Shown piece after piece: positions 1 to 39,795 of a stretch of DNA of 39,795 nucleotides. The notes beneath the pieces were generated by a model. It was not told where the DNA came from, searched no databases, and saw only the letters and a program-made list of their open reading frames with translations. The number at the start of each line of letters is the position of its first letter. The first letter of the stretch is position 1. This DNA is from Candidatus Zhuqueibacterota bacterium. GTDB lineage: Bacteria > Zhuqueibacterota > Zhuqueibacteria > Residuimicrobiales > Krinioviventaceae. The stretch spans positions 1 to 39,795 of the forward strand of contig JAFGJB010000030.1 of assembly GCA_016929295.1 (NCBI GenBank), read 5' to 3'. Both the position numbers and the translations under genes were made by a program.

Positions 1-558
1 GAATATGACAAGGTTGTGGAGCTGGAGAAGAAGACACTTGAAATGGATCCGGATGACAAGGATGCTATTGCCAATCTGGCGTTAGCCTACGATTTTTTAG
101 GCGACCGTGAAAAAGCGCAGCAGACCTATGAAGAGGCGCTGGAGAAAAATCCCGGCGACAAAGACCTCACCTTTAACCTGGCTCGCCTGCACTTTCTCGG
201 CAATGAGTACGATGAGGCCATCGTTCTCTTTAACAAACTGTTGGCCGAAAATCCGCAAGATTATGACGCGAATAAACAAGTTGGCAACGCTTACCTGAGT
301 ATGGCCGATGAGTTTCGCAAGACCCTCGTAGAAAAAGAAACTGCCAGCGGAGAAGTGACTCAGGAGGATCGCGACAAACTGAACACTTTTTATAACGACG
401 CCATACCTTATCTGGAAAAAGCTGTGGAAATTGGTGAGGCAGATCCGGACATCACTATCGAATCCGCTCTTTTCAACAATCTGGGCGTTGCCTATATCAA
501 TGTCGGCAACCGCGAAAAAGGAGAGCTCTATTTCAAAAAGGCTGAAGAGGATCAGTGA
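1..558 (+). CDS. TPR-repeat protein, 3' part only
   Basis: The reading frame is open from the first base, so the gene starts upstream of the window; 185 C-terminal residues are visible. It contains several tetratricopeptide-like helical pairs, with typical spacing of small residues and prolines (for example NLALAYDFLGDREKAQQTYEEAL and NLGVAYINVGNREKGELYFKKA). A charged insert lies in the middle. TPR domains are protein-binding scaffolds, and no enzymatic motif is visible. The preserved part has no membrane segment, but a lost N-terminus could carry a signal peptide. The gene ends just before a strong intrinsic terminator, so it closes a separate upstream operon. Its specific partner cannot be inferred. 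Confidence 0.85.
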   Translation, partial: EYDKVVELEKKTLEMDPDDKDAIANLALAYDFLGDREKAQQTYEEALEKNPGDKDLTFNLARLHFLGNEYDEAIVLFNKLLAENPQDYDANKQVGNAYLSMADEFRKTLVEKETASGEVTQEDRDKLNTFYNDAIPYLEKAVEIGEADPDITIESALFNNLGVAYINVGNREKGELYFKKAEEDQ

Positions 559-575
559 GCGTGAATTCAGGCTTG

Positions 576-603
576 GCCCCGATGAGAGTCGGGGCTTTTT
601 TTT
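576..603 (+). terminator. Rho-independent terminator after the TPR gene
   Basis: A perfect 7-bp GC-rich stem (GCCCCGA at 576-582 with TCGGGGC at 589-595) encloses a 6-nt loop. It is followed directly by a run of eight T. It starts 17 bases after the TPR stop codon and separates that operon from uppS. Confidence 0.93.
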
Positions 604-649
604 ATATAGATTAAATGCGAGATTTTTTATCAAGCCAGTTGAGCCAGCT

Positions 650-1411
650 TTGAGTGAAGAAAACAGTGACATCGTCGCAAGAATAGAAAACAGAGGAAAT
701 ATCCCTCATCACATCGCCATCATCATGGACGGCAACGGCAGATGGGCGAAGAAACGTGGTCTGCCGCGGACCGAGGGGCACAAGGCGGGGATCGAATCCG
801 TTCGCGCTGTGCTGGAGGCAGCGGGAGAAATCGGCGTCAAGGTGTTGACGCTCTATACATTTTCCAGCGAGAATTGGCAACGCCCGCAATCCGAAGTCTC
901 GGCTCTCATGTCGCTGCTCCTGCAGACAGTTCGCAAAGAGGTCGATGAGCTCGATCGCAAAAATGTTCGACTGATGGCAATAGGCGATGTCCAGGCGCTG
1001 CCATACGCGCCGCGAATCGGCATTCAGAACACCATTAAAAGATTGGCCAAGAACACCGGACTCATTTTGAATCTCGCTCTGAGCTACAGCAGCCGGCAGG
1101 AGATTATCTGCGCTGTCAAAGAGATAGGTTACAAGATTCGCCAGGGTGAACTTGATCCGCATGATATCGATGAATCTTTTTTTTCCTCGCTACTGCAAAC
1201 CAGCCGCATCGGCGATCCTGACTTGCTCATCCGAACGAGCGGTGAACAGCGCATAAGCAACTTTTTGCTCTGGCAGATCGCCTACGCCGAGCTCTATATC
1301 ACTTCGACGCTGTGGCCCGATTTCAACAAAACGGAATTTTATCGGGCCATCGAGGATTTTCAAACTCGCGAGCGGCGTTTTGGCCAGGTCAGCGAACAGC
1401 TCCATTCATGA
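650..1411 (+). CDS. uppS: Undecaprenyl diphosphate synthase (cis-prenyltransferase)
   Basis: Condenses isopentenyl diphosphate units onto farnesyl diphosphate to make the C55 lipid carrier for peptidoglycan, O-antigen and capsule. The family signature MDGNGRWAKKRG is at residues 26-37, with the magnesium-binding Asp at 27. The C-terminal signature RTSGEQRISNFLLWQ starts near residue 195 and is followed by AYAELYIT and LWPDF. The frame stays open back to 431, but that stretch overlaps the TPR gene and the terminator. I therefore chose the in-frame TTG at 650, which gives 253 residues, the usual family length. No strong Shine-Dalgarno is visible, so the start is the weak point; ATG 725 would cut into the active site. 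The product feeds the polysaccharide locus later in the window. Confidence 0.93.
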   Translation: MSEENSDIVARIENRGNIPHHIAIIMDGNGRWAKKRGLPRTEGHKAGIESVRAVLEAAGEIGVKVLTLYTFSSENWQRPQSEVSALMSLLLQTVRKEVDELDRKNVRLMAIGDVQALPYAPRIGIQNTIKRLAKNTGLILNLALSYSSRQEIICAVKEIGYKIRQGELDPHDIDESFFSSLLQTSRIGDPDLLIRTSGEQRISNFLLWQIAYAELYITSTLWPDFNKTEFYRAIEDFQTRERRFGQVSEQLHS

Positions 1412-1470
1412 CGAGGTTTGCACTCCCGGAATATTTTTCATATTACCGCAATCAACGCTATTTTATGCAA

Positions 1471-1498
1471 GCAAATTGCCCGCAAATTGCTATATTTA
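1471..1498 (+). promoter_or_regulatory. Tandem palindromic operator-like repeats abutting a -7-like box upstream of tamB
   Basis: GCAAATTGC occurs twice, at 1471-1479 and 1482-1490. The copies are separated by CC, giving an 11-bp period close to one helical turn. Each 9-mer is itself an odd palindrome (GCAA-A-TTGC). The second copy directly abuts TATATTTA (1491-1498), which fits a Bacteroidota-type -7 element (TAnnTTTG) except at its last base. No TTG lies at the expected -33 position. The layout suggests a regulator-binding site at the tamB promoter; the regulator is unknown. The rest of the 229-base gap (1412-1640) shows no gene. It would give tamB a leader of roughly 130 nt. Confidence 0.5.
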
Positions 1499-1640
1499 TA
1501 GTGTTCCAATAGTGGCATGGCGCTGTAAACATTCACGATGATCGGACGGTCTCAATTGAAGCTGCTATGCGGAACAGTGCTGCTCGATTTTGTTCGTGCT
1601 TGGCGATTGGTGGGTGAATTTTTGAGTATGAGGACGTTGG

Positions 1641-4600
1641 TTGCGCAAGCGTAGATGGGCTTTGTTTGCTTTCATCATCATGCTGGCTTTTATTTTTTTA
1701 TCTCTCGAGAGCTGGCGATTTTTCAAAGCAAATGAAAAGCTGAAAGACTATATCCTGGCAGAGTTCCGTCCGATTGTCGGCGAGCAGCTCTCCATTTCCA
1801 AAGTGCATGTCAGCTTTGGCAATATACATATCCTCGGCGTGCGCTTTGCCGCTCCGGCAAAAAGCATTTCAATTGATATTCGCGATTTGCGCATTGGCTA
1901 TAGCTTTTTCAATCTGCTGGTGCGCGGATTCCATCCGCAATACATTTCTCAGGACGCCCTGTTCATCGGCCCCACAATCACCATCAATCCTGCGGATTCG
2001 CTCCTGCCTGCAGATGATCTTGCAGGCGCTGCTGAGTTGACGCGACAACTGTCGCTTCCCGCCGATTTCAAAAATCTGGATTTTTTCAATCATATTTCGA
2101 TCAAAGACGGCGACATCGTTTACATCCAGGACAATGAAAAGATCGTGCCACTCGCTCATTCCGTGCAAGGCGGCATTTATAAGCAAAAAGGGGATTCCCT
2201 CTTGATCGATCTGGATGGCGCTTTTTTCAACTCCCGGGAGAGAAATATACGCCTTGTCGGCAGCGGTGATTTTCACAAGAGGATCATCACCAATGTTCAG
2301 GCCACCCTGACAAACTATGCACTGCAGCACGGCCTGCCGTTGTTGAGCGAGGACATGATCGTCCTGGATCGGGGCGAGCTCACGGGACTGGTCAATGTTC
2401 AGTGGCTTGAGCGAAAAGGTCAGTACCGGGTGACCGGAGATCTCGAAATTCATGATGCCGCCGGTGATGTTTTCACCGGCAAGCTTGCCATCAGTGATAT
2501 GTTTTCCAAGCTTATTCTCCACGATAACAAGATCATCATCGAGGAATCAGAGCAAATTGTCAACAACTCCAGAGTCACCATCGCGGGCGAGCTGGAAAAT
2601 GTGGCCGATCCGCTCCTCAACATCACCGGCGAATCGGCACATTTTGATCTCGGGGCCTTTTCGGCCATTCTCGGGCCCCAGTTCACCGGTCAAATCAGCG
2701 GTACGGCCGCTTTGCAAGTGTCTGTGCGCGGGCCCCTGGATAATATTGTCATCCAGCAGAATATCCGCGCCAGCTCCCTCACCATAAAAAACAGGCAGCT
2801 GCAAGACTTTTACGCCGATGTCAGGTTCGCCGGCAAGACAGTCATAGTCGATAGCAGCCGCGCTCTGCTGAATGGCAACGAGATGTCTTTGGCCGGCGCC
2901 ATCGATCTCTCTTCCGCAGAAAAAACTATCTGGGGTGAAATAAAGGGGCATGGAGATGTGGCGTCGCTGTTCGCTCCCGGGCGAATTGACTCTTCCATTT
3001 CTATTTTCTCAAACTTTCAGTCCCTCCTCTATGGTTCCATCAGTCGGCCTGTCCTGGATGGACAGCTCTCTCTCCAGATGCATTCCCCTGACGCCGATAC
3101 TCTTGTCCTCGATGTCTCTTTTGACTATCGCGACAAGAAAATGATCTTCAGCAACGACAACAGTGCGGACGGAATCGCCATCCATTCGACCATCGACTGG
3201 AACCAGAAACCGCCGGCTATAGAGTTACAGTGCCGTGGTGGCGAAAAGATGCTCAATCTTGTCCGTGATATCCCGGCTGGAAAGTATTTTGCCGAACACA
3301 TGCATTCGTCATTCACAGTGCTCGGAAATGTGAACAATATGGAATTATCCGCGGATATCATGGCGGTCGCCGATGGTCGGATTGCAGGGCAACTCTTGCA
3401 TGTGGATGCTGATATCGCCAGAAAGGGCGCGTCATTCAGGAGTGATGGCGTGTTCACGATCAGAGGCGATAGCAAAAATGCCGCCAGAGGTGAATTTTCA
3501 CTGGAGAAAACAGCGACGGCCTTTGCGCTGAAAAATCTCGATATCGAAGACGAATTGACGGCCTCGTTGAAAATCGATCTCGGCGAGACCAGAGAGTTGA
3601 GCGGAGTGCTGGAATTGAACGGATTCGACATCAACAGACTGTCGAAGCCGGACTCTTCGCTCGCCGGCAAAATCAATTCGACGATGCGTCTGCAGGGGAC
3701 TCTTGCTGATCCCATGTTCAATGGCGTGATCGATGTTGACGATCTATCCTATCGGGATGTCGGCCCGTACGAATCACTCATTCATTTTGATTATGACCAT
3801 TCTCAATTCAATCTGGAAAAATTCACCCTCAACTTTGGCAAATCGACTTTATTGTATGCGCATGGCCAGTATGATGGAACATGTGACGCGATCGATTTTT
3901 CGATCAAGGGCGCCGGTTTTGATGCCGGACAAATTCTGGGCGCCGCCGGCAAAGACTCGCTCATCTCCGGGGCTGCCCTCATCGACCTCGTCATCAGTGG
4001 AACCACCGTCGCACCGGTTTTACAGGGGATCGTGGCAATAAAAGAGGGGCGATTGTGGAATATTCCTTTTGATGAACTTGAGCTCAGGCTTGCGCCAACT
4101 GTTGCCACTGATTCGCTGCGAGCATCACCGTCGGCAGTTATTGAAAATTTCCGACTCGAGCGATTTGATGTCTATGAAATCCGTGCTTCCGGCATCTATC
4201 CGTTTCACAAGGCTGATAGTCTGATTCTGGAGGTCAATGGTTCAGGGAATTTTTTGCAGATCCTGAATGATGTAAAACCATTTTTTCGATCTCCGCAAAG
4301 CACCTGCTCGTTGACCAGTCGGGTTCGTGGTACGCCGATGAAACCCTACCTGGAAAATGCCCATCTCACCATCGATGAAGCGAGCATGGAATTTGCGTCA
4401 GTCGTCGCTCCGGTGAAAAATGTGCGCGGCGAGTTGTCATTCGATGCGGACGAGCAGTTTTTGCATCTCCTGGCATTGGAGGGCAACATGGGAGAAAAAC
4501 CCTTTCGAATCTATAGTGATCTGGCTGAAAATGTGGTTTCGGCAAAGCCGCTGGACAATCTCCACATCGGTGATTCTGATTTTCATTTTGGCGTTTTGAT

Positions 4601-5777
4601 ACTGGAGACGCCGCAAAAAGGTGTGCCGCTCAATTTCGTCGGCATCATGGAGCCCGGCGAATTCGGTCTGCTGGAGTTGGTTGGGCGTGAGCGCGGCGAA
4701 AAATTCTATTTTTGCGAGTCGCCCGACGGTCTCACCCTGCGCGGCAGAATTAACCTCTATGACACCGAAATCATGTATCCGTTTTACGAGAACACACACG
4801 TGGGCTCCGGCAAGCTGAAAGATTTTCTGCGCAATCTCGATTGGGACCTTTTTGTTGTGCCGACAAAAAACACCCGCTTTGTCCGCGACTTTCCCGGAGC
4901 GATCGATCAGGTATACGTTGATCTCAAACTGGACGAAAATTTTGGCGGTCTCGAATTCACCGATCAACTCGTCAACGACACCTTTCGCATCAACGGGCAC
5001 GTTCGCTCCACCAAGGGGATGATTGAATATCTCAATATGAATTTCCGCGTTGAACAAGCCGGAGTTGATTTTGATCGCAGCAGTCTTGTGCCCGTTGGCT
5101 ATGGATCGGCAAAAACGACTGTAACCGATTCGCTGGGCATCTCGTCTACTATATTGCTGACGTTGCAGACGGTCGATAACACAATGAATAAAAAGTCTGT
5201 GGACGATATTGTCCGCCAGGAAGAAGGCCGAGCCCGCTTTGACCAGATTCGCTTCAAGCTGTCGAGCGATAATCCGAATATTGGCAGCAGTGAGGCGCAG
5301 ATATTGGCATCGCTTGGATATTCAACAAATAACCTGCAGAACAATGCCGTGTCGGCCATCGGCTATAGTACGGACAATCTCATCTTCAGACCGTTATTCC
5401 GGCCGATGGAAAAAGAGCTGGAACAGACTTTTGGTCTGGATTATGTGCGCTTCAGCTCACAACTGACTCGCAATATCATCATGTTCAATCTGAATAATAA
5501 CCTCGAGCTCAACAGCCGGCTGGCGCTCCTGGAGAGCACGAAAATAATTGTCGGCAAGTATCTGTCGAATAATTTTTTTCTGCAATATACGGGTCAAATA
5601 GAATCCGGAGTCGGATATCGTTACAAAGCAAAACACCTCGGATTTCATCACACGCTCGGTCTCGAATATCAAATAAATCCTCAGGTATTGGTGGAACTTG
5701 AATACGACTATGATAGTTTGATGTTGGAGAAGAGAGATGATAAACGCATTATTCTGCGACACTGGTTCCCCTTTTAG
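1641..5777 (+). CDS. tamB: TamB-family (DUF490) inner-membrane-anchored translocation/assembly protein
   Basis: A 1378-residue protein. One N-terminal membrane anchor (about residues 6-26, after a MRKRRW start) is followed by a very long beta-rich periplasmic region of AsmA/TamB type. The C-terminal region has the DUF490 character, ending in a strand-rich section that closes with an aromatic HWFPF. TamB-family proteins span the periplasm and act in outer-membrane protein insertion and/or phospholipid transport. The start is TTG 1641, preceded by GAGGA. The gene lies 72 bases upstream of bamA. No TamA is visible, so this TamB may work with BamA, as reported for Borrelia; that is inference. The identification rests on architecture, length, C-terminus and neighbourhood. 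Confidence 0.88.
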   Translation: MRKRRWALFAFIIMLAFIFLSLESWRFFKANEKLKDYILAEFRPIVGEQLSISKVHVSFGNIHILGVRFAAPAKSISIDIRDLRIGYSFFNLLVRGFHPQYISQDALFIGPTITINPADSLLPADDLAGAAELTRQLSLPADFKNLDFFNHISIKDGDIVYIQDNEKIVPLAHSVQGGIYKQKGDSLLIDLDGAFFNSRERNIRLVGSGDFHKRIITNVQATLTNYALQHGLPLLSEDMIVLDRGELTGLVNVQWLERKGQYRVTGDLEIHDAAGDVFTGKLAISDMFSKLILHDNKIIIEESEQIVNNSRVTIAGELENVADPLLNITGESAHFDLGAFSAILGPQFTGQISGTAALQVSVRGPLDNIVIQQNIRASSLTIKNRQLQDFYADVRFAGKTVIVDSSRALLNGNEMSLAGAIDLSSAEKTIWGEIKGHGDVASLFAPGRIDSSISIFSNFQSLLYGSISRPVLDGQLSLQMHSPDADTLVLDVSFDYRDKKMIFSNDNSADGIAIHSTIDWNQKPPAIELQCRGGEKMLNLVRDIPAGKYFAEHMHSSFTVLGNVNNMELSADIMAVADGRIAGQLLHVDADIARKGASFRSDGVFTIRGDSKNAARGEFSLEKTATAFALKNLDIEDELTASLKIDLGETRELSGVLELNGFDINRLSKPDSSLAGKINSTMRLQGTLADPMFNGVIDVDDLSYRDVGPYESLIHFDYDHSQFNLEKFTLNFGKSTLLYAHGQYDGTCDAIDFSIKGAGFDAGQILGAAGKDSLISGAALIDLVISGTTVAPVLQGIVAIKEGRLWNIPFDELELRLAPTVATDSLRASPSAVIENFRLERFDVYEIRASGIYPFHKADSLILEVNGSGNFLQILNDVKPFFRSPQSTCSLTSRVRGTPMKPYLENAHLTIDEASMEFASVVAPVKNVRGELSFDADEQFLHLLALEGNMGEKPFRIYSDLAENVVSAKPLDNLHIGDSDFHFGVLILETPQKGVPLNFVGIMEPGEFGLLELVGRERGEKFYFCESPDGLTLRGRINLYDTEIMYPFYENTHVGSGKLKDFLRNLDWDLFVVPTKNTRFVRDFPGAIDQVYVDLKLDENFGGLEFTDQLVNDTFRINGHVRSTKGMIEYLNMNFRVEQAGVDFDRSSLVPVGYGSAKTTVTDSLGISSTILLTLQTVDNTMNKKSVDDIVRQEEGRARFDQIRFKLSSDNPNIGSSEAQILASLGYSTNNLQNNAVSAIGYSTDNLIFRPLFRPMEKELEQTFGLDYVRFSSQLTRNIIMFNLNNNLELNSRLALLESTKIIVGKYLSNNFFLQYTGQIESGVGYRYKAKHLGFHHTLGLEYQINPQVLVELEYDYDSLMLEKRDDKRIILRHWFPF

Positions 5778-5791
5778 GTCGATATTTTCCA

Positions 5792-5822
5792 TTGTAATAA
5801 ATGGATTTATTTGCTAAATTTA
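5792..5822 (+). promoter_or_regulatory. Predicted FCB-type promoter of bamA
   Basis: TTG at 5792-5794, a 20-base spacer and TAAATTTA at 5815-5822 match the -33/-7 pattern (TTTG, then TAnnTTTG) described for Bacteroides, apart from the last base. It lies between the tamB stop and the bamA ATG at 5850. Transcription would start near 5829, giving a short leader. Confidence 0.5.
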
Positions 5823-5849
5823 ATGCTATTGAATTGTAGGATTCGACTT

Positions 5850-8159
5850 ATGTCACGATTTTGCACCGCTACGCTGATTTTACTTCTTTTTGCAACTTGC
5901 AATGTTTTTGCCCAGGGACAGACGATAAAAGTGCTGGGTGTGTCCGTGACGGGCAATGCCACCACCGATGCAAACATGATCCGCATGCAATCCGGCATTA
6001 TGGTCGGTTCCGATCTTTCAGCGGAAGGGGTGCAGGATGCGATCCGCAAACTGTGGCGTCTGAATCTTTTTTCTGATGTGCAACTTTTGGTCGATCAACA
6101 GGTGGGCGACGGCTATTATTTGACCATTCAAGTGCAAGAGTTTCCGCGACTGGAAAAAGTCGAGCTGCAGGGAAATAAAAAGCTCAAAAAAGATGATATC
6201 GACGAAATCCTCAACTATTATGCCGGTCAAATCGTAAGCCCCACCTCCATCAGCCGTTCAAAGGCCAAGCTTTTGGAAAAATATAAAGAAAAAGGTCACC
6301 TGCTGGCCGAAATCGATGTTGAGCAGACTCCCGGCACACTCGATTCCAGTCGCGTCATCGTGCGTTTTATCTTTGATGAGGGTAAAAAAGTTCAGGTCGA
6401 GAGAATTCGCTTTTTCGGCAACCAGGCGTTCAATGACAGCAAGCTGCGCAAACAGTTGAAAGAGATCAAAGAGGACAAATGGTGGCGCAGCGCTGATTTT
6501 GATCGCGAAAAATATGAAGAGGATGTGCTCAAGATCATCGAATTCTATCGCAACGAGGGTTATCGAGACGCCGAGATCGTCAGCGACAGCTTGTATTATA
6601 ACGACGACCGCGATGACATGTTCATCGATATCACTGTGAGCGAAGGGCCGCAGTATTACTTTGGCGATATATCATTCAGCGGCAACAAGGTCTTTGCCGA
6701 TGAAGAGCTGGCGGCAAATCTGCGATTCAAGAAAGGTGATGTGTACAGCAAGAAGAGTCTGGACGAGGCGTCGTATCAACATATCGGTGGTCTCTATTAT
6801 GACCTGGGCTATATCTTTGCGTCCGCAACGCCACGAGAGATCATCAATCCGGAGAATCCGCAACAACTTGACATCCAATTCCTCATGCAGGAAGGCAAGC
6901 AGGCAAAAATTGATGAGATCATTATATCCGGAAACACCAAGACCAAAGAAAAAGTGATCCGTCGCGAGCTGCGCATTCTGCCGGGGCAGACCTTCAACAA
7001 GTCGCTGCTGGAGCGCAGCCAGCGTGAAGTGTGGATGCTCAATTACTTTGCCAATGTTGAACCAGGGGTGAAACCCATTGACGCAGAAAAGGTCAACCTT
7101 GAATTCAAAGTTGAGGAGAAATCGACTGACACCGCAAATATGTCGGCCGGCTGGAGCGAGCGCGACAAACTCATCGGCAGCGTTGGCGTGGCGATGGCTA
7201 ACCTTTTTGGCAATGGTCAGCGGCTCAGCTTTGACTGGTCCTTCGGCCGCTACTATCGCTCCTTTAACATCGGCTTCACCGAGCCGTGGCTCCTCGACAC
7301 CCCCACTCTCGCCGGCTTCAGCTTTTATGACACAAAGCGTGACGCCTACTATATCGGTTACAAGCAGGTGAGCACCGGCGCATCATTCAGAATTGGCCGC
7401 CGTTTCAACTGGCCGGACAACTTTTTTCGCGGCGACTGGATTTATCGCATTGACAAAACAGAGTTGAGCGATTTCAATCAATATATCATTGATGCCAATC
7501 CCAATAATATCATTAACGAGCAGTGGCCCTTGATCAGCAGCAGTGTGACGCAAATCTTTTCGCGCAACAGCCTCGACCGGCCTGAATTTCCGACGTCCGG
7601 CTCCGAAGTGTCACTGACAGCGCAGCTGACCGGCACATTTCTCGGCGGCAATGTCGATTATCATAAATGGATCCTGCGCCACGACTGGTTCACGCCTTCC
7701 TTCTGGAAACTCGTCTTTTACACCAGTTTTCAGGCCGGCTATATGGAGTCGATCGGCATAAATGCCCACATCCCTTACACCGATTATTTTTTTATGGGCG
7801 GTGACGGTCTGTCGAGTTCTACGCCGCTGCGCGGCTATGAAGATCCGTTGGCAAATTATCAGATCATCGATGAGGGCGGCAAAGCGATGCTCAAGTACAC
7901 CACCGAGCTCCGCATTCCGATTGCTCCGAATCCGACTATATTCGCACTTATATTTGCCGAGGCCGGCAACACCTGGCTCGATTTTCGACGCGCCAATCCT
8001 TTTGCTATGAAACGATCCGTCGGCATCGGCGCGCGCGTTTTCATGCCCATGATCGGCATCATCGGCTTTGATTACGGCTATGGTTTCGATCGCGTTGACG
8101 ACTATGGAAGGCCGGATCCAAAATGGAAAATGCATTTTGTCTTTGGCCGAAGTTTTTAA
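5850..8159 (+). CDS. bamA: Outer-membrane protein assembly factor BamA (Omp85)
   Basis: Central component of the beta-barrel assembly machinery, which folds and inserts outer-membrane proteins. The product is 769 residues. It has a signal peptide (MSRFCTATLILLLFATCNVFAQ) and then a series of POTRA domains (about residues 25-410), recognisable by recurring segments such as VELQGNKKLKKDDI, IRFFGNQAFNDSKL and IIISGNTKTKEKVI. A C-terminal Omp85 barrel contains GGDGLSSSTPLRGYEDP, the RGY-type loop typical of BamA, and ends in an aromatic FGRSF. The frame extends back to 5811, but ATG 5850 starts a clean signal peptide after a GTAGGA. It sits between tamB and skp, the usual context. Confidence 0.96.
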   Translation: MSRFCTATLILLLFATCNVFAQGQTIKVLGVSVTGNATTDANMIRMQSGIMVGSDLSAEGVQDAIRKLWRLNLFSDVQLLVDQQVGDGYYLTIQVQEFPRLEKVELQGNKKLKKDDIDEILNYYAGQIVSPTSISRSKAKLLEKYKEKGHLLAEIDVEQTPGTLDSSRVIVRFIFDEGKKVQVERIRFFGNQAFNDSKLRKQLKEIKEDKWWRSADFDREKYEEDVLKIIEFYRNEGYRDAEIVSDSLYYNDDRDDMFIDITVSEGPQYYFGDISFSGNKVFADEELAANLRFKKGDVYSKKSLDEASYQHIGGLYYDLGYIFASATPREIINPENPQQLDIQFLMQEGKQAKIDEIIISGNTKTKEKVIRRELRILPGQTFNKSLLERSQREVWMLNYFANVEPGVKPIDAEKVNLEFKVEEKSTDTANMSAGWSERDKLIGSVGVAMANLFGNGQRLSFDWSFGRYYRSFNIGFTEPWLLDTPTLAGFSFYDTKRDAYYIGYKQVSTGASFRIGRRFNWPDNFFRGDWIYRIDKTELSDFNQYIIDANPNNIINEQWPLISSSVTQIFSRNSLDRPEFPTSGSEVSLTAQLTGTFLGGNVDYHKWILRHDWFTPSFWKLVFYTSFQAGYMESIGINAHIPYTDYFFMGGDGLSSSTPLRGYEDPLANYQIIDEGGKAMLKYTTELRIPIAPNPTIFALIFAEAGNTWLDFRRANPFAMKRSVGIGARVFMPMIGIIGFDYGYGFDRVDDYGRPDPKWKMHFVFGRSF

Positions 8160-8208
8160 ATGGTCCTGCTGCATCGTAAACATTCATCCGATATTTTTCA
8201 TCTTAATA

Positions 8209-8239
8209 TTGTATAAAATTATTGTTTTTAGTATCTTAT
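8209..8239 (+). promoter_or_regulatory. Predicted FCB-type promoter of skp
   Basis: TTG at 8209-8211, exactly 20 bases of AT-rich spacer, then TATCTTAT at 8232-8239 and a following TTG. The spacing equals that of the bamA and gcvT promoter candidates. It lies in the 106-base gap between bamA and skp and would give a leader of about 20 nt. Confidence 0.4.
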
Positions 8240-8265
8240 TTGAAACAAGCTCACAGGAGGTTGCA

Positions 8266-8829
8266 GTGAAAAAGAAAAACTGGCTCGTCGTCATCAGCAC
8301 TTGCATTTTTTTATTTGGTTTGTCAATGGATGTCGCGGCGCAAAAATTAGGCTACATCAACTCGCAGCAAATTCTCGCTCAATATAAAGAGGCTCAGGAT
8401 GCCCAGGAGCAACTCGACAAGATTAACAAACAGTGGGAAGCCGAAGGCCGCGAGCTGCAGACGCAGTTTCAGGAGCTGGGTCAGCAACTGGAATCACAAA
8501 GTTTACTGCTGAGCGAAGAACGCCAGATGGAAAAGCAGGCCGAACTGCAGGCATTGTATCAGAAAATCCAGCAGTTCCAGAATGAAAAATGGGGACAAAA
8601 CGGCGAGTTTTTCCGCAAACAGGAAGAAATTATGAAGCCGGTTTATGACAAAATAAACGCCGCCATTCAAAAAGTGGGTGAAGAGGAGCGGTATGATTAT
8701 GTCTTTGATACCGTTGCCGGCAATATCGTTTATGTCAGTGACAATACAAATGACCTCACCGAATTTGTCATCGAAGAGTTGGAGAAGGGTCTCGAATCAA
8801 CATCCCAGGGGTCATCGCGCCGCCAATAA
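8266..8829 (+). CDS. skp: Periplasmic chaperone Skp/OmpH family
   Basis: Skp holds unfolded outer-membrane proteins during transit to the Bam complex. The product is 187 residues: a signal peptide (VKKKNWLVVISTCIFLFG, with a cleavage-like AAQ), the conserved KLGYINSQQIL strand, a long charged Gln/Glu-rich coiled coil (about residues 40-130), and a return strand YDYVFDTVAGNIVYV. The GTG start at 8266 is fixed by a perfect AGGAGG at 8255-8260, five bases upstream; the longer open frame back to 8068 overlaps bamA. The position between bamA and lpxD is conserved in many diderms. Confidence 0.94.
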   Translation: MKKKNWLVVISTCIFLFGLSMDVAAQKLGYINSQQILAQYKEAQDAQEQLDKINKQWEAEGRELQTQFQELGQQLESQSLLLSEERQMEKQAELQALYQKIQQFQNEKWGQNGEFFRKQEEIMKPVYDKINAAIQKVGEEERYDYVFDTVAGNIVYVSDNTNDLTEFVIEELEKGLESTSQGSSRRQ

Positions 8830-8850
8830 CAAGAGTCTCAGGAACCAGTT

Positions 8851-9909
8851 ATGACCATTACAGTAGCAGAGATCGCCAAATGGATTGATGCGACGGTCGA
8901 GGGTGATGATTCTATGCAAATAACCGGATTGGCCAAGATCGAACACGCGAAATCCGGTCAGCTCTCCTTTATTGCGAATCCAAAGTACATCAAATATGGC
9001 GAGACCACGGAGGCATCCGCGCTCCTGGTGAATGAGGATTATCCGAAATCCACCAGGACATTGCTGCGGTCAAAAAATCCCTATTTCGCCTTTCTCAAAC
9101 TGGCGCAACGATTCTATCAGCAGGCGCCGCAGATCGAACCGGGCATCCATGAGACGGCTTGTATTGGCGAGAACGTCACTCTGGGCGACGACATCGCCAT
9201 CGGGCCCTATGTCTTCATCGGCGCAGACAGCAAAATTGGCGACCGGACGGTGATCTATCCCGGCGTTTTCATCGGCAGTCGGGTGGAAATCGGCAATGAC
9301 TGCACGATTTATCCCCATGTGTCAATTCGCGAAGAGTGCAAAATTGGTCATCAATGCATTCTTCACATGGGAGCGGTCATCGGTTCGGATGGTTTTGGCT
9401 ATGCTTTTGAAAATGGCGTTTTCAACAAACTGCCGCAGATGGGCATCGTCGTCCTGGAAGACAATGTCGAGATCGGGGCGAATACGACGATCGATCGCGC
9501 GACGATGGGGGAGACCCTGATCAAAAAAGGCGCCAAACTGGATAACCTCATACAAATTGCCCACAACGTGGAGATCGGACAGCATTCCGCTCTGGCTGCG
9601 CAGTCCGGCATATCCGGCAGCACCAAAGTGGGCGATTACGTGCAGGTGGGCGGGCAAGCCGGTTTTGTCGGCCATATCACCATCGGCGACCGTGCGAAGA
9701 TTGGCGCCCAGGGCGGCGTCACAAAATCCGTCCCCGAAGGCGAATTCTATACCGGCTATCCGGCGCGGCCGTTCCGAACGGAGATGCGAGAGCTCGCCAG
9801 TTTGGTCAAATTGCCCGATTTGATGCGACGATTCAAGCAGCTGGAACAAAAAATCGCAGAGTTGGAAGCAAGGATCAAAGAACTCTCTGAAAAAAGCAAC
9901 TCGTTGTGA
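8851..9909 (+). CDS. lpxD: UDP-3-O-acylglucosamine N-acyltransferase
   Basis: Third step of lipid A synthesis: N-acylation of UDP-3-O-acyl-glucosamine by an acyl-ACP. The 352-residue protein has the N-terminal LpxD domain (about 1-100; GLAKIEHAKSGQLSFIANPKY). A left-handed beta-helix of hexapeptide repeats follows (about 105-310), containing the catalytic-type His in LIQIAHNVEIG. It ends in a C-terminal helix (about 325-350) as in LpxD trimers. AGGA lies seven bases before ATG 8851. The gene is directly followed by lpxC-fabZ and lpxA. Confidence 0.97.
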   Translation: MTITVAEIAKWIDATVEGDDSMQITGLAKIEHAKSGQLSFIANPKYIKYGETTEASALLVNEDYPKSTRTLLRSKNPYFAFLKLAQRFYQQAPQIEPGIHETACIGENVTLGDDIAIGPYVFIGADSKIGDRTVIYPGVFIGSRVEIGNDCTIYPHVSIREECKIGHQCILHMGAVIGSDGFGYAFENGVFNKLPQMGIVVLEDNVEIGANTTIDRATMGETLIKKGAKLDNLIQIAHNVEIGQHSALAAQSGISGSTKVGDYVQVGGQAGFVGHITIGDRAKIGAQGGVTKSVPEGEFYTGYPARPFRTEMRELASLVKLPDLMRRFKQLEQKIAELEARIKELSEKSNSL

Positions 9910-9922
9910 GGAGGTCTTTCTG
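9909..9922 (+). promoter_or_regulatory. Strong ribosome binding site with CTG start for lpxC-fabZ
   Basis: AGGAGG at 9909-9914 is followed by five bases and CTG at 9920. No ATG, GTG or TTG lies in frame near this site. This positions translation initiation at a non-standard CTG codon. Confidence 0.75.
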
Positions 9923-11320
9923 AAAAATCAACAGACGATCAAGGAAGTCGCATCCTACTCCGGCGTCGGCTTGCATACCGGCAACAAGACATCAATAAGA
10001 TTTAAACCCGCTCCCGTGAACACCGGCATTATCTTCAAGAGAGTGGATATTCCCGACTCTCCCGAGATAAAAGCGGATATCGAGCATGTGCTGGACATCT
10101 CGCGGGGCACGACCATCGGTATTGGCGACGTCAAAATTCATACAGTTGAACATGTGCTAGCCGCGATCAGCGGGCTTGAAATTGATAACATCATCTGCGA
10201 GGTCGAAGGAAACGAACCCCCCGTCGGTGACGGCAGCGCGCTGCCTTTTGTCGAGGTGCTGCTGAAGGCGGGCCTGATCGAGCAGGAGGCGCTGCGCGAT
10301 TATCTCATCATCGACAAGACAATCACCTATTCTGATCCGAGCAAGGGCATCGACATCGTCGTCTTTCCGTCGGATGAGTTTCGCATCACTTTCATGGTTG
10401 ACTATCGGAATCCGGCGCTCGGCACGCAATATACGTCCATGTACTCCATGCAGGAAGAGTTTGCCACCGAGTTTGCGGCGGCCCGCACGTTCTGTTTTCT
10501 GCATGAAGTGGAGGAGCTGTGGAAGGCTGGACTCATACAGGGCGGCAATATTGATAACGCGCTCGTCATCATTGACCGTGAAATGGACGACCAGGAGATC
10601 GATGATTTGCGCAAACTGTTCGGAATCGATCAGAATGTGCACCTCTCGGCCAACGGCATTTTGAATGGCAAGGAGCTGCGCTACTATAATGAACCGGTGC
10701 GTCACAAGGCTCTGGATCTGATCGGCGATCTCGCCCTGCTCGGCGTGCCGATCAAAGCGCATGTCATGGCGGCGCGCTCCGGTCACGGCGCCAATGCGGA
10801 GCTGGTGAAACTGATCCGCAAGGAATATGAAAAAAAACTCATCCGCAAAAAATTTCAGTCCGATCCATCCAAGGGAGCATTTCTCGACGCGGAAGCCATC
10901 ACCAGGATATTGCCGCACCGCTATCCGTTCCTGCTCGTCGACAAGATCATGGATCTCGTGCCTGGAGAGCATGTCGTGGGCATCAAGAATGTGACGATCA
11001 ACGAGCCGTTTTTTCAAGGACACTTTCCCGGCCGCCCCATTATGCCGGGCGTGCTCATCATTGAGGCGATGGCCCAGGTGGGGGGTATTTTGCTGCTCAA
11101 CGCCGAAAGCGAACCGGAAGAAAAGTATGTTGTTTTCACCGGCCTGGACAATGTGCGCTTTCGTCGCATGGTTTTTCCCGGCGACTCGATCCGCTTCGAG
11201 CTGGAGATGGGCGCCTTGCGGCGTTCCATGGCCAAGATGTACGGTCGTGCGTACGTGGGTGATCAGCTGGCGTGCGAAGCCGAATTGATGGCCGCCATCG
11301 TTGACCGGACAAAAGCCTGA
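9920..11320 (+). CDS. lpxC-fabZ: Bifunctional UDP-3-O-acyl-GlcNAc deacetylase / 3-hydroxyacyl-ACP dehydratase
   Basis: A 466-residue fusion of the committed lipid A enzyme with a fatty-acid dehydratase, as known in Bacteroidota and relatives. LpxC part (about 1-310): zinc ligands His78 (TVEHVLAA), His262 and Asp266 (RHKALDLIGD), and catalytic His289 (SGHGAN). FabZ part (about 320-460): HRYPFLLVD, then catalytic His368 (GHFPGRPIMPG) and Glu382 (IIEAMAQ), the family spacing of 14. The start is unusual. Conserved LpxC N-terminal sequence (QTIKEVASYSGVGLHTG) precedes the first conventional codon, TTG 9971. The only credible in-frame start is CTG 9920, five bases after a perfect AGGAGG (9909-9914). 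The fusion may coordinate 3-hydroxyacyl-ACP use between lipid A and phospholipids. Confidence 0.96.
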   Translation: MKNQQTIKEVASYSGVGLHTGNKTSIRFKPAPVNTGIIFKRVDIPDSPEIKADIEHVLDISRGTTIGIGDVKIHTVEHVLAAISGLEIDNIICEVEGNEPPVGDGSALPFVEVLLKAGLIEQEALRDYLIIDKTITYSDPSKGIDIVVFPSDEFRITFMVDYRNPALGTQYTSMYSMQEEFATEFAAARTFCFLHEVEELWKAGLIQGGNIDNALVIIDREMDDQEIDDLRKLFGIDQNVHLSANGILNGKELRYYNEPVRHKALDLIGDLALLGVPIKAHVMAARSGHGANAELVKLIRKEYEKKLIRKKFQSDPSKGAFLDAEAITRILPHRYPFLLVDKIMDLVPGEHVVGIKNVTINEPFFQGHFPGRPIMPGVLIIEAMAQVGGILLLNAESEPEEKYVVFTGLDNVRFRRMVFPGDSIRFELEMGALRRSMAKMYGRAYVGDQLACEAELMAAIVDRTKA

Positions 11321-11341
11321 GAATTTTATAAGGATATCGAA

Positions 11342-12112
11342 TTGACAACCATTCATCCCACAGCACTCGTGGATGCCAGAGCAGAACTCGGCGATAATGT
11401 CACTGTAGGCGCTTTTTCCATAATCGAAGCCGATGTCATCATCGGCGCCGGCACCGCCATCGCCTCGCAGGTGCTCGTGGCCAACGGGGCGCGCATCGGC
11501 AAGAACTGTAAAATTCATAAAGGCGCCGTCATCGCCACGATTCCGCAAGATCTGAAATTCGGCTTCGAGGAATCAACATTTGAAATAGGCGACAACACCA
11601 CCATACGCGAGTTCTGCACGCTCAATCGCGGCACTCGTGAACGCGGTAAAAGCGTCGTCGGCGCCAATTGCCTGTTAATGGCCTACGCGCACGTGGCGCA
11701 CGATTGCTGCGTCGGCGATCATGTCATACTCGCCAACTGCGTTCAGGTGGCGGGTCATGTCGATATTGAAGATCATGCGATCATTGGCGGCCTCACCGGC
11801 ATTCATCAATTTGCGCGAATCGGCCAGCATGCTATGGTGGGAGGCGGATTTCGCGTTCATAAGGATGTCCCACCCTATATCCTGGCCATGGGTGAACCAC
11901 TGCAATATGGCGGCATCAATTCCGTCGGCCTGCGACGGCGAGGCTTTTCCGCCGAATCGATGAGCGCCATGAAAAAGGCCTATCGATTCATCTATCGTTC
12001 CAGGTTGAACGTCTCGCAAGCGGTTGAAATGATCAAAGCCGAGATGCCGGAGACGCCGGAGATTGTAAATATTCTCGCTTTCATTGCAAAAGCCGAGCGA
12101 GGTTTGATTTAG
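11342..12112 (+). CDS. lpxA: UDP-N-acetylglucosamine O-acyltransferase
   Basis: First step of lipid A synthesis: transfers 3-hydroxyacyl from ACP to UDP-GlcNAc. The 256-residue product is a left-handed beta-helix of hexapeptide repeats. It carries the LpxA signature NRGTRERGKSVVG and the catalytic His in LLMAYAHVAHDC. The C-terminal helical domain begins after GINSVGLRRRGFS. The TTG start at 11342 follows an AAGGA by about ten bases. The gene is 21 bases after lpxC-fabZ, in the same operon. lpxB does not follow here; a lipoyl-type transferase does. Confidence 0.97.
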   Translation: MTTIHPTALVDARAELGDNVTVGAFSIIEADVIIGAGTAIASQVLVANGARIGKNCKIHKGAVIATIPQDLKFGFEESTFEIGDNTTIREFCTLNRGTRERGKSVVGANCLLMAYAHVAHDCCVGDHVILANCVQVAGHVDIEDHAIIGGLTGIHQFARIGQHAMVGGGFRVHKDVPPYILAMGEPLQYGGINSVGLRRRGFSAESMSAMKKAYRFIYRSRLNVSQAVEMIKAEMPETPEIVNILAFIAKAERGLI

Positions 12113-12130
12113 TTACGGATTGCAAGCCCT

Positions 12131-12967
12131 CTGGAAAATCAATTTTATCATAAACAGTGGCGATTTATCGATAGCGGACCTCTGCCCGGGGCGATGAATA
12201 TGGCTCTGGACATGGCGATGACGCAAGTGGTTGCAGAAGGCCATGTTCTTCCAACTCTGCGCGTCTACCGCTGGCGCCCGTGGGCGATTTCGCTGGGTTA
12301 TCATCAAGCCGAAAATGAAGTTGACGTCGATCGCTGTCGTCTGGACAATGTGGATGTCGTCTTGCGTCCGACAGGCGGCCGGGCGATCTTGCACGCCGAG
12401 GAATTGACCTACGCCGTCTCCATTCCTCCGGGTCCGGCTTTCAGCGGTGATATCCAATCAGTATATAGCATCATAAGTCGCTGTCTTGTCGCTTCGCTCG
12501 ATCTCCTGGGCATCAATGTGGGATTTGAGCGCGCCAGGAAAACGCCAAAAGACTTTACGCGCGGCGAATTATCATCATTATGCTATGCCTCTTCCGTGCA
12601 ATACGAGATCAATATCGGACGTCGGAAACTTGTCGGTAGCGCCCAGCGCCGTATCCAGGGGAGTGTGCTGCAGCACGGTTCAATTCTCATCGGCGATGCG
12701 CACCTGGCGCTCGTCGATTATCTGGCCGCGAAAAATGGAGCCTGGCGCGAGCGCGTCAAGCAGTATATGATAAAAAACACCATTTCTCTCAATCAGGTGA
12801 GCCCGCAGGTGACCTATGAGGCATTGGCGCGCGCCCTGCATGACGGATTTCAGCGCGAGCTCGGCATCGAGTTCGTGCAAACACAAAACGATGATGTCGA
12901 ACTGGAGCGGGCGCGACAGCTGGCGCCCAGGTTCTCTATTCTGAACAACTCGTCCTATGGCCAATAA
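12131..12967 (+). CDS. lipM: LipM-like octanoyltransferase / lipoate-protein ligase family
   Basis: Member of the biotin/lipoate ligase fold. It has RPTGGRAILHAEELTYAV (substrate-binding loop) and, further on, CYASSVQYEI followed by GRRKLVGSAQRR and GSVLQHGSI. The Cys in the CYAS segment (codon at 12581) and the Lys of GRRKLVG match LipM of Firmicutes, which transfers octanoyl from ACP to GcvH. That makes octanoyltransfer more likely than ATP-dependent lipoate ligation. The start is uncertain. The family's WRFIDSGPLPGAMNMALD motif begins before the first ATG (12194), so translation probably starts upstream, at CTG 12131 (used here) or ATT 12119. The gene overlaps dxr by 11 bases. gcvT lies 2.6 kb downstream and is functionally related. 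Confidence 0.8.
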   Translation: MENQFYHKQWRFIDSGPLPGAMNMALDMAMTQVVAEGHVLPTLRVYRWRPWAISLGYHQAENEVDVDRCRLDNVDVVLRPTGGRAILHAEELTYAVSIPPGPAFSGDIQSVYSIISRCLVASLDLLGINVGFERARKTPKDFTRGELSSLCYASSVQYEINIGRRKLVGSAQRRIQGSVLQHGSILIGDAHLALVDYLAAKNGAWRERVKQYMIKNTISLNQVSPQVTYEALARALHDGFQRELGIEFVQTQNDDVELERARQLAPRFSILNNSSYGQ

Positions 12968-14105
12968 AAGGAAAATCATTCTTCTCGGCTCGACCGGTTC
13001 CATCGGCGTCAATGCCCTCAACTGCATCGACCATTTGGCAGAATATGACGTCATCGGACTGTCGACGCATCGGAATGTCGCGCTCGTCGCGCAGCAGGCC
13101 GCGCGCTATTCCCCTCGGGCTGTTGCCGTGACCGGCGCCCTCGATGATGCGGGAAAAAGAGAGCTCGAAAAGCTAAAGATAGAGATTTTCACCGGACCGT
13201 CCGCTCTCGTCGAGCTCATACGGCGGCACGACTTTGATCTGCTGGTCAACGCCGTCGTCGGCGCGGCGGGCTTTGTGCCGACGCTGGAGGCCGTGGAGAA
13301 GAACGCCGACATCGCCCTGGCCAATAAGGAAGCGCTCGTCATCGGCGGTCAGGTCGTCATGGACAAAGTCCGCGAAAAGGGCGTTCAGCTGTTGCCGATC
13401 GACAGCGAACACAGCGCGGTTTTTCAATGTTTGATGGGGGAGAGTTACGCTGACATCGAAGAAATCATCCTCACCGCTTCGGGCGGGCCTTTTCGAACTC
13501 TGCCGGCGGCGGAGTTCAGTAACATCACCGTGAGCCAGGCGCTGCATCACCCCAACTGGACGATGGGAAAAAAGATCACCATTGATTCGGCCACCATGAT
13601 GAACAAGGGACTCGAGGTGATTGAAGCTCACTGGCTATTTGGGATTCCCGTCGACAGGATACGCGTCGTCATTCATCCGCAGTCGATTGTCCATTCAATG
13701 GTCTCTTTTGTTGACGGCTCGATCAAAGCGCAATTGGGCGTTCCGGATATGCGGATTCCGATTCAGCTTGCCCTCACCTATCCGCAACGCAGGCGGGCGG
13801 ATTTCCCGCGCATTGATTGGCGCACATTGAAAGAGCTGAACTTTGACACGCCTGATCTGGCCAGGTTCAGATGTCTGGCGCTGGCGATGGACGCCATCCG
13901 GGCTGGCGGCACAGCGCCCGCGGTTCTGAACGCCGCAAATGAATGCGCGGTGGCGGATTTTCTGCAGCAGAACATCACCTTTGACGAGATTCCCGCTGTC
14001 ATCGAGCGGGCAGTCGAAAAACACGCGTTTGTCAGCCATCCCACGGTCGATGATTTGCTCTTTGCCGACAGCCAGGCGCGGGAATTTGTCAAACGGCAGC
14101 GATGA
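12957..14105 (+). CDS. dxr: 1-deoxy-D-xylulose 5-phosphate reductoisomerase
   Basis: Converts DXP to 2-C-methyl-D-erythritol 4-phosphate with NADPH, the first committed step of the MEP isoprenoid pathway, which supplies substrate for UppS. The 382-residue protein shows the NADPH site GSTGSIGVNALN near the N-terminus, LANKEALVIGG, the metal-binding DSEHSAVFQ, HPNWTMGKKITIDSATMMNKGLEVIEAHWLF and IHPQSIVHSMV. ATG 12957 overlaps the preceding gene by 11 bases, suggesting translational coupling. Confidence 0.98.
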   Translation: MANKRKIILLGSTGSIGVNALNCIDHLAEYDVIGLSTHRNVALVAQQAARYSPRAVAVTGALDDAGKRELEKLKIEIFTGPSALVELIRRHDFDLLVNAVVGAAGFVPTLEAVEKNADIALANKEALVIGGQVVMDKVREKGVQLLPIDSEHSAVFQCLMGESYADIEEIILTASGGPFRTLPAAEFSNITVSQALHHPNWTMGKKITIDSATMMNKGLEVIEAHWLFGIPVDRIRVVIHPQSIVHSMVSFVDGSIKAQLGVPDMRIPIQLALTYPQRRRADFPRIDWRTLKELNFDTPDLARFRCLALAMDAIRAGGTAPAVLNAANECAVADFLQQNITFDEIPAVIERAVEKHAFVSHPTVDDLLFADSQAREFVKRQR

Positions 14106-14183
14106 TGTGGTGGAATTTTCTGAATCTTTTCGTTGCCGTGAGCGTCTTATCTATATGAATAGAAGAGGATAACGGGTAAAAGT

Positions 14184-15263
14184 ATGGAAAATATCTGGCA
14201 TATAGTCGTATCTTATGGAATTCCCTTCATTTTCACTCTGGGTTTGCTGGTGCTCGTGCATGAGCTGGGCCATTTTGCCCTGGCAAAACTGGTTGGCATT
14301 CGTGTCGAAAGATTTTCCGTCGGCTTTCCACCCCGATTGTTCGGCAAAAAGATCGGGGATACGGATTATTGCGTCTCCGCTGTACCGATCGGCGGCTATG
14401 TGAAAATGTCCGGCATGATCGATGAGAGCATGGACGAAGGTTCAATCAAGGGAGAGCCGTGGGAATTCATGTCAAAGCCGCTCTGGGCGAGATTTTTAGT
14501 CATTTTTGCCGGACCGGCATTTAATATTTTGCTGGCTGTTGTGATCTATACGGGAATTATCATGATCAGCGGCATTGCTGTGACGGCCGATCCCATCTAT
14601 GCGGTCGTTGGCAGCGTGATGCCGGACACACCGGCTGAATCGATCGGGCTGCAAACCGGCGATCGGATCACGCGGGTCAATGGTCAGCCTGTGGAAATGT
14701 GGCAGGATCTCATTGCCATCATCCACAAAATGCCTGAGCAGGAGATCCAGGTCGAATGGGAGCGTCAGGGCGAGGCGATGTCCGCTCGAGTGATCACCCT
14801 GAAAGATCCGCTGCAGGAGATCGGACTCATTGGCATTGGTCCTGTCACGACAATGGAAAAAGTGGGCGTGTTCAAGTCTTTTTGGTACGGGACGATCAAC
14901 ACGGTCGACAAGACAGCGATGATTTTCAAATCTTTTGGCCTGCTCTTCAGTGGCAAGGTCGCGGCAAAAGAAGCCTTGGCCGGGCCCATCAAGATCGCCG
15001 AGATGACCGGCCAGGTTGCCGAGCGCGGTTTCATCGCGCTGCTCTCGTTTGCGGCCATACTGAGCATCAACCTGGGACTCCTGAATCTGCTGCCCATCCC
15101 GGTGCTGGATGGCGGTCACATCGTGCTCCTCTCCATCGAAGGCATCACCCGTCGACCAATTTCGACAAAAATAAAAATGGCCGTTCAGCAGGTGGGGATG
15201 GCGCTTTTGTTAGCGCTCATGGTCTTCGTCATTATCAATGACGTCCTGCGAATCGGTCACTAA
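14184..15263 (+). CDS. rseP: RseP-family site-2 zinc metalloprotease
   Basis: Intramembrane protease that cleaves anti-sigma factors or signal-peptide remnants within the inner membrane. The 359-residue product has a first membrane helix containing HELGH at residues 26-30, where two His and one Glu form the zinc site. A periplasmic PDZ domain follows (about 130-215; GDRITRVNGQPVEMWQDL). The second catalytic motif LLPIPVLDGGH is near residue 305, and a last membrane helix is near 335-355. Only one PDZ domain is evident, against two in E. coli RseP. The gene closes the uppS-to-rseP cluster; 18 bases separate its stop from the start codon-proximal end of a terminator region. Confidence 0.95.
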   Translation: MENIWHIVVSYGIPFIFTLGLLVLVHELGHFALAKLVGIRVERFSVGFPPRLFGKKIGDTDYCVSAVPIGGYVKMSGMIDESMDEGSIKGEPWEFMSKPLWARFLVIFAGPAFNILLAVVIYTGIIMISGIAVTADPIYAVVGSVMPDTPAESIGLQTGDRITRVNGQPVEMWQDLIAIIHKMPEQEIQVEWERQGEAMSARVITLKDPLQEIGLIGIGPVTTMEKVGVFKSFWYGTINTVDKTAMIFKSFGLLFSGKVAAKEALAGPIKIAEMTGQVAERGFIALLSFAAILSINLGLLNLLPIPVLDGGHIVLLSIEGITRRPISTKIKMAVQQVGMALLLALMVFVIINDVLRIGH

Positions 15264-15270
15264 ACTGTTA

Positions 15271-15303
15271 AAGCCGATGATGATATGTCATCGGCTTTTT
15301 TTA
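15271..15303 (+). terminator. Rho-independent terminator after rseP
   Basis: A perfect 10-bp stem (AAGCCGATGA at 15271-15280 with TCATCGGCTT at 15288-15297) encloses a 7-base loop. It runs into eight consecutive T (15296-15303). It closes the envelope-biogenesis cluster. Confidence 0.95.
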
Positions 15304-15327
15304 TGTCTGCACCGGACAAATTTGCCC

Positions 15328-15358
15328 TTGACTGTCGATGAAATATATGCTATTTTTG
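15328..15358 (+). promoter_or_regulatory. Predicted promoter of the gcvT unit
   Basis: TTG at 15328-15330, a 20-base spacer and TATTTTTG at 15351-15358, a full match to TAnnTTTG. The same site also reads as TTGACT-17-TATTTT, a fair sigma70 promoter. It lies after the rseP terminator and upstream of the palindromic repeat that forms the leader of gcvT. Confidence 0.6.
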
Positions 15359-15396
15359 CATGTCGGAATTTTTCTAGTCCGGCCAAAGTTTGCGTT

Positions 15397-15502
15397 AATC
15401 CCGACAAGGGGCAGCTCGAATACGCAAGAGATGGTCGAAAGTAAATTAATTTCAATTACTTGGAATGTTTCGCGATTCCAGGCCACCCCTTGTTGGGCGC
15501 CA
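15397..15502 (+). repeat. Palindromic intergenic repeat element, complete copy (structured leader upstream of gcvT)
   Basis: The left arm CCCGACAAGGGG (15400-15411) is complementary to CCCCTTGTTGGG (15486-15497) over 12 bp, with one G-T pair. Interrupted complementarity continues inward to about 15425 and 15472. The interior contains a nested hairpin, AAGTAA (15439-15444) with TTACTT (15456-15461). A related sequence lies at the right edge of the window (39728-39795). As RNA it would form a long stem 40 bases after the promoter and 42 bases before the gcvT start. No protein is encoded. Possible identities are a MITE, a dispersed palindromic repeat or a structured regulatory RNA. Confidence 0.75.
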
Positions 15503-15544
15503 AACAATTGATGGCCGCATTAATAACGCCAGAGGAATGCGATC

Positions 15545-16642
15545 GTGAGTCTCAAAAAAACAGCGTTCTACGAAATCCATCAACAACTGGGCGCGAAACT
15601 GGTGGAATTCGCCGGCTACCTCATGCCCGTACAGTATGCCGGGATAAAGCAGGAGCATAAAAGAGTTCGTTCGACCGTCGGACTATTCGATGTGTCGCAC
15701 ATGGGTGAGTTCATCATTCGCGGCGACAACGCCCTGGCGTTCCTGCAGCACATGACAATCAATGACGTCAGCAAGCTGGCTGTTGATCAGGTGCAATATT
15801 CTGCCATGTGCTATGAAAATGGCGGCCTAGTGGACGATCTCCTGGTGTATCGTCTGGCTGATCACTATATGGTCGTGGTGAATGCGGCGAATCTCGATAA
15901 AGATTGGGCGTGGATGCAGAAACATCTTACACCGGAGGTTGAATTGATCAACCGGACGGACGAGCTCTCCCTGTTGGCTCTGCAGGGTCCACAGGCGGAG
16001 CCAACCCTGGCAAAGCTGACCGATCTGCATCTGAACGATATACCCTATTATTGGCTCAAAGTGGGGAACGTCAGCGGTGTGGAAATGATCGTTTCTCGAA
16101 CGGGCTACACGGGTGAGCCGGGTTTCGAGCTCTGCTTTAGCGTTGCACATTCGGAGATGATTTGGCAGGCGCTCATGCAGGCGGGCGCTGAATTCCATAT
16201 CGAACCGATCGGATTGGGTGCGCGCGACACGCTGCGTCTGGAAATGAAATATTGCCTCTATGGCCACGATATCGACGAGACGACGAATCCGCTTGAAGCG
16301 GGCCTTGGCTGGATCACCCGGCTCGACAAAGGTGATTTCATTGGCAAGAGCGCCATCCAAAAAGTGAAAGAGCACGGTCCGACGCGCAAGCTTGTGGGCT
16401 TTGAGATGATCGAGGAGGCTTTTCCGCGTCAGGGCTATATCATCTGGCAAGGAGAGCGTGAGCTCGGCCATGTGACGAGCGGCACCTATTCTCCCATGCT
16501 GGAAAAAGGCATCGGCACGGGCTATGTCGCTGCTGACGTAGCAACCGTCGGCGCCGATATTCAAATCGATGTGCGCGGCAAAAAAGTCGCGGCGCGCATT
16601 GTCAAAACTCCATTTTATCACAAAAACAGCACGCACGGATGA
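15545..16642 (+). CDS. gcvT: Glycine cleavage system T protein (aminomethyltransferase)
   Basis: Transfers the methylene group from aminomethylated, lipoyl-bound GcvH to tetrahydrofolate, releasing ammonia. The 365-residue protein has GLFDVSHMGEF, the catalytic-region Asp in NGGLVDDLLVYRL, SRTGYTGEPGFE and GLGARDTLRLEMKYCLYGHDI. The C-terminal barrel contains RKLVGFEM and GHVTSGTYSPMLEKGIGTGYV. These are GcvT rather than YgfZ features. The GTG start at 15545 follows GAGGA by about nine bases. No gcvH or gcvP is visible here. Its stop overlaps the next gene as ATGA. Confidence 0.96.
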   Translation: MSLKKTAFYEIHQQLGAKLVEFAGYLMPVQYAGIKQEHKRVRSTVGLFDVSHMGEFIIRGDNALAFLQHMTINDVSKLAVDQVQYSAMCYENGGLVDDLLVYRLADHYMVVVNAANLDKDWAWMQKHLTPEVELINRTDELSLLALQGPQAEPTLAKLTDLHLNDIPYYWLKVGNVSGVEMIVSRTGYTGEPGFELCFSVAHSEMIWQALMQAGAEFHIEPIGLGARDTLRLEMKYCLYGHDIDETTNPLEAGLGWITRLDKGDFIGKSAIQKVKEHGPTRKLVGFEMIEEAFPRQGYIIWQGERELGHVTSGTYSPMLEKGIGTGYVAADVATVGADIQIDVRGKKVAARIVKTPFYHKNSTHG

Positions 16643-17372
16643 GAACCATACGATTCTTTCCGACGGCTGAGGTGAATGGAGAAAAGATCGAAGGAACGAC
16701 AGCTGTTGTGGCCGATGTGTTGCGAGCGACAACGACAATCGTCAGGGCGCTTGACAACGGATGTCTGGCCGTCATTCCGGTTGTCGACGTCAAAAAGGCG
16801 CATGACGTCGTCAGGTCATTGAGTCGGCATGATGTTGTTCTCGGCGGCGAACGTAAAGGCCGGAAAATAGACGGATTTGATTTTGGCAATTCTCCACAAG
16901 AATACACGCGGGAACGGATACAAGACAAGGTTCTTGTCATCACCACTACGAACGGCACAAAGGCACTCGTCCGTGCAGCAAAAGCCGCCGCGACTCTCGT
17001 TCTCTCTTTTTTAAATTTGACGGCCATCACCGATTGTCTGCTCGAGCAGGAAAGTGATGTGAGCGTCATTGCTGCCGGCAATGCCGGTGACCGTTCCATT
17101 GAAGATTCAGTATGCTGTGGATTGCTGATCGATCAGCTCGTCCGCCGCGCGCCGGAACAATTCAGCTTGTCGGCGGATGCAGCGAAGGTCGCAGCGCTCT
17201 CGCAGAACTATCGCGGAAAAAATCATCAGTTGCTGAGCGAGAGTCCCCACGGTGAATATCTGGCCGCCATCGGATACGAGTCCGATCTGGCGGTCTGCGC
17301 CGATATCGACGCATGCGGCATTGTGCCGCTCTATGCAGATGGCCGCATAACGATTAGCGAAAAGAAAAGCTT

Positions 17373-19796
<2,424 letters not shown>

Positions 19797-19810
19797 CAAT
19801 GAGGTTTATA

Positions 19811-20449
19811 ATGATGAAATTCAAACACTTTTTACCAATTTTGCTGGCCACTCTGTCCGTGATGGCGATGAGTGCGGACAAGGACGCCGAACAACTGCTG
19901 AAAAAAGTGCAAAAGGCCTATCAGCAACTCGATCAAGTCTGTGCCGATTTCAGCCAAACGTTTTTCTGGAAACTCACCAATGAGCGGCAGACAACGGTCG
20001 GCACCGTTTGCGCCAAAGGCGGCGACAAGTTTCGCATAGAGACACCGGAACAGCTCATCGTCACGGACGGTGAAGTTTTGTGGACGCTGAACAAGATGAA
20101 TAATCAGGTCATCATCGATTTTGCCGAAAACGCGAACAGTGACAATCCGTTCATCAAGGATTTCATGGACAAATATGTGCGAGAATATGAGGCGCAAATG
20201 GTTGCGGATCAATCTGATGAGACGTCGCACTGCCTTTTGCTCACATCAAAGAGTGGCGAACAGTTTGTCCCGCAACTGTGGCTGTGGATCAATAAAAGAT
20301 CGGACCTCATTGACAAGATAGTTCAAGTCGATGTGAATGAAAACACCACGGAATTCAAGATGAGCAACCTGGATACCAAGGTCACGTTGAGCAACAGCGA
20401 GTTCAGCTACAAGGCGCCGGATGACGCCGAAACGATCGACATGCGTTGA
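19811..20449 (+). CDS. lolA: Outer-membrane lipoprotein carrier protein LolA
   Basis: Periplasmic chaperone that ferries lipoproteins from the inner to the outer membrane. The product is 212 residues: a signal peptide (MMKFKHFLPILLATLSVMAMS), then DAEQLLKKVQKAYQQLDQVCADFSQTF, the usual LolA opening, and alternating beta strands (GTVCAKGGDKFRIETPEQLIVTDGEVLWTLNKMNNQVII). I prefer ATG 19811, six bases after a GAGG, over the in-frame ATG 19799, which would put four residues ahead of the signal peptide. It directly follows ftsK, a common arrangement (ftsK-lolA) in Proteobacteria as well. Confidence 0.9.
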   Translation: MMKFKHFLPILLATLSVMAMSADKDAEQLLKKVQKAYQQLDQVCADFSQTFFWKLTNERQTTVGTVCAKGGDKFRIETPEQLIVTDGEVLWTLNKMNNQVIIDFAENANSDNPFIKDFMDKYVREYEAQMVADQSDETSHCLLLTSKSGEQFVPQLWLWINKRSDLIDKIVQVDVNENTTEFKMSNLDTKVTLSNSEFSYKAPDDAETIDMR

Positions 20450-20470
20450 GCGGACGCGATATTTCGGTAT

Positions 20471-20478
20471 TATATTTG
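20471..20478 (+). promoter_or_regulatory. Predicted -7 element of the polysaccharide locus promoter
   Basis: TATATTTG is an exact match to the Bacteroidota TAnnTTTG consensus, in the 75-base gap between lolA and the first polysaccharide gene. The nearest upstream TTG (20446-20448) is 22 bases away, slightly too far, so the -33 half is weak. Confidence 0.4.
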
Positions 20479-20524
20479 CCTTGTAATTTATGATATCATT
20501 GCACTGATCAATCGGGATTCAGAA

Positions 20525-21028
20525 TTGAAGAAAGATTTGACGTCAAAAGTTGTGCTATGTCTTAGCATCATGTTTTTTAATGACTTGGCCTTAGCGCAGG
20601 GCATATCGACAGGAGGAAGCGTCGGACGTGCTGCCCAGTATTTTCTTGGTAGTCAGGATCAAGTGTTGATGGCCATCAATGTTTGGGGCTTTGTGAACGT
20701 TCCTGGACAGTATATGGTTCCACTTGAGACAGATTTGGTATCGTTGCTCTCCTACGCCGGCGGACCCCGCGAAGATGCCCGCATCAAGCGAATTCGCGTC
20801 GTCCGAACATCAGCGGAGAGTGATTCGAGCGCTGTCATCGATATTGATGTTAAAGATTTTGTCGACACCGGAGACCTCGAGCAAAATCCGGTTTTACGAC
20901 CCGGGGATACAGTTGTTGTTTCGGGAACGGCATTTCATCTTGTCAACAAGGTTTTTGAGCTCGGCTTTCGCATTGCAATGATTGTGCAGGCGGTCTATCT
21001 TGCGCAATGGTATGCCCGTAGAGATTAG
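20525..21028 (+). CDS. Small SLBB-domain polysaccharide-export-related protein
   Basis: The 167-residue product has a signal peptide (about 1-25), an SLBB (beta-grasp) domain with NVWGFVNVPGQYMVPLETDLVSLLSYAGGP (about 50-85), and the closing strand VLRPGDTVVVSG (about 120-135). A C-terminal hydrophobic segment (about 138-162) follows. SLBB domains occur in Wza-type outer-membrane export channels. However, the Poly_export domain that forms the periplasmic ring of Wza is absent, and the protein is less than half the length of Wza. It opens the polysaccharide locus, directly before the Wzc homologue, so a role in export is likely. It may be one part of a split export channel or a regulator of Wzc. 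The start is TTG 20525. Confidence 0.78.
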   Translation: MKKDLTSKVVLCLSIMFFNDLALAQGISTGGSVGRAAQYFLGSQDQVLMAINVWGFVNVPGQYMVPLETDLVSLLSYAGGPREDARIKRIRVVRTSAESDSSAVIDIDVKDFVDTGDLEQNPVLRPGDTVVVSGTAFHLVNKVFELGFRIAMIVQAVYLAQWYARRD

Positions 21029-21081
21029 CGCCGCACTGTCTCATAATAAAAGAATGACATCTCGATTTAGAAAAGATCAAA

Positions 21082-23457
21082 ATGAATGAACATTCGTCAA
21101 TCATTTCGAATGGGAATGGCAGCGCTGCCAATTCTCCTCTGCAGAGCGCGAACAGCCGTGTGACATGGCGCGATTATATGCGCATCTTTTATCGGGGACG
21201 CTATGCCATCCTGGTGACATTTCTCATCATATTTATCGGCTCGATCATCCTCACCCTCTCCATCAAGCCCGTCTATGAAGCGAGTGTCCGCCTCATGCTG
21301 GTCGATCAATCCAGCGTCGGTCAGTCTCTGTTTGATTTTACCTCGATGATGACCAAAGAGACCATGATCAACAATCAGGTCGAGATACTCAAGAGCCGAT
21401 CGCTCGCCGAACGGGTGATTCGCGACCTACACAAGTCATCCATTGCTCCGGAACTTGAAATCCTGCAGCGTCCGGACACGCTCAAGGCCGGATTCTCCTT
21501 TTCCAGCCTGTTTCGCGGCAAAAAGCGCGAGTGGGATGAAACGGCGATATTTGATCGTCAGGTGGAAAAGCTGCGTGAAAACCTCATTGTCCGGCATATC
21601 CGCAACACCGATATGATGGAAATAAGATGTCAGGCGCACTCCCCGGAGGAAGCCGCTTTTGTCGCCAATGCCGTCGCGCTGGCGTACGAGCGAATCAATC
21701 AGGAAGAAAGCAAAGCTGAAGTTCAGCAGGTGACCGAATTTTTGGAAAATCAACTGCAGCTCTACCAGGACTCGCTCAAGGTGTCCGAAGATGAGCTCAA
21801 GTCGTATCAGGAGAGCGCCAAGGTCGTAGCGCTTGACCACGAAACATCCGAACTCGTTCGCAAGATTGCGGAATTTGAAACGCTGTACAATGCCGCCAGG
21901 GCCGATCTCGAGGCTGCCAAACAGCGCCTCGTCTATATTGATGCCGAGCTGGAGAGACAGAACACCGATTTCGATATCGAAGCGATTTCAAAAACAACAG
22001 CTCTGGAAGAGTTCACCAAAAAAATCGCCGAGAAAGAGTCGCGGTTAGCCGTCTACCAGGCGCAGACAATTCAAAAGGGACTGTCAACGGACACCAAGCA
22101 ACATACGTTGCGGGAGGTTGAAAATCTGCAGAATCAGATTTCTGCGTTGAAACAGCAGTTCCAGGAAGATGTCAAGGCTGTCGCCGCCAACCAGTTCATG
22201 GATCCGGCGCAGGTGTCGAGTTCACTTTTTACCAGCAAGATTGCCTTCGAAACGGAAATCAGGGCCCTCACCCCCAAAGTGGAGGCTTTCGGAAAGATCG
22301 TTGAAGAATATAATGCCCAACTCGAATCGCTGCCCGCCAAAAAGCTGGAATTAGCCCGGCGAACCCGCTCCGCCCAGGTCGCGGAGAAATTATATATCCT
22401 CTTGCAGGAAAAATACCAGGAATCCCGCATCACCGAAGTGGGACAAATGGGCAATGTGCGCATCATTGATCCCGCCAAAAAGCCGAAAGAACCGATCTTG
22501 CCGAAGAAAAAGTTGAATCTCTTTCTCGGACTCATCATCGGCATGGGACTTGGTGTGGCCATTGCATTTATGATGGAATATATTGATGACTCTGTGCGCA
22601 CGATGGAAGATCTTGACGCTCTGCATTTGCCGCTCATCGCCGCCATTCCCAATATCAGACCCGAGCAAAGCAACGGCCTGATTGCCAAAATGGCCAAGCT
22701 GGAAGATCCCGAGGTCAACGCCATCAACGAACGACTCGTCACCCATCTGCGGCCAAAATCGCCGGTCTCAGAAGCCTACCGCTCATTGCGGACGAATATC
22801 CTCTTCACTGCGCCGGAGAATCCCAAACAGATCATCATGATGACCAGCACCGGGCCGCGCGAAGGGAAATCCACTTCGGTCGCAAATCTGGCCATCACCA
22901 TCGCGCAAATGGGAGCAAAGACGTTGCTCATCGATGCGGATTTGCGACGTCCCATGCTGCATAAACTATTTCGCAAAGAAAAAGAACCCGGACTGACGAA
23001 CGTCCTCGTCGGCAGAAAGAGTCTGAGCGACTCGGTTCAGACCGTGGATGAGGTGCCGAATTTGTACCTGTTGACCTGCGGCGTCACGCCGCCGAATCCG
23101 GCTGAACTGCTCGGCTCAACGCTGATGCGCGATCTGCTGCAGTTCATCCGCGGTCAGTATGACACGGTGCTGATTGACACGCCGCCGATCATCGCCGTCA
23201 CCGATCCGTCGGTCCTCGCCCGCCTGGTCGATGGCGTCATAATGGTCGTGCGGACGGCTTCAACGCAGCGAGGCGCCGCTCTCATGGCGACCGAACAGCT
23301 GCGCCGCGTCAGTGCGCCGATGATCGGCGTCATGCTCAACGGCATTTCCGCAGCCAATTTTTACGGTTCTTTGTATTATCAGCAATATTACTATTACTAT
23401 ACAACGGACGGCGAAAAGAAACGCAAAAAAGTGAAAAAGCACCGCCAATCCGTTTAG
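21082..23457 (+). CDS. wzc: Wzc-type polysaccharide co-polymerase and BY-kinase
   Basis: Inner-membrane protein controlling polymer length and export through cyclic tyrosine autophosphorylation. Of 791 residues, the N-terminal Wzz domain has a membrane helix near 45-65 and a long periplasmic coiled coil (about 200-430). A second membrane helix is near 475-500 (LNLFLGLIIGMGLGVAIAFM). The cytoplasmic kinase has Walker A TGPREGKSTSVANLA (near 590), Walker A' LLIDADLRRP (near 615) and Walker B TVLIDTPP (near 695). The tail carries a tyrosine cluster: Tyr765-766, Tyr769-773 and a neighbouring Tyr, followed by a Lys-rich end. The kinase is fused to the membrane part as in Gram-negative Wzc. Confidence 0.95.
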   Translation: MNEHSSIISNGNGSAANSPLQSANSRVTWRDYMRIFYRGRYAILVTFLIIFIGSIILTLSIKPVYEASVRLMLVDQSSVGQSLFDFTSMMTKETMINNQVEILKSRSLAERVIRDLHKSSIAPELEILQRPDTLKAGFSFSSLFRGKKREWDETAIFDRQVEKLRENLIVRHIRNTDMMEIRCQAHSPEEAAFVANAVALAYERINQEESKAEVQQVTEFLENQLQLYQDSLKVSEDELKSYQESAKVVALDHETSELVRKIAEFETLYNAARADLEAAKQRLVYIDAELERQNTDFDIEAISKTTALEEFTKKIAEKESRLAVYQAQTIQKGLSTDTKQHTLREVENLQNQISALKQQFQEDVKAVAANQFMDPAQVSSSLFTSKIAFETEIRALTPKVEAFGKIVEEYNAQLESLPAKKLELARRTRSAQVAEKLYILLQEKYQESRITEVGQMGNVRIIDPAKKPKEPILPKKKLNLFLGLIIGMGLGVAIAFMMEYIDDSVRTMEDLDALHLPLIAAIPNIRPEQSNGLIAKMAKLEDPEVNAINERLVTHLRPKSPVSEAYRSLRTNILFTAPENPKQIIMMTSTGPREGKSTSVANLAITIAQMGAKTLLIDADLRRPMLHKLFRKEKEPGLTNVLVGRKSLSDSVQTVDEVPNLYLLTCGVTPPNPAELLGSTLMRDLLQFIRGQYDTVLIDTPPIIAVTDPSVLARLVDGVIMVVRTASTQRGAALMATEQLRRVSAPMIGVMLNGISAANFYGSLYYQQYYYYYTTDGEKKRKKVKKHRQSV

Positions 23458-23486
23458 ACGCCATAACCGGAGCAGGAGGACGTGCA

Positions 23487-23990
23487 GTGGTTTCATCTCA
23501 TGACCCACGTTGGTATGCATTTGTGACAAGGCCGCGTCATGAAAAGAAAGTGAAAGCGTATTTGGATGGCGCCGGAATGACATCCTATTTGCCTCTGCGC
23601 AAGACATTGAATCAGTGGAAAGACCGAAAAAAGTGGATTGAATCCCCGGTTTTTCCGAGTTATATCTTTTGCCATATCCCTTACTCGCATCGTTTCAACG
23701 TGCTGGAATATCCCAGCGTCGTGCGGATCGTCGGCTTTAATCAACAGCCAACGCCCGTCCAGGAAAAAGAGATTGACGCTCTCAAAATGCTGCTCGCCTC
23801 CGAGGTGAATTTTGATGTGCGGCCCGGACTGATAACGGGCGATTTTGTCCGCATAAAAAGCGGCTTGCTCATGGGATACGAAGGACAGGTCACGCAGGAA
23901 AGAGGCGAGAGGCTGTTTGTCCTTCACATCACGTCTCTTGGCAAGTCTATCATACTGGACGCCAGTCAGGTAAAACTCGAAAAAATATAG
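23487..23990 (+). CDS. UpxY/RfaH-like specialised NusG paralogue
   Basis: The 167-residue product begins with a NusG N-terminal domain: WYAFVTRPRHEKKVKAYLDGAGMTSYLPLRKTL, then QWKDRKKWIESPVFPSYIFCHI. A KOW-type C-terminal domain follows (about 110-165; PGLITGDFVRIKSGLLMGYEGQV). The QWxDRKK and xPLFPxYxF pattern resembles Bacteroides UpxY, which promotes RNA polymerase readthrough of capsule operons. The GTG start follows AGGAGG (23474-23479) by seven bases. Its place inside a polysaccharide locus, not beside secE/rplK, supports a locus-specific elongation factor. It probably acts on its own long operon. Confidence 0.9.
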   Translation: MVSSHDPRWYAFVTRPRHEKKVKAYLDGAGMTSYLPLRKTLNQWKDRKKWIESPVFPSYIFCHIPYSHRFNVLEYPSVVRIVGFNQQPTPVQEKEIDALKMLLASEVNFDVRPGLITGDFVRIKSGLLMGYEGQVTQERGERLFVLHITSLGKSIILDASQVKLEKI

Positions 23991-24029
23991 AGATGTCAAA
24001 AAGTTCCTCTGAGCGCGATTTTTTGGGCT

Positions 24030-24047
24030 GGCGGACTTCGGTCTGCC
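24030..24047 (+). other. Stable UUCG-tetraloop hairpin downstream of the NusG paralogue
   Basis: GGCGGAC (24030-24036) pairs with GTCTGCC (24041-24047), including one G-T pair, around a TTCG loop with C-G closure. This is the exceptionally stable C(UUCG)G form. No T-run follows, so it is not a typical terminator. The 237-base gap it occupies (23991-24227) otherwise shows no convincing gene. Confidence 0.6.
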
Positions 24048-24227
24048 GTCACAGGCGATCACCGGGGAAATATTATCGACGACTTGTCTTTTTGACGACG
24101 AGGTGAGGTGGTGGAGATGCAGAGAAGATATTTCTGTAAGTGACGGGGCGGATGCGCATCAAGACAATTATCCCGCTGCCCTCCCTGCGATATGCATGAG
24201 ATTCTGTTATTTTCTCGAGGTAATTCG

Positions 24228-25634
24228 ATGAAACACATTTTCTGCCTTTTGATCGTTCTCTTTTTGACTTGTACGCGACAGCTCACCGAACCCGCTGTCA
24301 TGTCCCTCGCGGGCGTCGTCCGGTTGGCGAACGAGTCGGATTTTGCCGGCATCACGGTTGCACTGTATAATGCCGTGCCCGGTGACACCGCGACCACCAA
24401 CAGGCTGGCCCGTTTTCCCAATGTTGGCCTGGACATGACAAAAGACCTTGCCTTTGATCATCGTCTTGTCACGCCGGCTTTTTCGACGCAGACCGACGAG
24501 GACGGTCACTATTATTTCAGCAATATACCGGATGGCTTTTATAACCTCGTCGCGCTTAAATCCGGCTATGGCTGGCGCTATGTGCTCAATGTCGGCAGCA
24601 TGTCCGAAGTAGCGGACATGAAATTGTATGCGGAAACCACCAGCTCCGGCAGCATCGAGACCTACACGGTCTGGCCCGCCGGCCAGCACGTCATCGTCAA
24701 CGGTGATCTGACCGTTCGGGAAGGCGCCACCCTCTTGATCGACAGGGGGTGCGTGATTCGTATCGGCAACAATTACAAGATTGTCGGCAATGGCGCCATT
24801 CAAGTGAACGGGGCAGCCGATGATATGGTGTGGTTCACCGCCAATGTGCCGTCCGCGGAATCCGGCTATACCGCCTGGCGCGGCCTGGACGCCAGCGGCG
24901 CTCTGACCATCAACTTTGCGCGTCTTGATTTTGCCAGCGATGGCATCAAGACCTCCGGTTCAGAGTTTACAATTTCTCATTCTCTGTTCAGCAACGTCGG
25001 CAACATTGGCGCGCTCATCACGCGCGAGAGCACCGGCGTCATTGAAAACAATGTCTTTTTCAATTGTCCAACGGGTATAAAAATTGAAGGGAATTCAGAC
25101 GCGCAAGTCATTAACAATTTGTTCGTGAGTGCGCCGGTTTCATATTATGGGACTGGACTCGTCATAAACGCTTCGATGGCGAACGTGACGGATAATCTTT
25201 TCAGAGGAATTTCTACGGCGTGCAGTTTTGAATTCAACACTCACGGCAATTTTTTGCACAACTATCTGGAAGATTGCACAACCGGCTTGTATGTCAACAA
25301 GGCATCTTTTGAAGTGACCAAGCCGGTTCGCGTCGAGGGCAATATCATGCGCCATTGTGCCAAAGCCGCGATTGACATTTACAACTGCAATTCTCCTGTT
25401 GTTGAGAAGAATAATATCCATTACTCCGGCAAAGGCTTGCTCGTCAGTGGCTACGCAGTACACTGGCAGGAGAGCAAGTCGGTCTCTTTTCCCAATAACT
25501 ACTGGGGTTTGACCGAAGTGAACGATGTCTTGCGCTATATCGATGTGCGGGACAATGACAGTGCGACGCAGCCTTACCAAATTCATATTGAACCCATTTT
25601 GACCGCGCCGCAGAGCGATGCGGGACCGCGATAG
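24228..25634 (+). CDS. Lipoprotein with carboxypeptidase-like regulatory and right-handed beta-helix domains
   Basis: The 468-residue product starts with a lipoprotein signal peptide (MKHIFCLLIVLFLTC; Cys15 as lipidation site). A CarboxypepD_reg-like beta-sandwich follows (about 25-130; DEDGHYYFSNIPDGFYNLVALKSGY). A right-handed parallel beta-helix (about 150-450) has many Asn-rich turns such as GVIENNVFFNCPTGIKIEGNSDAQVINNLF. Such helices occur in polysaccharide lyases, epimerases and periplasmic NosD proteins. No lyase catalytic pattern can be assigned by eye. ATG 24228 follows GAGG by seven bases; an upstream in-frame ATG (24192) would spoil the signal peptide. The location in the locus suggests it binds or modifies the polymer, by inference. 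Confidence 0.8.
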   Translation: MKHIFCLLIVLFLTCTRQLTEPAVMSLAGVVRLANESDFAGITVALYNAVPGDTATTNRLARFPNVGLDMTKDLAFDHRLVTPAFSTQTDEDGHYYFSNIPDGFYNLVALKSGYGWRYVLNVGSMSEVADMKLYAETTSSGSIETYTVWPAGQHVIVNGDLTVREGATLLIDRGCVIRIGNNYKIVGNGAIQVNGAADDMVWFTANVPSAESGYTAWRGLDASGALTINFARLDFASDGIKTSGSEFTISHSLFSNVGNIGALITRESTGVIENNVFFNCPTGIKIEGNSDAQVINNLFVSAPVSYYGTGLVINASMANVTDNLFRGISTACSFEFNTHGNFLHNYLEDCTTGLYVNKASFEVTKPVRVEGNIMRHCAKAAIDIYNCNSPVVEKNNIHYSGKGLLVSGYAVHWQESKSVSFPNNYWGLTEVNDVLRYIDVRDNDSATQPYQIHIEPILTAPQSDAGPR

Positions 25635-25640
25635 GTGCGG

Positions 25641-25661
25641 CAAACGATTTGAAATCGTTTG
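25641..25661 (+). other. Perfect 21-base palindrome upstream of the polymerase gene
   Basis: CAAACGATTT (25641-25650), a single G, and AAATCGTTTG (25652-25661) form perfect 10-base arms. As RNA this gives an 8-bp stem with a 5-base loop, followed by six A. There is no T-run on either strand in the position a terminator needs. It occupies half of the 43-base gap between the lipoprotein gene and the polymerase gene, 17 bases before the ATG. Confidence 0.65.
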
Positions 25662-25677
25662 AAAAAAGCGCGCTACT

Positions 25678-27186
25678 ATGAGACCTCTCTTCACCCAAAA
25701 TATGACCGCCTACGCGACGCCAAATAAACTGGCGCGCTTTAAGGAGATATTCTTATGGGCGTTCATCTGCGCTGCGATTTTCTTTGTGCAGCTGGCACTG
25801 GGCACGGATGCCAAAATTCTCATCCTCGTCGCTGCCACGGCGCTATGCGGCTTTCTCATTTTAAGCAGCAGCGGCTTTTTGGATGCCGGTAGCCTGGTTG
25901 GATTTGCGTTTTTGTTCAACACCATGTTTTTTGCCATCCTGCTCAAGACAATACTCGGGCAATCGCTCGAGTCCAACCTGTATGCACCATTCACCAGTTT
26001 TCTCATCGTATTCATCGTTTCATTCCAGGTGCTTTTTGCCCTCAAATTTGTTCAGGCCTTGCCCGTCGGCAAACCTCTGTTTCATCCGTCCAATGAACTG
26101 CCCTTTCTGAAATATTTGGCGATCGTCTGTTATGCTGTGGGGCTCTTGCTCTGGACGCTCAGCCAGATTTATCGGATTGATCCGCGCGCTCAATCCAGCA
26201 CCCAGGAGAAGGGATTCGGTGGATTTGACACCATCTATCCCATTTTTTTCATGGGAATCGTCGCGGCGACCGCCTATGTGCTGCTGGCGTCGCAAAAGAG
26301 AAAATCGCTCAACAAGTGGGTCGTCCTCATGCTGTTGACCGGCTCCGTCATGGGATTGGTCGAGAGTCGAAAGATCATTCTCGGTTTGACGTTTGGCTAC
26401 TATTTTTTCACATCGCTCGTCTACCGGAAAACTCTGACGGCGAAGCAGGTCGTCGTCGGCATGCTGTTGCTTTTATTCGTGTTCTTCATCTTTGGCCCAA
26501 TCGTGCACATGTATCGCAATGAGCTATGGTTTGTGCCATTCGATCAACGCATGGATTATCTGATCAGCAATGCCGGCAAAATGACGCAATCGGAATACCT
26601 CATCGATTACTTTTTTCTTGTCATCAGCCGGGAAAACGCCCTCTATCATTATCAATATTTTGGCCAGAATCTCCTGTTCATCGATCGATTTGCCACCATT
26701 CAGCATAACGACATCGTTGTCGAAAGCTTTTTAAATCGAGCCGAAATGGGCGCGCACATTCTGTGGCGCGGTTTTGATCTCATTCTGCCTGGTTTCATGA
26801 ATCCGAATAAAAGCATCATCTCCCTTGAAGATCAAATCACCTGGGAGCTTGGACTCAGAAAATATGGCGTCGTCGGCTTTCCCACGGTGCCGCTCATCGC
26901 CTGTTCTTTTGCCGCAACCAAGTGGATCGGACTTGCGTTCATCCCGCTCATCGTCTTCACCTTGCTCTTCATTGTCATAAAAAAAATCGGTTCAAACATT
27001 GACAGAAATGTGTTCGCCATATTTTTCATCGTCCCCATTCTGTTGAATGCTCATCAATGGTCCTACTCGCAATATATCGTCAGAATATTTCGCATCTATC
27101 CGGTGCAAATCGTCATTCTGCTGCTCATCGTCTTTTTCTACCGCAATGTCATTGGCCGGATGAGAATCTCCAAAAGGTCTAACTGA
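25678..27186 (+). CDS. Candidate O-antigen/capsule polymerase (Wzy-like membrane protein)
   Basis: A 502-residue, strongly hydrophobic protein with roughly ten to twelve predicted membrane helices (first near 20-40, last near 470-490). Large soluble loops occur around residues 335-400. Wzy proteins share topology rather than sequence, so the call rests on hydropathy, length and context between Wzc/NusG and Wzx. No other gene in the locus can be the polymerase. The ATG at 25678 has no clear Shine-Dalgarno; ATG 25699 is an alternative. Confidence 0.75.
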   Translation: MRPLFTQNMTAYATPNKLARFKEIFLWAFICAAIFFVQLALGTDAKILILVAATALCGFLILSSSGFLDAGSLVGFAFLFNTMFFAILLKTILGQSLESNLYAPFTSFLIVFIVSFQVLFALKFVQALPVGKPLFHPSNELPFLKYLAIVCYAVGLLLWTLSQIYRIDPRAQSSTQEKGFGGFDTIYPIFFMGIVAATAYVLLASQKRKSLNKWVVLMLLTGSVMGLVESRKIILGLTFGYYFFTSLVYRKTLTAKQVVVGMLLLLFVFFIFGPIVHMYRNELWFVPFDQRMDYLISNAGKMTQSEYLIDYFFLVISRENALYHYQYFGQNLLFIDRFATIQHNDIVVESFLNRAEMGAHILWRGFDLILPGFMNPNKSIISLEDQITWELGLRKYGVVGFPTVPLIACSFAATKWIGLAFIPLIVFTLLFIVIKKIGSNIDRNVFAIFFIVPILLNAHQWSYSQYIVRIFRIYPVQIVILLLIVFFYRNVIGRMRISKRSN

Positions 27187-27189
27187 TAA

Positions 27190-28296
27190 ATGAATGGATC
27201 GGCCATGCAGGCACAGATGACCGGATCAACAAAGTTTAAAGTGCTCGTCTTTCATATCGGGCATCTTGGGGATACGGTGATGACTCTCCCCGCTCTTCGG
27301 GCGGTGAAGAGCTATTTCGGCGATGCGGAGTACACTCTCCTCACCGACAGATTCCTGACCGGCAATCGGGTGTCGGCCGCGCATGTTTTTGCCGGATCGG
27401 GATATTTTGACCGGACTCTGTTTTTCCTCAAGTCAAAAAAACTGAACACGATTCTCCGCACGCTGTCACTGTTCTGGCTCGCCCCGCGACTCAGATGGAT
27501 GAAATTTGATGCTCTCGTCTACCTGGCGCCATCGCGGCGATCACGCCGGCAGCTCGACCGCGACCGCAGACTGTTCAGATGGGTCGGCATTCGCGCTCTG
27601 TTCGGCATGAATGGTTACCTCAGCCCGGCGGATGATAAAATGCCGCTTCACGAAGCGGATCTGCTGCTGGCCCGACTCAAGGCTGACGGCATTCCGGTCC
27701 CGCCAGAGGGCGCTGCGGAATTTCATTTGAACCTGGGACAAGATGAAAAAAAATTTGTCGATGATTGGTTGCAATCTTGCGGCAATCAGCACGTCGGCAA
27801 AAAGGTCGTCGCTTTTGCGCCTGGCGCCAAGATGCAGTCAAAACGATGGGGCGCCGCGCGCTTTGGTGCTCTGGGCATAAAGCTGATTAAAAAATATGAT
27901 ATCTTTCCGATCATCTTTGGCGGCATCGAAGATCGCCCGCTCGCGCAGATGCTGCTCAAAAGCTGGCGACGGGGATACAATGCGGCGGGATATCTCTCGG
28001 TCCGCCAGGCAGCGGAAGCGCTGAGCCGCTGCGATTTTTACATCGGCAATGATTCCGGCCCCATGCATCTCGCGGCAGCGGTCAACACGCGCTGCGTCGC
28101 CATTTTTTCGGCGCGCGACGTCGAGGGAAAGTGGCACCCCTACGGGAAGGGGCACCTGGTTTTCAGAAGTCGCACCAAGTGCCAGGGCTGCCTGCTCGAA
28201 CATTGCGATCATCGATCGTGTCTGCGGCGGATCACGCCGCTCGCCGTCTTCCGCGGCATCGAGAAAGAAATGCAGGACATCCTTGATCGCGATTAA
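27190..28296 (+). CDS. Glycosyltransferase family 9 (heptosyltransferase-like)
   Basis: The 368-residue GT-B enzyme has the family opening VLVFHIGHLGDTVMTLPALRAVK, the central APGAKMQSKRWGAARF, and the nucleotide-sugar site IGNDSGPMHLAAAVNTRCVAIF with HPYGKGH. The C-terminal Cys cluster (CQGC, then two further Cys) is frequent in GT9. Classical GT9 members add ADP-heptose to LPS core, but sugar specificity cannot be read here. It starts 3 bases after the polymerase gene, and its 3' end overlaps the flippase gene. ATG 27205 is an alternative start. Confidence 0.9.
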   Translation: MNGSAMQAQMTGSTKFKVLVFHIGHLGDTVMTLPALRAVKSYFGDAEYTLLTDRFLTGNRVSAAHVFAGSGYFDRTLFFLKSKKLNTILRTLSLFWLAPRLRWMKFDALVYLAPSRRSRRQLDRDRRLFRWVGIRALFGMNGYLSPADDKMPLHEADLLLARLKADGIPVPPEGAAEFHLNLGQDEKKFVDDWLQSCGNQHVGKKVVAFAPGAKMQSKRWGAARFGALGIKLIKKYDIFPIIFGGIEDRPLAQMLLKSWRRGYNAAGYLSVRQAAEALSRCDFYIGNDSGPMHLAAAVNTRCVAIFSARDVEGKWHPYGKGHLVFRSRTKCQGCLLEHCDHRSCLRRITPLAVFRGIEKEMQDILDRD

Positions 28297-29680
28297 ATCT
28301 ATTTTAGCTGACAGCAATCGCGCCATATTTTTCAAGGGCGCAGTTGGCTCGTTTGCCATCAAATTCGTTGGCGCGGGTTTGCTCTTTTTATCGCAGGTGG
28401 CTCTGGCGCGCCTGTGTGGCGCCGAGCAATACGGCTTTTATGCCTATGCCCTGAGCTGGCTGACCATACTGTCCATCCTCGCTATACTGGGATTCGACAC
28501 GTCGCTGCTCCGCTTCATTCCGGAGTACCTGGTCAAGTCGGACTGGGGACGCCTGCGCGGCATCATTCGCACTTCATTTGTCTACAGCGCTATCGTTTCT
28601 GTCTGCATCAGCGTTGTCGGCATCGCGGCCATCTGGTTCCTGCGAGCAAAAATAACCGCAGAGTGGATAGCTCCCCTGTGCATCATGTTATGCGCGCTGC
28701 CTTTTTACGCTTTCACCGTCATTCGACAAGCCGCCCTGCGGGCCTTTAAGCACGTCGTGTTGGCCGAGCTGCCGGAGAGCGTCCTGCGGCCCATCCTTCT
28801 CGTGCTCACGGCAATGCTGTTTGCGCACTTGGGCGCGGTCGATGCGACGCGCGCCTGGCTGAGTCAACTGATCGCCATTCTCATCGCCTTTGTTTTGGGC
28901 AGCGTACTGCTGTTGCAAAGAATGCCGCGGGCGTCAGGACAGTCGACAATCCACTATGATGACCGATTATGGCTCACCACTTCCATGCCCATGCTGCTGA
29001 TGAGCAGCATGAATATCGTCCTCAGTCAGGCATCGATTGTCATATTGGGATTCTATCGTTCTTCCGAAGAGATCGCCGTTTTCTCCGCTGCCACTCGCAT
29101 CGTCATTTTGGCCACTTTCATCTTGATGGCGATCAATTCCATCGCGGCGCCCATGATCAGCGAATTGTACTATGCAAACAAACGGCAAGAATTGCAGTCG
29201 ATCCTGCGATTTTCGGCCAAAGGGATCGCCGTCTTTACGACACTCACATCGCTGTTGATCGTCGTATTGGGAAGATATGTACTTTCTTTTTTTGGCCGCG
29301 ACTTTAGCGATGGCTACGCTATCCTGCTCGTCCTGTTGGCCGGACAGACGATAAAATCATTTATGGGGCCGGCGTCCTTTCTCCTCAACCTCACGGGTCA
29401 CCACAATCTGACCGCCAAAGTGATGGGTATTGCCGTGGCGGTTTGCATCGTTCTGAATGTGGTGCTGATTCCCATATGGGGTGTCTGGGGAGCAGCGCTG
29501 GCTTCCGGCGTGACCATGGCATTGTGGAATCTGACGCTGGTGATCATGGATATTCTCATCGTTCGACTTGATCCATCCATATTCTGCCTGTTGCGACGGA
29601 AAAACCGACAATCCGTAACTGCCGATGAAAAGACAATAGCTGCAGATTCAATATACAATGCCGATTTCCTGGAAAAGTGA
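28283..29680 (+). CDS. Polysaccharide flippase (Wzx/MATE-like)
   Basis: Flips undecaprenyl-linked repeat units across the inner membrane. The 465-residue product has about twelve to fourteen hydrophobic helices and the Polysacc_synt opening FFKGAVGSFAIKFVGAGLLFLSQVALARLCGAEQYGFYAYALSWL. The TTG start at 28283 lies inside the GT9 gene (14-base overlap) and follows an AGGA by several bases. The longer frame back to 28049 is out-of-frame GT9 sequence. Confidence 0.92.
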   Translation: MIAIKSILADSNRAIFFKGAVGSFAIKFVGAGLLFLSQVALARLCGAEQYGFYAYALSWLTILSILAILGFDTSLLRFIPEYLVKSDWGRLRGIIRTSFVYSAIVSVCISVVGIAAIWFLRAKITAEWIAPLCIMLCALPFYAFTVIRQAALRAFKHVVLAELPESVLRPILLVLTAMLFAHLGAVDATRAWLSQLIAILIAFVLGSVLLLQRMPRASGQSTIHYDDRLWLTTSMPMLLMSSMNIVLSQASIVILGFYRSSEEIAVFSAATRIVILATFILMAINSIAAPMISELYYANKRQELQSILRFSAKGIAVFTTLTSLLIVVLGRYVLSFFGRDFSDGYAILLVLLAGQTIKSFMGPASFLLNLTGHHNLTAKVMGIAVAVCIVLNVVLIPIWGVWGAALASGVTMALWNLTLVIMDILIVRLDPSIFCLLRRKNRQSVTADEKTIAADSIYNADFLEK

Positions 29681-29758
29681 CATGCCCGTGCGCACGCCAA
29701 AGTTGATCAACCGGCAGACGAATGAGAGTCTGATCCGCAGCAGTTCAGATCAGGTGAT

Positions 29759-30610
29759 ATGGGTGAATGTAATATAACAGCCATCGTTCTGACCTTCAAT
29801 GAGGAACAGGACCTGGCGCGCTGTCTGCAGTCACTGACCTGGTGTCGCAAAATCATTCTCGTCGATTCCGGCAGCACGGACAAGACGCTCGATATTGCCG
29901 CACAATGGAACTGCGATATCTACAAAAACGAGTGGCCCGGATTTGCCGGCCAGCGCACCTGGGCGCTGCAAAACACCGCCATCGATTCACCATGGGCGCT
30001 TTTCGTCGATGCGGATGAAGTCATTCCCGAAGAATTGGCGGCAGAGATCCGCGCCGCGATTCACTCCGACAAAGCCGCTTTTTACCTCTGCTTCAAGGTG
30101 ATGCTGTTTGACAAGTGGGTGAAGCACAGTTCGCACTTTCCGGTCTGGCATCCGCGACTCTGCCGGGTTGGCGCGGTGACCTATAAAAATGCCGTCACCG
30201 GCCACGGCGAGACGTGGGATGTGAACGGCGAGATTGGCTATCTCAAGACACCTTACTTCCATTTCAGCTTTTCCAAAGGATTTTCCCATTGGCTCGCCAA
30301 GCACAACCGACTCTCCTCCATGGAATGCGATGCCTTTTTGCAGTCAATTCACGATAAAAAAAAGATCGGCGAGCTGTTGTGCCGCGATTCTCACAAAAGG
30401 CGCCAGGCGTTGCGGCGACTGTCTTTTCATTTGCCGCTGCGGCCTTTCCTGCGCTTCTTTTACAGCTACATCGTGAAGGGCGGCTTTTTGGAAGGCCAGG
30501 CGGGATTCGTCCACTGTCTGCTCTACCTGATATATGAATTGATGATCCAGGTCAAGATCATTGAAAAAAGATTTTTTCAGAGGAATCGCCCATCCGCATC
30601 GCTTTTGTGA
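29759..30610 (+). CDS. Glycosyltransferase family 2 (WaaE/KdtX-like)
   Basis: The 283-residue GT-A enzyme has ITAIVLTFNEEQDLARCLQSL, VDSGSTDKTLDIA and the metal-binding FVDADEVIP (near 80-88). The order and the FHFSFSKGFSHWLAKHNRLSS segment are typical of the WaaE-like branch, which acts on LPS core or capsule repeats. The donor sugar is unknown. The C-terminal part is amphipathic and may contact the membrane. Its stop codon overlaps the following GTG as GTGA. Confidence 0.92.
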   Translation: MGECNITAIVLTFNEEQDLARCLQSLTWCRKIILVDSGSTDKTLDIAAQWNCDIYKNEWPGFAGQRTWALQNTAIDSPWALFVDADEVIPEELAAEIRAAIHSDKAAFYLCFKVMLFDKWVKHSSHFPVWHPRLCRVGAVTYKNAVTGHGETWDVNGEIGYLKTPYFHFSFSKGFSHWLAKHNRLSSMECDAFLQSIHDKKKIGELLCRDSHKRRQALRRLSFHLPLRPFLRFFYSYIVKGGFLEGQAGFVHCLLYLIYELMIQVKIIEKRFFQRNRPSASLL

Positions 30611-31767
30611 CAACCCACTATCCTCCCTCAACCGGCTTTGGCGGTGTGACCGAAGCCGGGCGTCGATTGTCGCAAGCCCTGGCGGACCTCGTTGATGTCT
30701 CGGTCATCACCAGCGACGCCTCTCTCGGCGGCCGCATATCGCTCGATCATTTTCGCGCCGTCGAGCAGCCGCATCTGCAGGTTTTCGCCTACCCGTACAC
30801 CCTGAGCAAAAAAAGCGCACCGTCGTTGAGCGGCCATACGCTCATCCGCAAGGTGGTGGCGGCGAGCGATGTCGTTCATCTGAACGGCATCTACACCTAT
30901 CCCGTCACCATCGCGGCCTGGTATGCGCAGCGACTGAAAAAGCCCTATCTCGCCGCTTTGCGCAATGGTCTGGACCCGCATATGTTTCGCATTCGACGAC
31001 TGAAGAAAATGGCGGGTTTTGTCACCTATGTTCGCCCGATTCTCCAGAGGGCGCAGTTCATCCACGCGACGGCTGAGCAGGAAGTCGAACATGCGCGCGC
31101 CTTTGGCATTGATGAAAAAGTGATCGTCATTCCGAATGGCATCAATACCATAGATCCAAAGCAGCTGCCCGCCATCCCCGAGGCGAGCCGGCTCTGGCCG
31201 GCGCTTGGCAACAGGAGGGTGGTGCTGTTTTTATCGCGTCTCAGTCCGCAAAAGGGTCTGGATATCCTCATTGCGGCCTGGGCCGGCATCCATGAGGATC
31301 ATCGGGATGCGGTTTTGGTGATCGCCGGCCCCGATTATAATGGATATGCTAGACCTGTCCAACAACTCGTCCGCGATCTGCAGGTGCAAGATTCCGTACT
31401 GTTCACCGGCCAGGTCGACGATGAGCGCAAATGGTCGCTCTATCAAAGAGCGGCGCTTTTTGTTTTGCCCTCCTATGCGGAGAATTTCGGCAATGTCATT
31501 GCCGAAGCATTGGCCTTTGACATGCCGGTGATCACCACAACGGCGACGCCCTGGACCATGCTCGAGCAATTTGGCTGCGGCATCTGCATAGCGCCGCAGC
31601 GCGAGCCGCTCGAACAGGCGCTGCGCACGCTGTTGCTTTTATCCGATGAGCAGCTGATGACAATGGGGAAAAACGCCGTCCGGCTGCGCGCGACCTTGCC
31701 CACGTGGCAAGATGGTGCGCGCGAATTTATAAAGCTTTACAGTAAGATGATATCGATTCACCAGTGA
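30607..31767 (+). CDS. Glycosyltransferase family 4
   Basis: The GT-B enzyme of 386 residues has the donor-site hallmarks LFLSRLSPQKGLDILIAAW and LPSYAENFGNVIAEALAFDMPVITT, whose two Glu residues form the EX7E motif. The acceptor domain starts with TTHYPPSTGFGGVTEAGRRLSQ. The start is doubtful. GTG 30607 gives a GTGA overlap with the GT2 gene but removes the expected first strand. The open frame continues upstream as IRIAFVTTHYPP from an ATC codon at 30592, and AGAGGA (30579-30584) sits seven bases before that ATC. Initiation at ATC, five codons earlier, is plausible. Confidence 0.9.
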   Translation: MTTHYPPSTGFGGVTEAGRRLSQALADLVDVSVITSDASLGGRISLDHFRAVEQPHLQVFAYPYTLSKKSAPSLSGHTLIRKVVAASDVVHLNGIYTYPVTIAAWYAQRLKKPYLAALRNGLDPHMFRIRRLKKMAGFVTYVRPILQRAQFIHATAEQEVEHARAFGIDEKVIVIPNGINTIDPKQLPAIPEASRLWPALGNRRVVLFLSRLSPQKGLDILIAAWAGIHEDHRDAVLVIAGPDYNGYARPVQQLVRDLQVQDSVLFTGQVDDERKWSLYQRAALFVLPSYAENFGNVIAEALAFDMPVITTTATPWTMLEQFGCGICIAPQREPLEQALRTLLLLSDEQLMTMGKNAVRLRATLPTWQDGAREFIKLYSKMISIHQ

Positions 31768-31779
31768 GCTGAGGAAAAA

Positions 31780-31810
31780 GTTCGCCCAGGGATAGAATCC
31801 CTGAACGAAC
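31780..31810 (+). other. Two-tier hairpin between GT4 and the FkbM methyltransferase gene
   Basis: GTTCG (31780-31784) pairs with CGAAC (31806-31810). Inside it, CAGGGAT (31787-31793) pairs perfectly with ATCCCTG (31797-31803) around a 3-base loop, leaving a 2x2 internal loop. No T-run follows. The hairpin ends 12 bases before the ATG of the next gene. Confidence 0.6.
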
Positions 31811-31822
31811 GTGGGACCGAAG

Positions 31823-32626
31823 ATGAAAAAGCTTTATAGGAATCTCGGCCCGGCCGCGCTTCGCGTGCTCGGCCTGTGGCAATATCTCTATATGCTGCTC
31901 GGCGTGGTGCGACATCTGCCGGCAATTCTGTTCGGCAAAAAATTAACCGCGCTCGACCAATGGATGTCGCAACAGCTCTCGCTGCGCGTCTCCGGCTATC
32001 GATTCACTATCGACTGCCGCACGGTCGATGCCATGCTCGCGGAACCGAGTTACACATTCGGACTGATTCGCGAGATCTATATTCAGGATTGTTATCGACA
32101 ATTTTCCCACCTGGATGCTCATTGCAGGACGACCATTGATCTCGGCGGCAATCGCGGAATTTTCTCCCTGTTGGCCGCTCACTATTCGGAGCGAGTCATC
32201 TATGTCGAGGCGCAGTCTGTCTATCGCCGGGCGCTTCTGCACAATATGCAGCGCAATGGCCTGGGAAACATCGAATTGCTCAACGCCTACATTGGCGGCG
32301 AAGCGGCGCTGCCGCGCGGCGACATCCCCCGCATGACAATGGAAGAGATTTTGCATGACTATCATATTGATGTTGTCGACTTTTGCAAGATGGATATCGA
32401 GGGCAGCGAATTCGCGCTCTTTCAGTCGATCACCTGCCTGCCACGCATTCGCACTCTGGCAGCCGAGATTCATCCGCAATTCGGTGATCCACAACTCATC
32501 ATCGACAAGCTGCGGCAAAACGGATTTTCGGTCAGTTTGCGCGATGGCAATCTCGCGCCGATGAACAGTCCCGCACGCGATCGCCTGTTCTATCTCTATG
32601 CGTGCAATTCCCGGATGACAATGTGA
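31823..32626 (+). CDS. FkbM-family SAM-dependent methyltransferase
   Basis: The 267-residue product has the SAM-binding motif TIDLGGNRGIFSLLAA (near 105-120), the acidic strand VIYVEAQ, and the FkbM signature VVDFCKMDIEGSEFALFQ (near 185-202). FkbM members O-methylate sugars or polyketides. In this locus it probably caps or decorates a sugar of the repeat unit. ATG 31823 is preferred over the in-frame GTG 31811, which has no better ribosome site and lies next to the hairpin. The stop overlaps the next start (ATGTGA). Confidence 0.87.
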   Translation: MKKLYRNLGPAALRVLGLWQYLYMLLGVVRHLPAILFGKKLTALDQWMSQQLSLRVSGYRFTIDCRTVDAMLAEPSYTFGLIREIYIQDCYRQFSHLDAHCRTTIDLGGNRGIFSLLAAHYSERVIYVEAQSVYRRALLHNMQRNGLGNIELLNAYIGGEAALPRGDIPRMTMEEILHDYHIDVVDFCKMDIEGSEFALFQSITCLPRIRTLAAEIHPQFGDPQLIIDKLRQNGFSVSLRDGNLAPMNSPARDRLFYLYACNSRMTM

Positions 32627-33840
32627 GCGCACCTTTTCTCCTCATGCATGACTATGGCGGCTTTGCTTTTCCCCTGGAGCTCAGCCTGGAACTGACGAAA
32701 CGACGGTATCGTCTGCTGCATGTCTATACCTCGTCGAGTGGCAGCCCGACAGCGGCTTTTCCCGCAGATACCGCGCGGTTTGCCTCCATTGATATCGCCA
32801 TCCCGCGCGTGCAAAAAGCCAATTTTATCAAGCGCTGGCGGGCGGAACGATTGTACGGAGGCAAGGTGGCGGAGATCATTCGCCAAAAAAAACCGCATGT
32901 GCTCATCTCCGCCAATACACCTCTGGATGCGCAAGCGCAGATCGCACGAGCCTGCGATCAGGTGAACTGTAAATTTATTTTTTGGCTGCAGGACATACTC
33001 AGCATGGCCACGCGCAGCGTGCTGTCGCAAAAATTCGGCGTTGCCGGACAACTGATCGGTCGATATTATCACTCGATCGAAAAAAACCTGCTGCGCGATG
33101 CCGCATCGATCATCACAATTACCGATGCATTTGCTGCAATTCTGGCGAATTGGGGTATTGAAAGGGAGAAAGTGAGCGTCATCCCCAATTGGGCGCCCAT
33201 AGCGAGCATACCGGAGAGGGACAAGGTGAATCCGTTCTCTCTCGAATATGGCCTGGCTGACAAATTTGTCGTCCTTTATGCAGGTACAATGGGAATGAAG
33301 CAAAGCCCTGACATTGTTGTAACAGCAGCGCGCGCTCTCCTGCATCACAAAAAGATCATCTTTGTCGTCATCTCTGACGGCGTCGGTATGGATCATTTGG
33401 CGGAGAAGAAAGCGCGCTGGCAACTGGACAATATGCTCCTGCTGCCGCTGCAGCCTTTTGAGCGGTTACCCGACGTGCTGGCATCGGCGGACGTGGGGCT
33501 GGTTTTGCTCGATCCAGAGGCCGGATCGTTCTGTGTGCCGTCCAAAGTGTGGTCAATTTACTGTTCCGCTCGACCGGCCTTGCTGGTTGTGCCGGAACAT
33601 AATCTGGCAGCGCGGGTGACAAAATCTGTCGATGCGGGCATTGTCTTGCCGCCGGAAAAATCAAATGAACTTCAGGACAGCATCATGTACCTGCACTCAC
33701 ATCCGCAGAGGCGATGCTCTATGGGGAAAAATGGCAGATCGTATGCTGAAGTAAATTTCCGCATCGACCATATTGCCGATCAATTTGAGCAGATCATCAG
33801 CAGCACTCTTCGACCGAAAGGTGACGGGTATGCTGCGTGA
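32623..33840 (+). CDS. Glycosyltransferase family 4, WcaI-like
   Basis: The 405-residue GT-B enzyme shows PFLLMHDYGGFAFPLELSLELTKR at the N-terminus and FWLQDILSMATRSVLSQKFG in the acceptor domain. The C-terminal domain begins FVVLYAGTMGMKQSPDIVVTAA, and a PSKVWSIYCSARPALLVV segment follows. This pattern resembles WcaI/WbuB of colanic acid and O-antigen clusters. WcaI is a predicted fucosyltransferase, which would fit the FKP gene downstream, but specificity is not readable. I prefer GTG 32623 (4-base overlap with the methyltransferase stop) over GTG 32602. Confidence 0.88.
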   Translation: MSAPFLLMHDYGGFAFPLELSLELTKRRYRLLHVYTSSSGSPTAAFPADTARFASIDIAIPRVQKANFIKRWRAERLYGGKVAEIIRQKKPHVLISANTPLDAQAQIARACDQVNCKFIFWLQDILSMATRSVLSQKFGVAGQLIGRYYHSIEKNLLRDAASIITITDAFAAILANWGIEREKVSVIPNWAPIASIPERDKVNPFSLEYGLADKFVVLYAGTMGMKQSPDIVVTAARALLHHKKIIFVVISDGVGMDHLAEKKARWQLDNMLLLPLQPFERLPDVLASADVGLVLLDPEAGSFCVPSKVWSIYCSARPALLVVPEHNLAARVTKSVDAGIVLPPEKSNELQDSIMYLHSHPQRRCSMGKNGRSYAEVNFRIDHIADQFEQIISSTLRPKGDGYAA

Positions 33841-35233
33841 AAGATCCGGATTCCTCAATACACTGTGGCGGATCGCCGATGTAATCTTGCTGGTGAGCTG
33901 TTTTACCATCGCCTATCACATCCGCTTTACCTATTTCCCGATACGGCCGGAAGTCGAGTCCATTCCGACGCTGGCCGTCTATCTGCCCAATATTCTTTTG
34001 CTGTCACTCTTGTGGCTTTTGCTGGCCGAGGCGCTCGGCCTCTATAAAACCAAACGGATTGAGTCACCATGGACAGATTGGAAAATCATTGCCTATATCC
34101 TCATGCTCACGGTGTTTCTCTATACTTCGGTCGGTTTCATCTTCAAGTCATTTGATGTCTCCCGTCTTTTGCTTTTACTGTTCACGCCATTCGCTTTCAT
34201 TGTTCTCGGCGGCTGGCATTTTGGCTTTCGTCTGCTGCTGTCGAACGCGCGCGTCCGCGGCTATAACAAACGCGGTCTGCTGATCATCGGCGCCGGCCAA
34301 ACAGGCCGTCGTTTTGCCTATGAAATATCGACTCATCGAGAGACCGGCTATCAGGTCATCGGCTTTTTGGACGACCGTATCGATGATCTGCCGGATCATG
34401 CCGCAAAAGTCATCGGCAAGGTGTCCGATATTCGCGCCGTGCTCGAAAATCATTTGATCGATCGAGTTGTCGTCGCGCTCGGCATGAATGATTCAAAACA
34501 TATTCAAAAAGTCGTCAAAGAGTGCGACTATGCCGGCGTGGAAGTCAATATCATCCCCGACCTGTTCCAGTTCATCCACCCGAAGGCAAAGGTGCTGAAT
34601 CTGAACGGCATCCCGCTGATCGGCATTCGGCAGAATCCGGTGGACACCTGGCAGTATGTCTATTTGAAGCGCCTGTTCGATATCCTGTTCAGTCTCACCA
34701 TACTCCTGATCATCAGCCCGTTGTTCCTTCTCATCATGGCGACCATCAAGCTGACCTCAGAGGGACCGGTGTTTTTCGTGCAAAAGAGATTGGGAACTCA
34801 TGCCAGGCCGTTCTTGTTTTATAAATTCAGGACCATGTGCATCAGCAATGATGCGGAAAGCGACACACGCTGGACTGTGCGGGACGACCAGCGCGTCACC
34901 TGGATCGGCAGCATATTGCGCAGTACGTCGCTGGATGAGCTGCCGCAGTTTTGGAACGTCCTCAAAGGCGACATGAGCGTCGTCGGGCCGCGTCCCGAAC
35001 GGCCGCATTTTGCCAAAATGTTCCGCGAAGACATCCCCGCCTACATGATCCGCCATCAGGTGAAGACCGGCCTGACCGGTTGGGCGCAGGTGAACGGCTT
35101 ACGCGGCGACACGTCCATCAAAGAGCGCCTCGAGTATGACCTCTATTACATCGAAAACTGGTCGTTCTCCCTCGATTTGCGCATTATTCTCATGACCATC
35201 ATAAAGGGCTTTGTCAATCAGAATGCCTATTAA
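33830..35233 (+). CDS. WbaP/WcaJ-type polyprenyl glycosylphosphotransferase
   Basis: Initiates the repeat unit by transferring a sugar-1-phosphate to undecaprenyl phosphate. The 467-residue product has four N-terminal membrane helices (about 10-120), a CoA_binding_3-like Rossmann region (about 145-250; [17 protein letters not shown]) and a membrane re-entrant helix (about 285-310). The catalytic PglC-type domain follows, with [46 protein letters not shown] and the Asp-Glu pair of LDELPQ. ATG 33830 overlaps the previous gene by 11 bases and follows AAGGTGA; the longer frame back to 33773 is a shadow. Confidence 0.95.
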
Positions 35234-36719
35234 GCAAAAGCTCCTGCTGTTCGTCTTTCTCTGCAGCCCGCTCCTCGCGCAATCCATTCGACCCAACCAC
35301 TGGCTCGACGACGATCTCACTTTCTTCTGGAATCGACACTATCTGTGGGATTTGTCTCCCCTCGAAAGACCGTACACGCGCGGCGATCTGTCCGCTGCTC
35401 TGGACAGTGTTCCCGGGGCGGCATCTGAACGAGGATTCCAGCTTTTGTCCCGCATGCCGGCAAAAAATGATTCGCAACGACTGTTGGGCTGGATTGCACT
35501 CGATAATGCCTATGAGGATGACGGGACGCTCGCCGTTTACCACGCCGTGCAGCGGGCGACCATCGGCGCCCATATTTCTCCCGCTGTTCAGTTGTATGCC
35601 GGCTTTTACGTCGATAATCAGCTCGATGCTGACAGCAGCTATATCGGCAAGCGTCAGAGTGGGGTGGCAGCCTTCATGGAGCAGGCCTTCATTCTTGTCG
35701 ATCATAAAGGCTTTCGCGGCAAATTTGGCCGCGACTATCTGGTGTGGGGACCCGGAGTGGACGCGTCTCTGCACATATCGGCTGCCTCGCGACCAATGGA
35801 TCATCTCTATCTGTCGTGGAAAAACCGCTGGCTAAAACTAGCCGCTTTCACCGCCTCACTGGATAGAACAGAATATCCACTCAAGGGCGAGCCGTCCGTG
35901 CAGAATCGTTATCTTTCCGGCCATCGACTCGAGCTGCGCCCGTGCACATATGCACGAATCGGATTGAGCGAGACAGCGCTGTTCGGCGGCCCCCACGCGG
36001 GAAATGATCTGGCGCTGCTCAATCCCATGCTGTTCTATACGGGCGTGCAATTCAATGGGCCGCAGACGGCCAATGTTCAGGGCAGCATCGATGCGGCGTT
36101 CATGCCGCAAAAAAATGTCATGCTCTACGGCAGTTATCTCCTCGATGATATACAATTTGAAGACGCGGAACAAGATGACCAGGAGCCGGCGCAACACGGC
36201 TTTTTAGCCGGGTTCAATTGGGCCGATCCGTTGTCATGGCGGGGGGCAGACCTTTTTACGGAATATACGCGTGTGACCAACAGGACATACAACGGCCAGG
36301 GTGGCGCCTGGGAGAAATATCTGCACCGCAATCGTCCCATCGGCCATTTTTTGGGTAATGATTTTGATCGTCTGCTAGTGGGCGTCCGCCATCGACCCAA
36401 CGACCGCATGCGATTCTCCCTGATCTACGAGCATCGACGCCGCGGCGAGGGACGCATTGAGGATGATTTCACCACGCCCTGGCGGAATATCGGACCCGGC
36501 CAGACCTATAGCGAACCTTTTCCCACCGGCATCGTCGAGATGGGCGATAATGTCCGGCTCACGGCCCGCTGGCAACCATACTTGTGGCTGTACGGCGAGT
36601 TATATATCTCCAGGTGGCAACTCAATAATGTCGACAACCATTACGATGCTTTGCAAGATTATTGGGAGCTAAAATTGAATCTCTCCTTTGAGTTCATCGG
36701 GACCGCCTCCCTCCGCTGA
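35223..36719 (+). CDS. Wzi-like capsule assembly outer-membrane beta-barrel protein
   Basis: The 498-residue product has a signal peptide ([20 protein letters not shown]), a short helical stretch (about 25-85) and then many amphipathic strands, including KFGRDYLVWGPGVDASLHIS and a C-terminal strand ending LNLSFEFIGTASLR. The helical lead-in, the W/G-P-G strand and the length fit the Wzi family, whose E. coli member attaches capsule to the outer membrane. ATG 35223 overlaps the WbaP stop by 11 bases. Family assignment is by eye, and another outer-membrane barrel family is possible. Confidence 0.75.
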   Translation: MPIKQKLLLFVFLCSPLLAQSIRPNHWLDDDLTFFWNRHYLWDLSPLERPYTRGDLSAALDSVPGAASERGFQLLSRMPAKNDSQRLLGWIALDNAYEDDGTLAVYHAVQRATIGAHISPAVQLYAGFYVDNQLDADSSYIGKRQSGVAAFMEQAFILVDHKGFRGKFGRDYLVWGPGVDASLHISAASRPMDHLYLSWKNRWLKLAAFTASLDRTEYPLKGEPSVQNRYLSGHRLELRPCTYARIGLSETALFGGPHAGNDLALLNPMLFYTGVQFNGPQTANVQGSIDAAFMPQKNVMLYGSYLLDDIQFEDAEQDDQEPAQHGFLAGFNWADPLSWRGADLFTEYTRVTNRTYNGQGGAWEKYLHRNRPIGHFLGNDFDRLLVGVRHRPNDRMRFSLIYEHRRRGEGRIEDDFTTPWRNIGPGQTYSEPFPTGIVEMGDNVRLTARWQPYLWLYGELYISRWQLNNVDNHYDALQDYWELKLNLSFEFIGTASLR

Positions 36720-36752
36720 GAGGATGGGCTGACAGCATGGAAGGGAATTGAC

Positions 36753-39623
36753 TTGGCATCGACACCGTTTGATATTTGCGTTCTGACAGCGGCCAACGAC
36801 AGGCAGGCGCGCGGTTTTGACATTCAGCTCGACTGGCGCCGTCAGGAGGCGGATCTCTCGGCAACCGCTTTCAGGATTATCGCGGATCCGCAGGGGAGAC
36901 GCATCGGCTCCGGCGGCAGCACCTTTCTGGTGCTGCATGCCTTGTACGAGGAATTCGGCGAGTCGCTTTATGCGAAACGAGTGCTCATTCTGCACAGTGG
37001 CGGCGATAGCCGTCGTACTCCCGCCTATTCCGCCGTCGGCAAGATTTTCATGCCGCTGCCGACGGAAAAGCATCGCACCCTCTTCGATGTCATGCTCGAG
37101 TACTATTCGCAGCTGCCCAATGCGTCCACCGGTCAGGTCATCATCGCCAGCGGCGATGTGCTGCTCAATTTTGATCCCTCTTTCATCGCCTTTTCGCCCA
37201 CCGGCATCACCGGCGTCGCTTTTCCGGAACAGCCGGAGGAAGGCGCCTATTTCGGCGTCTATGTCCCGGCGGAAACCCGCGCGGGCTTTGTCGATGCTGT
37301 CAACATCCTGCAAAAGCCGGATATCGCCCGGCTGCAAGAGCAGCACGCCATTGATGACAACCGGCGAATCTGGCTCGACACCGGCATCTTGCATCTGGCG
37401 CCGGATGCGGCCAGAACGTGGCTGGCGTGCAAGACCTTGATCGCGGCGGCGCAAAAAGGGGCCATCAACTATAATCTCTATCATGAAATACTGTATGCGG
37501 TCCATGGCAAAATGGACATTGAAAATTCGACGCAGCTGAAGAGTCTGTCACTGTTCGTCAATTGCCTTCCCTATTGCGGATTTTACCATATCGGCAGGAG
37601 CAGGGAGCTGTTGCAGAATTTCTACTCCCTGACGCATGCTGCGGCGCACTATCATTTTAAAAATTCAACTCGTTCCAATGCGGCGCTGTTGCCGGAATTG
37701 AAATCGATATGGGTTTACAATTCCGTTTTATCCGCCCGGCGTTTGTCGGTCAGCAAGCCCTGTCTGATCGAGGGCTGCGCCATTCAACGCGATCTGCAGC
37801 TGGACGGTCACAATATTTTGACCAATATCCCCGCCGAATCGTCGGCGATTCATCTGCTGCCAGGGATGTGCCTCACCGTTCTGCCGCTGGTGGACGGGGA
37901 TTGGGTCGCTGTCCTCTATGGCATCGATGATCAGTTCAAGGGAGAGGATGTTACTTTTTTGAACGCGCCGTTCACCTCTTTTTTGCGTGATCGAGGGATA
38001 GCAGAAGAAGAGCTGTGGTCGCCGGGCGAGGTGGACATCTGGGCGGCGCGACTTTTCCCTCGTTCGACATCGCCTGCTGTCGCCATGGCGACTGTATTGT
38101 TGTTGCAGGATCGTCAAGACCTGTCGCCGTGGCGATCGTCACAGCGGCTGTCGATGCAGGAGATCCTGCAGAATGTCGATCAGAATCGCCTGCTCGAACA
38201 TCGCGCCGGCCTCGAGCGTGACTGTCGTTTCCTCACTTTGAACGAGCAGTTGACCCGCGCTGATTTCGGCTATTCTTCTTTGACGGCGCTCTTGCGCTCG
38301 CCGGCGGACAGGAAAATCGCGCGCGATCAACTCATGCTCCAGCTGCAAAAGTCGTCCTCTACGGCGCTGGCGGCCCGCCTGCAGTTCTGGCTCGCTCAGC
38401 TCTATCGAGATGAGGGTGATGAGCAGCAAGCGGAACGCTATTTCGATTCGTCATTTGCGTCGATTCGTCGCGCCGTCGCCAGCGGTCTCCGAGAGTCCAA
38501 AAGCGCCTCGCCGCGCTACGGCATCCGTTCCGATGAGGTCGTGTGGACCATGTTGCCGGCGCGACTGGATTTCGCCGGCGGCTGGACAGATACGCCGCCA
38601 ATTTGTCTTGAGCAGGGGGGATGTGTGCTCAATGCTTCGGTCACGCTCAACGGCCAGTATCCCATTCAGGTCGTCGGCAAACTTTTGCCGGACGCTGTCA
38701 TTGGCATCAATTCGATCGATCTGGGCCGCCGGTCAACCATCAAAACCCGGGCCGAATTGGCGGACTATGCCAATCCGGCGGACTGGCTGTCACTGCCAAA
38801 AGCCGCCTTTTATGCTGCCGGTGTGTGCGACGGCAGCGACGACAGTCTGCAGCAGGTGCTTGAAAGAATGGGCGGCGGCATCGATTTGACCCTGTTCAGC
38901 GCCCTGCCGGCCGGCTCCGGCCTGGGAACGTCCAGTATTTTAGGCGCCGGACTCATTGCGACGCTGACGCGCATGCTGGGGAGAGATATTTCGCGCGACG
39001 AGCTCTATGCCCGAACGAGCAATCTGGAGCAGCTGATGACTACCGGTGGCGGCTGGCAGGACCAGATCGGCGGCGTGGCCGGTGGCGTCAAATTGATCAC
39101 CACAACGGCCGGCGCCGACCAGGCGCCCTCCATCGCCTGGACGAGCTTGACCGCCCCGGGGGCGGAGATGCGCGAACGCTTTCTTCTCTATTACACCGGC
39201 ATTCGCAGAATGGCGAAAAACTTGCTCCGGCATGTCGTCGGCCGCTATCTGAACAGGGATGCTGAAGCGCTGGCTGCCCTGGATCAGCTGGCAGCGCTGG
39301 CGAAAGAGATGAAAGATGACCTCGACCATCGACGGTGTGAGGCGTTCGGTCAAAAAATTCGACTCGCCTGGACGCTCAACAAGATCCTGGATGCGGGTCA
39401 GACGACGGATGAGATAGAGAGCGTTCTTGCGCGCATCGATGACTATATGCTGGGCGCCAAATTGCTCGGCGCCGGCGGCGGCGGATTTCTTTTCATCTGC
39501 GCCAAAGACAGCACCGCTGCGGGGGCCATACGATCCGAACTGTCGCACCATCCGCCCAACGATCGCGCGCGCTTTTTTGATTTCGACATCGATGCCGTCG
39601 GCATGAAGATGTGCGTCTTGTAA
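36753..39623 (+). CDS. fkp: Bifunctional L-fucokinase / L-fucose-1-phosphate guanylyltransferase
   Basis: The 956-residue product matches the length of Bacteroides fragilis FKP (949), which converts free L-fucose to GDP-L-fucose. The N-terminal pyrophosphorylase domain has IGSGGSTFLVLHAL (near 50-64), LHSGGDSRRTPAYSAVGKIF and VIIASGDVLLNFD. A left-handed helix-like linker region lies around 350-430. The C-terminal GHMP kinase has PARLDFAGGWTDTPPIC (near 601-617), the ATP loop LPAGSGLGTSSILGAGL (near 717-733), QDQIGGVAGGVKL and LLGAGGGGFLFI. The TTG start follows AAGGGA by six bases. It ends the polysaccharide operon, implying fucose in the product. A related sugar (for example D-arabinose or heptose) cannot be excluded. 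Confidence 0.93.
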   Translation: MASTPFDICVLTAANDRQARGFDIQLDWRRQEADLSATAFRIIADPQGRRIGSGGSTFLVLHALYEEFGESLYAKRVLILHSGGDSRRTPAYSAVGKIFMPLPTEKHRTLFDVMLEYYSQLPNASTGQVIIASGDVLLNFDPSFIAFSPTGITGVAFPEQPEEGAYFGVYVPAETRAGFVDAVNILQKPDIARLQEQHAIDDNRRIWLDTGILHLAPDAARTWLACKTLIAAAQKGAINYNLYHEILYAVHGKMDIENSTQLKSLSLFVNCLPYCGFYHIGRSRELLQNFYSLTHAAAHYHFKNSTRSNAALLPELKSIWVYNSVLSARRLSVSKPCLIEGCAIQRDLQLDGHNILTNIPAESSAIHLLPGMCLTVLPLVDGDWVAVLYGIDDQFKGEDVTFLNAPFTSFLRDRGIAEEELWSPGEVDIWAARLFPRSTSPAVAMATVLLLQDRQDLSPWRSSQRLSMQEILQNVDQNRLLEHRAGLERDCRFLTLNEQLTRADFGYSSLTALLRSPADRKIARDQLMLQLQKSSSTALAARLQFWLAQLYRDEGDEQQAERYFDSSFASIRRAVASGLRESKSASPRYGIRSDEVVWTMLPARLDFAGGWTDTPPICLEQGGCVLNASVTLNGQYPIQVVGKLLPDAVIGINSIDLGRRSTIKTRAELADYANPADWLSLPKAAFYAAGVCDGSDDSLQQVLERMGGGIDLTLFSALPAGSGLGTSSILGAGLIATLTRMLGRDISRDELYARTSNLEQLMTTGGGWQDQIGGVAGGVKLITTTAGADQAPSIAWTSLTAPGAEMRERFLLYYTGIRRMAKNLLRHVVGRYLNRDAEALAALDQLAALAKEMKDDLDHRRCEAFGQKIRLAWTLNKILDAGQTTDEIESVLARIDDYMLGAKLLGAGGGGFLFICAKDSTAAGAIRSELSHHPPNDRARFFDFDIDAVGMKMCVL

Positions 39624-39648
39624 TAAAATCCATTTTTTTTTATATTTT
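39618..39648 (+). promoter_or_regulatory. Predicted FCB-type promoter overlapping the fkp stop
   Basis: TTG at 39618-39620 (last coding triplet region of fkp), a 20-base spacer and TATATTTT at 39641-39648, then G. The spacing is identical to the bamA, skp and gcvT candidates. It would transcribe the second copy of the palindromic repeat and whatever lies beyond the window. Confidence 0.45.
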
Positions 39649-39727
39649 GTAATCGCGCAAAGCCGCAGACGCAAAGGAAAAAAATTAACAATTTACTAAT
39701 CCGACCATCTTTAGATTCACATTCATC

Positions 39728-39795
39728 CCAACAAGGGGTGGCTCGGATACGCTGGAGAATTGTTGCAAGTAAAATAATTTCAATTACTTCAAATA
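39728..39795 (+). repeat. Palindromic intergenic repeat element, second copy, cut by window end
   Basis: CCCAACAAGGGG (39730-39741) followed by TGGCTCGGATACGC matches the left arm of the element at 15400-15425, differing at a few positions. It also matches, in reverse complement, that element's right arm. The interior hairpin recurs: AAGTAA and TTACTT flank a near-identical 11-base loop, ending with AATTTCAATTACTT in both copies. The right arm would lie beyond the window. The remainder of the gap after fkp (39624-39727) is AT-rich and holds only the promoter candidate. Confidence 0.72.

Follow-up and report, generated by a model that had tools for sequence, protein, structure and literature searches.

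The palindrome upstream of the gcvT gene very likely belongs to a MITE (probability of about 0.92), a gene-less unit of 156 bp bounded by 12-bp terminal inverted repeats. This unit was presumably mobilised in trans by a TA-inserting transposase of the IS630/Tc1-mariner type and has spread in a genus of candidate division KSB1. The stretch of DNA analysed here (the window, 39,795 nucleotides) is contig C120 of a candidate division KSB1 genome of 4.34 Mb in 367 contigs, referred to below as the host genome. An earlier note on the window had offered a MITE, a REP-like element, an attC-like folded site or a new leader RNA as explanations for the palindrome. The first of these proved right: the unit is short and lacks a transposase gene, it carries terminal inverted repeats, its dispersed copies are of a fixed, uniform length, and its insertion is recorded by a 2-bp target duplication and by empty sites in the sister species. 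The family is new, but mobile DNA of this kind is well known from bacteria.

Searching the host genome with the palindrome yielded ten further places with E values of 2e-28 to 7e-12, including the second copy in the window. The genome therefore contains 11 copies, of which nine are complete or almost complete, and not just the two noticed before, although both of those are present. A covariance model based on an alignment of 12 copies recovered none beyond these 11; its partial match at 39760–39795 corresponds to copy 2. Because the unit is nearly palindromic, the copies were in mixed orientation in the first alignment. After orienting them, the similarity extended past the palindrome at 15397–15502 on both sides up to ends reading TTAATCYGGCCA and TGGCCGGATTAA, which form the 12-bp terminal inverted repeats. 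With both ends placed, 10 of the 12 copies were exactly 156 bp long, the exceptions being the gcvT copy (150 bp) and the copy on contig C332 (146 bp); this length leaves no room for any transposase gene. The elements start with TTAATC and end with GATTAA or near variants thereof and are flanked by TA at most sites, while some TA flanks and the outer repeat of copy 1 are degenerate. Pairwise identities among the copies ranged from 66 to 92%, the lowest values coming from the C332 copy. The left part of this copy (L009, G000:C332:37254-37399) is unrelated to the remaining ones, and it is therefore regarded as truncated or recombined. All copies are dispersed singly rather than arrayed.

Copy 1 extends from 15374 to 15523 on the minus strand of the consensus frame (TTAATCCGGCCATTAATTG...), as determined by alignment and boundary finding, and matched the covariance model with 141 bits. 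With its 150 bp, it is 6 bp shorter than the family length and lies between rseP, coding for a RIP metalloprotease (14184–15263, plus strand, NCBIfam TIGR00054), and gcvT, coding for an aminomethyltransferase (15545–16642, plus strand, NCBIfam TIGR00528), which starts 22 bp downstream of the element. The terminal inverted repeat representing the consensus left end is located at 15512–15523 (TTAATGCGGCCA on the minus strand), directly followed by TA at 15524–15525, and the opposite, degenerate repeat is found at 15374–15385 (CTAGTCCGGCCA, plus strand). Between them, positions 15400–15497 (without strand assignment) comprise a sub-terminal long stem, CCCGACAAGGGG / CCCCTTGTTGGG, and a central AAGTAA...TTACTT hairpin. 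This is the part that had been recognised previously, and its 12-bp arms (15400–15411 and 15486–15497) and the nested AAGTAA/TTACTT hairpin are both seen in the sequence. The palindrome at 15397–15502 is therefore real, but the alignment with the other copies shows it to form only the interior of a longer element.

Copy 2 occupies 39696–39795 (minus strand in the consensus frame) and is flanked by TA at 39694–39695. Its similarity to the palindrome had been correctly noticed (82% identity over 68 bases, E = 7e-12), but the copy begins at 39696 and not at 39728, since positions 39697–39795 are 96% identical to consensus positions 57–155 by blastn. Only 100 bp of the element are present, as the contig ends at window position 39795, inside the copy and near the element's centre; assembly breaks at dispersed or hairpin-forming repeats are usual. 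The gene upstream of copy 2 (36753–39623, plus strand) resembles those for fucokinase/fucose-1-phosphate guanylyltransferase, matching NF009948 under the curated cut-off.

The earlier note had also placed a promoter-like TTG-N20-TAnnTT box 5' of each copy. A strict box (TTG-N18-21-TAnnTTTG) occurs only at the gcvT copy, where TTG-N20-TATTTTTG is found at 15328–15358 on the plus strand, and copy 2 has only a loose form; neither form was found within 120 bp of the other 11 copies examined. The box at gcvT is conserved in the sister species, whose gcvT gene is preceded by TTGACTGTCG-TGAAATAT-TGCTATTTTTG and lacks the element, and it is therefore gcvT's own box and not a part of the element. As read from this comparison of the two sequences, copy 1 landed downstream of the conserved promoter-like box and ahead of the gcvT start codon, and it is probably transcribed within the gcvT 5' UTR, adding a hairpin of roughly 150 nt. 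An effect on gcvT, such as slower or RNase-processed mRNA, would, if there is any, be a by-product of the insertion.

By mechanical ORF calls, all copies appear to be intergenic. Some are overlapped by listed ORFs, which are candidates only and mostly run antisense to a longer frame nearby. Several copies are closely flanked on both sides by ORFs of one strand, with distances of 34 and 5 bp at L007 and 13 and 22 bp at L008. Such positions, together with the precedents of the Correia and ERIC elements (PMC2229807, PMC10969869), would agree with a MITE hairpin that was co-opted after insertion, e.g., as a site of RNase III processing or as a stability element of operon mRNAs. RNA-level effects of elements of the Correia and ERIC type have been reviewed (PMC2229807), and RNase III cleaves at Correia repeats (PMC10969869). 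However, the orthologous sites show no conservation, and the constraint on pairing does not exceed that of shuffled alignments (see below), so we consider co-option unlikely. We see even less reason to assume that the KSB1 genus has adopted the element as a mobile module for RNA processing or attenuation, whose copies in the gcvT leader and between genes of the same direction would tune their neighbours via the hairpin. Because conservation is absent, a regulatory role of single copies is unlikely to be general.

The position of copy 1 behind the box and the strong hairpin predicted for it might also point to a riboswitch or another structured leader RNA that controls gcvT and further genes. 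The 106-nt segment described in the earlier note folds with −39.6 kcal/mol (z = −4.3 vs. shuffles), but its opposite strand folds equally well (z = −4.2). The whole element folds end to end into a single hairpin, for which RNAalifold predicts 50 pairs with an unfavourable covariation term of +1.9. Only one of these 50 pairs showed compensatory changes; as many paired cells as observed, or more, occurred in 466 of 500 shuffles, and a covariation score as high as observed in 361 of 500. Pairing is retained at 91% across the copies because they are similar to each other, and it is what full-length inverted repeats bring anyway. Therefore, the arm differences kept as G-T pairs give no signal of the selection on structure they had seemed to hint at; because the base pairs show no covariation beyond that of shuffles, selection on an RNA structure is unsupported. 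The previous impression that the palindrome is no recognised riboswitch was borne out by the lack of an Rfam match. Moreover, copies are found at unrelated sites in either orientation, and the hairpin is not conserved at the orthologous gcvT gene, where the box stands without the element. A leader RNA is thus very improbable and largely refuted by the empty sites, and the idea that the gcvT leader palindrome is a new riboswitch can be dropped as a false lead.

Apart from the host, the sister species (G001) is the only one sampled in the genus, and both genomes are fragmented. It contains two full copies and one fragment, the full copies being located at sites different from those in the host genome. 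We used the joined flanks of six selected copies to find the homologous regions in the respective other one of the two species. The element was absent from these regions at five sites (L001, which is the gcvT copy, as well as L005, L007, L008 and L026), and the region homologous to L004 aligned poorly and was also without it. Measured with near anchors, the net insertion amounted to 158 bp at L008, 158 bp at L026 and 159 bp at L007, which is explained by a 156-bp element plus a 2-bp target duplication, with one additional 1-bp indel at L007. The duplicated bases are TA at L026, while L008 shows TG on either side of the element. Because TG/TG is a direct repeat, the TA at other sites is argued not to be a mere palindromic extension of the inverted repeats. 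The check for target-site duplications proposed in the earlier note therefore turned out positive, with a 2-bp duplication of TA and once of TG. 

The insertion lengths also bear on the type of transposase. The element ends can be read as TTAA...TTAA, as if the MITE had been moved by a TTAA-type (piggyBac/IS1380-like) transposase and the terminal TTAA were the target duplication. A 4-bp duplication predicts a net insertion of 156 bp, but none of the three sites shows this value, and the empty sites contain no TTAA, which makes such a transposase hardly credible. An attC-like or other single-strand-folded recombination site of the integron cassette type can practically be discarded: apart from a superficial CCCAAC / GTTGGG motif at the ends of the inner stem, it fits neither the single, dispersed copies without arrays nor the 2-bp duplication on insertion nor the true ends TTAATC/GATTAA. 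REP and RAYT elements are palindromes of 20–40 bp without target duplication, and a 156-bp unit with a 2-bp duplication does not fit this class.

The MITE family is, as far as the sequences searched allow to judge, restricted to the genus. In eight further genomes of the taxonomic family, the covariance model detected no copy, and blastn against 80 other genomes of the phylum revealed no full or half-length copy, the only hits being two AT-rich matches of 28–31 bases to the element centre. No copy was found in plasmids or phages, and the exact arm motif had no match in viral contigs. Among 84,980 species genomes, this motif was listed only for the sister KSB1 genome and one Lactobacillus MAG, with the host genome possibly omitted; the Lactobacillus match (L059) covers 22 bases only and was judged to be due to chance. 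The sister-species copy L026 is most similar to the gcvT copy (89%), more so than most pairs of copies within the same genome are to each other. Therefore, at least one subfamily probably predates the split of the two species, and the element would have spread within the genus around and after this split. L026 (940–960) was inserted into the TA of an apparent TAG stop codon, where the TTAA of the element provides a new in-frame TAA one codon further on (GTT TAT TAA); insertion into the stop codon would therefore cost only one extra residue.

We infer transposition of the IS630/Tc1-mariner type only from the TA duplication, the architecture of the element and the analogy to RUP, the repeat unit of pneumococcus, for which an IS630 partner was itself inferred (PMC2229807). 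Such a transposase would act on the MITE in trans and insert it at TA, presumably by a cut-and-paste mode. An autonomous parent with the ends of the element was not found in either of the fragmented genomes sampled from the genus, and no convergent TTAATCYGGCCA-type ends at a distance of 0.5–5 kb were detected in the host assembly with up to one mismatch (read by eye). The parent transposon may be located in unassembled parts or be extinct. Single matches to the 12-mer end are in excess in the host genome, and this excess is coding sequence at least in part; one such match, TTTAATCCGGCCACG, reads F-N-P-A-T in an apparent C-terminal sorting domain. With the DDE_3 and IS630 models, the only clear match in the genus was one pseudogene with four stops (C64:88-897). 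The stretch G000:C64:72-897 (L043) thus contains a degenerate transposase of the IS630 family with four in-frame stops. It is adjoined by TGACATGACACTAG, which is the end of intact IS630 elements in a relative from the same family (G009); these end in CTAGTGTCATGTCA, the complement of which lies at C64:72-85. Because of these different ends, the known IS630 of the family appears not to be the supplier of the element's ends. The known TTAATCYGGCCA ends can be used to seek the missing transposase.

By analogy, the element is expected to work like the RUP and Correia elements. Likened by description, RUP resembles it in size (about 100–160 bp), in having terminal inverted repeats and a TA target duplication, in hairpin formation and in intergenic location (PMC2229807). 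RUP is thought to be mobilised by IS630-Spn1 (PMC2229807) and differs by its length of 107 bp, its 108 copies in Streptococcus pneumoniae and an autonomous IS with similar ends, compared to 156 bp, 11 copies and no parent found in KSB1. The Correia/NEMIS elements of Neisseria, again likened by description, share a version of ~155 bp, terminal inverted repeats, TA ends and a long stem, and their RNA can be co-transcribed with neighbouring genes (PMC2229807), but they have 24-bp terminal repeats and an IHF site in the long form and occur in another phylum. The ERIC (IRU, RU-1) elements are 127-bp near-palindromes with TA ends that affect mRNAs when co-transcribed (PMC2229807; also by description), but they differ in length, have 7-bp terminal repeats and belong to enterobacteria. 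Our analysis adds a MITE family to an uncultured phylum, with ends and target duplication set by empty sites; the literature searched contained no MITE report from this phylum.

A further repeat may be present in both species. Between rseP and the promoter of gcvT, the sister genome carries a different extra segment of ~295 bp (G001:C158, L078, about 9661–9956), in which a CGCAGAGGGCGCAGAGGCACGCAGAG motif occurs. Both genomes are enriched in matches to GCAGAGGNNGCAGAG, with 35 in the host genome vs. 7 for the reversed pattern. The CGCAGAGGGCGCAGAGGCACGCAGAG/GCAGAGGNNGCAGAG matches may constitute another dispersed repeat family, and some may be coding. A similar stretch, GCCGCAGACGCAAAGG, adjoins copy 2 in the window at about 39662–39678.
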